Origin: Fulvivirga imtechensis AK7
Lineage (GTDB): Bacteria; Bacteroidota; Bacteroidia; Cytophagales; Cyclobacteriaceae
Reading direction: 5' to 3'
DNA: 47,675 nucleotides
NCBI RefSeq assembly: GCF_000331535.1
Contig: NZ_AMZN01000128.1
Span: 1-47,675 of the forward strand
In this document: in pieces, positions 1-47,675 of the stretch
Position numbering within the stretch: position 1 is the stretch's first letter
How the letters are laid out: every line of letters begins with the position of its first letter
Made by a program: the position numbers and the translations under genes
The notes under the pieces: generated by a model
What the model saw: only the letters and a program-made list of their open reading frames with translations
Told to the model about the DNA's origin: nothing
The model's database searches: none

Positions 1-78
1 TATTGTCATTACCCTCAAAATCAACTCAAAGTTGTTAGGTGCCTCTGGATGACCTTGACTTTTGAGACACCTTCTTTC
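1..78 (+). repeat. Right arm of the long-TIR element family, cut by the window edge
   Basis: This stretch resembles the right end of the 464-bp element at 25692-26155. Both contain a block reading roughly 'aaaatcaact-aaagttgtt', then 'gcctc-ggatgac', then 'gacttttgagac'. The terminal inverted repeat is degraded here. The left part of the element would lie outside the window. No gene is supported between here and 268. Confidence 0.6.
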
Positions 79-268
79 GTTAGCATCGTATCAACAAAAC
101 TGCTTTGTCATTACATTTCTTTTTTTTAGATTGCTACTTGCTTATTTCCATGTGTACGCAATTTATTTTTTCAATGGTCACTGGAATTCGCTACAAATTT
201 TACGCATCCACGTGATGTGCAATTTAAGGATGCCTAAGTTTATGCTCATTTCATGCTATAATTAAAAG

Positions 269-706
269 ATGGATAGATTAAATCAAAACGAGTTGGAATC
301 TGTAAAGAGAAGTTATCTGAATATACTTGCATTGTTTCTCACTGAAAAACAGGTAGAAAGTAAATATGTAGCCTGCCTGCTTAAGTGGAGCGCTCAGCTT
401 AATCTTTCAAATGAGGATCTCCATCACATAGAAGGTAATTTTGATCGCCTGGAATTTACTTCCCCGGAAGATAAAATTACTAAAATGGAAGCCATCTATC
501 ATCTTGTGCGTATGATCTACCTCGATAATATTGTGGAAGATATAGAGTTGGAAGTGGCATCTATTTACGCCCAAAAGCTTGGCTTCAGAGCATCGGTAGT
601 TGGCGAACTTTTCAAAGCCATTGCAACGGCACCATATGATGGCAAATCTTCAACCGAAGTGAGAAAAGAAGTGAAAGAATTCTTAAAGCTGCATGATGTA
701 GAGTGA
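269..706 (+). CDS. TerB-like all-helical cytoplasmic protein (145 aa)
   Basis: A 145-residue protein with no signal peptide or membrane segment. It reads as a chain of amphipathic helices with acidic residues and a central helix-turn pattern (residues 60-120) reminiscent of TerB/tellurite-resistance-like domains. The family assignment is by overall feel, not by a diagnostic motif, so the function is unknown. It is followed by a 113-bp gap and the large secreted protein gene, which has its own promoter-like box, so an operon is not evident. The composition matches its neighbours. Confidence 0.6.
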   Translation: MDRLNQNELESVKRSYLNILALFLTEKQVESKYVACLLKWSAQLNLSNEDLHHIEGNFDRLEFTSPEDKITKMEAIYHLVRMIYLDNIVEDIELEVASIYAQKLGFRASVVGELFKAIATAPYDGKSSTEVRKEVKEFLKLHDVE

Positions 707-788
707 TATTATATTACCCCGTTTAATGCCAATTTTGCCCCACATGTAATAATATTTCTTAAAAGAAGGGATAAAGCGAATATTTTTT

Positions 789-796
789 TAAGTTTG
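789..796 (+). promoter_or_regulatory. TAnnTTTG -7 box upstream of the T9SS protein gene
   Basis: TAAGTTTG matches the Bacteroidota -7 consensus TAnnTTTG. The box lies 24 nt before the ATG at 820. No clear TTTG -33 box is seen at the expected spacing, so this rests on the -7 element alone. Confidence 0.4.
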
Positions 797-819
797 CACT
801 TTTCACTAATCGTAAACCT

Positions 820-3800
820 ATGAAAAAATACCTTTACCCATTCCTTTTACTTACTTTCATTGTTTCCATTGTTTTTTACCTTAACCACCTGAATTCAGCA
901 CAAAACACAGGTGTAACTTCTAAAACATCAAAGTTAAAGTGGAACAAAGAAGCTAAAGAAAAGGACAGACCCGACCTGGCAGCAGCCCAGGAGATCGAGA
1001 TGACAAAATCACCTGTGCTAGGTTACCCACCTACCCACAAAAAAATTGAAGCTTTTAGAGAGACACAAAGGCTGTTGCAGAAAAAGGCAAATGCAAAAGC
1101 CATTGCGAATGTAGAATGGACTGAAAGAGGCCCGAACAATGTTGGGGGGCGCACCCGGGCACTTATGTTCGATCCTAATGACGAGACAGGCAAAAAGGTG
1201 TGGGCCGGAGCGGTAGCAGGGGGAATTTGGTATAACAACGATATCACTGATGCCAACTCTCAATGGCAAAATGTGGATGACTTTATGGCTAATATTGCCA
1301 TCAGCACAATAACCTACGACCCACAAAACACTAACACCTATTATGCCGGCACCGGCCTCATATTCACTCAAGATGTAAGAGGCGGTGGGATCTGGAAATC
1401 AGAGGATGCCGGAGCTACGTGGAATCACTTAAGCAGTACACTTACAGACAACAACGAGGATTTTCTCTATGTACAAAAAATAGTAATCACCCCTGATTCA
1501 AAGATAGTTGTTGCAACTTCATCGGGGATTCAGGTATCGACAAACGGTGGAACTTCCTGGGAGAATACCTTCGAACAGACCGTTACAGATATTGATCTCG
1601 CGTCTGATGGCACTTTTTACATCAGCAACTATTCCGGAGACATCTTTAAATCGACTGATGATGCCGAAACATGGGAAAACATTCTGTCTGGCAGCGGTTT
1701 CCGGGTCGAGCTTGCCTCTGCTCCTTCTAACCCATTAGTAGTATATGCTGTTTCTGAAGCTAATAACCGATCGGATGTAGGTTATTTTAAAAAGACTGTT
1801 GATGGTGGTGAAAACTGGGAAGACATTACTATTCCCAAATATCAAAACCAAAACTGCTCAGTGTCCAGTAGCGATTTCACTCGTGGGCAATCGTTTTTTG
1901 ATTTGATACTGGCAGTTTACCCAAATGATCCCAATTCTGTTATCGTTGGCGGTATCGACCTGCACAGGTCAACCGATGGGGGCGACAACTGGCAACTTCT
2001 ATCCTATTGGACAGGCAACTGTGCCGATTATGTTCATGCAGACCAACATGCCATTCTTTTTAAGGATGGAAGCTCAACAACAGCCCTCTTCGGAAATGAT
2101 GGAGGAGTATTTTATTCGGAAAACCTGGATGAAAATGTACCGGAGTTTGAAGAGCGGATCAACGGGTATAATACTGCTCTTTTTTATGCCTGTGCTGCTA
2201 CCAATGTAGGGGCTTCCAACACGTACCTGGCAGGGGCTCAGGATAATGGTTCCCGTTTATTTACCGAGCCGGGAATTAACTCAACACCGGAAGTAACCGG
2301 GGGGGATGGTGCCTTCTGTTTTATAGACCAGGATAATCCCGACATAATGATCACCAGCTATGTATATAACAATTACTACAGATCGCTTAACGGAGGGGCA
2401 AGCTTTCAGTCCTTTGCTGATGACAATGAGAGTAACGGCAGGTTCATCAATCCGGCAGATTATGACGATGAGACCAATATCCTCTATGCAGCATATGCAC
2501 CTAATCAGCTCGCTGTATATAGCGGCCTTTCAGAAGCAACCGTTGATAAAGCCACCAAGTCCATTTCTATCAATAATCAGCGGATCAGTCATGTAAAAGT
2601 TTCTCCCTATACTGAAAACAGGATTTTCATAGGGAATGGCCTTAGCCAGGTTTACCTGGTTGACAATGCTAATACAAACCCACAGTTAACCAGAATTGAT
2701 AACGACCAATTCCCTCCTAATGGCTATGTTTCCTCCATAGAGATCGGCTCCGGTGATGACCACCTTTTAGTGACACTTTCTAACTATGATATAGTGTCGG
2801 TATGGGAGACTAAGGATGGTGGCGATACCTGGACAAACAAAGAAGGGAATCTGCCGAACATGCCTATCAGATGGGGTCTGTACAATCCTGAGAATAGAAA
2901 TGAGGTACTTTTGGCTACTGAATTTGGTGTATGGTCAACCGATGATATCTCTGTGGAAACGCCCGAGTGGGAGCCTACAGTTGAAGGGTTGGCCAATGTG
3001 AAATGTATGATGCTTCAATACAGAGAGTCAGATCGCCAGGTGGTGGTTGCTACCTTTGGGCGTGGCCTTTTTACTACTAATGTATTTGTTGATGGTACAT
3101 TCCCTGACTTCTCAAAAGATGCTGACATTACTTATATGGGAGTTCCTGTACAGTTTGAGAATCAGACCATAGGAAAAGTTGAAAATTATTTATGGAACTT
3201 TGGTGATGGAACAACAAGTACGGAGGAGGACCCAATACATACCTATGAAACCCCCGGAAGCTATACAATAACATTGAGCACAAATGACGGCAGGGAAAGC
3301 AAACAACAGGTAATATCCGTACTGCCTGATCGTGATGGTGATTATTCCACTGCTGAGGGTGGTGATTTTGACTCGTTCACTGATGATTTTATACCCCTAA
3401 ACCTGGCAGGAACCTCTTTTGAACTTGGCAGCTCGGAAATAAAAGGAAAAGATGGGACGGCAAGTGGCGTCAATGCCTGGGTGACAGGTATTACTGACGA
3501 AAAATATGCCAACTATTCAACCGCCCTACTGTACACACCACATTTCGATCTGTCAGAGGCTGGCAGCTATGAACTTTCGTTTAAAGCAAAGTATTCCTTT
3601 GAGGACACCTGGGATGGTTTTATCGTGCAGTATACATTAGACAGCGGAAAAACCTGGTCTAAGTTGAGAAATGAAGTTGCGAATGACTGGTATGATGTGC
3701 TATCACACGAGAATTCCATTTTTGGAGTTTCCGTTCCTATTTTCACTGGTAGCACTTCCGGTGAAGGTTTTGAAACAAAAACCGCAGACATTTCTTCTTT

Positions 3801-5175
3801 AAGCGGAGAAGGCCGGGTTGGTTTCAGGTTCGTTTTCAGAAGCGATCCCGCCGAGGTTGATGCAGGAATGGCATTGGATGATTTTCAGATTTCAGGGGTA
3901 AAGGTAGCTGCTGTCCCGGAATTTAAAGCTACCCCTGTTACAGGTACGGCCTGTAAGGGCAGTGTGGTTACTTTTCACGATCAATCCACGGGCTCCATCA
4001 CTTCCTATCAGTGGGATTTTGGAGATGGCGCAACACCTGCAACAGCCGAGGGAAGAGGGCCTCACTCAGTATCGTACTCTACTGCAGGATTTAAGAGCGT
4101 TTCTCTGAGCGTTGGAGGAGAGGTGAATAGTACCCAGGTAGTTATGAAATCCGATTTTATTGAGATCCTGGACAATAACATACAGGATAAAGCCGTTTCT
4201 GTGATCTCAAATGATGTTTGTGTAAATGAAAATGTAACAATTTCAGTAGAAAACACGGAAGCAGGCTTCACCTACCAGCTTTTTAATGCTCACACAAACA
4301 TACCTGTAAGTGGCAAGGTAGAAGGAAACTCAGGCACACTTGAGTTTGAAACAGGTGCGCTTTCTATAACAACATCATATTATGTAGAGGTAAAGGATAT
4401 GAATTCGCCTTGTTCAATCATACTTACCGAACAGCCTAAGATCACCGTTCTGCCCACCTACAAATTATTTGAGGTGGCCAGTGATGAAGTATGTGCAGAT
4501 AATGAGGTATCGCTGACAGTCACCGGCTCTGAGGTAGGGGTAACATATACTTTATATGATATCACCAATGCCGAAACGATCAGTGACGATTTTGAAGGAA
4601 CCGGTGATGACCTCGAGATCATCTCTTATACTATTACTGACACCGTTGATGTACAGATCATAGCCAAATCTGCTTCGTGTACTATTCCTTTTGAACCTTT
4701 TAAGGTATATGCCAAGCCTAACCCGGACCCTGTTATTACAGCAGACGGCTCGACTTTGATATGTTCGGAAAACATAGGCAGTATTGAATGGTTTTTGGAT
4801 GGAGAACGACTCAACCAATTCTCCAGTATAATACAAGCAAGATCTTTTGGTAAGTATACTGTTCAGGTTACCCAAAATGGTTGCACCACAGTTTCCGAAG
4901 CATTTGTAGCCACTATCCTTAGTGTGGAAGATATGCTAAAAACAGGTGAACTAAAGGTCTATCCCAATCCGACATCCGGCCTGATCCACGTCAACCAAAG
5001 CGGAAAATTTAGCAGCCTCAGGATATATAGCTTGTCAGGACAGGTAGTGCTTTCAAGAAACGGTATATTCCAAAATGAGATCATCAACCTGGCGCACCTG
5101 CAGCCCGGACAGTATATACTAGAGCTGACAGGCAAGTCAGAGACTGTGAAGTTGAACATACAAAAGCTACAATAA
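820..5175 (+). CDS. Large secreted beta-propeller/PKD protein with T9SS type A sorting domain
   Basis: A 1451-residue exported protein. Residues 1-26 form a signal peptide/anchor. Residues ~95-760 carry many repeats of the form 'S.DGG.TW', typical of BNR/VPS10 (sortilin-like) propellers. A PKD domain with 'WNFGDG' follows at ~785-830, then a MAM/immune-inhibitor-A-like jelly roll at ~840-1027 and a second PKD with 'WDFGDG' at ~1040-1105. Ig-like repeats lead to a C-terminal type IX secretion sorting domain ('VYPNPTSG', ~1377-1451). It is therefore probably exported by the Por system and attached to or released from the cell surface. No catalytic residues are evident; an adhesive or glycan/protein-binding role is inference. 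The next gene starts 1 nt after its stop. Confidence 0.93.
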   Translation: MKKYLYPFLLLTFIVSIVFYLNHLNSAQNTGVTSKTSKLKWNKEAKEKDRPDLAAAQEIEMTKSPVLGYPPTHKKIEAFRETQRLLQKKANAKAIANVEWTERGPNNVGGRTRALMFDPNDETGKKVWAGAVAGGIWYNNDITDANSQWQNVDDFMANIAISTITYDPQNTNTYYAGTGLIFTQDVRGGGIWKSEDAGATWNHLSSTLTDNNEDFLYVQKIVITPDSKIVVATSSGIQVSTNGGTSWENTFEQTVTDIDLASDGTFYISNYSGDIFKSTDDAETWENILSGSGFRVELASAPSNPLVVYAVSEANNRSDVGYFKKTVDGGENWEDITIPKYQNQNCSVSSSDFTRGQSFFDLILAVYPNDPNSVIVGGIDLHRSTDGGDNWQLLSYWTGNCADYVHADQHAILFKDGSSTTALFGNDGGVFYSENLDENVPEFEERINGYNTALFYACAATNVGASNTYLAGAQDNGSRLFTEPGINSTPEVTGGDGAFCFIDQDNPDIMITSYVYNNYYRSLNGGASFQSFADDNESNGRFINPADYDDETNILYAAYAPNQLAVYSGLSEATVDKATKSISINNQRISHVKVSPYTENRIFIGNGLSQVYLVDNANTNPQLTRIDNDQFPPNGYVSSIEIGSGDDHLLVTLSNYDIVSVWETKDGGDTWTNKEGNLPNMPIRWGLYNPENRNEVLLATEFGVWSTDDISVETPEWEPTVEGLANVKCMMLQYRESDRQVVVATFGRGLFTTNVFVDGTFPDFSKDADITYMGVPVQFENQTIGKVENYLWNFGDGTTSTEEDPIHTYETPGSYTITLSTNDGRESKQQVISVLPDRDGDYSTAEGGDFDSFTDDFIPLNLAGTSFELGSSEIKGKDGTASGVNAWVTGITDEKYANYSTALLYTPHFDLSEAGSYELSFKAKYSFEDTWDGFIVQYTLDSGKTWSKLRNEVANDWYDVLSHENSIFGVSVPIFTGSTSGEGFETKTADISSLSGEGRVGFRFVFRSDPAEVDAGMALDDFQISGVKVAAVPEFKATPVTGTACKGSVVTFHDQSTGSITSYQWDFGDGATPATAEGRGPHSVSYSTAGFKSVSLSVGGEVNSTQVVMKSDFIEILDNNIQDKAVSVISNDVCVNENVTISVENTEAGFTYQLFNAHTNIPVSGKVEGNSGTLEFETGALSITTSYYVEVKDMNSPCSIILTEQPKITVLPTYKLFEVASDEVCADNEVSLTVTGSEVGVTYTLYDITNAETISDDFEGTGDDLEIISYTITDTVDVQIIAKSASCTIPFEPFKVYAKPNPDPVITADGSTLICSENIGSIEWFLDGERLNQFSSIIQARSFGKYTVQVTQNGCTTVSEAFVATILSVEDMLKTGELKVYPNPTSGLIHVNQSGKFSSLRIYSLSGQVVLSRNGIFQNEIINLAHLQPGQYILELTGKSETVKLNIQKLQ

Positions 5176-5176
5176 A

Positions 5177-5587
5177 ATGGTGAGGACAACTTATTTACCG
5201 GTCATTTTTTTTCTTATACTGGCCTCCTGCATCAACGGGAAAAAACAGGCTACCCGCTATGACTACCAGTCCATCTCCGAGGCAAAATTACCAGCACCGG
5301 TGGAATACAGCTTTAGCGCTGATTCCACCTATGTGCTGGCACTGAATGAGAAAAAGGGCACTCCTAAACATCCTCAGAATAACATTAGATATCTGGTGCA
5401 TGACCTGACAACCAATAAGCTGGTGCTCGAAGATGGCCTGGATAATGGTTCGGTAAGTTTTCACTCTGATCATGAGCTGAAGATTGTCTTGATCCCGGGA
5501 ATTATGAAGGCCGATCAATCATTGGATGATCACACCTATATTTATGACCTGAGGACAAAAGAAAAAAGGTTGCTATCACAGCAATAA
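5177..5587 (+). CDS. Small putative lipoprotein of unknown function (136 aa)
   Basis: The N-terminus has a hydrophobic stretch ending in a lipobox, LASC, with the modified cysteine at residue 18, so this is likely a periplasmic or outer-membrane lipoprotein. The mature part is about 118 residues, beta-rich, with no motif I recognise. The start codon follows the stop of the T9SS protein gene by one base, which implies co-transcription and perhaps a joint role at the cell surface. A rho-independent terminator follows directly. Confidence 0.75.
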   Translation: MVRTTYLPVIFFLILASCINGKKQATRYDYQSISEAKLPAPVEYSFSADSTYVLALNEKKGTPKHPQNNIRYLVHDLTTNKLVLEDGLDNGSVSFHSDHELKIVLIPGIMKADQSLDDHTYIYDLRTKEKRLLSQQ

Positions 5588-5596
5588 AAGTCACAT

Positions 5597-5625
5597 AAAA
5601 AGAGCGTCAAAAGCGCTCTTTTTTC
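5597..5625 (+). terminator. Rho-independent terminator after the T9SS protein/lipoprotein pair
   Basis: AAGAGCG pairs with CGCTCTT around a loop TCAAAAG. The flanking A and T runs extend the stem, and the + strand ends in a run of six T. It separates the two-gene unit from the MFS transporter gene, which begins 13 nt later. Confidence 0.85.
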
Positions 5626-5637
5626 TTAATATCGCTC

Positions 5638-7167
5638 ATGCTCACACCAAAACAACAAAAAGCGGTGCTGATATCAACCATATTGGCATCCAGCATGGCC
5701 TTTATTGATTCTACAGCGCTAAATGTAGCGCTTCCGGCTCTTCAGGAGGATCTGAATATGTCAGGGTCATCGCTATTGTGGGTAGTTAATGGCTATGCGC
5801 TGTTCCTTTCTGCCTTGCTCCTAATTGGAGGGTCGTTAGGCGACCAGTACGGAAGAAAAAGGGTCTTTCTAACCGGAATTACTGTATTCACGATTTCCTC
5901 CGCACTATGTGGTTTATCGACATCTCCCCTGATGCTGATTATCTCAAGGTGTATACAGGGTATTGGAGGGGCATTAATGGTACCAGGGAGTCTTGCCATC
6001 ATCTCAGCGCTTTTTGGTAAAGAAAAAAGAGGATGGGCCATCGGCACATGGTCTATGTTCAGCGCTATGACCACTGTATTTGGTCCGGTGATTGGCGGCT
6101 GGCTTGCCGGGCAAGGCCTGTGGAGGATGGTCTTTTTTATTAATATACCACTTGCCATCATTTCAGCTTTTTTCCTGATCAGAGATGTGCCCGAAACGGA
6201 GAGACTCACACAAAAGAAGCTCGACCTGGCAGGAGCATTACTAGCTATTTTAGCTCTTGGAGGCATTACTTATGGGTTTATCGAAGCCCCGAATTCCGGT
6301 TTTAGCCACCCGACTATACTCATTGCATTAATGGGCGGAGGCATTCTGTTCCTGGCCTTCCTGGCGCACGAACATCAGGCAAAACAACCCATGATGCCCC
6401 TGCCACTATTTCAGTCAAAGGTGTTTACCGGTGCCAATCTTATTACGCTGTTTGTATATGGCGCATTAGGTGGATTTCTCTTTTTCTTTCCTCTTAACCT
6501 CATTCAGGTTCAGGGTTATCCTGCTGAATTGGCAGGACTTACGCTATTGCCTTTTGGATTGCTCATCGCCTTTCTTTCTCGATGGTCTGGGGCGTTAGCG
6601 GACAAAATCGGGACACGCATTCCTCTGATCATAGGCCCGATGTTCACTGCTTCAGGCTTTTTCATTTTTTCATTACCGGGAATCACCGCTGGCCCCTCCT
6701 CCTTCTGGAACACTTTTTTACCCCCTATGCTACTCCTGGGCATAGGGATGGGAATTACTGTTGCCCCACTAACTACGGCTGTTATGAATGCAGTGCCCTA
6801 TGAAAGAACGGGAACAGCTTCCGGAGTGAACAATACCGTAGCCCGTACCGCAGGTGTATTAGCTATCGCTATTATGGGAGCCCTGGGGCTCTTTAGATTT
6901 GAAGAATCGCTCACCTGGAGAATCGCTCACCTGGAGTTAAATAGCACGGCCCTAATGCAGTTAAAAAAAGAAGTAGTAAGGCTGGCTGAGGCCCAGCCCC
7001 CGGAGGCAGCCACAAAGGAGCAACAAAAAGTAGTTGAAAAAGCTATAAAATTTGCATTTATTGATACATTTAAACAATCAGCGCTGATCGCTTCCATACT
7101 TTCGGGAATCAGTGTATTCATTGCTTATTTTACTATACCAGGAAGAAAAAAACAAAAAATAAAATGA
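5638..7167 (+). CDS. MFS drug-efflux transporter, DHA2 (EmrB/QacA) type, 14 TM
   Basis: A 509-residue inner-membrane protein with about 14 hydrophobic helices. The N-terminus carries the DHA2 pattern 'FIDSTALNVALPALQ' in TM1. The loop 2-3 signature 'GGSLGDQYGRKR' and a TM5 motif-C region near 'GPVIGGWLAG' are also seen. These mark proton-coupled multidrug efflux pumps of the DHA2 family. No membrane-fusion partner lies beside it. An exact 16-bp tandem duplication at 6904-6935 lies in the coding sequence before the last helix; the current frame reads through both copies. The substrate cannot be predicted. Confidence 0.92.
   Translation: MLTPKQQKAVLISTILASSMAFIDSTALNVALPALQEDLNMSGSSLLWVVNGYALFLSALLLIGGSLGDQYGRKRVFLTGITVFTISSALCGLSTSPLMLIISRCIQGIGGALMVPGSLAIISALFGKEKRGWAIGTWSMFSAMTTVFGPVIGGWLAGQGLWRMVFFINIPLAIISAFFLIRDVPETERLTQKKLDLAGALLAILALGGITYGFIEAPNSGFSHPTILIALMGGGILFLAFLAHEHQAKQPMMPLPLFQSKVFTGANLITLFVYGALGGFLFFFPLNLIQVQGYPAELAGLTLLPFGLLIAFLSRWSGALADKIGTRIPLIIGPMFTASGFFIFSLPGITAGPSSFWNTFLPPMLLLGIGMGITVAPLTTAVMNAVPYERTGTASGVNNTVARTAGVLAIAIMGALGLFRFEESLTWRIAHLELNSTALMQLKKEVVRLAEAQPPEAATKEQQKVVEKAIKFAFIDTFKQSALIASILSGISVFIAYFTIPGRKKQKIK
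6904..6935 (+). repeat. Exact 16-bp tandem duplication inside the MFS gene
   Basis: GAATCGCTCACCTGGA occurs twice in direct succession. Because 16 is not a multiple of three, the copies are read in different frames. With only one copy the reading frame would meet TAA directly after the repeat and lose the final transmembrane helix. Confidence 0.9.
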
Positions 7168-7476
7168 TCATAGGAAAACCATAGTCATGACAGCGATCGG
7201 GGAAGATCCAGGATAATTAGTGTCTCTAAGAAAACGCCAATGCCTGCGTTACGCTCGCCCCCGAAATGCTCACGTACCTCGGTACGCTCCGCTTTTTGGG
7301 ACTTCGTCCCGCCCTTTGGCGGGAACGTTTCTTAAAGCCACTTAGAGTTTTCTTACAAACACTAATTAGTCGGCAGTTGGCAAAAGGGGTGAGTAATAGA
7401 GGAAAGTCTTCAATGGTGTAATTCGGACTTCCGACTTCGGTCTTCGAGTTAACTCAATACTAAAATATACATATAC
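7168..7476 (+). repeat. Intergenic repeat F, copy 1 (interrupted by a MITE)
   Basis: Excluding the insertion at 7220-7368, this interval closely matches the reverse complement of 22040-22215. Shared landmarks in order are ATGATCATA, GCGATCGGGG, GGATAATTAGTCGGCAGT, GAGTAATAGAGGA, CGGACTTCCGACTTCGG and CTCAATACTAAA. In both places the repeat spans from the stop of one gene to just before the ATG of the next. No coding potential is seen in it. Confidence 0.85.
7220..7362 (+). mobile_element. MITE-like element A, copy 1 (143 bp)
   Basis: Ends are imperfect inverted repeats: left GTGTCTCTAAGAAAAC, right (reverse complement) GTGTTTGTAAGAAAAC. Inside are three hairpins: CGTACC/GGTACG at 7273-7286, GGGACTTCGTCCC at 7298-7310 and CCCGCCCTTTGGCGGG at 7308-7323. 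The last two share CCC and so exclude each other. Flanking direct repeats TAATTA (7214-7219 and 7363-7368) are a target-site duplication; a following G makes 6 or 7 bp possible. The uninterrupted site exists at 22150-22160. Non-coding, so it must be moved in trans if it moves at all. Confidence 0.85.
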
Positions 7477-7944
7477 ATGAAAAATATTATTATCATACTC
7501 TTTTTGCTGGTAGCAGTTGGTGCCGGCGCTCAGGATAAAACAGAAATAAATAACTTCCTTGACACATGGCATCAGGCCGCAGCCGTAGCTAATGCTGAGA
7601 TTTTCTTCGGAAGCATTGCTGGCGATGGTATTTATATTGGCACCGATGCTACTGAAAGATGGGATAAGGAATCATTTTGGGAGTTTTCAAAGCCTTATTT
7701 CGACAGGGGTAAAGCCTGGGACTTCAAACCATATGATCGCCAGGTCTTTACTTCAGAGGACGGCACTATCGCCTGGTTCTCAGAACTATTGGAGACGTGG
7801 ATGGGTGTATGCCGGGGTTCTGGAATACTCCTTAAGGACAGATCCGGCTGGAAAATCAAACAATATCATCTGTCGGTAACTGTGCCTAATGATGCAATAC
7901 AAGAATTCATCAAGCTGGTAGAAGGATACGAGTCAGAGAAGTAG
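7477..7944 (+). CDS. Secreted NTF2/SnoaL-like domain protein (155 aa)
   Basis: A signal peptide ends near residue 18 ('GAGAQ'). The ~135-residue mature part follows the SnoaL/DUF4440 ketosteroid-isomerase-like layout: an N-terminal helix ('FLDTWHQAAA'), then a strand-rich cone with 'GDGIYIGTDATERW' and 'GWKIKQYHLSV' near the end. This fold is used by many small-ligand-binding or uncharacterised proteins, so no reaction is assigned. The gene sits between two directly oriented copies of MITE A. Its TAG stop is formed by the last two bases of the target duplication and the first base of the downstream element. Confidence 0.8.
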   Translation: MKNIIIILFLLVAVGAGAQDKTEINNFLDTWHQAAAVANAEIFFGSIAGDGIYIGTDATERWDKESFWEFSKPYFDRGKAWDFKPYDRQVFTSEDGTIAWFSELLETWMGVCRGSGILLKDRSGWKIKQYHLSVTVPNDAIQEFIKLVEGYESEK

Positions 7945-8087
7945 TGCCTCTTAGAAAACGCCAATGCCTGCGTTACGCTTGTCCCAAAAATGCTCTCGTA
8001 CCTCAGTACGCTCAGCTTTCTGGGACTTCGTCCCGCCCTTTGGCGGGAACGTTTTCTTAAAGCCACTTAGAGTTTTCTTACAAACAC
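7944..8087 (+). mobile_element. MITE-like element A, copy 2 (144 bp)
   Basis: Same family and orientation as the element at 7220. It starts GTGCCTCTTAGAAAAC and ends in GTTTTCTTACAAACAC. The hairpins GGGACTTCGTCCC and CCCGCCCTTTGGCGGG are retained, while the GTAC hairpin has one mismatch. Direct repeats GAAGTA at 7938-7943 and 8088-8093 are its target duplication, again followed by G. The remaining sequence to 8302 is AT-rich with one TAnnTTTG box (TACATTTG, 8215-8222) and no other visible feature. Confidence 0.85.
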
Positions 8088-8214
8088 GAAGTAGCTTATC
8101 ATGTAAGAGTTATCAATAAATTACATGGTAAAATTCTCGAACAGACCTGTAAAACATCATTTTTAGGGCTTCCTGAAGATCCAAAAAATCAAAACTTCTC
8201 CAGGGCGGAAAGGT

Positions 8215-8222
8215 TACATTTG
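8215..8222 (+). promoter_or_regulatory. TAnnTTTG -7 box upstream of the OmpA-domain gene
   Basis: TACATTTG fits the Bacteroidota -7 consensus and would give a leader of about 75 nt before the ATG at 8303. No matching TTTG -33 box is seen. Confidence 0.35.
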
Positions 8223-8302
8223 TAATATTAGGTTTATATATGAATAAATTGACATCTTAAAAAAAATGTTGCAAATTGTATTATAATAAGAAGTAAGTCA
8301 AA

Positions 8303-9139
8303 ATGCGTTGTGTTGTGTTGGTAATTTTTAGAACGTTCGTAGTAGGTATTCTTCTTTTTTTATTGATCATCCCCGGTGCAGAGGGACAAAGAAAAAGCAG
8401 ACACACCAAAGCCTTTTATCGGTCTCATTACCGTCCTGCTCCAAAAGCAGACAAACAATGCTTTTTGCTTTTCAAAAAGAAATACAAGAGCCCTAAGAAA
8501 AGCAGTGGCTCCTTTCTGTCATCAGTTTTTGGTAAACCCAAGCCAAGTAGCAAACCCATGGCAGAGGTAGACCCAAACGACAAACCTCCTGTAACCAGGC
8601 CAAAGCCTACACCCAAGCCCCAGCCTGTGGCCACAAACACGCAAAAAGAAGATTTTCATAACAAAAAATTTGAAGATCAGACTCTCGAAGAGCATCACCA
8701 GATCGAGGATGAAGTACTCGCAAAAAACAATTTACCAAAACCCACCTCCGCAGAGCATGAAAGAATAAGGAACCTGGTGGAGCAGAAGCTTAAAACCCAT
8801 AAAGGCAGTGATCCTATCGAACTGGAGCCGCTCTATTTTGTATATGATGATGCTGAATTTGCAGTAGTAGATATGGAGCCTTTTCTTATTGCAGTGGAAT
8901 ACGCCTTACAAGGCAGGATGATATTAATAGAAGGACACACAGACAGCCACGGCGCTGATAACTATAATGTAAAACTATCTATCCAGCGAGTGGAAAAGAT
9001 CCGGCAGCTCATGCATGATATGGGCGTACCTGATGACCACATCTCTGTGGTTGGCTATGGTGAGGAGGTAGCCATTCATGACAATTCTACCGAAGAGGGT
9101 CGGCAAATGAACAGAAGAGTTGATTTTAAAGTTTTCTAA
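8303..9139 (+). CDS. OmpA-family peptidoglycan-binding protein (278 aa)
   Basis: A signal peptide covers residues 1-29. A basic, proline-rich linker (about 30-110, with 'PKPTPKPQP') leads to an acidic helical segment. The C-terminal ~100 residues form an OmpA-like domain: 'LIEGHTDSHGADNYNVKLS', then a helix 'QRVEKIRQLM' and the closing 'NRRVDFKVF'. Such domains bind diaminopimelate of peptidoglycan non-covalently, so the protein probably tethers the envelope to the wall. There is no lipobox and no beta-barrel; the anchor may be the N-terminal helix or a partner protein. Confidence 0.88.
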   Translation: MRCVVLVIFRTFVVGILLFLLIIPGAEGQRKSRHTKAFYRSHYRPAPKADKQCFLLFKKKYKSPKKSSGSFLSSVFGKPKPSSKPMAEVDPNDKPPVTRPKPTPKPQPVATNTQKEDFHNKKFEDQTLEEHHQIEDEVLAKNNLPKPTSAEHERIRNLVEQKLKTHKGSDPIELEPLYFVYDDAEFAVVDMEPFLIAVEYALQGRMILIEGHTDSHGADNYNVKLSIQRVEKIRQLMHDMGVPDDHISVVGYGEEVAIHDNSTEEGRQMNRRVDFKVF

Positions 9140-9220
9140 AATCAGTTCACAAGCAGGGTCACGCTTCTTTTTCATTAGCTTAAATGCCACATTGCTAAAT
9201 TTTCCACTTAGTTTTGCCTT

Positions 9221-10408
9221 ATGAATTTTGATCATCAGATCTTTCTAAAGCACATAGCTCAAACTACGAATACCCCATTTTTAATAGATGTAGAACAGGC
9301 CGAAGGATTATACTTATATAGTCCGGGTGGGAAGCGTTACATGGACCTGATCTCCGGTATTGGTGTCAGCAATATTGGCCATAGACATCCCCATGTAGTG
9401 AGCGTTGTTAAAGAACAAGTGGACAAGCATTTTCATGTAATGGTCTATGGGGAGTTTGTGCAATCCGCTCCGAACCTGTTGGCTAAAAAGCTGGTAAGCT
9501 TACTTCCTGAAACACTTAATTGCTGCTACTTCACCAATAGTGGTACAGAAGCTAATGAAGGAGCCTTGAAGCTGGCTAAAAGGTATACTGGTAGGACGGG
9601 GATCATTTCCTGCCGGGGTGCGTACCATGGCAGCACCCATGGCTCGTTGAGTGTTTCGGGCAATGAAATGAAAAAATTTGCTTTCAGACCGCTCCTTCCC
9701 GATGTAAGCTTTATTCATTTCAATAAAATTGAGGACCTGGAACTGATCACCGAAAAAACAGCCTGTGTGATCATTGAGACCATTCAGGGAGATGCAGGAG
9801 TCAGGATCCCCTCACAAGCATATATGAATGCATTGCGTCAGAAATGCTCGGCAACGGGTACTCTTTTGATATTTGATGAAATACAGACGGGGATTGGACG
9901 TACAGGAAAAATGTTTGCTTTTGAGCACTATGGAATTGTCCCCGATATCCTAACCTCTGCCAAAGCCCTGGGAGGTGGCTTACCTATTGGTACATTTATT
10001 TCCTCTTATGATATCATGCAGTCACTCACTCATGAACCTATGTTGGGCCACATTACTACATTTGGGGGAAACCCGGTATGTTGCGCCTCTGCTCTGGCCA
10101 CACTGGAGGTAATTGAAAATGAAAACCTATTGGACAGCGTTGAAGAAAAAGGACAGCTTTTTGAAAAACTACTTCAACATCCGAAAATCAGAGAAGTACG
10201 CAGAAAAGGCTTGATGTTCGCCTTTGAGTTTGAAACCGCTGATGAAGTATCAAAAGTGGTTCAGGAGTGCCTTAATAATGGAGTTATATGCTTCTGGTTC
10301 CTCTCTTGCCCCAACAGTTTCCGCATAGCTCCTCCCCTCAATATCAGCGAAGAAGAAATAAAAAAGGCCTGCGAAATCATACTGCAAGCCATAAAGAACC
10401 TCACTTAA
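9221..10408 (+). CDS. Class III PLP-dependent aminotransferase (acetylornithine-aminotransferase-like)
   Basis: A 395-residue cytoplasmic enzyme of the class III (ornithine/acetylornithine/GABA) aminotransferase family. It has 'NSGTEANEGALKLAK' (cofactor phosphate binding), 'GAYHGSTHGS', the PLP-ring aspartate D219 in 'IFDEIQTGIGRTG', the Schiff-base lysine K248 in 'SAKALGGG', and 'TTFGGNPVCCA'. Length is normal for the family. No arginine-biosynthesis gene is nearby, so the substrate is open; acetylornithine, ornithine or another omega-amino donor are all possible. It is convergent with the arsC-like gene. Confidence 0.88.
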   Translation: MNFDHQIFLKHIAQTTNTPFLIDVEQAEGLYLYSPGGKRYMDLISGIGVSNIGHRHPHVVSVVKEQVDKHFHVMVYGEFVQSAPNLLAKKLVSLLPETLNCCYFTNSGTEANEGALKLAKRYTGRTGIISCRGAYHGSTHGSLSVSGNEMKKFAFRPLLPDVSFIHFNKIEDLELITEKTACVIIETIQGDAGVRIPSQAYMNALRQKCSATGTLLIFDEIQTGIGRTGKMFAFEHYGIVPDILTSAKALGGGLPIGTFISSYDIMQSLTHEPMLGHITTFGGNPVCCASALATLEVIENENLLDSVEEKGQLFEKLLQHPKIREVRRKGLMFAFEFETADEVSKVVQECLNNGVICFWFLSCPNSFRIAPPLNISEEEIKKACEIILQAIKNLT

Positions 10409-10433
10409 TTAATTCTTTCCATCATTCCATCAT

Positions 10434-10778
10434 TCATAAAAGCAGTTCCTTTACATTCTCTGGTGGTCTGCCCAAAACAGCTTTACCTTCTTTGATCACA
10501 ATTGGTCTTTCGATCAGCACAGGGTTTTCAACCATCGCCTCTATCCACTCGTCATCGCTGAGCTTCTTACCTTTATATCTTTCTTTATAGATGGCTTCAC
10601 CTTTCCTGACCAACTCCTCCGGCTTAATGCCCAACTGCCCGATAACCTTTCGAAGGCTTTCATTTGAAGGAGGGGTTTTCAGATATTCCACCACCTCTAC
10701 CATAGCTCCGGAATCCTCGATTATCTGGAGTGCCTGACGGCTTTTACTGCACCTTGGGTTATGATATATCGTTAGCAT
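10434..10778 (-). CDS. arsC: ArsC-family glutaredoxin-dependent arsenate reductase-like protein
   Basis: A 114-residue thioredoxin-fold protein beginning 'MLTIYHNPRCSKSRQAL', with the catalytic cysteine at residue 10. The C-terminal signature 'NPVLIERPIVI...GRPPENV' is typical of ArsC/YfgD. It lacks the Spx features of Gram-positives. Family members reduce arsenate via a glutathione/glutaredoxin relay, though many genomic copies have only a general thiol role. No ars operon genes accompany it. It is followed by the convergent aminotransferase gene and preceded by hslV in the same direction. Confidence 0.88.
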   Translation of the reverse strand: MLTIYHNPRCSKSRQALQIIEDSGAMVEVVEYLKTPPSNESLRKVIGQLGIKPEELVRKGEAIYKERYKGKKLSDDEWIEAMVENPVLIERPIVIKEGKAVLGRPPENVKELLL

Positions 10779-10820
10779 AGATAATGAGTGAATGAATGAA
10801 TATAGAATTAATGAATAAGT

Positions 10821-11363
10821 TTATCCTTTTATGGTTTCGACTATGAGGTTGTGATTAGTATAAATGCAAATATCAGCGGCTATATTAAGGCTTTCTCTCA
10901 CAATGTCCTCTGCTGACAAACCGGTGGCGTGTTTTTTAAGAGCCAAAGCTGCCGACTGCGCATACATTGCCCCTGATCCAATAGCTGCTATTTCATGATC
11001 AGGCTCCAGTACATCTCCGGTACCCGAAATGACCAGCATTTCATCCTTATCAGCGGTAATGAGCATGGCTTCCAGCCTTCGTAAGTAACGATCGGTCCTC
11101 CAATCTTTAGCCAACTCTATAGCTGCTCTCTTCATATTCCCCCCATAGCTGTTAAGTTTTTCATCGAACCTTTCGAGGAGTGTAAATGCATCCGCTGTGG
11201 AGCCGGCAAAACCGGTAATTATCTTTCCGTCTTGCAGCTTTCGTATCTTTCGCACGTTACTTTTCGCTACATAGTTACCCATGGTTGCCTGTCCGTCTGC
11301 TCCTATCGCCACTTCCCCATTATGTTTCACGGCCAATACCGTAGTTGATCTTACTTTTGTCAT
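10821..11363 (-). CDS. hslV: HslV (ClpQ) peptidase of the HslUV protease
   Basis: A 180-residue N-terminal-threonine peptidase. The core '[19 protein letters not shown]' aligns with the mature N-terminus of HslV, so Thr7 should become the nucleophile after removal of a six-residue propeptide (MTKVRS). '[12 protein letters not shown]', '[13 protein letters not shown]' and '[15 protein letters not shown]' are family hallmarks. An upstream in-frame ATG at 11447 would add 28 residues read from a MITE fragment and a terminator; the start at 11363 is preferred. The ATPase partner HslU is not in the window. Confidence 0.93.
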
Positions 11364-11380
11364 TACAATATCTTTTAAAA

Positions 11381-11418
11381 GTGTCTCTTTAAAGCCACTT
11401 AGAGTTTCCTTACATGCC
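11381..11418 (+). repeat. Internally deleted remnant of MITE A in the hslV leader
   Basis: GTGTCTCT from the left end is joined directly to TTAAAGCCACTTAGAGTTT and CCTTACATGCC from the right end of the MITE A family, with the whole middle missing. It lies 18 nt upstream of the hslV start codon, so it is transcribed in the hslV leader. Confidence 0.65.
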
Positions 11419-11433
11419 CTAAATAAATAACCC

Positions 11434-11462
11434 TGACAATTAATCAACTGTCAGGGCATTTT
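11434..11462 (-). terminator. Terminator downstream of the PDH E2 gene
   Basis: CCCTGACA and TGTCAGGG form a stem with an 8-10 nt loop, 14 nt beyond the E2 stop codon. On the minus strand it is followed by TTATTTATTT. The + strand side is also T-rich, so it could act in both directions. Confidence 0.7.
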
Positions 11463-11476
11463 GTTTATTTTTTTTC

Positions 11477-13135
11477 TTAAACGAGTATCCTCACCGGGTT
11501 TTCAAGCAACCCTTTCAAAGTCTGCAGGAAGGCCGCTCCTAATGCGCCATCCACTACCCTGTGATCTGAGGATAGGGTCACCTTCATTACATTACCGGGC
11601 ACCAACTGACCATCTTTCACCACTGCTGTTTCCTTGATACCTCCCACAGCCAAAATACAAGCATCCGGTGGATTAATAATGGCTGTAAACTCTTCCACAC
11701 CAAACATGCCCAGGTTAGAGATAGTGAAGGTATTCCCTTCCCAATCGCTCGGCTGCAGCTTTTTACTATGGGCTTTCTCCGCCAATTGTTTCACCTCAGC
11801 AGAGATATGTGAAAGGGATTTATTATCCGCAAATCTAACTACCGGTACCAGAAGCCCCTCATCAACGGCTACAGCTACACCTATATGGATGTGTTTATTG
11901 TAGCGGATCTTATCACCAAGCCATGAGGCATTAATTTTGGGGTGTTGACGCAATGCTGCGGCTACTGCTTTGATCACAATATCGTTAAAGCTGATCTTTA
12001 CGGGAGAGAATTCGTTCATGGACTTTCTGGCCTCGATAGCCTTATCCATATTGATCTCCATTGTTATATAGAAATGCGGAGAGGTAAACTTACTTTCTGA
12101 AAGCCTCTTACCGATCGTCTTTCTCATCTGAGAAACACTCACCTCTTCGTAAGACTCTTCTCCTACTACCTGAGGTACATGGAAGGTGGTTCCTTTTTCC
12201 TCGGCTGCTTTCTCTACACTTTCCGCAGCAGGGGTATATTCTTCAATATCTCTTTTTATGATACGCCCGTTATCACCGGTGCCTCTTATTTTTGATATGT
12301 CATAGCCTTTGTCCTCGGCCATCTTCTTAGCCAAGGGAGAGGCCTTAACTCTTCCTCCGTCTGTTACTGAGGGTGCAGTTTGACTCGCTGCCGGTTGTTC
12401 TTCCTGCTTTTCAGCCTTTTGAGGAGCAGTGGTTTTGTCTTCTTTCTTTTTATCTTCCCCGGTAGCAGCCTTTTTCTTGCCCTGGTGTGCCTTCAGCAGT
12501 TTCTCATAGTCGGCCCCCTTTTCACCTATAATGGCGATAACACCATCTACAGGTACGGATGCTCCTTCTTCAACACCTACATAGAGTAGTGTACCATCCT
12601 CATAAGCCTCAAGTTCCATAGTGGCTTTATCTGTTTCCACTTCAGCCAGAATATCCCCTGATTGTACTTTATCTCCTTTCTTTTTCAGCCATGATGCAAT
12701 AGTACCTTCTGTCATGGTGTCGCTCATCTTGGGCATCAGGATAAGAGAGGCATTCACGTCAGAAGCATCAACACTTTCGGTATCTTCCTCAGTAGCACTA
12801 TCATCCTCTTCTTCTTCCTTCTCATCTTCTTTGCTTGCAGAACCATTTCCTGCACTACTGTTCTTTATGTCATTTAGCAACTCGCTGATATCTTCTCCTT
12901 CGTCTCCTATGATAGCAATAACACCATCTACAGGCACCGCTTCCTTCTCTTTAGCGCCTATATGAAGCAGTGTTCCATCCTCGTAAGACTCCAACTCCAT
13001 GGTTGCTTTGTCTGTCTCTACTTCTGCCAGTATATCGCCTGATTTAACTTTGTCGCCTTCTTTAACGAGCCATGATGCGATTACCCCTTCTTCCATGGTA
13101 TCGCTCATCTTGGGCATGCGTATAACTTCAGCCAT
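11477..13135 (-). CDS. pdhC: Pyruvate dehydrogenase complex E2, dihydrolipoamide acetyltransferase with two lipoyl domains
   Basis: A 552-residue cytoplasmic enzyme transferring acetyl groups from lipoamide to CoA. There are two lipoyl domains, each with 'ETDKATMEL'; the lipoylated lysines are K43 and K170. Acidic and Ala/Pro-rich linkers separate them. The E1/E3-binding domain at ~264-300 reads 'ASPLAKKMAEDKGYDISKI'. The catalytic acetyltransferase domain (~325-552) has 'DHRVVDGA' with His525 and Asp529. E1 and E3 genes are not adjacent. The two lipoyl domains are near-identical, a likely internal duplication. Confidence 0.95.
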   Translation of the reverse strand: MAEVIRMPKMSDTMEEGVIASWLVKEGDKVKSGDILAEVETDKATMELESYEDGTLLHIGAKEKEAVPVDGVIAIIGDEGEDISELLNDIKNSSAGNGSASKEDEKEEEEDDSATEEDTESVDASDVNASLILMPKMSDTMTEGTIASWLKKKGDKVQSGDILAEVETDKATMELEAYEDGTLLYVGVEEGASVPVDGVIAIIGEKGADYEKLLKAHQGKKKAATGEDKKKEDKTTAPQKAEKQEEQPAASQTAPSVTDGGRVKASPLAKKMAEDKGYDISKIRGTGDNGRIIKRDIEEYTPAAESVEKAAEEKGTTFHVPQVVGEESYEEVSVSQMRKTIGKRLSESKFTSPHFYITMEINMDKAIEARKSMNEFSPVKISFNDIVIKAVAAALRQHPKINASWLGDKIRYNKHIHIGVAVAVDEGLLVPVVRFADNKSLSHISAEVKQLAEKAHSKKLQPSDWEGNTFTISNLGMFGVEEFTAIINPPDACILAVGGIKETAVVKDGQLVPGNVMKVTLSSDHRVVDGALGAAFLQTLKGLLENPVRILV

Positions 13136-13219
13136 AGGTATATTTTAAAAAATTTTGTGGGTCAAAAATAGGTGTTAATATCCCTTTATTCAAATAATTG
13201 ATTTTTATTTTAACAGTTT

Positions 13220-16162
13220 TTAAAACGCAATCGTTGCCAATAATAATTCGATGTTGGTTTCGTTGGTAGTAAGCAGATAGCTATACCTTACACCCACCGA
13301 AATTTCGGGAGTAAAGCGCATTATATTGAAGTCCATATGCAGCTCCACTCCTGTAGAATAATAACTTTCATCAAGGGTTGAAAAAAAGACCCTGGATTGC
13401 GAACCATTATATTCAATGAAGTAGTTTTTACCTTTGCCACGTCCCACATCATAAAATAAATTGGATCTGAATCGCTTGATGTTAAGCACAGGTCCTAAAG
13501 CAATATCAGGATACCAGATCGGAAATGTATAGTTCATCTGAAACGATGAAAACCGTTCATGATCCGGGTAGCTAAATCCTCTGGGCTTGAATATCCTGTT
13601 CCTAAAATAATAAAGGTCTCCGCTTAGGTCTGCCTCCCTGGACTGGTACCCGGTTCTGATGTAAAATGAATGGTGCTTGAAAATTCCCGGGAAATAAAGG
13701 TTAGACCGTATGGCAAAGAGTCGTCCGTTAAAATCCCCACCATAAGGTGTACTGAAATGTTCAAAGGTGAATGATTGCCCCCACTTACTATTGAGGTCCC
13801 GTGTGCTTTGCTTCATTAATCTGAAAAAGCTGAGGCTGGCTCTGTTAGAGACAAGGTCGCCATTTTCCAACTCATCTCTAAAGAAAAAAGCTAGTGAATC
13901 ATTGATCGGGGCCAGGCGACTTTCTCCAAAGACAGAGTTACTGAAGCTGCTCACTTTTGTTACCTTGACGGCATTTCCCAGCGCCAGTTGCGTATGATAT
14001 TTAGACCTGGTGAGCAGCAACGGAAGGCGGACACCTGTCTCAAAGCTTAGTTCGTCCCACTTAAACTTCACCTCCTCCCCTCTGATAGTACCCCTGTCAG
14101 ATACCCGGTCTCCTTTTTGCACCTCAAAATCAATAATGGGGTACAGTCCCTGGTAGCTCAATTTTGCAGAAGCAAACCCGGTCTCTTCTTCAACATCATA
14201 GTTATAGCCTACTGACATCGTGGTGGTACTCAATACATCCCTGGAAAAAATACCAAACTGGGCCTGATTCAGATCTGTAGAGGCAAAAGGTCCCCAACTG
14301 TGGATATTAAGTATATGCCCGAGCTTGCTGTACCTCCTCACCGGGTACTCTCTGCCTGGCACCTCATTCAAAATATTTTCATGGCCCTCCTGCTCCACCA
14401 CTGGCTCGTAATATTTGACAGAACGATCCTCCACCTGGCTCATGGCCTTCCAGCCGGATGGTGCAAAAGGGGTCCTAACCACATCCAGCCCATTGACGGT
14501 GTGGTCGTTATAGTAAATGTAACTGCCATCGTGTGTTATTTCAGGGTTATAGGCTCCATACTTACTACTTGTGACCTGATAACGCTGCCGGGTATTGAGA
14601 TCCAGGGCATAAATATTGTCGATACCACTATAGGGTGAGTTGAAAAACAGGTGATTTTTATAGAGCACAGGATGTCCGATATTTTCATATCCTGCAGTGA
14701 TCAACACTCGCTCTTCTCCGGTTGCGTAGTCTATCACCACTACACCTTTACCTTTATCCGTTGTTTTTAATACTACAATCTTTCCACCATCATCAGACCA
14801 ACGAGGCATCGAATAAAAAGCGTTGCCAGGGTTTTCAAACCTTTTCACCTCTTTACCGGAATAATAATCCACTACCACCAGGTAATTATTATTTTCCTCT
14901 GTGGTGAGCACTGTAGCTATTTTGTACCCATCGGGAGAAATGGCTGCACTGGCATATCTCGACTTTTTTGTAATGGTACGTAACTCATTGGTAGCAAAGT
15001 CATAGGATTTGATCACAGAATATGTTTTTACACGCCACCTGGGATCATAATGGTATTCATTCCATACCACTTTATATTGCGTAGAGGAAAGCATACCGCT
15101 GTTATTGATGATACCCGGCACAAATTCTCTTTTTTCCTGTCCACCGGCCAGCCTGACAAATTGGTCTATATCACCAATCCCCGACTTTAGTGCTATAACG
15201 GTACCATCTTCCAGCACCTGCGGAAATGCGTAGTCTGTAAAAGCTCCACTTTTACGGTTTGTAACCTGTTCAAATAAAGAGATGTCTAGTCCTTGTAACT
15301 GATCGCTCCACACATCATCCAGCTCATCCATCATCATCTCATAATTATCCACTATGAAGTGTCCCGTATGCTTCTTCAGCGAATTGGAAAACGTAAACGG
15401 AATAAAAGGCCAGCTAAATGCGCTGTGCGTCACTTTTTCCAAAACATCAGGATCCTTTGTCCTTCTTCTTAGATGCGTGGCGTAATGGTACCCAAGTACA
15501 TAATGGTTAGGAATAAAGTCTTTGTACGACCGCAGGTGTTGTTTGTGGTAGTTGAAGCGCTTCCCCTCCAGCAAGTTCGTCCTAAACACACGATTAAAAG
15601 AAGGTATACGGCCTCGGCCGCTATGGGTAAAGCTGGTTTCGATGGCAGTAGCATCACCTTCCCAAAACCAGGGTGGCGCTGCGGAAAAAGCCATGCCTGC
15701 CTGAGTATTCTCTCCAAACAAATAATAAAAAAGCTTATTCCACCCTTTCTTACTCTGCTGAAATTGTACGATATGCCGGAACTCATGCACGGCTAGCAGA
15801 TCGAGCCAGCGGTTGGTTCCGATGAAATTATAATCTTGTGGTGGCATGGTATAAAATTCAGACCTCCTGGGGCCGAGTGTCACAAATCCGTTAGATACAG
15901 CATTTTGGTTTTGCAGTATTATGTTGATTTTTTTGGGCGGCTTATTCCCCATGGTTTCAGCCTCAGCCTCATGAAGATGCTGCAGTGTATTAGCCATCTT
16001 TTGGGCCTCTCTATCGAGCCCTACCGGATAGATGACCCGAAACCCCGGTGTGTTGACCTGTCTCCATTTCAGTGATGTCGGGTTATTTTCAAGGACCTGA
16101 TCCTGAGCTGCGGCCAGGCAGGAAACGCCTAATAATATGCCTATAAATATATATCTGATCAT
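13220..16162 (-). CDS. Surface metalloprotease-propeller-barrel protein (980 aa)
   Basis: A signal peptide (residues 1-19) is followed by a gluzincin-like domain with the zinc motif HEFRH at 126-130. A likely third ligand, E168, lies in 'WFWEGDA'. Residues ~290-590 are TolB/WD40-like propeller repeats ('ISPDGYKIA', 'PRWSDDGGKIVV'). Residues ~640-980 are amphipathic strands ending in an aromatic-rich C-terminus, like an Omp85/D15-type outer-membrane barrel. The protein is probably in the outer membrane with the protease/propeller part on one side. Related proteins occur across Bacteroidota, but I know of no defined substrate. It is transcribed divergently from the M16 peptidase gene. Confidence 0.82.
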   Translation of the reverse strand: MIRYIFIGILLGVSCLAAAQDQVLENNPTSLKWRQVNTPGFRVIYPVGLDREAQKMANTLQHLHEAEAETMGNKPPKKINIILQNQNAVSNGFVTLGPRRSEFYTMPPQDYNFIGTNRWLDLLAVHEFRHIVQFQQSKKGWNKLFYYLFGENTQAGMAFSAAPPWFWEGDATAIETSFTHSGRGRIPSFNRVFRTNLLEGKRFNYHKQHLRSYKDFIPNHYVLGYHYATHLRRRTKDPDVLEKVTHSAFSWPFIPFTFSNSLKKHTGHFIVDNYEMMMDELDDVWSDQLQGLDISLFEQVTNRKSGAFTDYAFPQVLEDGTVIALKSGIGDIDQFVRLAGGQEKREFVPGIINNSGMLSSTQYKVVWNEYHYDPRWRVKTYSVIKSYDFATNELRTITKKSRYASAAISPDGYKIATVLTTEENNNYLVVVDYYSGKEVKRFENPGNAFYSMPRWSDDGGKIVVLKTTDKGKGVVVIDYATGEERVLITAGYENIGHPVLYKNHLFFNSPYSGIDNIYALDLNTRQRYQVTSSKYGAYNPEITHDGSYIYYNDHTVNGLDVVRTPFAPSGWKAMSQVEDRSVKYYEPVVEQEGHENILNEVPGREYPVRRYSKLGHILNIHSWGPFASTDLNQAQFGIFSRDVLSTTTMSVGYNYDVEEETGFASAKLSYQGLYPIIDFEVQKGDRVSDRGTIRGEEVKFKWDELSFETGVRLPLLLTRSKYHTQLALGNAVKVTKVSSFSNSVFGESRLAPINDSLAFFFRDELENGDLVSNRASLSFFRLMKQSTRDLNSKWGQSFTFEHFSTPYGGDFNGRLFAIRSNLYFPGIFKHHSFYIRTGYQSREADLSGDLYYFRNRIFKPRGFSYPDHERFSSFQMNYTFPIWYPDIALGPVLNIKRFRSNLFYDVGRGKGKNYFIEYNGSQSRVFFSTLDESYYSTGVELHMDFNIMRFTPEISVGVRYSYLLTTNETNIELLLATIAF

Positions 16163-16320
16163 AGCAAGATTTTCACAAGAGGTCTAAAATAGTATTTAAA
16201 TATCAAATGCACCATTCAATAAAGCAAAAGTCCATTTAAACATATCTTCAATGATATTTCGAATATTATCACCTATCTTCATTTTTTATCTCATTAATCA
16301 AACACTAAACTTGAAAAGAC

Positions 16321-19176
16321 ATGCAAATGAGAAATTGTTATTTAAGTATGCTGATGATTATCCTACTATTGGTACAGTCATGTACACAAGTAGCTGAAAA
16401 ATCAGTAGAAGGTGCAGAAAACCTGTCTATTGAATATGACAAAATTACACTCCCTAACGGACTGGATGTAATTCTTCATCAGGATAAATCCGATCCCATA
16501 GTAGCCGTAGCTATTCTGATCCATGCTGGTTCTAACCGCGAAAAGCCGGGAAGAACGGGCTTTGCTCATTTTTTTGAACATATGCTTTTTCAAAGATCGG
16601 AGAATGTACCTGAAGGAGCCTTTTTCAAAAATATCAATGAATGGGGCGGTACCTTTAATGGTGGTACCTGGACTGACGGAACAGTTTACTATGAAGTAGT
16701 ACCCAAAGATGCTCTTGAAAAAGTGCTTTGGATGGAGTCGGATCGAATGGGCTTCTTTATTAACTCAGTAACCAAAGCCAGCCTTGAAGGAGAGAAACCC
16801 GTAGTAAAAAATGAGAAAAGACAGCGTTACGACAATGTTGCTTATGGCAACACAAGTGCAGTTATTAATAAAGCGCTATATCCACCCAACCACCCTTATA
16901 ACTGGCTTACTATAGGTGAGTTAGAGGACCTGCAAAATGCCACTTTAGATGATGTCAAGGAATTTTACGATCAGTATTATGGTCCTAACAACGCTACGCT
17001 GGTACTTACCGGTGATTTTGATAAGGAAGAAGCAAAAAAGATGATCGAAAAATACTTTGGTGAGATCCCCTCCAGAGGTGTTGACAAGCCACTCGACCCT
17101 CAGCCCGTAACCCTTGACTCTACCATAGCGCTATATCACGAGGATAACTTTGCCAGTCTACCTGAGATAAGGATGGTATGGCCTACTGTAGAGCAGTACC
17201 ATCAGGATCAGTGGGCATTGGATGTATTGGGAAATATCCTCTCAGATGGCAAACGAGCTCCTCTTTATAAGGTAATCGTAGAAGACCGGGAATTAGCGCC
17301 TGAGGTTTCAGCCAATAACAGATCAAGCGAACTGGCCGGTACATTTACCATCAGAATACGCGCTAATGAGGGTGTGGATCTGGATTCCGTAAAAACAGAA
17401 GTGTTCAATGCTCTGGTAAAATTCGAGAATGAAGGTGTAAATATAAAAGACCTGGACAGGATAAAAGCCGGACTTGAAACCAATTTCTACAATGGGATAT
17501 CAAGCGTGCTAGGTAAGGCCTTCCAATTAGCCACATACAATGAATACGCCGGAAGTCCGGATTTTGTAAAGACTGACATAGGCAATATTAAAGCCGTAAC
17601 GCAGGAAGATGTGATGAAGGTATACAAAAAATATATCAAAGATAAGCACTATGTACAAACCAGCTTTGTACCCAAAGGAAAACTTGATCTGGCTGTGACC
17701 GGCGGGAAGGCCGCTGAGCTAAAAGAAGAGGCCATTGTGCCCGGTACCGAAACAGCCATAGTGGACCAGGAACCTTCTGATGACTATCCGAGAACGGAGA
17801 GTTCATTTGATCGTACTCAGGAGCCACCTTTTGGAGAAGCGCCACTGTTGAACCCTCCTGCCATCTGGACCAGTGAGTTATCCAATGGTATGGGAGTGTA
17901 CGGTATAGAATATAATGAACTTCCCCTTGTTAATTTCAGCATCCGGATAGCAGGAGGGCATATGGCTGAAGACCTTTCTAAAGCGGGACTTACCAATATT
18001 CTCACTGATTTGCTGATGGAAGGCACCAGATCGAAGACTCCTGAGGAGCTGGAGGATGCAATCGGGCAGTTAGGCGCAAACATCAATGTCTATACTTCGG
18101 ACGAATCTATTACTATTTCTGCAAACTGCTTATCGCGAAACTATGAAGCCACCCTGAACCTGGTGGAAGAGATCCTGCTCGACCCTCGCTGGGATGCAAA
18201 GGAGTTTGACAGAATCAAAAAAGCTGCCATTAACAAGATCCAGCAGCGGGATGTAAATCCAAACTCCCTGGCAGCGATTGTCATGGATAAGAAGTTATAT
18301 GGTAAAGACAATATTCTGGGTGCTCCAATTTCGGGCACCATTGAAAGTGTGGAGTCTATCACTATGGATGATCTGAAGGCCTATTATGATAAGTACTTTT
18401 CACCATCAATTGCCAACTTCCACATTGCGGGAAATGTGCCTAAAGACGATGTGAAAGCATCAATAGCATCAATAGGAAATAAATGGACAGCAAAGGAAGT
18501 GACCTTGCCAGAGATGGAGATCCCTGCAAGCGCTGAACAACCCCAGGTTTATTTTGTAGACGTACCTAATGCAAAACAATCAGTGATACAGATCGGAAGG
18601 GTAACGGTTGATGGCAATAATAAAGACTTCTATCCACTTACAGTAGCCAACTACAGGTTGGGTTCCGGTTCTGGTGGTAGATTATTCCAGGTACTGAGGG
18701 AAGACAAGGGCTATACCTATGGGGCATATTCTTATGTAGGGCGCAAAAAGATTAAAGGACCATTTATTGCGGCTTCAAGTGTCAAATCAAATGTTACACT
18801 CGAGGCTTTGGAGACTTTTAAGGAAGTGATAGGCAACTATGCTGATACCTACACCGAGGAAGATCTTGAGAAGACTAAAAGCGCACTGATAAAGACCAAT
18901 ACCAGAAACTTCGAAACATTGTATTCTCTGGTTGGCATATTGCAAACCATAAGTACTTATGATCTTCCGTTGAACTACATCGATCATCAACAGGAAATAC
19001 TTAAGAACATGACTACCGAAGATGTAAAGGCTCTCGTTAACAAATATATGGATCTGAAGAACATGGTCTATGTAATAGTTGGAGACAAGGCTACTCAGTT
19101 TGAAAGACTAAAAGTGGATGGTATGGGTAATCCGGTACTTGTTGACAAAAATGGCAACGAAATAACCGTTATGTAA
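16321..19176 (+). CDS. M16-family zinc peptidase, tandem-domain lipoprotein (951 aa)
   Basis: The lipobox VQSC puts the acylated cysteine at residue 21, so this is a periplasmic or outer-membrane lipoprotein. The N-terminal M16 unit has the inverted zinc motif HFFEH (83-87) with E165 as the distal ligand, the spacing expected for pitrilysin peptidases. The second M16 unit (~510-930) lacks the motif but keeps 'GSGSGGRLFQVLREDKGYTYG', the typical inactive partner half. Both halves are in one chain, forming the usual clamshell. It probably degrades peptides in the periplasm. A long perfect hairpin follows its stop. Confidence 0.94.
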   Translation: MQMRNCYLSMLMIILLLVQSCTQVAEKSVEGAENLSIEYDKITLPNGLDVILHQDKSDPIVAVAILIHAGSNREKPGRTGFAHFFEHMLFQRSENVPEGAFFKNINEWGGTFNGGTWTDGTVYYEVVPKDALEKVLWMESDRMGFFINSVTKASLEGEKPVVKNEKRQRYDNVAYGNTSAVINKALYPPNHPYNWLTIGELEDLQNATLDDVKEFYDQYYGPNNATLVLTGDFDKEEAKKMIEKYFGEIPSRGVDKPLDPQPVTLDSTIALYHEDNFASLPEIRMVWPTVEQYHQDQWALDVLGNILSDGKRAPLYKVIVEDRELAPEVSANNRSSELAGTFTIRIRANEGVDLDSVKTEVFNALVKFENEGVNIKDLDRIKAGLETNFYNGISSVLGKAFQLATYNEYAGSPDFVKTDIGNIKAVTQEDVMKVYKKYIKDKHYVQTSFVPKGKLDLAVTGGKAAELKEEAIVPGTETAIVDQEPSDDYPRTESSFDRTQEPPFGEAPLLNPPAIWTSELSNGMGVYGIEYNELPLVNFSIRIAGGHMAEDLSKAGLTNILTDLLMEGTRSKTPEELEDAIGQLGANINVYTSDESITISANCLSRNYEATLNLVEEILLDPRWDAKEFDRIKKAAINKIQQRDVNPNSLAAIVMDKKLYGKDNILGAPISGTIESVESITMDDLKAYYDKYFSPSIANFHIAGNVPKDDVKASIASIGNKWTAKEVTLPEMEIPASAEQPQVYFVDVPNAKQSVIQIGRVTVDGNNKDFYPLTVANYRLGSGSGGRLFQVLREDKGYTYGAYSYVGRKKIKGPFIAASSVKSNVTLEALETFKEVIGNYADTYTEEDLEKTKSALIKTNTRNFETLYSLVGILQTISTYDLPLNYIDHQQEILKNMTTEDVKALVNKYMDLKNMVYVIVGDKATQFERLKVDGMGNPVLVDKNGNEITVM

Positions 19177-19197
19177 GGTTTTAAATAATCAGGTTTT

Positions 19198-19334
19198 AAA
19201 AGAGGCTGTCTCAAAAGTCAATTCGTCATTCCAAACCTGATTTGGAATCCCCTAAAAGTACGTAAGAACTAATGTGGGATCCTGAATCAAGTTCAGGATG
19301 ACGCCAGAAGAAGATTTTTGAGACAGCCTCTTTT
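19198..19334 (+). mobile_element. Long-TIR element B, short copy (137 bp); may also terminate the M16 transcript
   Basis: A perfect 19-bp inverted repeat, AAAAGAGGCTGTCTCAAAA, bounds this element at 19198-19216 and 19316-19334. Inside are two smaller palindromes, ATTCCAAA/TTTGGAAT and ATCCTGAA/TTCAGGAT. It begins 21 nt after the M16 stop, and the right arm ends in a T run, so in RNA it forms a large terminator-like hairpin. Confidence 0.8.
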
Positions 19335-19353
19335 TATTTGAAGGCATAAATGA

Positions 19354-19449
19354 TCACACCAGAGACAGCATCCTTACCAGGAAGTTAAAAGCAACAATGA
19401 CAATAATGAACAGCAACTTATAGACATTTAAACGTAACCTTCTATTCAT
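19354..19449 (-). CDS. Possible 31-residue single-TM small protein
   Basis: An ATG-initiated frame encodes a basic N-terminus (MNRRLRLNVYK) followed by one hydrophobic helix (LLFIIVIVAFNFLV) and a short tail. This positive-inside profile fits a small inner-membrane protein. It lies alone between repeats, with no clear -7 box or ribosome-binding site. I cannot name a family. It could be a chance frame in AT-rich DNA. Confidence 0.35.
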   Translation of the reverse strand: MNRRLRLNVYKLLFIIVIVAFNFLVRMLSLV

Positions 19450-19568
19450 TTATTTGTTATTGATCGAGCAGTAAAATTAATAATGCTCAAACCAGCTTTC
19501 ATAAGGGCTAAACCGTAAAAGGCAGAATACGGGGATTACTTACGGTAGGGTTCGACCAATGAGTTAGC

Positions 19569-19915
19569 GTCTCTAATAAAAAGCCAATAGTTGCATTATA
19601 CTTGTCTCAAAATGCTCATCCCGACAGTTGTAACATTTGCACGGAACTTCACGCCTGTATGCCTGATCACTTCCAGGAGTTAAGCGGAAAAGTTGGGGTT
19701 TGGAGAGTCAAAAGATTGATCTGCTTTACACCTCACCCCTTAACAGCCTGAAATACAAGCACTACAAAATTGCCCTCTCCTTGAGGAGAGGGATGTACAG
19801 ACAGCAGTAAAACCACAGCATTTTGATGGGTGAGGTTGCTGTGCCCAAGCAGCCACACGAAGGTGGGTTTGGCCTTGACGGTTTCTTAAAGCCGCTTAAA
19901 GTTTTCTTACAAGGC
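19569..19915 (+). mobile_element. MITE A family, expanded and degenerate copy (~347 bp)
   Basis: The left end (GTCTCTAATAAAAAGCCAAT) and the right end (GTTTCTTAAAGCCGCTTAAA, then GTTTTCTTACAAGGC) match MITE A. About 250 bp of unrelated sequence replaces the middle, including a hairpin CCCTCTCC/GGAGAGGG near 19773-19792. Possible target duplications AGTTAG/AGTTAA are imperfect. It has the same orientation as the other copies. Confidence 0.6.
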
Positions 19916-19927
19916 AAGTTAAGGGAT

Positions 19928-20032
19928 AAAAAAAGCAGCCAGACCCCTCTGACTGCTTTTATGGCGTAAACCATTAATCAACCTAAACCTAAAAAATTTA
20001 TTATGAAACCTTTTGGCCGTCTGCCAATAGGA
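19928..20032 (-). ncRNA. Candidate small RNA 1 (about 105 nt)
   Basis: Transcribed on the minus strand from a TATATTTG box (20038-20045). It ends in a strong terminator (19934-19957, AGCAG.CAG/CTG.CTGCT) followed by seven T at 19928-19934. It contains a 27-nt core (19965-19991) identical to candidate RNA 2, whose minus-strand reading includes TAGGTTTAGGTTGATTAATG then GTTTACG. ATGG/CCAT form a small hairpin with the TTTACG loop. An alternative reading as a + strand mRNA leader is possible but less likely, because RNA 2 has no U tract in that direction. Confidence 0.55.
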
Positions 20033-20037
20033 TGATA

Positions 20038-20110
20038 CAAATATAGAGGTCTTTATCCCCTTAAAACATCAGGGTATCCCCGTATTTTTCAATTTAAGCG
20101 TTTCCCTTAC
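20038..20110 (-). promoter_or_regulatory. Promoter region of candidate sRNA 1 with upstream motif
   Basis: On the minus strand the 16-nt motif GTAAGGGAAACGCTTA (20095-20110) lies 49 nt from a -7 box TATATTTG (20038-20045). TGAAAAATACG (20081-20091) lies between them and is shared with the sensor-kinase promoter region. Confidence 0.5.
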
Positions 20111-20680
20111 CCTGTAATTTATGCGGTATTTTTTCCTGAATAATGGAGATTTTCTCAATTCAAGCGGAGAAACCGGTGAAGTATCAGTATAAACCTAAAA
20201 GTATCTTTTGTTGAACTTTGGTTCTGAAACAGCCTTTCTCATTTGTTGTCATCCTTAAAACAGCCTTTCTTTTTCGTCATTCCAGATTGCAGCACAACGG
20301 AGACAAGCAATCTCCTTTGATGTGTGACATCGCACGAGGTCTGACTGCCTCTGTTCAGGAGGATCCTGTATATTTTCTCTGTTGCACTGTGAAAACTTGT
20401 CATTGGTACCGGAGGAAGGAGCTTCCTAAGTTGTGAACAGTACCCTTAAACTTCGTAAGATTCTTCATTCCAGGATGACCAAAAAAAAGGGATGTTTTTC
20501 GTCCGTTTTCTGATATGCATACCTATAACCGATTCTTCTATATCGAACTCACGTCAAAATATTGAGAGATTACTTGCCGAGCACTCCATACCAGCAATAA
20601 ATTTTAAAAAAACTCGTGTTGCCGTTAATATTTACAGTGCCTCCGCAGAAATATTGAGTGATCCGCAACCCACACTCCGG
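20111..20680. other. Gene-free stretch with degenerate repeats
   Basis: No convincing coding sequence. 20230-20480 holds fragments like those in dispersed repeats: AGATTGC/GCAATCT arms around 20284-20313, and 'tcattccaggatgac' near 20466. The rest, roughly 20490-20680, shows nothing I can name. Confidence 0.5.
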
Positions 20681-20688
20681 CATGACAT

Positions 20689-20808
20689 AAAAAAAGCAGC
20701 CAGGACCCCTCCCGGCTGCTACCATGATTAATCGTAAACCATTAATCAACCTAAACCTAGTTTTAATAATCATTTGATGTCGTCAGCACCCGCCATCAAA
20801 ATCGTATT
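20689..20808 (-). ncRNA. Candidate small RNA 2 (about 120 nt)
   Basis: Paralogue of candidate RNA 1. The -7 box is TATGTTTG (20815-20822). The terminator stem AGCAGCC/GGCTGCT (20695-20720) is followed by seven T at 20689-20695. The identical 27-nt core is at 20733-20759. Here GATTAAT/ATTAATC form the hairpin presenting GGTTTACG, whereas RNA 1 uses a different stem for the same loop. Twelve nt including this loop (20729-20740) are complementary to 807-818, just before the T9SS protein start codon. Confidence 0.55.
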
Positions 20809-20814
20809 ATATTA

Positions 20815-20886
20815 CAAACATACAAGCTCGAAATTTTTATATTATAGGCGTTATCACTTATTTTAATAAATACGTGTTTCCCTTAT
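20815..20886 (-). promoter_or_regulatory. Promoter region of candidate sRNA 2 with upstream motif
   Basis: The -7 box TATGTTTG (20815-20822) has the motif ATAAGGGAAACACGTA (20871-20886) 48 nt upstream on the same strand. The motif overlaps the last codons of the pseudo-receiver gene. Confidence 0.5.
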
Positions 20887-21298
20887 ACGCCTCCAGTAGC
20901 TTTGAAACGTAGTTCTCACCATGCAGCAAATAACCAATGGCAACACCTAATTCTTCTTCGAAGGAATGCACCAGCAGATATCCATTTGCTCCTTTGGAAA
21001 GAATATCATTAATAAAGAGTTGCTCGGTATAATGATCCAAAACCAGAACAGGGCAATTCATTTCCTTTTTCATCTTCAGTATCACCTGCAAATAATTCAT
21101 CCCCAGTGAATAGGTATCAACTATAATAAGTGCAGGTTTTTTTACTCTTTGGAGCTGAGGAGAGGCTTCATCCGGAGACATAAAAAAGAAGTCACAGATC
21201 TTCAGGATCTGCTTTGGAATACTTTCAAAAACCTCACTGGAATTACTAAAGAAGGCAACGCGTATCCCCTTTGACTCGTTTAAAAATTCGAATGGCAC
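20858..21298 (-). CDS. Stand-alone pseudo-receiver domain protein (146 aa)
   Basis: The sequence follows a CheY-like receiver, best seen in 'PALIIVDTYSLG' (D61 at the phosphorylation site) and 'GANGYLLVHSFEEELGVAI'. The latter parallels 'GASGYILKSCDENEMKEAI' of the neighbouring response regulator. Key residues are missing: the acidic pair after strand 1 is 'FFSNSS', the switch Thr is Asp in 'VLVLDHY', and the conserved Lys is replaced by Val. It lacks an output domain. It is probably a phosphorylation-independent or modified receiver that interacts with the adjacent system. A TAGATTTG box (21303-21310) lies only 5 nt from the ATG, so the mRNA may be leaderless. Confidence 0.72.
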   Translation of the reverse strand: MPFEFLNESKGIRVAFFSNSSEVFESIPKQILKICDFFFMSPDEASPQLQRVKKPALIIVDTYSLGMNYLQVILKMKKEMNCPVLVLDHYTEQLFINDILSKGANGYLLVHSFEEELGVAIGYLLHGENYVSKLLEAYKGNTYLLK

Positions 21299-21302
21299 GA
21301 AA

Positions 21303-21373
21303 CAAATCTACCAAAGTAGGGCTGCCTGATTATAAGGAATTATGCGTAATTTGACATATAAGGGAAACGCGTA
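21303..21373 (-). promoter_or_regulatory. Promoter region of the pseudo-receiver gene with shared 16-nt motif
   Basis: The -7 box TAGATTTG (21303-21310) lies 47 nt from ATAAGGGAAACGCGTA (21358-21373). The motif is on the + strand here, opposite in orientation to the sRNA promoters but at the same distance. A second GCGTAATTTGACAT segment sits between. Confidence 0.45.
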
Positions 21374-21382
21374 TTCATACCT

Positions 21383-22036
21383 TTAAATGTCTTCGAAAAG
21401 GTTATTTTTTATAGCGTAAAGCACCAACCCTGTTGAGTTTTTAGCTCCTGTTTTCTCCAAAAGGTTTCTTTTGTGAACCTCTACAGTGCGTACACTGATA
21501 AATAGTTTTTCAGCAATTTCCTGATTGGAATCTTCTTCCAATATCAATCTGTAAATCTCCTTCTCCCTTGGGGTTAAAGGGGTGGGAAGGCCATCGCTAC
21601 CTGATTTTGGCTTTTTCTTCGCCAGGTTGTTCATCACAGTCTGCGCCACCTCTTTACTATAATAGATCTCATCACCCAGTATGGCCGCTATAGCTTCTTT
21701 CATCTCATTTTCATCGCAGCTTTTCAAAATATAACCACTAGCCCCCGCATCCATCATCGCTTTTATATGCTGATAATCGTTGTGCATTGTCAGCGCCAGC
21801 ACCCTGATATCTTTCGATATCTTCATAATTCTGCGGGTGGTCTCTATTCCATCAAGACCATCCATATTAATATCTATTATTACCAGGTCTACCCGCTCGT
21901 TTTCCAATATTTTCAAAGCCTCCATACCACTTGAAACCTGATTTACAACCTCATAATCAGGATCATTTTCAAGGTATAATGCCACTCCATCCCGTACCAC
22001 TTTATGATCGTCTACTATTAATATCTTTGATTTCAT
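21383..22036 (-). CDS. NarL/FixJ-family response regulator with LuxR-type HTH
   Basis: 217 residues. The receiver has the acidic pair in 'IVDDH', the phosphoacceptor D55 in 'LVIIDINMDG', the switch Thr in 'VLALTMH' and Lys in 'GYILKS'. The C-terminal LuxR helix-turn-helix is at ~150-215 ('LTPREKEIYRLI', 'NQEIAEKLFISVRTVEVHK'). A cognate partner is the sensor kinase encoded upstream on the same strand, separated by 182 bp holding intergenic repeat F. It is likely a DNA-binding transcription regulator; the 16-nt motifs nearby are candidate targets (inference). Confidence 0.93.
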   Translation of the reverse strand: MKSKILIVDDHKVVRDGVALYLENDPDYEVVNQVSSGMEALKILENERVDLVIIDINMDGLDGIETTRRIMKISKDIRVLALTMHNDYQHIKAMMDAGASGYILKSCDENEMKEAIAAILGDEIYYSKEVAQTVMNNLAKKKPKSGSDGLPTPLTPREKEIYRLILEEDSNQEIAEKLFISVRTVEVHKRNLLEKTGAKNSTGLVLYAIKNNLFEDI

Positions 22037-22039
22037 AGA

Positions 22040-22215
22040 TCTTATTTTTGTATATATTTAGTATTGAGATAGCTCGAAGACCGAAGTCGGAAGTCCGAAG
22101 CGTACCACTGAAGACTCTCCTCTATTACTCACACTCCTTTTGCCTACTGCCGACTAATTATCCGGCCTGCCCCGATCGCTATATCCCTATCCGGACATAC
22201 CTTAGCCTTATGATC
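22040..22215 (-). repeat. Intergenic repeat F, copy 2 (uninterrupted)
   Basis: The reverse complement matches 7168-7476 minus the MITE. It fills the whole gap between the sensor kinase stop and the response regulator start. It preserves the empty target site GGATAATTAGTCGGC (reverse complement of about 22147-22163) for the MITE at 7220. Confidence 0.85.
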
Positions 22216-22218
22216 ATT

Positions 22219-24966
22219 TCATGCAATAGTCACCTTCTGCCGGTAAGGTATCTCTACAATTATTACCGTTCCTTTTCCTTTGCCACTTTCTATCTGCAGG
22301 GTACCTGAAAGCGAATTGACCCGATTAAGCATACTTTTCAATCCAAAGCTGTTGCCCTCATTTATCTTATTGCCTGCATCGAAGCCCACACCGTCATCTT
22401 CAATAGTAAGGATCACCTCTTCATCATACTTCATCAATTGTATGGAAGCGGTTTGTGCTTTCGAATATTTGATAATATTATTTACAGCTTCCTGGGTTAT
22501 CCGGTATAAATGCAGCTCGGTATTTTTAGGCAATCTTTCTTCCTTCAGATTATCGTAAAAATCAAACTTCACCGATGAAACCGTTTCAATATCAGCCAGT
22601 AAACTTTGCACTGACAACACATATCCAAAATCATCGATGCTTTGAGGCATCAGGTTATGAGCAATTTCACGGCTATCTCTAATCGCCTCTTTCAGGTAGT
22701 TAAGCCCTGTGTTAAGTTTTTTGAGTATGCCATTATTAGGCTCTATATCTTTTTTCAGTGAATTGAAATTTAAAGACACAGTAGTCAGTTTTTGCCCAAG
22801 TGTGTCGTGCAGCTCCTTGGCTATTCTGGCCCTTTCATTATCCTCTGTTTCAATTATTGTACTGATGATCTTCTCCTGGGCTAGTCTTCTGTCTGTAATA
22901 TCCATTACGAAGCCTTCAATAATATCTCCTGCAGGTGACATAGCTCTTCCCTGCTCCCATAACCATTTCCTTTCCCCGTTTACATTGACAGGATAAACTA
23001 TCTGAAAAGGCTTATTGGCGGTAATAGCTTCGTTAATGATCTTTATATTTTCTGCGTTGTATTCGTCAGGGATCATATCACTGATCCTCAGATTACCACT
23101 TAAAAATTCATCCGGCGCTATACCGAAAAGCGCCTTACTTCCCTCGCTTACAAACAATGGGGTAAAATCCTTATCAGTCTTACTCCTGTATACCATTCCG
23201 GGAATATTGGCCATCAGGTTAGAAAGTGTTTGCTGGCTTTCTATCAATGCCTGCTCTGTCATCTTAAACTCATGAATATCCACATGGGTACCTATAGCCC
23301 GTACTGCTCTGCCATACTCATCACGGTCTACCACCCGGCCATGTACCAGCAGCCATTTCCATTCCCCGGATTTGGTCTTTAGCCGGTATTCATTTTCATA
23401 GTAGTCTGTTTCGCCTTTTAGGTGGCGGGAAACTCTATCATTTGTCTTTTGGCGGTCATCGGGATGGACCATCTCTATAAAATCTTCAACACGCGGTAAA
23501 ATTTCGCTCACCTCATAACCCAACATGGTAAACTGATAGTCATTTAAATGCAAAGCGCCACTTTTTATATTCCAGTCCCACATGCCTTCACGCGCTCCTT
23601 CAATAGCCATCTGCAGACGTTTTTTACTCTCAGAAAGGGCTTCAAGCATTTTACGCTCCTCTGTGATATTTCTCGACACATAAAGTATGTGCGTACATTT
23701 TCTATTCTTATCAAGGATGGGTATCAGGTTTGATTCAGCAACTCCGCGATTTCCGTCCGGGGTCTTAAAACCTTCTTCATATTTGATAGAATGCTTAGCC
23801 TTGATGGCTTCTGCTATTTTTTGAAACCGGAAGTTGATTTCCGTGTCATCCAGCTTTAGTAGCTTGCGGTATAAATCTTTCAGGCCCATACCCAAAATCT
23901 TATATGCCGGATAATCACTATTTGATCTGTAAAGCTCCTGAAGATACCAGTCCGGTAATTTGGCCACTGAATATGACCCAATTTTCCTTACCTGAAATAA
24001 GGCGATCAGCTCCGAAGCATTATTATAAATAAGTGAGAGTGTTTGCTGCCTTGATTTAATGTTGGCATATGCCCGTTTCAGGTCCGCTGTCCTGGCCCTG
24101 ACCATTCTGCGGAGCACATTCACATATAGCACCAGTTGGATCACAACAAAAAGAATAACCGCCAACAACGCATACCCCCAAACGGGAACTTCAAAAGGTT
24201 TGTTATTGGTAAAATAGTTCTCTATTGAGCTATAATAAATCGATGATTTGTCGGCCTTTAACGCTATCAGGTGATTTTCTACAATAGGCATGACTTTAGC
24301 TGCCAACGGTGTAGCATCACGATATAAAAATGTAAGCCTGAATGGAGAAAATACCACGGGGGTTTGAACAATATCATATTTGTAGTCATGCACATCGCCA
24401 TAAATACGACTTACGATACCGGCATCTACTTTCTTTTTATCGATCAGTTCAAATATTTCTTTATAGTTTTTGGCCTTTACGATGGTACACCTCAGGTCTA
24501 GTTCCTTTATAGAGGCATAGAAGCCCTTATATGGCCCGGTAATAAAATAACTATCCTCCAATACTGCTACCTTTTTCCCTCCAAGATCAAGTAGAGAAGT
24601 GTAATCGGATTCTCTTTTGGCATACACACGAGCCCAGGTTGAAAGTATTCCCACTTTGGCTATCTTGAACTCCGAGCTTCTACCTTTATAATCCCCCGAC
24701 TCTGCTAAAACATCTATTTCTCCTTGCTCCAACAATTGAAAGCACTTTTCCGGGGTTCCCGGCTTATAAATCAGCCGCCAGCCTTCCTTTTCGGCTACGT
24801 ATTTGAGGATGTCAATAAAAATACCCCTGGCCTCACCTCGGGAGTCCATAAAAGCCAGTGGATAATTATCATATACCCCTACGCGTAAAGTCCGTTGGGC
24901 GCTTACAGAAGCCAGCGCCACAATTATTAAAAGGCATGTAAGAAGCAGTTTTCTCATATATGGCAT
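22219..24966 (-). CDS. Sensor histidine kinase: periplasmic SBP domain, TM, PAS repeats, HisKA_3, HATPase
   Basis: The start at 24966 (or 24957) places a signal peptide at the N-terminus; an in-frame ATG at 25017 would bury it. Residues ~25-250 are a family-3 solute-binding domain ('LRVGVYDNYPLAFMDS'). One transmembrane helix follows (~276-300, 'WGYALLAVILFVVIQLVLYV'), then three PAS/PAC units (the second with 'GMWDWNIKSG', 'VHPDD'). A HisKA_3 motif 'RIAKELHDTLGQKL' carries the phosphorylated His. The HATPase_c domain has 'TQEAVNNIIKYSKA' and 'EDDGVGFD'. It probably senses a small amino-acid-like or organic ligand in the periplasm and phosphorylates the NarL-type regulator encoded downstream. 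Confidence 0.93.
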   Translation of the reverse strand: MPYMRKLLLTCLLIIVALASVSAQRTLRVGVYDNYPLAFMDSRGEARGIFIDILKYVAEKEGWRLIYKPGTPEKCFQLLEQGEIDVLAESGDYKGRSSEFKIAKVGILSTWARVYAKRESDYTSLLDLGGKKVAVLEDSYFITGPYKGFYASIKELDLRCTIVKAKNYKEIFELIDKKKVDAGIVSRIYGDVHDYKYDIVQTPVVFSPFRLTFLYRDATPLAAKVMPIVENHLIALKADKSSIYYSSIENYFTNNKPFEVPVWGYALLAVILFVVIQLVLYVNVLRRMVRARTADLKRAYANIKSRQQTLSLIYNNASELIALFQVRKIGSYSVAKLPDWYLQELYRSNSDYPAYKILGMGLKDLYRKLLKLDDTEINFRFQKIAEAIKAKHSIKYEEGFKTPDGNRGVAESNLIPILDKNRKCTHILYVSRNITEERKMLEALSESKKRLQMAIEGAREGMWDWNIKSGALHLNDYQFTMLGYEVSEILPRVEDFIEMVHPDDRQKTNDRVSRHLKGETDYYENEYRLKTKSGEWKWLLVHGRVVDRDEYGRAVRAIGTHVDIHEFKMTEQALIESQQTLSNLMANIPGMVYRSKTDKDFTPLFVSEGSKALFGIAPDEFLSGNLRISDMIPDEYNAENIKIINEAITANKPFQIVYPVNVNGERKWLWEQGRAMSPAGDIIEGFVMDITDRRLAQEKIISTIIETEDNERARIAKELHDTLGQKLTTVSLNFNSLKKDIEPNNGILKKLNTGLNYLKEAIRDSREIAHNLMPQSIDDFGYVLSVQSLLADIETVSSVKFDFYDNLKEERLPKNTELHLYRITQEAVNNIIKYSKAQTASIQLMKYDEEVILTIEDDGVGFDAGNKINEGNSFGLKSMLNRVNSLSGTLQIESGKGKGTVIIVEIPYRQKVTIA

Positions 24967-24987
24967 AGGTTGCCGGCAATTGAATAT

Positions 24988-25058
24988 TAAATCTAACAAA
25001 TTCCCTCCAGAAATCATTTCGTATGGGTACGCAAATCACGTATTTTTCATATTACGTA
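24988..25058 (-). promoter_or_regulatory. Divergent kinase/yfiR-like control region with ACGTA repeats
   Basis: ACGTA elements occur at 25038 and 25054, joined by a segment containing CGTATTTTTCA (25039-25049). The same 11-mer is found upstream of candidate sRNA 1. On the minus strand a near-consensus -7 box TAGATTTA (24988-24995) lies 42 nt further on and 22 nt before the kinase start. Confidence 0.4.
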
Positions 25059-25127
25059 CACCCTCTTAAAGTTCACGATGCCACAACCACGACCTTTGCG
25101 GTGCATTTTACAAAAATGAAATAAATT

Positions 25128-25646
25128 ATGAAAAAAGGTAAGACAGTAGTTGGAACCCTATTACTCATGTTGATGATGGTGGCCTTTAATACTCACGTGA
25201 AAGCACAGAACGCTGAGCATCAGGTTAAAACAGTTTTTATTTACAATTTCATCAGATACATTGAATGGCCAAAGCAAGGAGAAGAGTTTACGATCGGGAT
25301 ATACGGCAATGACCCTGAGGCGTTCAGCGCCTTTATGGACATGGCAGCCAAAAAAGCAGCAACCAAAAGAATCGTAGTCAAGTCATTTACCTCACTAAGC
25401 GAAGCTGCAAGCTGTGACATTCTTTTTATTCCTGCTCAGAATAGCGGTAATCTCAACGAAGTGAAGTCACTTGGACTAAAGAATATACTCGTTGTAACTG
25501 AAAAAGCCGGTTTGGCAAAAAAGGGGAGCGGGATCAATTTTATAAATGTGGACGGCAAGCTGCGATTTGAGATCAACAGAGATGAAATCGAGCGTTCGGG
25601 ACTGAAAGTATCCAGCCAACTACTCGGACTGGCCATCGAGGTATAA
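25128..25646 (+). CDS. YfiR-family (DUF4154) periplasmic protein
   Basis: 172 residues with a cleavable signal peptide (ending 'HVKAQ'). The mature part opens with 'VKTVFIYNFIRYIEWP', the hallmark of YfiR/DUF4154, and keeps the closing 'GLKVSSQLLGLAIEV'. YfiR proteins are periplasmic partners that restrain membrane signalling enzymes, the classic case being the diguanylate cyclase YfiN. Here the gene is divergent from the sensor kinase, so it may modulate that kinase (inference). No YfiN or YfiB gene is nearby. Confidence 0.88.
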   Translation: MKKGKTVVGTLLLMLMMVAFNTHVKAQNAEHQVKTVFIYNFIRYIEWPKQGEEFTIGIYGNDPEAFSAFMDMAAKKAATKRIVVKSFTSLSEAASCDILFIPAQNSGNLNEVKSLGLKNILVVTEKAGLAKKGSGINFINVDGKLRFEINRDEIERSGLKVSSQLLGLAIEV

Positions 25647-25691
25647 CATTAATAATCAGGCGATAACAGAGTGGCTGTGACAAAATAACCC

Positions 25692-26155
25692 AATAAAAGA
25701 GGCCGTCTCAAAAGTCAGCTCGTCATTCAAAACTTGATTTGAAATCCGAATCAAGTTACCAATGACAAGTTTTCATTACATACTGATAGTCAGATGATAA
25801 CATCTTATTGTTCAGTTTGTAACTTTTGTCTCTATTTTGACTCTTCATAGCATATGTTTTACTTTTTTGTTCCCGAAAAGCTATAACGCTTTCGGGATAA
25901 CAAAAAAAGTCAAGGCTGTGAGCAAATGGCTAAATTTCAATGCCTGCGATAACAAATCACAAACTCGCCCCGTTTGAGACAACGGGGCTCAAACAGTGTG
26001 ATTTATAAAGTGTACATGTGGCATTGAAATTCTTAACACCATTTCCTCAAGGCCGTTCAGGTAACTGTCATTTCATTATCCACAAAATCAACTGAAAGTT
26101 GTTGGTTGCCTCAGGATGACGCCAGAAGAGGACTTTTGAGACGGCCTCTTTTATT
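25692..26155 (+). mobile_element. Long-TIR element B, 464-bp copy with nested hairpins
   Basis: It is bounded by a perfect 25-bp inverted repeat (25692-25716 and 26131-26155; core AAAAGAGGCCGTCTCAAAA). A 50-nt hairpin lies at 25861-25910 (arms ACTTTTTTGTT and AACAAAAAAAGT, with CCCGAAA/TTTCGGG inside). A nested structure follows at 25933-26031: AATTTCAATGCC/GGCATTGAAATT outside, AAATCACA/TGTGATTT inside, and at the tip two mutually exclusive stems, CCCCGTT/AACGGGG or GTTTGAG/CTCAAAC. No open frame of note. It fills the gap between the yfiR-like gene and the M49-like gene. Confidence 0.8.
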
Positions 26156-26163
26156 AAATTTTA

Positions 26164-27834
26164 TTATTGTTGAAGCCCCAGGACGCCCACTCCCTGCTCA
26201 AATACAATATCTACAGGTATACCTTTGTCAGCCAGGCGATCCAGGTCATTTTGGAGCTCCGGTTGGATCATAGCTTTTTCAGCGACTAATGTGGATACCC
26301 CTTCATAATCACCCTCACCTTGTAGTATCAGAATTTTCTCAGACAAGGCATTCATCGCTGCCTGCATTTTTTCAAAGTCGATAGTATAGGTGCCAGTTTC
26401 AGCATCTCTGGCAAACGCACCTTGCTCTTTAAAGAAGTTGAACCTGATCATATTGGCTTTTCCATGTGCACTGGAAGCTCCGAACCTCACCGACCTGAAG
26501 ATGCTGGCCATAAAAGTGGTGTAGTAATCCATCAACTCTCCCTGTATCTCACCCTGTTCATGGAGCCTGGTGATCATGTATAACCCAAGCACATCTGCCT
26601 TGCCTTCTTCAAGTGCCGAGGCATTATCTTTTAAGGCCTCTCTCACCGTACCTTTTTTATTTATAGTGTTTTTGATACCCAGACCATGTGCAACCTCATG
26701 AAACATAGTATTGGCAAAAAAAGCATCGAAGGTAATGTGCCTGCGCTGCTCTTCGGCAATTAACTCCCCGGCTATGGGCACCAATATTTTATCAAACTTG
26801 GCCCTCATTGCATTTTTCAACTGCGATCTTCTCGTTCCTTTTTTAAGCTGAACTTCTTCATCATTTGGCAGGTTGACTGCAATGGTCTTGCTACCGGAAT
26901 TACAATCACCGGCATAGTATATCACATCAAATGCAGCCAGTTGTGAATCTGTACCGGGTTCTTCGCGTTTATAGACTTCCGGCACAGGCAGCCCTCTTTG
27001 CAGTCCGGGTAGTAGTGTAGCATATTTCTCAAGTCTTTCACTCCATTTCATGTCCTTTACCAGCACATATGTTTCATGCGCAGCCTTATACCCATATAAC
27101 TGATCTTCATAGGTTTCAATAGGGCCAGTAATGATGTCCAGTTGATTGGTTTTCATATCCATCCATGCCATATCGCTTTCATAGTATTCATCTGTAAGCA
27201 ACGCCTCTGCTCGCAATTCGAGGTACTTCTTTAGTTCGGCATTCTCAGCTAATCGCGCAGCTTCCCTCAACAGTTCCGCGGCCCTGGAGACCTGATCTTT
27301 AAACATCTCATGATAAGGAATAGCTATAAGACTGCCGGTATCATCTCTTCTTATGAAAGTATACAGTGAAGTTTTACCCTCCACTTCGGCAGATTCAAAT
27401 TCTTCCCTGGTCATATCTTCTGGGTAAAAATTAGCGCCCGCAGGCTTATCCCCTACTCCCTCAATAAAAGGCTTATTATTGGCTAGCCTGTCCCATGGAC
27501 CATAATTGATCATGACAAACCTTTTAGCGCCATCATTTGTCAGGGCGCCAAGTAATGAATCTCTTTTGCCATAGGCTTCATACCAAAAGAGCTCGTCCAT
27601 TATCTTTCCTACCTCTATAAGCAAAGGAATCATTTGCTTCTGCCTGTCAGACAGCGAAGTGAGATCCGCAGTAAGTTTTACGGTAGTGTATTTATTGTGC
27701 AATGCATTATAAACGGAATTATCCTGGGGAGCGGGCGTTGTACCGGCTTCACGTGCTTGTTTGGTTTGCTCACAGGCAGCAAAAATGCCTGCGATAAAAA
27801 CCATCAAGCAAAGTTTCAATAAAAATTTAAACAT
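26164..27834 (-). CDS. M49-like (dipeptidyl peptidase III family) zinc peptidase, lipoprotein
   Basis: 556 residues. A lipobox 'FAAC' puts the lipidated cysteine at residue 21. The zinc site reads HEVAH (379-383), followed by 'EEGKADVLGLY' (E409/E410), which corresponds to the second M49 motif EECRAE. Classical DPP III has an expanded HExxxH; this protein has a plain HExxH, as some bacterial and plant relatives are thought to. It is likely exported and cleaves short peptides. It is preceded on the same strand by the TonB receptor/DUF4249 unit, but a terminator lies between. Confidence 0.8.
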   Translation of the reverse strand: MFKFLLKLCLMVFIAGIFAACEQTKQAREAGTTPAPQDNSVYNALHNKYTTVKLTADLTSLSDRQKQMIPLLIEVGKIMDELFWYEAYGKRDSLLGALTNDGAKRFVMINYGPWDRLANNKPFIEGVGDKPAGANFYPEDMTREEFESAEVEGKTSLYTFIRRDDTGSLIAIPYHEMFKDQVSRAAELLREAARLAENAELKKYLELRAEALLTDEYYESDMAWMDMKTNQLDIITGPIETYEDQLYGYKAAHETYVLVKDMKWSERLEKYATLLPGLQRGLPVPEVYKREEPGTDSQLAAFDVIYYAGDCNSGSKTIAVNLPNDEEVQLKKGTRRSQLKNAMRAKFDKILVPIAGELIAEEQRRHITFDAFFANTMFHEVAHGLGIKNTINKKGTVREALKDNASALEEGKADVLGLYMITRLHEQGEIQGELMDYYTTFMASIFRSVRFGASSAHGKANMIRFNFFKEQGAFARDAETGTYTIDFEKMQAAMNALSEKILILQGEGDYEGVSTLVAEKAMIQPELQNDLDRLADKGIPVDIVFEQGVGVLGLQQ

Positions 27835-27870
27835 AATAACGGGTTTTGGTTTAACCCGAAATTAACAAAA

Positions 27871-27899
27871 ACAGGTGAAGCTATGATAACTTCACCTGT
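27871..27899 (-). terminator. Terminator after the TonB receptor/DUF4249 operon
   Basis: A perfect 10-bp stem ACAGGTGAAG/CTTCACCTGT has a 9-nt loop. On the minus strand it runs into TTTTTGTTAATTT. It lies 29 nt beyond the DUF4249 gene stop. Confidence 0.85.
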
Positions 27900-27927
27900 A
27901 TTTTCCTGATAATAGGCCTCTGTAGTA

Positions 27928-28764
27928 TTATTCTATCACTATCGACTTGCTTACCATTGCACTTACCTGAAAGAATCCTAAAGCATCATTTGAAAGATTT
28001 GTTCTGGGGTTGGCTGGCGGGGGACTGAACATACCTCCGTCATTGTTTAGAATATTAAACAAATCATTGTAGTAAACGTATCCCTGACGGGTTATGCTAT
28101 ACATTTCTACGCGAGCGACATCACCATTCTTGTAAAATCCTGCAATAGGTATACCATCTATATTCTCTCCAAGTACTTCATCATTAGCAAAATATATATC
28201 ATTTTCCTGATCTAAAATAATGGAATCATTTCTGTAGAACTTAAAGAGATAGTAATCTTTGCGGTCTTTGGGCTCTTTAGCATAAAAAAGCACCTCATGA
28301 TAATAGCCTACATCTTCAGGGTCTTCAAATTCATCCTCATCAATACGTACTGACAGGGAGTCAATGGCTGTAACAGGCTGTAGCACGTCACTGCCGGTAT
28401 AGGTTTCTCCTCCAACAATTACTGTCAGCGTATAGGTGTTACCTACTTCCCCGGCAAATGGCGTTTCAGCATAGTAGTAACCATCCGATTCCGGCATATC
28501 TCCAGGATTATGCACATAATTAAATACATTTCCTTCATTATCACTCACTGTCACTACAGCATCGGCCACTCCACGTGCCCGGCCAAAATCATAAAAGCCA
28601 ACAGACCGCGTGACTCTCACATAATGACTTTTCGTTTCATCTGTCACCAATCCCTCAATGACTATCTGCGGATCTATCTGTTTTGTATCCAGCGTTACTG
28701 TTTCCTCACAGGCGAGTAGGCCAAGCACAACAAGACCTGTTAATATGTATATTATTCCTTTCAT
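27928..28764 (-). CDS. DUF4249 domain lipoprotein
   Basis: 278 residues with lipobox LLAC (Cys19). The mature protein starts with the DUF4249 pattern 'VIEGLVTDETKSHYVRV', followed by 'VADAVVTVSDNEGN' and 'GNTYTLTV', a carboxypeptidase-regulatory-like beta sandwich with further strands. In Bacteroidota such lipoproteins are regularly encoded directly after a TonB-dependent receptor and are thought to sit on the outer membrane as its accessory. Here the gap to the receptor gene is 6 nt, which supports co-transcription. The ligand is unknown. Confidence 0.9.
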   Translation of the reverse strand: MKGIIYILTGLVVLGLLACEETVTLDTKQIDPQIVIEGLVTDETKSHYVRVTRSVGFYDFGRARGVADAVVTVSDNEGNVFNYVHNPGDMPESDGYYYAETPFAGEVGNTYTLTVIVGGETYTGSDVLQPVTAIDSLSVRIDEDEFEDPEDVGYYHEVLFYAKEPKDRKDYYLFKFYRNDSIILDQENDIYFANDEVLGENIDGIPIAGFYKNGDVARVEMYSITRQGYVYYNDLFNILNNDGGMFSPPPANPRTNLSNDALGFFQVSAMVSKSIVIE

Positions 28765-28770
28765 TTTAAA

Positions 28771-31143
28771 TTAAAATTGAATGTTGTAAGTAACTGATGG
28801 CAGGAGAGGGAACAGTGAAATTAACCGGGCTTCTTTCTCTTTCCCATCCCCGATTACATTTCCATCTTCGTCCTGCTTCAGCCTGGTATATATCGTAAAT
28901 GCATTTTTTCTGCTGTAGACATTATAAAGAGAGAATACCCAGTTGGTTTTCCATTTCCTTTCTTTATTTTTCCTTGGCGTAAGGGTAGCCGAAAGATCCA
29001 TACGGTGGAAGTCTGGCAGCAAATAGCCGTTTCTCTCACTAATAAGATCTACCTGATATACATCATTATATTCGTAGCGACCAGCAGGTACAGTAATTGG
29101 ACGGCCGGTGCTATAGGTAAAATTGGCGCCAAAAGACCATTTTTCATTCATATCGTAGGTGGCAGCCAGATTAAGTACATGCCTCCTGTCATAATTTGCC
29201 AGGAAAGGTTTATCAAGATTTACTCCAGGTACCTTTCTTTGAGTTTTCGACCATGTATAGCTGGCGAAACCGGTAAGCCTCCCTTCTTTCTTCTGTAGCA
29301 TTAGCTCCAGCCCGTAAGACCACGAATCTCCCTGACGATACTCAGTGGCCAGGTCTTCATTGAAGAAAATTTCCGCATTATCCGCAAAATCAGTCACATT
29401 GTCGATGTCTTTATAATATGACTCCACTGAAAACTCAAAGGTATTGTCTTTGAAATTTCTAAAATACCCTACCGCCACCTGGTCCGCTAACTGAGGTTTC
29501 AAATAGTAATTACTGGGGCTCCAGGTGTTAAATGGAATAGGTACAGTACCGCTTGAGATCAAGTGTGTATTCTGCACCATGCGATTGTACGACAGTTTTA
29601 TTGAACTTACAGGGTTAAGCATATAACGCGCAGCAAACCGTGGCTCAATGTTGATATATGTTTTAATCGTTTCAAAATTGTCGAAGTAAAGCGTATCTAT
29701 TTTATTGATATTAATATTCTCCCTTGGATCTTCATATACATAAACTTCCGATTTTCCTATATTTTGAAATATAGAAAGTCGCGCCCCGTAAGACAAGGTG
29801 AGTTTATTACTTAGTTGTTGCTCATTATTAACATATAGAGCGTGATCCAATGCGTAGTCATTCTGTATCTTCAATGGCTCAAATATCGAAGCTTCTGTTG
29901 TAGGAGATATTTCTCCCGGTGAAAACCGTCTGTAGGTGAGATGATATCCAAAATCAAGCTCATTTTTTGGAGTAATAAAATAATTCAGATCCTCTTTGAT
30001 GGATAGTTCCTGAAGATTTGATGTCCATTTAAAACCCTGAACAGGATCGTCAAATTCAAGAGCGTAGTCAAAATTACTGGCTATAATGGATGTATTGGAA
30101 AATAAACGATCATTAAACAGGTGGTTCCATCTAAAGGTAGCCGTGGCATTGCCCCAATCAAAGCCAAAAGCATCATCAAAGCTAAACACATCACGCCCCA
30201 GGTAAAGGGCAACAAAAAAACGATTATTATTATTGTGTTTCCAGTTGGCCTTTGCATTGACGTCATAAAAATGCACAAGGTTTTCCTTTCCGGCAGCTTT
30301 CAGGAACAGGTCGACATAGGATCTCCTTCCGGAAATGATGAAAGAGCTTTTTTCTTTTTTGATTGGGCCTTCGAGCATAAATCGACTGGCTAATAGACCA
30401 ATACCGGCTGATCCTCCCAGTCTTTTATTGTTTCCATCCTTGGTCCGTACATCAAGTATTGAAGACAGGCGCCCTCCGAAGCGTGCAGGTATGCCACCCT
30501 TGTACAACTCTGAGTCTTTAATAACATCGGCATTGAATACAGAAAACAGACCGAATAAATGCGATGGGTCATATACGGGCGCCTCATCAATAAGGATGAG
30601 GTTCTGATCAGCGCTACCACCCCTCACGAAAAAACTGGAGGTACCCTCCCCTGCCGTGATCACTCCGGGCATCATCTGGATAGTCTTTATGATATCGGGT
30701 TCTCCAAACAGGGCCGGAAGCTTTTTTACCTGTTGAATACTAATTTCATTCCTACTCATTTTAACATCTGTAACATTGGCATCGATGGGCTTGTCAGTTA
30801 TAACCACCTCATCAATGGTTGTAACTTCTACGGGCAATTCAACATTCATCGATACATTGCCTGAGAGACTTACGGTTTTTTCAATGCTTTGATAACCAAT
30901 AGAGCTATAAATGATGTTATAATCCCCGGCAGGAAGCGACAACGCGTAGAATCCATATACATTGGTAGCAGTACCTGTCTTTAGCTCTTTTATATATACG
31001 GTGACGCCAATCAGCTCCTCTCCGTTTTCGGCATCTTTCACATAGCCGTTAAGGGTGTATTTCCCCTGAGCCATAGAGACGTGGCCAAATAGCAATATCA
31101 GCACGCCCGACAACAATAATTTTTTTGATTTCTTGACTGACAA
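28771..31143 (-). CDS. TonB-dependent outer-membrane receptor with carboxypeptidase-like N-terminal domain
   Basis: 790 residues: signal peptide (1-25), a CarboxypepD_reg-like domain (~28-110, 'GYVKDAENGEELIGVTV'), a plug with 'DEVVIT' and 'TSSFFVRGGSADQNLILID', then a 22-strand-type barrel ending in a C-terminal aromatic 'VTYNIQF'. This is the class in which plug and barrel import a ligand using TonB energy. It pairs with the DUF4249 lipoprotein rather than a SusD, so a peptide or metal ligand is as likely as a glycan. No sigma/anti-sigma pair is adjacent. Confidence 0.93.
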   Translation of the reverse strand: MSVKKSKKLLLSGVLILLFGHVSMAQGKYTLNGYVKDAENGEELIGVTVYIKELKTGTATNVYGFYALSLPAGDYNIIYSSIGYQSIEKTVSLSGNVSMNVELPVEVTTIDEVVITDKPIDANVTDVKMSRNEISIQQVKKLPALFGEPDIIKTIQMMPGVITAGEGTSSFFVRGGSADQNLILIDEAPVYDPSHLFGLFSVFNADVIKDSELYKGGIPARFGGRLSSILDVRTKDGNNKRLGGSAGIGLLASRFMLEGPIKKEKSSFIISGRRSYVDLFLKAAGKENLVHFYDVNAKANWKHNNNNRFFVALYLGRDVFSFDDAFGFDWGNATATFRWNHLFNDRLFSNTSIIASNFDYALEFDDPVQGFKWTSNLQELSIKEDLNYFITPKNELDFGYHLTYRRFSPGEISPTTEASIFEPLKIQNDYALDHALYVNNEQQLSNKLTLSYGARLSIFQNIGKSEVYVYEDPRENININKIDTLYFDNFETIKTYINIEPRFAARYMLNPVSSIKLSYNRMVQNTHLISSGTVPIPFNTWSPSNYYLKPQLADQVAVGYFRNFKDNTFEFSVESYYKDIDNVTDFADNAEIFFNEDLATEYRQGDSWSYGLELMLQKKEGRLTGFASYTWSKTQRKVPGVNLDKPFLANYDRRHVLNLAATYDMNEKWSFGANFTYSTGRPITVPAGRYEYNDVYQVDLISERNGYLLPDFHRMDLSATLTPRKNKERKWKTNWVFSLYNVYSRKNAFTIYTRLKQDEDGNVIGDGKEKEARLISLFPLLPSVTYNIQF

Positions 31144-31371
31144 TTTTTTTAAGGTTTTGAAGTTGTTAAATGTTACCTGTCTACAGACGTCTTGTTTTTT
31201 AAATAGTTTCCAGTATTGGCAAAAAAAATGATAAATGGATGATTTTAAAGGTAAGCGTAACCACTCCCTCTTCCAACCAAAATCGTCCTTTATAAAAAGA
31301 ATTTTTATGATCGCAACAAAAATGAAAGATCACCAGGCCCTCTGATTCCCCGGTGAAAATAATAATTTTTT

Positions 31372-31379
31372 TATTTTTG
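31372..31379 (+). promoter_or_regulatory. TAnnTTTG -7 box upstream of the YheT-like gene
   Basis: TATTTTTG lies 21 nt before the ATG at 31400. The 256-bp gap before it is AT-rich and otherwise featureless, and no -33 box stands out. Confidence 0.35.
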
Positions 31380-31399
31380 AGAACACTGATCCGGATTAT

Positions 31400-32353
31400 A
31401 TGAATTACGAACCACCACTGGCCTACTTCTCATCACATATTGAAACTATTTTTCCGGCCCTGTTCCGCAAGGTTAAAGATATTAAATACCAACGCGAAAG
31501 AATCGATACCCCGGACGATGATTTTCTGGACCTGGACTGGCTGCGAAAAGATTCGAAAAAGCTGGTGATCATCTCACACGGACTGGAGGGCAACTCAACC
31601 AGGCCATACATCAAAGGAATGGCCAGGGCATTTTTCAGATATGGATATGATGTGCTGGCGTGGAACTTCAGAGGCTGTAGCGATGAGATCAATAAACAGT
31701 TAAGGTTTTATCACAGTGGCGCCACTGATGACCTGAACCTGGTGGTAGACCATGCTTCGCAAAAGGGTTATAAAGATATTTGTCTGATTGGTTTTAGCCT
31801 GGGCGGCAATCTCACACTAAAATATGTCGGTGAGCAAGGTCCTGAGATCAAAAATACTATCAGCAAAGCGGTTGCTTTTTCCGTACCACTCGATCTGTAC
31901 TCTAGTTGTATTAAAATTTCCGAAAGCTCAAATTTTATATATTCCAGGAGGTTCCTCAATAATTTAAAGGCTAAAGTACTTTTAAAAGCACAGACCATGC
32001 CGGGCAAGCTGGGTACGGGGGCGTTGAGTAAGATCAAAACCATCCAAGACTTTGATGATCATTATACCGCACCTTTGCACGGTTTTAAAAATGCGCTCGA
32101 CTACTACAATGCCTGCAGCTCGATCAATTTTCTCAAAAATATAAGTATACCTACCCTAATCGTAAACGCCAAAAATGATCCCTTCCTTTCTCAACAATGC
32201 TATCCCCATGAAATGCTGAAAGGCCATCCGTGTATTACCTTTGAAGCTCCTGAGAGGGGAGGGCATGTGGGGTTTACCGAGTTCAATAAGGAGGGGCTGT
32301 ACTGGTCTGAAAAAAGAGCCTTAAGTTTCGCAGAAGGTAAGCTGCCTGGCTAA
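31400..32353 (+). CDS. YheT-family alpha/beta hydrolase
   Basis: 317 residues. It has the cap-less alpha/beta hydrolase layout of YheT/UPF0017: N-terminal 'SSHIETIFPALFR', the oxyanion region 'VIISHGLEGNSTRPYI', 'WNFRGCSDE', the nucleophile elbow 'GFSLGGNLTLKY', an Asp in 'NAKNDPFLS' and a His in 'GGHVGF'. A Ser-Asp-His triad is thus complete. Substrates of the family are poorly known; carboxylester or acyl-lipid hydrolysis is the usual suggestion. It stands alone, followed by a MITE A copy. Confidence 0.9.
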   Translation: MNYEPPLAYFSSHIETIFPALFRKVKDIKYQRERIDTPDDDFLDLDWLRKDSKKLVIISHGLEGNSTRPYIKGMARAFFRYGYDVLAWNFRGCSDEINKQLRFYHSGATDDLNLVVDHASQKGYKDICLIGFSLGGNLTLKYVGEQGPEIKNTISKAVAFSVPLDLYSSCIKISESSNFIYSRRFLNNLKAKVLLKAQTMPGKLGTGALSKIKTIQDFDDHYTAPLHGFKNALDYYNACSSINFLKNISIPTLIVNAKNDPFLSQQCYPHEMLKGHPCITFEAPERGGHVGFTEFNKEGLYWSEKRALSFAEGKLPG

Positions 32354-32366
32354 AAAATCGAATTAA

Positions 32367-32521
32367 TGTCTCTAAGAAAACACCATGTCTGCGTTACGCT
32401 TGTCCCAAAAATACTCTTTCCTACAACTGCAACAACTGTACGCGACTCCGCTTTTAGGGACTTTATGCCACTCTTTAGCGGGAATGTTCTCTTGAAGCCA
32501 TCTTGAGTTTTCTTACAGCAC
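32367..32521 (+). mobile_element. MITE-like element A, copy 3 (degenerate, ~155 bp)
   Basis: Begins TGTCTCTAAGAAAACACC and ends GAGTTTTCTTACAGCAC. The middle has diverged: the GTAC hairpin is lost, and the last hairpins survive only in part. Flanks ATTAAT and ACTAAT, both followed by G, may be a mutated target duplication. It has the same orientation as the others. Confidence 0.7.
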
Positions 32522-32596
32522 TAATGAGTGGTTGCTTCCGTTTAATTTTACCTTTTATAAACTGACTCTAATTTATAATTTTAGTACATTCGTGTT

Positions 32597-33292
32597 ATGG
32601 GAGACAGATATACGATTACCGTTGAGGCGGAGGCCCTGAAGGAAAGGTTTAATGCAGAGGTGCCAGGCAGGTACGAACCGCGGTATAATGCTGCTCCCAC
32701 ACAGGTACTACCGGTCATCACTCAGGGTAGTAAGGGGCTCTCTTTCTTCTATTGGGGGCAAATTCCGGGACGCTCGAAGAATAGAGCTATAAGCCCTAAG
32801 TTACTGTTCATCGAAAAGGAGACACTCACTGAAAAGCTATCATTTCGGGAAGCCCTATTAAAAAACCGTTGCCTTATACCTGCCGATGGTTACTACGACT
32901 GGAAAAAGATCAGCAAAAAAGGCAAGGTACCACATCGATTCATTTTTGGAAATAACGCTGTCATGTCCTTTGCAGGAATATGGGAAGAATTTGAAGATGA
33001 TGAGGAAAATATTGTGCATACTTTCAGGATTATCACCACCCCTTCCAATCGCCTGATGGCATCCATCAACGACAGAATGCCCGCTGTCCTTACCAGGGAA
33101 GCCGAAAAAGCCTGGTTAGATATACATACTCCTGAAGAGGAATTGATCGAAAGTTTAAAGACCTACCCGCCCGATAAAATGGGGTTATACACGGTATCCC
33201 CAAGGATCAGCGACCTGAATAATGAAGGCCCTTCACTGGTAAGGCCTATGGCCCCGGCCGATCAATTCGGCAATTATTCCCTTTTTGATTAA
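32597..33292 (+). CDS. SRAP-domain (YedK/HMCES) homologue lacking catalytic residues
   Basis: 231 residues with the SRAP/DUF159 order 'RYNAAPTQVLPVI', 'FREALLKNRCLIPADGYYDW', 'SFAGIWE', 'IITTPSN', 'INDRMPAVL' and 'VSPRISDLNNEGP'. Active family members start MCGRY, where Cys2 forms a thiazolidine crosslink with abasic sites in single-stranded DNA. Here the start is MGDRY. The conserved Glu of 'GFYEW' is Asp101 and the His of 'IHDRMP' is Asn158. The usual 'NARSET' segment is replaced by 'SPKLLFIEKET'. The fold seems intact, but crosslinking and self-processing should be impossible by the known mechanism. No better in-frame start encodes Cys2. Confidence 0.9.
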   Translation: MGDRYTITVEAEALKERFNAEVPGRYEPRYNAAPTQVLPVITQGSKGLSFFYWGQIPGRSKNRAISPKLLFIEKETLTEKLSFREALLKNRCLIPADGYYDWKKISKKGKVPHRFIFGNNAVMSFAGIWEEFEDDEENIVHTFRIITTPSNRLMASINDRMPAVLTREAEKAWLDIHTPEEELIESLKTYPPDKMGLYTVSPRISDLNNEGPSLVRPMAPADQFGNYSLFD

Positions 33293-33366
33293 TATTTTTT
33301 TTATCAGTCTTGTTTAAAGGAAATAGTTGCAGATATCACCAACAACACGAGGCTTCACAATAAAGC

Positions 33367-34584
33367 ATGAAGAAATTAGCTATTATTTACCTTATTCTAT
33401 TATTTTCCCCGGCTTTATGGGCACAATCTAAAACTGAGATGCTGCTAAATGCAGAGGCAATACTCGCACATGGGGACACTACGGCAGCCATTGCACAATT
33501 TCGACAAACACTGACCCGATACCCTCAAAGCTTTGCCGCTACTATGCGTCTGGCAGAGGTTCACTACCACATAGAGGATTACAACACGGCTATTCAATAC
33601 TGTAATATAGCGATTGACATTACTGAAAACTTCATCGGCAAAAGTATGGAGAAACTTCAAGCTGACAGTACTCCAACCCCCGAAGAAATAGCAGAAGAAA
33701 AACAAAAGATACAAAGGTATGAAACTGACAAGATCGGCATATATCACCTGAAAGGACGGGTCAGGCTGAAGCAATTAAGACGGGATGATGCCATTGAAGA
33801 GTTTAAAAATGCCCTGGAGATAAAGCAGAATAGCGAGGTACTGACCGATCTTGCCCTCACCTATCTTGAGATTGGTCTTCTCCAGGATGCACTAGTCTTG
33901 CTACATCAGGCGAAATTCATTGATTCCGTAAGCTACAAACCTTATTTTAACCTTGGTAACGTCCACTACAAGATCCAGAATACTGATAGTGCACTTTACT
34001 ACTATACCATTACTCAGAAGAAAGCTCCCAATTTAAAATGGCCATACCTATATTCGGGAATGATCCTTACCGAAAAGAAACAATACTATGAAGCACTGGA
34101 TCAATACTCGGCTTTTATCGACATTGACTCCACCAACGAAGAGCTTTACTTTCGAAGAGCCGTACTAAACAGCGAAATAAACCGATGGGATGCTGCACTT
34201 GAAGACTGGGATCATGTATTGGCATTAAATCCCGAAAATGCAGAAGCCTGGCGCAACAAGGGTCTTAGTTTTTTTAGGATCGAGGCCTACGACTCTGCCA
34301 TTACTGCTTTTAACAAAGCCTTAGACATCGCACCAAATGAACCCTTCACTTATATTAACCGTGGCTACAGTTATTACCTATCCAATGAACCTGAAAAAGC
34401 ATTGCAAGACCTGAACTATGGCCTGAAACATTTACCTAAATATTATTTGGGCTACTACTTCAGAGCTTTGACCTACATGCAATTACGAAAAAAAAATAAG
34501 GCTTGTGATGACCTGTCGAAAGCGCTCGGTTTAGGCATGAAGGAAGAAGAGGTGGATGAAAAACTGATGAGAAGGTGTTTTTGA
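33367..34584 (+). CDS. Exported TPR-repeat protein (405 aa)
   Basis: A signal peptide ends at 'ALWAQ' (residue 20). The mature protein is a run of about eight to ten tetratricopeptide repeats, e.g. 'AEAWRNKGLSFFRIEAYDSA' and 'FTYINRGYSYYLSNEPEKA'. It is probably periplasmic and serves as a protein-protein scaffold. The VWA gene follows 68 nt later in the same direction, so the two may be co-transcribed. Confidence 0.88.
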   Translation: MKKLAIIYLILLFSPALWAQSKTEMLLNAEAILAHGDTTAAIAQFRQTLTRYPQSFAATMRLAEVHYHIEDYNTAIQYCNIAIDITENFIGKSMEKLQADSTPTPEEIAEEKQKIQRYETDKIGIYHLKGRVRLKQLRRDDAIEEFKNALEIKQNSEVLTDLALTYLEIGLLQDALVLLHQAKFIDSVSYKPYFNLGNVHYKIQNTDSALYYYTITQKKAPNLKWPYLYSGMILTEKKQYYEALDQYSAFIDIDSTNEELYFRRAVLNSEINRWDAALEDWDHVLALNPENAEAWRNKGLSFFRIEAYDSAITAFNKALDIAPNEPFTYINRGYSYYLSNEPEKALQDLNYGLKHLPKYYLGYYFRALTYMQLRKKNKACDDLSKALGLGMKEEEVDEKLMRRCF

Positions 34585-34652
34585 TAATATAGGTCGTAGT
34601 GGAGGAATTGATTATATTCAATGACCGGCTATTAAACTAAACCCTGCCTTAA

Positions 34653-36047
34653 ATGCGTTATATATTGGTGTATAAAATTATTATCCTCTTCACCCTCCTA
34701 TGTGTCACTACAGCACAGGCACAACGCGTGCAGCAAACACTCCCCTCCAAAACCAGGATCCTGTTCCTGCTCGATGGGTCGGGAAGCATGCTGGCAGGCT
34801 GGGGAAACACTAACAGGATTACCGCTGCGAAAGAATTACTTACGGAACTGGTGGATTCATTAAAATCAAATGACCAACTGGAACTGGCGCTCAGAGCCTA
34901 TGGCCATTTGTACCGAAGGCATAGCCAGAATTGTAGAGACACGCGACTTGAAGTAGGTTTCGGTAAAAATAACCATGACCAGATCATCAACAAGCTGAAG
35001 ATGATAGATCCGAAAGGCACTACACCGATTGCTTACTCACTGGAACAAAGCGCCAATGATTTTCCCTCTGCCCCGGGATACAGAAACATTATTATTATCA
35101 TTACCGATGGCATCGAATCCTGCGATGGTGATCCCTGCGCGGTGTCCCTGGCGTTGCAGAAAAAGGGTATTTTCCTCAAACCTTTTATTATCGGGATCGG
35201 CATGGGGAAGGAATATAAGGATCAGTTTAAATGTATTGGCGAATACTACGATGCCAAAGACATACAATCTTTCCAAAAAGCGCTGTCAAAAGCGGTAAGT
35301 ACCACCCTGGATAAAACCACCGCAAGTGTAGAACTGCTGGATATCAACAACGCACCAAAAGAAACTAATGTGAACGTATCATTCGTCAATAACTTCACTA
35401 AAGAACCGGCTTTTGACTTCGTCCATTATCGTGACACCCAGGGAAGGCCTGATTCTGTTGTTTTGGACCCGGTGCTTACCTATGACGTAGTGGTAAATAC
35501 TTTACCTCCTGTGATAAAAAGAAATGTCAATCTCACTCCGGGAAAACACAATGTAATCACAATTAAATCTCCGCAAGGGGGCCTCTCTATTAAGCAAAGA
35601 GGCGCCACAGCCTATGGTAGTGGCGTAAAAGCGCTCATCAGACAAAAAAATAGTGCTCATCTGGTCCATGCCCACGATATCAACACGAATCAGCAGTACC
35701 TGGTAGGAGAATATGATATCGAAGTACTAACGATTCCCAGGCGGCATTTCAAAAACATATCAGTAGAGCAGGATAAAACCACCTCCATCAGTCTGCCGGA
35801 CCCGGGAATTTTGAACATCAACAACAGTGCAGCAGGCTATGGTAGTATCTATGAGATCAAACCCTCCGGAGAGCAGGAATGGGTCTATAACCTCCCTCAT
35901 GACCAGTCGAGAGTAACACTGGCCATCCAACCGGGAAACTACAAAATAGTATTCCGTGTAGATAGGGCTCCGGGAAGTAAATATACCGCCATTAAAACAG
36001 TAACCATAGAGGAAGGCAGATCTGTGGTTGTGAAGCTTTTCGACTAA
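34653..36047 (+). CDS. Exported von Willebrand factor A domain protein (464 aa)
   Basis: The signal peptide ends near 'AQAQ' (residue 24). A VWA domain at ~33-225 has a complete MIDAS start 'DGSGS' (D41-S45) and later 'GTTPIAYSL' and 'IITDGIESC'. The remaining ~240 residues are beta-rich and look like repeated carboxypeptidase-regulatory-like sandwiches. VWA domains bind metal and partner proteins; no enzyme activity is expected. It is located after the TPR protein gene, which suggests an envelope complex (inference). Confidence 0.88.
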   Translation: MRYILVYKIIILFTLLCVTTAQAQRVQQTLPSKTRILFLLDGSGSMLAGWGNTNRITAAKELLTELVDSLKSNDQLELALRAYGHLYRRHSQNCRDTRLEVGFGKNNHDQIINKLKMIDPKGTTPIAYSLEQSANDFPSAPGYRNIIIIITDGIESCDGDPCAVSLALQKKGIFLKPFIIGIGMGKEYKDQFKCIGEYYDAKDIQSFQKALSKAVSTTLDKTTASVELLDINNAPKETNVNVSFVNNFTKEPAFDFVHYRDTQGRPDSVVLDPVLTYDVVVNTLPPVIKRNVNLTPGKHNVITIKSPQGGLSIKQRGATAYGSGVKALIRQKNSAHLVHAHDINTNQQYLVGEYDIEVLTIPRRHFKNISVEQDKTTSISLPDPGILNINNSAAGYGSIYEIKPSGEQEWVYNLPHDQSRVTLAIQPGNYKIVFRVDRAPGSKYTAIKTVTIEEGRSVVVKLFD

Positions 36048-36048
36048 G

Positions 36049-36158
36049 CAGTTTACTGTTCTCAGTTTACTGTTCTCAGTTTACTGTTCTCAGTTTCAGT
36101 GTTCTCAGTTTCAGTGTTCAGTGAACTGAAACAAGAAACAAGAAACCAGCCACCAGAC
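36049..36158 (+). repeat. 14/15-bp tandem array between the VWA and transketolase genes
   Basis: Three exact CAGTTTACTGTTCT units are followed by two CAGTTTCAGTGTTCT-like units, then an inverted tail GTGAACTGAAAC and AACAAGAAACCAGCCACCAG. The reverse complement of the unit resembles the unit of the array at 37612-37668. The tail words recur inverted near 47471. Confidence 0.85.
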
Positions 36159-36182
36159 AGTAGATTTTAAAACTAAAACTCC

Positions 36183-36190
36183 TAAATTTG
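36183..36190 (+). promoter_or_regulatory. TAnnTTTG -7 box upstream of the transketolase gene
   Basis: TAAATTTG fits the -7 consensus and gives a ~35-nt leader to the GTG start at 36230. Confidence 0.4.
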
Positions 36191-36229
36191 GGGCTTTAAA
36201 AATTAACACTATTTAAATCATACCCAGCA

Positions 36230-37186
36230 GTGGCTAAATACACATTTTCAGAGAAAAAAGATACCCGTTCAGGTTTTGGTGACGGCCTGTTAGAGTTAGG
36301 CAGAAAAAATGATCAGGTAGTAGGACTTTGTGCCGACCTTACCGGTTCGCTTAAGATGGATGCTTTTCAAAAAGAGTTTCCCGAGAGGTTCTTTCAGGTG
36401 GGTATTGCTGAAGCCAATATGATTGGCCTGGCTGCAGGTATGACCATTGGCGGCAAAATACCATTCACGGGAACTTTCGCCAATTTCTCCACCGGAAGGG
36501 TTTACGATCAGATCAGGCAATCTGTGGCATATTCCGGAAAAAATGTCAAGATATGTGCTTCTCATGCAGGCCTTACTTTGGGAGAAGATGGCGCAACACA
36601 TCAGATACTGGAAGACCTCGGCATGATGAAAATGCTGCCACACATGGCTGTGATCAACCCTTGCGACTATAACCAGACCAAAGCGGCAACCATAGCTATC
36701 GCTGACCATGACGGGCCGGTATACCTGCGGTTCGGCAGACCAAAATGGCCTGTTTTTACTCCTGCTGATCAAAAATTCGAAATCGGCAAAGCCATAAAAA
36801 TGATAGAAGGTACCGATGTTACCATCTTTGCTACCGGACATATGGTATGGCAGGCCATACTGGCTGAGGAAATATTGGCTGAAAAAGGAGTCAATGCAGA
36901 GGTGATCAATATCCATACTATAAAACCTTTGGATGAGGAAGCTATCGTGGAGTCAGTAAAGAAAACCGGATGTGCTGTAAGTGCGGAAGAGCACCAGATC
37001 AATGGTGGCCTGGGTGATAGCATTAGCCAAACCTTGATCCGAAATAATCCTGCTCCTTTGGAATTTGTAGCGGTTCAGGACAGTTTTGGAGAAAGCGGCA
37101 CCCCAGAGGAGCTACTGGAGAAATATGGTTTAGGTCCTCAAAACATTGTAGACGCTGCATTAAAAGCTATATCACGGAAAAAATAA
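36230..37186 (+). CDS. Transketolase C-terminal half (pyrimidine-binding subunit)
   Basis: 318 residues starting at GTG. It covers the PYR domain and C-terminal domain of transketolase/DXS-type enzymes: 'RFFQVGIAEANMIGLAAGM' contains the TPP-activating Glu, and 'ASHAGLTLGEDGATHQ' and 'GPVYLRFGRPKWP' follow. The N-terminal TPP/Mg-binding half (~280 aa) normally encoded as a separate subunit is not upstream; a tandem repeat array is there instead. With its partner it would move two-carbon units in the pentose phosphate pathway. methylglyoxal synthase follows after 5 nt. Confidence 0.92.
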   Translation: MAKYTFSEKKDTRSGFGDGLLELGRKNDQVVGLCADLTGSLKMDAFQKEFPERFFQVGIAEANMIGLAAGMTIGGKIPFTGTFANFSTGRVYDQIRQSVAYSGKNVKICASHAGLTLGEDGATHQILEDLGMMKMLPHMAVINPCDYNQTKAATIAIADHDGPVYLRFGRPKWPVFTPADQKFEIGKAIKMIEGTDVTIFATGHMVWQAILAEEILAEKGVNAEVINIHTIKPLDEEAIVESVKKTGCAVSAEEHQINGGLGDSISQTLIRNNPAPLEFVAVQDSFGESGTPEELLEKYGLGPQNIVDAALKAISRKK

Positions 37187-37191
37187 GCAAT

Positions 37192-37560
37192 ATGCGCATT
37201 GCCATTATCGCACATGACGGAAAAAAACCTGAGATGGTAGCTTTCCTGCTTAAGAATAAGGATAAGCTAAAAGATGTAGAGCTATTCGCAACAGGTACAA
37301 CAGGTGGTCATGTAGCTAATGCAGGCCTGAAGGTGACAAAGCTACTCTCAGGCCCCATAGGCGGTGATGCGCAGATTGCCGCTATGGCAGCCACAAATGA
37401 GCTGGATATGGTAATATTCTTCCGTGACCCTTTAGGAAAGCACCCCCACGAACCGGATGTGCAGATGCTAATGAGAATATGTGACGTACACAATATTCCT
37501 ATGGCCACCAACCCGGCCACTGCTGAGCTGATGATCAATGGCTCGTCTCCTATTGGATAG
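37192..37560 (+). CDS. mgsA: Methylglyoxal synthase
   Basis: 122 residues. It converts dihydroxyacetone phosphate to methylglyoxal and phosphate. Motifs: 'IAHDGKKPEMV', 'ATGTTGGHV', 'GPIGGDAQIAA' (catalytic Asp region) and 'FFRDPLGKHPHEPD'. The length is standard for the bacterial homohexamer. Co-transcription with the transketolase half is likely (5-nt gap), linking pentose phosphate flux to a triose-phosphate overflow route. Confidence 0.95.
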   Translation: MRIAIIAHDGKKPEMVAFLLKNKDKLKDVELFATGTTGGHVANAGLKVTKLLSGPIGGDAQIAAMAATNELDMVIFFRDPLGKHPHEPDVQMLMRICDVHNIPMATNPATAELMINGSSPIG

Positions 37561-37611
37561 GGCTTCTGGTCGCTCGTCCCATGTTACTGGTCACTACACA
37601 CACATTTCACA

Positions 37612-37668
37612 CGGAACTGAAAACTGTGAACTGAAAACTGTGAACTGTGAACTGAAAACTGTGAACTG
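37612..37668 (+). repeat. 7-bp tandem array after mgsA
   Basis: Eight units alternate between GAAAACT and GTGAACT, giving the 14-bp phrase GTGAACTGAAAACT repeated. No spacer/repeat structure of a CRISPR is present. Confidence 0.9.
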
Positions 37669-37697
37669 ATTACTACATTCTCTGCGGTCAAAAAACA

Positions 37698-38423
37698 TCA
37701 AAACCAAAACCGGTCTTTGATCCGCATGTAGCGCTTGCGATCGAACCGGTAATATTGTGCCGGTTTGTGAGGAACATTCTGCTCCTTTTCATCTAGCGAA
37801 ACCACTATTTTGGCAGTCAAAAACTTTTTTCGGAAATTCCTTTTATCAATAGGCTGATCCAGTACTGCTTCGTATAACTTTTGAAGCTGTCGCAGGGTAA
37901 ATTTCTCAGGTAAAAGCTCAAAACCGATCAGAGGATCATATTTAAGATTCAGCCGCAATTGCTCCAGCGCTTTATCAACTATGTAATTGTGATCGAAACC
38001 CAGTTTCCCTACTTTTTTTACCAATTCCCATCTAACCTCCTTGGCAAATGATGCAGGCCGGGGCGCCAATTCTGCCAGATTCACCAGCGAATAGTATGCT
38101 ATGGTAATAACTCGCGTAAGAGGCTCCTCCCGGACATCACGAAGCCACCTGACATCAGCAAGGTCTTTGATACGGTCAGGATCACCGAATGCCTGTAACT
38201 GTTTCAGGTAAATATCTTTCAAACCTGTCAATTCATACAACACGCGACATGCCGCCTCATCAAGATTTTCGTTATCTTTAATTAGATCACCGGGCAAAGC
38301 CGAAACAGCATCTTTCGGCTTACGTTCTATTATCAATAGTTTGAGTTGTTCTCCGTCAAAACCAAAGATGACGCAGTCAACTGAAACATGGGGATTGAGA
38401 TTATTTGAAATTATCTGATTCAA
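37698..38423 (-). CDS. NrtR-like transcription regulator derived from a Nudix hydrolase
   Basis: 241 residues: an N-terminal Nudix fold (~10-150) and a C-terminal winged helix (~160-241, 'KFTLRQLQKLYEAV', 'IDKRNFRKKF'). The Nudix box at 45-68 is degenerate: in the REUxEE core Arg60 is kept, but the first Glu is Val61 and the last is Leu65. The protein should bind but not hydrolyse a nucleotide-sugar-type ligand. Such Nudix regulators control NAD or sugar genes. Here it is divergent from the pfkA operon, and the 64-bp gap contains a perfect palindrome, so it probably controls that operon. Confidence 0.88.
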   Translation of the reverse strand: MNQIISNNLNPHVSVDCVIFGFDGEQLKLLIIERKPKDAVSALPGDLIKDNENLDEAACRVLYELTGLKDIYLKQLQAFGDPDRIKDLADVRWLRDVREEPLTRVITIAYYSLVNLAELAPRPASFAKEVRWELVKKVGKLGFDHNYIVDKALEQLRLNLKYDPLIGFELLPEKFTLRQLQKLYEAVLDQPIDKRNFRKKFLTAKIVVSLDEKEQNVPHKPAQYYRFDRKRYMRIKDRFWF

Positions 38424-38431
38424 TTTTTTTA

Positions 38432-38462
38432 TTGCCTAAGTGTATCTTTTACACTAACTTTG
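38432..38462 (+). promoter_or_regulatory. pfkA operon promoter
   Basis: A TTG -33 box (38432-38434) lies 20 nt before an exact -7 box TAACTTTG (38455-38462). This fits the Bacteroidota TTTG/TAnnTTTG pattern and gives a ~20-nt leader before the ATG at 38488. Confidence 0.65.
38439..38455. promoter_or_regulatory. Candidate operator palindrome in the pfkA promoter
   Basis: AGTGTATCTTTTACACT is a perfect inverted repeat (6-bp arms, 5-bp centre) lying between the -33 and -7 boxes. Occupancy would block RNA polymerase. The divergent Nudix-type regulator starts 15 bp away, so autoregulation is also possible. Confidence 0.6.
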
Positions 38463-38487
38463 ATTTGTCAAATATAAAAAATAATTA

Positions 38488-39462
38488 ATGAGCACCGAAA
38501 TAAAAAGAATCGCAGTCTTTACTTCCGGTGGTGACGCACCCGGAATGAACGCAGCGATCAGGGCTGTGGTAAGGGCCAGCATTTATTACGACAAGGAGGT
38601 CTTTGCTGTATACAGAGGTTACGAAGGAATGATAGATAACGACATTGTGCCTCTTGATGCACGGTCGGTAGGTAATATTATACAGCGTGGGGGTACCATT
38701 TTAAAGTCAGCAAGAAGCAAAGAGTTCAGGACCCCTGAAGGCCGTCAGAAAGCTTATGAAAATTTAAAAGAAAGGAATATAGATGCCCTGGTGGCTATAG
38801 GCGGTGACGGTACCTTTACAGGTCTTCACAAATTTTACCAGGAATTTAACATACCGGTGATCTGTATCCCGGGCACCATAGATAATGATCTACCAGGCAC
38901 TGACTACACCATAGGATATGATACAGCCACCAACACTGCTGTCGAGGCTATTGACAAAATACGTGATACGGCACTGTCTCACAACAGGTTATTCTTTATA
39001 GAAGTGATGGGTCGTGATTCCGGGTACATTGCTATCAATAGCGGTATTGCCGGAGGAGCTATTGCAGCTATTATTCCTGAAGAGAAAATGACCACTGATG
39101 AGCTCATTGAAATGCTTGACAAAAGCGACAAACGATCCAGTCTGGTAGTAGTAGCAGAGGGTGGAAAAAGTGGAAGCGCCATGGAAATCGCTAAACAAGT
39201 AAATGAGAGATTTAGTTATTATGATACAAAAGTGACTATATTGGGTCATTTACAGCGAGGCGGCTCCCCTACCTACTTTGACAGGGTGCTGGCCAGTAAG
39301 ATGGGGATAGCGGCTGTGGAAGGCCTGATACAGGGGAAAACTGACGTGATGGTGGGCGTTAGAAATCACCAGATCGTTTACAATGATTTTGAAACAACAA
39401 TGAATAAGGAGCGAGAGATCGATCCTGAGTTATTGAGAATAGCAAAAATCTTGTCTATATGA
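38488..39462 (+). CDS. pfkA: ATP-dependent 6-phosphofructokinase
   Basis: 324 residues, normal length for bacterial PfkA. It phosphorylates fructose 6-phosphate in glycolysis. Motifs: 'TSGGDAPGMNAAIRAVVR', 'AIGGDGTFTG', 'PGTIDNDLPGTDYTIGYDTA' (catalytic Asp), 'EVMGRDSGYIA' and 'LGHLQRGGSPTYFDR'. 'GGDGT' indicates ATP rather than PPi as donor. First gene of a four-gene unit; its stop overlaps the next start as ATGA. Confidence 0.97.
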   Translation: MSTEIKRIAVFTSGGDAPGMNAAIRAVVRASIYYDKEVFAVYRGYEGMIDNDIVPLDARSVGNIIQRGGTILKSARSKEFRTPEGRQKAYENLKERNIDALVAIGGDGTFTGLHKFYQEFNIPVICIPGTIDNDLPGTDYTIGYDTATNTAVEAIDKIRDTALSHNRLFFIEVMGRDSGYIAINSGIAGGAIAAIIPEEKMTTDELIEMLDKSDKRSSLVVVAEGGKSGSAMEIAKQVNERFSYYDTKVTILGHLQRGGSPTYFDRVLASKMGIAAVEGLIQGKTDVMVGVRNHQIVYNDFETTMNKEREIDPELLRIAKILSI

Positions 39463-40316
39463 TTCTAATTGGTATCAGTGGTTCTACAAAGTGTGACTGG
39501 CGGCTTGTTGACGATGCTAATATCATTAAGCAGGTAAGCACCGATGGAATTAATCCTTTCTTTCACAGCGAAGAAAAGATTGCCGATACCATCCGATCTG
39601 CTATTGACATAACCAATCATGCTGACACCCTTGAAGCAGCATTTGTTTACAGTGCAGGCTGCGGCAGTAAAAGCCTTCAGATGATAGTAAAAAGGGCGGT
39701 TTCAAAAGTGATCCCCAGGGCGCATCACTATGTAAATCATGATATAGTAGCTTCCGCCCTGGCCACCTACGAAGGCACTCCCAGCATTTCCTGCATACTA
39801 GGCACAGGCGCTAATTCATGCTATTTTGATGGTGATATAGTAAGACAGGAAACCCCGGCTTTGGACTATATTTTAGGTGATGAAGGAGGGGGTTCATATT
39901 ATGGCAAGAAGCTTTTAAATGCGTATCTGTACAAAAAGCTTCCGGCACATATCCACGTGGCTTTTACTGAAAGATATAATCTCTCAAAAGACGATATTCT
40001 CGAAAATGTATATATGAAGCCCTATGGCAATGTATATCTGGCGTCATTTATGAAGTTTATCGAAAAGTATAAAGATGAAGAGTACTTCCAGGAAATGCTC
40101 CAGGAGGGCATGAACCAGTTCATGGATCTTTATGTTACTACCTTTACTAAGTATCAGTCTGTAAAAACTCACTTTACAGGAGCTATTTCTCATATTTTTC
40201 AAGATATTTTAAAACCAGTTGCAGAAGAAAAGGGAATTATGGTTGGTAAAATCATTAAGGAGCCTATTGATGACCTGGTACAATATCACATAAAAAAACA
40301 CTACCAACAATCATGA
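39459..40316 (+). CDS. BadF/BadG-type sugar kinase (N-acetylglucosamine-kinase-like)
   Basis: 285 residues of the ASKHA ATPase superfamily: phosphate-1 loop 'GISGSTKCDWRLVD', phosphate-2 'CILGTGANSCYFDG', and 'YILGDEGGGSYYGKKLL'. In Bacteroidota these proteins are annotated as N-acetylglucosamine kinase or BadF/BadG/BcrA/BcrD ATPases; the hexosamine role is likely but unproven here. It overlaps pfkA and the following ROK gene by 4 nt each, so translation is probably coupled. Confidence 0.85.
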   Translation: MILIGISGSTKCDWRLVDDANIIKQVSTDGINPFFHSEEKIADTIRSAIDITNHADTLEAAFVYSAGCGSKSLQMIVKRAVSKVIPRAHHYVNHDIVASALATYEGTPSISCILGTGANSCYFDGDIVRQETPALDYILGDEGGGSYYGKKLLNAYLYKKLPAHIHVAFTERYNLSKDDILENVYMKPYGNVYLASFMKFIEKYKDEEYFQEMLQEGMNQFMDLYVTTFTKYQSVKTHFTGAISHIFQDILKPVAEEKGIMVGKIIKEPIDDLVQYHIKKHYQQS

Positions 40317-41290
40317 AGGACGTTACCGTAGGCATCGACATTGGTGGCACCAACACCAAGTTTGGCATTGTAGACAGCGAGGGCCAGGTCATATACCAGA
40401 GCAAACTACCCACCCAACGACACGCAGATTTCAAGGATTATATCAAAGAATTGGGCACTGCCATCAGGCAGGGACTGGCACAAACCAAAGAAAATTATAA
40501 TATTCAGGGGATAGGAGTTGGCGCTCCTAATGCCAACTATTTCAGGGGCACCATCGAGCATGCCCCCAACCTGGTATGGAAAGGCATTATACCTATTGTA
40601 GAGATCATACAGAAAGACTTTAATGTACCTGTGATCATCACCAATGATGCAAATGCCGCTGCTATGGGTGAAATGATATACGGCAACGCCAAAGGCATGC
40701 GCGACTTTATCATGATCACGCTTGGTACCGGCTTAGGGTCGGGTATAGTATCAAATGGTGAACTCATTTACGGTTTCGAGGGATTTGCTGCTGAGCTGGG
40801 CCATGTTACTGTCAACCCGAATGGAAGGCACTGTGGATGTGGTAAGGTTGGATGTCTCGAAACATATGTATCGGCCACAGGTATTAAGCGCACTGTTTAT
40901 AAGCTACTGGCTGACTATATAGAAGAGAGTGAGCTAAGGGGGATCAGCTTCCACGACCTTTCGACTAAAATGATCACCGAAGCAGCATTACGAGGCGATC
41001 TGGTGGCTAAGGCCGCATTTGAATACACCGGCAAAATTCTGGGGTCCAAGCTTGCTGATAGTGTAGCACACACAAACCCGGAAGCCATTTTCATATTCGG
41101 AGGATTATCTCTCGCTGGTGATTTGATATTCACCCCTACTAAAAAGTACCTGGAAGCTAACCTTATGCCTATTTACAAAAATAAAGTAAAAGTCTTACCT
41201 TCGGGTCTTCAAAACCAAAGCGCCCCCATACTTGGGGCAAGCAGTTTGGTAGTCGACTATTTAAATAAAAAATCATCCGTTAGTATATGA
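40313..41290 (+). CDS. ROK-family glucokinase
   Basis: 325 residues. 'GIDIGGTNTKFGIVD' is the ATP phosphate loop, and 'LGTGLGSGIV' and 'ELGHVTVNPNGRHCGCGKVG' give the ROK signature and zinc site (His plus three Cys in CGCGKVGC). 'CLETYVSATG' completes it. The lack of a DNA-binding N-terminus makes it a kinase rather than a repressor. It probably phosphorylates glucose released by the GH15 enzyme encoded next, with which it overlaps by 4 nt. Confidence 0.92.
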   Translation: MKDVTVGIDIGGTNTKFGIVDSEGQVIYQSKLPTQRHADFKDYIKELGTAIRQGLAQTKENYNIQGIGVGAPNANYFRGTIEHAPNLVWKGIIPIVEIIQKDFNVPVIITNDANAAAMGEMIYGNAKGMRDFIMITLGTGLGSGIVSNGELIYGFEGFAAELGHVTVNPNGRHCGCGKVGCLETYVSATGIKRTVYKLLADYIEESELRGISFHDLSTKMITEAALRGDLVAKAAFEYTGKILGSKLADSVAHTNPEAIFIFGGLSLAGDLIFTPTKKYLEANLMPIYKNKVKVLPSGLQNQSAPILGASSLVVDYLNKKSSVSI

Positions 41291-43068
41291 CGAAACATAC
41301 TTATGAATATGGCCTGATCGGCAATTGCTCTTATCAGGCTCATATTCACAAAAATACCAATATAGAATGGATGTGCTGGCCTCGCTTTGACAGCAGTTTT
41401 ATATTCGGTAAAATGTTAGATTCCGAAAAAGGCGGTGAATTCTCCATTCAACCCTCGGAAGGTATAAAGGAAAGCCGTCAGTACTATCTGGAAAATACTA
41501 ATATCCTCTGCACAGAGATCACATCTGCTGAAGGCACCTACAGGGTGACCGATTTTGCTCCCCGCTTTCATCAGTACGACCGGTATTTTAAGCCGCTGAT
41601 GCTTGTAAGAAAGATCGAGCCTCTGCAGGGACGGCCACGGGTAAAGGTGATTTGCCACCCGGTAGCGGATTATGGCAACCTCACCCCTTCACAATATGAG
41701 GCAAGCAACCATATTGAATATCTTGGTCTTGAAAAAGAGGTTAGACTTACCTCCAATTTTTCCCTTTCTTATATCGTACAAAACAGGGATATTGTTCTTA
41801 ATGAGACAAAATACCTCGTGCTCACCTATGGCGCCCCACTTGAAGCCCCTCTGGCCAGCACCTGCGAAAGCTTCCTGGACATGACGAAGCGATATTGGAG
41901 GGGATGGGTAAAAAACCTTAGCGTCAGCAACTTCCATCAGGCGCAGATCAACCGCTCTGCCTTGGTATTAAAGATCCACCAATACGAGGACACCGGGGCT
42001 ATTATAGCTGCCGGCACTACCAGCCTGCCGGAATCCCCGGGCAGCGGCAGAAACTGGGACTACAGGTATTGCTGGATGCGTGATGCATATTATACGCTTA
42101 CTGCGTTTAATAATATAGGCCACTTTGAGGAGTTAGAGCGGTATTTCAATTATATTGTCAATATTTCGGTCAAGTCCAGCGAAAGATTTCAGCCGCTATA
42201 CGGCATTACCGGTGAAGAGCAGCTTGTTGAGCAGATCCTTGATCTTAAAGGTTATTTGGGCAACCAGCCGGTGCGTATTGGCAATCAAGCATATACTCAC
42301 GTACAAAATGACGTTTATGGCCAACTACTGGCTGCCTTGCTTCCTTTGTATGTAGACAGAAGATTCATCAACCTGGAGAGATCAGACTCCCTTAACCTGA
42401 TACATGACATTCTTAAGCAGATAGATCAACTCATGGACGAACCCGATGCCGGTTTATGGGAATTCCGAACGTTGAGCCAATACCATTGCTATACTTATCT
42501 TTTCCATTGGGCAGGCGCTAAAGCTGCTCATAAGATAGGAAAGGCCTTTGATAATAAGGAGATCATGCTGTTGGCAGAGAAACTCATAAAAGATTCATCA
42601 GAAAAGATAGAAGCATGTTTTGATGCCACGCGTGGCGTATATACTCAGGCGATAGGTTCCAAAAATCTTGATGCCAGCAATTTACAGCTTATAATGATGG
42701 GCTACCTGGAAAATGATTCGGAAGCAGCCAAAAAACACCTGATCGAACTGGAAAAAGAACTACGTTCCAAAGAGGGCCTTTTCTACCGCTACAAGCATTC
42801 GGATGATTTTGGTGAACCGGAAACCACCTTCCTGATCTGTGCTTTTTGGCATGTGGAAGCACTTACGTGTGCGGGAAGAGTTGACGAGGCCATTAAAGCC
42901 TTTGAAAACCTGCTGACCTATAGCAATCATCTGGGATTGCTTAGCGAAGATGTAGATGCTAAAACCGGCAGTCAATGGGGCAACTTCCCCCAGGCATATA
43001 GCCATGTTGGCCTGGTAAACGCAGCCTATAGGATCAGTAGAAAGCTAGACAGACCCAACTTTTTTTAG
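41287..43068 (+). CDS. Glycoside hydrolase family 15 enzyme (trehalase/glucoamylase-like)
   Basis: 593 residues with no signal peptide, so cytoplasmic. An N-terminal beta-sandwich ('GLIGNCSYQAHIHKNTNIEW', 'PRFDSSFIFGKML') precedes an (alpha/alpha)6 barrel with 'SGRNWDYRYCWMRDA' and, near the end, 'GLLSEDVD' and 'QWGNFPQAYSHVGLVNAA'. These fit GH15, whose members release glucose from alpha-glucans or, in some bacteria, from trehalose. The neighbouring trehalose synthesis gene favours trehalase activity. Its last 24 nt overlap the end of otsAB on the opposite strand. Confidence 0.9.
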   Translation: MTKHTYEYGLIGNCSYQAHIHKNTNIEWMCWPRFDSSFIFGKMLDSEKGGEFSIQPSEGIKESRQYYLENTNILCTEITSAEGTYRVTDFAPRFHQYDRYFKPLMLVRKIEPLQGRPRVKVICHPVADYGNLTPSQYEASNHIEYLGLEKEVRLTSNFSLSYIVQNRDIVLNETKYLVLTYGAPLEAPLASTCESFLDMTKRYWRGWVKNLSVSNFHQAQINRSALVLKIHQYEDTGAIIAAGTTSLPESPGSGRNWDYRYCWMRDAYYTLTAFNNIGHFEELERYFNYIVNISVKSSERFQPLYGITGEEQLVEQILDLKGYLGNQPVRIGNQAYTHVQNDVYGQLLAALLPLYVDRRFINLERSDSLNLIHDILKQIDQLMDEPDAGLWEFRTLSQYHCYTYLFHWAGAKAAHKIGKAFDNKEIMLLAEKLIKDSSEKIEACFDATRGVYTQAIGSKNLDASNLQLIMMGYLENDSEAAKKHLIELEKELRSKEGLFYRYKHSDDFGEPETTFLICAFWHVEALTCAGRVDEAIKAFENLLTYSNHLGLLSEDVDAKTGSQWGNFPQAYSHVGLVNAAYRISRKLDRPNFF

Positions 43069-45249
43069 AGCGCCCTGCATATTTTCCAGCAGGCTTCTCA
43101 CAGCTTCGTAATCACGAACGCTATACTTTGCCCCTGAGCGCAGGTCTCCTACCTTTATGGTATAGGCATGCTCCGGCATGGCTTTGAAAGTATCTTCATC
43201 AGTCCAGTCGTCACCAATGGCCATTATGAAGTCGGTATCTTTATGCCGCTCCACCCATCTTGAGCTGGCTTTACCCTTATTTACTTCCAGGTTTTTAATC
43301 TCAACTACTTTGTTGCCTTCGAGTACCTGTAAATTCATATTTACTGAAAGATACTTCAGGTGACTGATGATCTCGCGTGCGCGAAGCTCACCTAAACCTG
43401 TCTCTACCTTTCTATAATGCCACACCAATGAGTAATCCTTCTCTTCAATGAAAGACCTGGGTGTTTTGTCGGCATACATTTCAAGAATAGGGCCTATCTC
43501 CTGCTTCCATGATGCATCCAGTGTTTCAATTGTTTTCCATTCTTCACCATTCATGCGCACCCATACACCATGTTCTCCGACAAACTCCAGGTTCAGGTCT
43601 CCGAGCCATTTCTCAAGAGTCATCCGGTCTCTGCCGCTAATTACTACCACATGAGTATTTTCTAACTCTGACAAGCCCTTCAATATCTCGCGCAACTGCT
43701 TATCCGGTTTGGCTTGCTGCGGATCATTGTTAAATGGCACCAGTGTGCCGTCATAATCCAGGAATAGCAACCTGCTTCTACTCTTGGCAAAGGCATCGAT
43801 CATATCCTCCTTCATCTGAATATCCATCACTTTTGTGGCCATCTTACGCTGCTTTTCCTTCACCTGATCGAGGCGACCCAGGAAAAGCTTCACCCAGTGG
43901 TGAATATTGAATTTCTTTAGCGTATCCTGCATATATTCCATATGTTCTTCCTGCTCGTCCTCAGGCATAGTCAGCGCTTCGTAAATGGCATCCACCACCT
44001 GATGCTTATCGTTAGGGTTTACTATGATCGCCTCTGATAACTCCTTGGAAGCACCAGCCATCTCACTGAGAATGAGCACCCCTCGTTTGTCTAGTTTGCT
44101 GGCAACAAACTCCTTACAAACCAGATTCATACCGTCACGCATAGGGGTAACGAGCGCCACATCAGCCATGCGGTAAAATGCAGACAGATCCTCCAGAGGG
44201 AAAGACCTGTAGAAATAATGAATGGGTGTCCAGTTCATAGAGCCGTACTTACCGTTAATCCGGCCTACAAGCAGATCTACCTCCTCCTTTAATGACTTAT
44301 AGTTCTCCACATTGTCTCTTGACGGCACCACTACCATCAGCAGCGAAACTTTGCCTTGATATTCAGGGTGCTTGGATAAAAATATATCGAAGATCTGTAG
44401 CCTGGCCGGGATACCTTTGGAATAGTCCAGCCTGTCGATGGACAACATCAGCTTTTGGTCACCCAAAGAAGTCCTGAACTTTACCTCTCTACTCAGTGTA
44501 GTTGGTGAGGCCGCAGAAGCTGCATATTTATCGTAGTCGATACCGATGGGAAACGAATCGACCACAATTGTCCTTCTGTCTCTCATGATCTGCCCGTGGT
44601 GGTTGCCCAAAAAACTGATGCGGCTCACTGCACTGAGAAAGTGACGCATATCATCATAAGTATGGAATCCAATCAGGTCAGAACCCATGACGCCATCCAG
44701 CAATTCCTTCCTCCATGGAAGCAGGCGAAAGACCTCAAATGAAGGGAATGGGATGTGCAGGAAAAAGCCGATACTAGCGTCAGCCAGCTTCTGACGGATC
44801 ATGTCAGGCAGGAGCATCAGTTGATAATCATGCACCCAGATGGTATCATCTGGATTGGCTATCGCCACCACCTGGTCGCAAAACTTCTGATTTACCTTTT
44901 TATACTCTACCCAATAAGACTTCTTGTATAATGCATACTGATTAAAGTAATGAAATGTAGGCCACAGTGTTTCATTGCTAAACCCTTCATAAAACAACCG
45001 TATCTCTTCTTCCGTTAAGAACACGGGGCTCATGTTTTCCTCTTTCAGCCGCTGGGAGGCTTCATTCTTATTGGATTCATCTGTGAAATACAGCCCAGGC
45101 CAGCCCACCCATACATTGTCTCCCTGTTTATAGACTGATCCCAGTCCTGTAGCAAGCCCGCCTTCACTGGGTTTATAATGAAGGTTTCCTTTGCTATCCT
45201 TTTGTACTTTAACCGGAAGCCTGTTAGATACGATTATTGTTCTTGCCAT
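43045..45249 (-). CDS. otsAB: Fused trehalose-6-phosphate synthase/phosphatase
   Basis: 734 residues from the ATG at 45249 ('[15 protein letters not shown]', the standard GT20 start; an upstream ATG at 45324 adds 25 unlikely residues). OtsA part ~1-470: '[13 protein letters not shown]', '[11 protein letters not shown]', '[12 protein letters not shown]'. OtsB part ~490-734, a HAD phosphatase: '[12 protein letters not shown]' (nucleophile Asp) and '[12 protein letters not shown]'. It makes trehalose from UDP-glucose and glucose 6-phosphate in two steps. It is convergent with, and overlaps, the GH15 gene. Confidence 0.96.
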
Positions 45250-45411
45250 AACATGAATATACCAAATGATCGTTAAAATGTAAAAAAGAGCATCAACGAA
45301 ATTGCACCATTCTAACAATGGCACTCATCATTGGTTTGCGATAAGCTCCAATTTAGTGTCACTTTTAATCATGTCATCAAACTGCAACACCGGCTACACC
45401 GATGGCATTTC

Positions 45412-46416
45412 TCAATGAACTTCCATGACGGGAAGCGGGCGCGGAGGATATTTAGCGGCTACCTCTGCGATGGCTTTGATATGCTCTGGCGTTGTTCCAC
45501 AACAACCACCAATGATATTGATCAATCCTTCTTTCAAAAATACTTCTATCTGTGCGGCCATGGCCTCAGGAGTCTCATCGTATTCTCCAAATTCGTTGGG
45601 CAACCCTGCATTTGGGTGAGCGCTAACGAAGAATTCTGATTCTTTTGCGAGCACCTGTAAATATGGTCGCAATTCTTTGGCGCCCAATGCGCAATTCAGA
45701 CCTATGCTCAGCAGGGGCATGTGCTCCAGGGAGATAAGAAAGGCCTGAGTAGTTTGTCCTGACAAGGTTCGCCCACTGGCATCGGTAATAGTTCCGGACA
45801 CCATAACCGGCAATTCCCGGCCTATTTCTTCAAACAGTTCAGATATTCCAAAGAGGGCTGCTTTAGCATTTAATGTGTCAAATACCGTTTCTACTAGCAA
45901 TATGTCCACTCCACCATCGATCAATGCCCTCGCCTGTTCTTTATAGGCCTGAGCCAATTGATCAAAGCTAATGGCTCTGTAGCCAGGATTATTAACATCC
46001 GGTGATAATGAAGCTGTTCTGTTGGTGGGGCCGATTGAACCTGCCACAAATCTTGGCTTATCAGGTTGCTGAGCAGTAAACTCATCCGCTACCTCTCTGG
46101 CCAAACGCGCCGACTGATAGTTGATGTCATAAACCGCATCCTCAAGATGATAATCGGCCTGAGCAATAGTAGTACTGCTAAAAGTATTAGTCTCAGCAAT
46201 GTCCGCTCCTGCTTCGAAGTATGCCCGGTGAATATCTTTAATAATATCGGGTCTTGTAACGGAAAGAAGATCATTATTACCCTTAAGCGAATACTGGTGA
46301 TCTTTGAATCTTTCGCCCCTGAAGTCTTCTTCTGTCAACTTATATCGCTGGATCATAGTACCCATAGCTCCATCGAGCAGTAGTATCCTTCTCGTGAGTA
46401 ACTCCTTAATATCCAT
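45412..46416 (-). CDS. Homocysteine S-methyltransferase module (MetH N-terminal domain as a separate protein)
   Basis: 334 residues from '[20 protein letters not shown]'; an ATG at 46464 would add 16 non-homologous residues. It matches the first barrel of cobalamin-dependent methionine synthase: '[20 protein letters not shown]', '[15 protein letters not shown]', and the zinc cysteines in 'GLNCALGA' and '[10 protein letters not shown]'. In Bacteroidota MetH is often split, with the folate/cobalamin part encoded next. Here the next gene is otsAB, so the partner must be elsewhere, or the module uses another methyl donor such as S-methylmethionine. Confidence 0.88.
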
Positions 46417-46516
46417 AGCCCCTTGTTTTTGTTTTGAAATATAAAATTGTAAATAATCCTGCAAAATTCTATTATAATCAATAGATTATTAATTTTATGG
46501 TGAAAACTTTTCCAAT

Positions 46517-47416
46517 TTGAGACTAGCAGCAATAGACATAGGCTCCAACGCCATACGATTACAGGTTACGAATACGATCAGGACCAAAGGGCAGCTTAAC
46601 TTCAAAAAGCTTGAGTACGTGCGCTTTCCCCTCCGGCTTGGACAGGACGTCTTTAACACCGGAAGCATCAGCCCTTCGAAAAAGACAAAATTTAAAAAGC
46701 TCATGCGTGCCTTTAAGCTCTTGATCGACCTATATGAGGTGGATGATTATATGGCCTGCGCTACCTCTGCCATGCGAGAAGCTAAAAATGGACCGGACAT
46801 AGTGCAGGAGATAGAAGAAGATGTGAAGCTAAAGATCAGAGTTATCGATGGAAAAAAAGAAGCTTTGCTGATCAATAATGCTATTAGTTCTTTTCTGGAT
46901 AACAAAAAGAATTATCTGCACATCGATGTTGGTGGTGGCAGCACGGAGTTAACAATTATTAAAGGAGGCAAAAAACTTACCGCCCGGTCTTTCAAAATAG
47001 GGTCTGTTCGCAGATTGGAGCATCATGATTCGCCTCTGATCTGGAAAAATATGAAGAAGTGGGTCTCTGAAAATATAGCCGGCAAGATAGATAAGGTAAT
47101 AGCAGTAGGCACGGGGGGTAACATCAACAAGATCTTTGAGCTGGCCGAAAAAGCCCCTGGTGATAAATTGACGCTATCAAAGGTAAAAGAGGTTCAAAAA
47201 TTTGTACGCGGACTTACTATGGAAGAGCGTATCAATGATCTACAACTGAATCCTGACCGGGCGGATGTTATCATTCCTGCTTCTGAGATCTACATTGCAG
47301 TAATGGAGTGGGCCGGAGCAAAAGGCATAATCGTACCCGATGTTGGTCTCAAAGATGGCATTATGCAACACCTTTATGAACGAAATCTTACCAAGGAAAA
47401 AGTGAAGTTTAGCTAG
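46517..47416 (+). CDS. Ppx/GppA-family exopolyphosphatase-like protein
   Basis: 299 residues. It begins at TTG, since no in-frame ATG or GTG fits; 'LAAIDIGSNAIRLQV' then gives the expected ASKHA phosphate loop. 'ACATSAMREAKN', 'HIDVGGGSTELTII' and 'VIAVGTGGNINKI' are further family signatures. It is the short two-domain form without the C-terminal HD part. It hydrolyses polyphosphate or pppGpp. It is divergent from the methyltransferase module across 100 bp. Confidence 0.9.
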   Translation: MRLAAIDIGSNAIRLQVTNTIRTKGQLNFKKLEYVRFPLRLGQDVFNTGSISPSKKTKFKKLMRAFKLLIDLYEVDDYMACATSAMREAKNGPDIVQEIEEDVKLKIRVIDGKKEALLINNAISSFLDNKKNYLHIDVGGGSTELTIIKGGKKLTARSFKIGSVRRLEHHDSPLIWKNMKKWVSENIAGKIDKVIAVGTGGNINKIFELAEKAPGDKLTLSKVKEVQKFVRGLTMEERINDLQLNPDRADVIIPASEIYIAVMEWAGAKGIIVPDVGLKDGIMQHLYERNLTKEKVKFS

Positions 47417-47422
47417 TTGCTG

Positions 47423-47520
47423 GTTGCTGATCTCTGGTTGCTTCTTGTGACTGGTTACTGGTTTCGTCTGGTTTCTTGTTTATTTGGTTTCAGGTTGAGT
47501 CCTGGTTTGCTTGCAGCTTG
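47423..47520 (+). repeat. CTGGTT-rich imperfect tandem repeat after the ppx-like gene
   Basis: CTGGTT words recur every 7-17 nt (CTGGTTGCTGATCT, CTGGTTGCTTCTTG, CTGGTTACTGGTTT). The segment CTGGTTTCTTGTTT also occurs inverted in the tail of the array at 36049-36158. Confidence 0.7.
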
Positions 47521-47619
47521 AAGCGTAAAGCTTGCGGCTAAATAGGTCGGTAAACGTGAATGGTTTCATATACGCAAACTACACCCCTCCCTGGGAGGAG
47601 AACAATGCTCTTAAGTTAA

Positions 47620-47675
47620 GGCGTCATCCCGAGGCTTCCAACAACTTTCAGTTGATTTTGAGGATAATGACATAG
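47620..47675 (-). repeat. Inverted arm of the long-TIR element family at the window end
   Basis: The reverse complement of this segment matches the window start and 26070-26122 ('tgtcattatcctcaaaatca' then 'actgaaagttgttg' and 'gcctcgggatgacgcc'). The terminal repeat itself is not preserved before 47620. Confidence 0.65.

Follow-up and report, generated by a model that had tools for sequence, protein, structure and literature searches.

A tandem pair of paralogous small RNAs beside a two-component operon in Fulvivirga imtechensis, with a predicted seed for exported-enzyme leaders

Small RNA (sRNA) control in Bacteroidota beyond Bacteroides is, to our knowledge, little mapped. In the 47,675-nt stretch of Fulvivirga imtechensis AK7 DNA analysed here (contig NZ_AMZN01000128.1; hereafter the window), two short minus-strand units with an identical core lie behind the genes of a sensor kinase and a response regulator. 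The locus raises the question of whether these units encode RNAs in their own right and, if so, what might switch them on and which messages they might meet.

Results

Two minus-strand units share a core, a promoter box and a terminator

The original prediction of two minus-strand units with an identical 27-nt core was reproduced in its coordinates: the 27-mer CGTAAACCATTAATCAACCTAAACCTA (read on the plus strand) is the same letter for letter at 19965-19991 and 20733-20759, and each unit has an intrinsic terminator and a TAnnTTTG box, which we take to be the Bacteroidota promoter consensus (-7 box). The features of the two units are as follows.

20688..20808, minus strand: sRNA unit A, predicted transcript of ~120 nt, start predicted from the box
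20733..20759, minus strand: core of unit A, UAGGUUUAGGUUGAUUAAUGGUUUACG, its 5' half largely unpaired in this unit
20695..20720, minus strand: intrinsic terminator of unit A, with an 11-bp stem, a GGGG loop and a U run reaching 20688
20815..20822, minus strand: -7 box of unit A, TATGTTTG (TAnnTTTG), offset -63 from the core
20870..20884, minus strand: upstream motif of unit A, AAGGGAAACACGTAT, starting 62 nt ahead of the box, a putative site for the response regulator
19928..20032, minus strand: sRNA unit B, predicted transcript of ~105 nt, start likewise predicted
19965..19991, minus strand: core of unit B, the same 27 nt as in unit A
19934..19957, minus strand: intrinsic terminator of unit B, with a GGGG loop and a U run reaching 19928
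20038..20045, minus strand: -7 box of unit B, TATATTTG (TAnnTTTG), offset -54 from the core
20094..20108, minus strand: upstream motif of unit B, AAGGGAAACGCTTAA, beginning 63 nt before the box

A consensus terminator scan listed the terminator of unit A and not that of unit B, probably because the stem of the latter uses part of its U run. That the units belong to no named sRNA family, as had been suggested, agrees with a search of the window against Rfam 15, which gave 0 matches at or above the gathering threshold. A relaxed Rfam search of loci L002, L113 and L125 likewise placed nothing on the window units and returned two matches elsewhere, both below gathering (BcKCsr2 on L113, E 0.042; whalefall-1 on L002, E 0.76). 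No paper on this RNA was found in a literature search that left out preprints and most subscription papers; one listed paper names Fulvivirga together with small RNA (PMC12565237). The window also holds further repeated DNA, namely direct and inverted 20-mers (7229-7320 and 7953-8040; 7422 versus 22080) and, by eye, a long inverted repeat, GAGGCTGTCTCAAAA ... TTTTGAGACAGCCTC, behind an M16 peptidase gene (19200-19335).

The units are conserved within the genus

Seven of 15 same-genus genomes carry the 24-nt core exactly, and none of 43 other genomes has it with up to 3 mismatches allowed, so the shared core is not a product of chance. In an 84,980-species collection, from which the window's own genome or one near it may be missing, a 20-mer of the core was found in three records (Fulvivirga marina, F. 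kasyanovii and F. sediminis). When 11 units were aligned, the first 24 nt of the core were letter-identical in 10. Exact cores stand as tandem pairs in the window's own genome (G000) and in G008 and G014; diverged units were seen as a second unit in G001 and as one further unit each in G008 and G014.

A covariance-model search of relatives, which had been proposed as a check, gave strong matches (E < 1e-8) only within the genus; 36 of the 196 genomes of the family, a sample that contained only part of the genus, had a match at E <= 0.1. The 26 weakly matching loci that were read (L021-L046) were rejected as members, being look-alikes composed of AGGTTTAGGTT plus a terminator or chance terminators. 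In other genera of the family, a AGGTTTAGGTT-like stretch lies immediately 5' of terminators at L026, L031, L035, L036, L039, L040 and L044, and the frame preceding it at L036 resembles, by eye, a small heat-shock protein.

Core, box, upstream motif and terminator are conserved jointly, on one strand and at the same operon, in other species, which bears out the proposal of paralogous tandem sRNAs. This remains the supported, best reading of the two units, and the window units are almost certainly genuine small RNAs. Judged from sequence, they belong to a genuine, unnamed multicopy sRNA family, whose mechanism we infer below.

Terminator covariation and strand assignment

Compared with dinucleotide shuffles, the unit B stretch (111 nt) folded with a z of -4.3 on the minus strand and -4.0 on the plus strand, and the unit A stretch (121 nt) with -3.6 and -5.8, respectively. 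Because both strands fold better than shuffles, folding alone cannot assign the strand, and the minus-strand assignment is based on the terminator, the box and conservation.

The stem difference between the units (ATGG/CCAT versus GATTAAT/ATTAATC) had been read as a sign of structural selection, a reading that is not supported: the difference is not compensatory covariation. The GATTAAT/ATTAATC stem is kept in 9 of 11 aligned units, and window unit B and the G001_B unit fold other hairpins. Covariation is clear in the terminator, where 3 of 11 pairs are changed on both sides and 99.2% of the cells in the 11-unit alignment are paired; the loop reads G(G/A)GG in 10 of the 11. In the upper hairpin, from which units B and G001_B deviate, one pair is changed on both sides. 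Over the whole structure, four of five measures lay above nearly all shuffles, and for the fifth (further pair types) 414 of 500 shuffles were equally high.

The converse possibility, that the core occurs only in plus-strand leaders, held in part: its complement does resemble leaders (CAACCTAAACC..ATG) on the plus strand, but an sRNA-strand terminator is present on the minus strand in all 11 aligned units. The leaders that resemble the core complement look like targets.

The adjoining response regulator is a likely driver of the units

Upstream of the units lie the following features.

20858..21298, minus strand: protein of 146 aa, response-regulator-like, unmatched in Pfam at E 0.001
21360..21374, plus strand: further AAGGGAAACGCGTAT motif, in the opposite orientation, upstream of the 146-aa gene
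21383..22036, minus strand: NarL/LuxR-type response regulator (Response_reg and GerE domains), proposed activator
22219..25017, minus strand: sensor kinase (SBP_bac_3, PAS, HisKA_3 and HATPase_c domains)

The 146-aa protein, whose gene holds the upstream motif of unit A within its 3' end, has weak similarity to longer response-regulator-like frames. In all six genomes with a contig spanning the place (G000, G003, G005, G006, G008 and G014), the units lie downstream of a homologous kinase, NarL-type regulator and 146-aa gene, all on one strand. Exactly the seven core-bearing genomes encode a strong orthologue of the 146-aa protein (50-65% identity, E 1e-27 or better), that of G001 being cut by a contig end. 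Weaker homologues (30-36% identity) are found in G009, G012, G002 and G013, where the site behind them showed neither seed nor terminator in the scan used.

The motif AAGGGAAAC(A/G)C(G/T)TA starts 62-63 nt before the TAnnTTTG box in all nine units with sufficient flank, and four further units have variants of it 62-64 nt upstream of the box. The fixed spacing in nine of nine units, together with the adjacency of the operon, makes the neighbouring response regulator the likely driver of the units.

The seed is complementary to leaders of exported enzymes

The seed GGUUUAGGUUG of the core is complementary to the leader motif CAACCUAAACC. Across the seven core-bearing genomes, a search for CAACCTAAACC with an ATG in the next 25 nt returned 77 rows, a figure that includes the sRNA units themselves and nested ATGs, versus 11 in a reversed control. 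We read 58 leader loci (30 + 28), leaving out rows G008:C25:127033 and G008:C61:9907. An ATG-initiated ORF of at least 70 aa within 40 nt of the motif was present in 31 entries, 29 of them distinct, and in 26 of these 29 the ATG stands 7-10 nt past CAACCTAAACC. The 29 ORFs are not independent, as they form 15 blastp homology groups with 9 ORFs in a single M57 group. Many are exported hydrolases, though not all look exported. Pfam domains in 10 of the 29 comprised two M57 peptidases, an astacin, a thermolysin (M4), a PHB-type esterase, a rhamnogalacturonan lyase, a GH43 enzyme, a sortilin-type propeller and a TPR protein, with one ORF lacking a match.

As a less biased test, M57 homologues were collected from all 15 genomes; 50 were found, and 49 leaders were readable after one at a contig edge was dropped. 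Leaders within 1 mismatch of the motif made up 21 of 36 in core-bearing genomes versus 9 of 13 in core-less genomes; being equally common without the sRNA, the leader motif is independent of these RNAs. At G005:3205540, one of the misses, the start was probably chosen wrongly, as an interrupted frame there is preceded by the motif.

In the window's own genome, 5 of 7 M57 leaders lie within 1 mismatch of the motif, compared with 1 of 314 background leaders (ORFs from 400 kb plus the window), a comparison that somewhat favours M57 because background starts were first ATGs and M57 starts were chosen by homology; when later ATGs were also tried, the background count was still 1 of 314. Six background leaders were within two mismatches, five of them exported by a crude rule, and permuted motifs matched the same 314 leaders 0.56 times on average, with a maximum of 3. 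The mean duplex energy of the core with the seven own M57 leaders was -18.0 kcal/mol, and 0 of 500 shuffled cores reached as low a value; two of the seven were equalled in pairing by 16 and 63 of the 314 background leaders. Predicted pairing between seed and leader is mostly 10-12 contiguous nt, and the seed region is mostly single-stranded in unit A, while the core is partly paired in unit B. On balance, these results favour pairing of the seed with the leaders of these exported enzymes. Generic targeting of SusC-like leaders, an early idea, was dropped: the window's own genome has just 24 occurrences of CAACCTAAAC (a count that takes in both window units, against 8 in the reversed control), and several matches lie within ORFs.

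Sister units carry the seed behind other promoters

Downstream of unit A in G003, G005 and G006 is a unit with a 40-aa lipoprotein frame that has the core in its 3' UTR; the frame (YTCPTYSK) lies at L011 ~5950-6080 (minus strand), L012 7500-7620 (plus strand) and L013 4640-4760 (minus strand). Elsewhere in the same three genomes, 15 units have TGGCA-N6-TTG, the -24/-12 form of a sigma54 promoter, 14 nt before GGTTTAGGTTGATT (14 exact, one with one mismatch). These units lie at loci L104, L105, L106, L107 and L108, and some form arrays with units 231-377 bp apart and up to five tandem copies. The window's own genome has three units of this type; one is exact, and the other two carry the variant AGGTTAGGTT.

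G000:C43:90200: sigma54-type unit
G000:C15:3644: sigma54-type unit
G000:C15:31620: sigma54-type unit

The RNA of the sigma54-type units would start with the same seed, GGTTTAGGTTG. With 2 mismatches allowed, the promoter/seed search gave matches in 12 of 15 genomes, and those outside G000, G003, G005 and G006, together with one each in G000 and G006, were judged to be chance. Some of the tandem arrays carry upstream TTCC repeats. Further GGTTTAGGTTGATT stretches, resembling 3' UTR ends, stand 5' of hairpins at L109, L110 and L112 (G008 and G014).

In the eight core-less genomes, AGGTTTAGGTTR gave 33 matches versus 30 in the reversed control, and of 29 read, one (L269, G009) precedes a terminator. 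GGGTTTAGGTT gave 60 versus 55, and among the 41 read, tandem pairs in G009 and G012 and a match in G004 (L304) precede terminators. Thus, among the matches read, seeds stand before terminators in only three of the eight genomes (G009, G012 and G004). The G009/G012 pair is at a separate locus, preceded by a long ORF and one that is lipoprotein-like. Its hairpin-terminator units with the seed lie at L326 4675 and 4891 and at L327 4790 and 5019, where GATAAC-like and GTTATC stretches flank the seed. The M57 leaders of G009 and G012 read CCTAAACCC in four of four cases (counted by eye), which would lengthen the pairing; G013 has the same M57 leaders, yet no tandem seed pair was found there, and the numbers are small.

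Discussion

Taken as a whole, the locus seems best explained by paralogous, trans-acting sRNAs that are driven by a regulator and whose seed pairs with exported-enzyme leaders, an account that we hold with moderate confidence. In this model, the adjoining NarL-type response regulator would bind the AAGGGAAAC..CGTA motif ~75 nt upstream of the transcript start, and binding would turn on both copies of the unit. The seed AGGUUUAGGUUG would then pair with CAACCUAAACC immediately 5' of the start codon in messages of exported enzymes, M57 peptidases foremost, and pairing might block translation, in the way that susC leaders of Bacteroides are blocked by FopS sRNAs. Given pairing, the choice of repression over activation is a guess by analogy, for which we would claim even chances. 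The core past the seed is also invariant, a part that the pairing model leaves unexplained.

The RNAs could be real and act by another route, in which the G-rich tetraloop (GGGG/GAGG) and the hairpin bind a protein, for example an RRM regulator; the leader match would then be a by-product of an element for translation start that certain gene families carry. This agrees with the loop, which reads G(G/A)GG in 10 of the 11 aligned terminators, with the RRM protein encoded in the genome and with the persistence of the leader motif where the sRNA is missing. However, the motif is rare among leaders at large, with 1 of 314 sampled within 1 mismatch, and keeps a narrow distance of 7-10 nt in 26 of 29 ORFs, and we consider this route unlikely. 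Rather less probable still is that the units are a 3' UTR/terminator module of small messages, an RNA without function in trans, with the 40-aa lipoprotein frame retained in some species. The units of G003, G005 and G006 that have this frame with the core in the 3' UTR would fit, as would similar seeds 5' of terminators elsewhere; against it, the core is letter-perfect in 10 of 11 aligned units and, on inspection, no common frame was noticed in A-type units and window unit B.

We give very little credence to the already disfavoured idea that the core is only a tandemly duplicated plus-strand leader whose protein gene has been lost. The plus strand of unit B does read CAACCTAAACC..ATG with a 10-codon frame, and plus-strand folding is as good as that of the minus strand, but sRNA-strand terminators, boxes and the upstream motif are conserved alongside the core in other species. 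We prefer the seed-pairing sRNAs under the response regulator.

More tentatively, one 11-nt seed (GGUUUAGGUUG) may be common to unlike small RNAs, namely the regulator-linked units, the sigma54-type arrays and the 3' UTR-type ends, all of which would converge on exported-enzyme messages with CAACCUAAACC before the start; similarly, the GGGUUUAGG of the G009/G012 pair would match CCUAAACCC leaders. Should the seed indeed be shared, exported enzymes would be subject to one post-transcriptional switch fed by several inputs. The locus also offers a compact, testable system in which a sensor and its response regulator, an operator motif, two RNAs with their seed and candidate target leaders come together.

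The closest known system is FopS/GibS of Bacteroides thetaiotaomicron, in which paralogous sRNAs keep susC translation down and the RRM protein RbpB counters them (PMC11697453). The window's own genome encodes one protein with an RRM, the domain of RbpB. FopS RNAs and the window units are alike in being multicopy paralogous Bacteroidota sRNAs with Bacteroidota-type promoters and a shared seed. FopS RNAs have been shown to pair close to the start codons of messages for surface or exported proteins, and such pairing is predicted for the window units; one FopS member is derived from a 3' UTR (PMC11697453). FopS promoters are of the Bacteroidota housekeeping-sigma type; the TAnnTTTG box, the consensus of that type, is present in nine of nine units with flank. 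In contrast, FopS RNAs are described there as ~65-70 nt long, with 12-15 copies per genome and mostly SusC homologues as targets, whereas the window units are ~105 and 120 nt as predicted from box and terminator, stand in tandem, are tied to one two-component locus and have targets that look like exported hydrolases (PMC11697453). The window family is thus set apart from FopS by description, that is, by length, arrangement and likely regulator.

LhrC of Listeria is likewise a multicopy sRNA driven by a two-component system (LisRK there, proposed here), but it differs in phylum and sequence. The Qrr sRNAs of Vibrio are under sigma54/LuxO control. Qrr RNAs resemble the Fulvivirga family in that several sRNAs have one seed and in the sigma54-type -24/-12 promoters of the sister units; they belong to another phylum and have another seed, and the window units themselves have TAnnTTTG boxes, the sigma54-type units lying elsewhere in the genome. 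Qrr is also named in PMC11697453. Overall, we regard the window family as a multicopy set of probable base-pairing sRNAs under likely two-component control.
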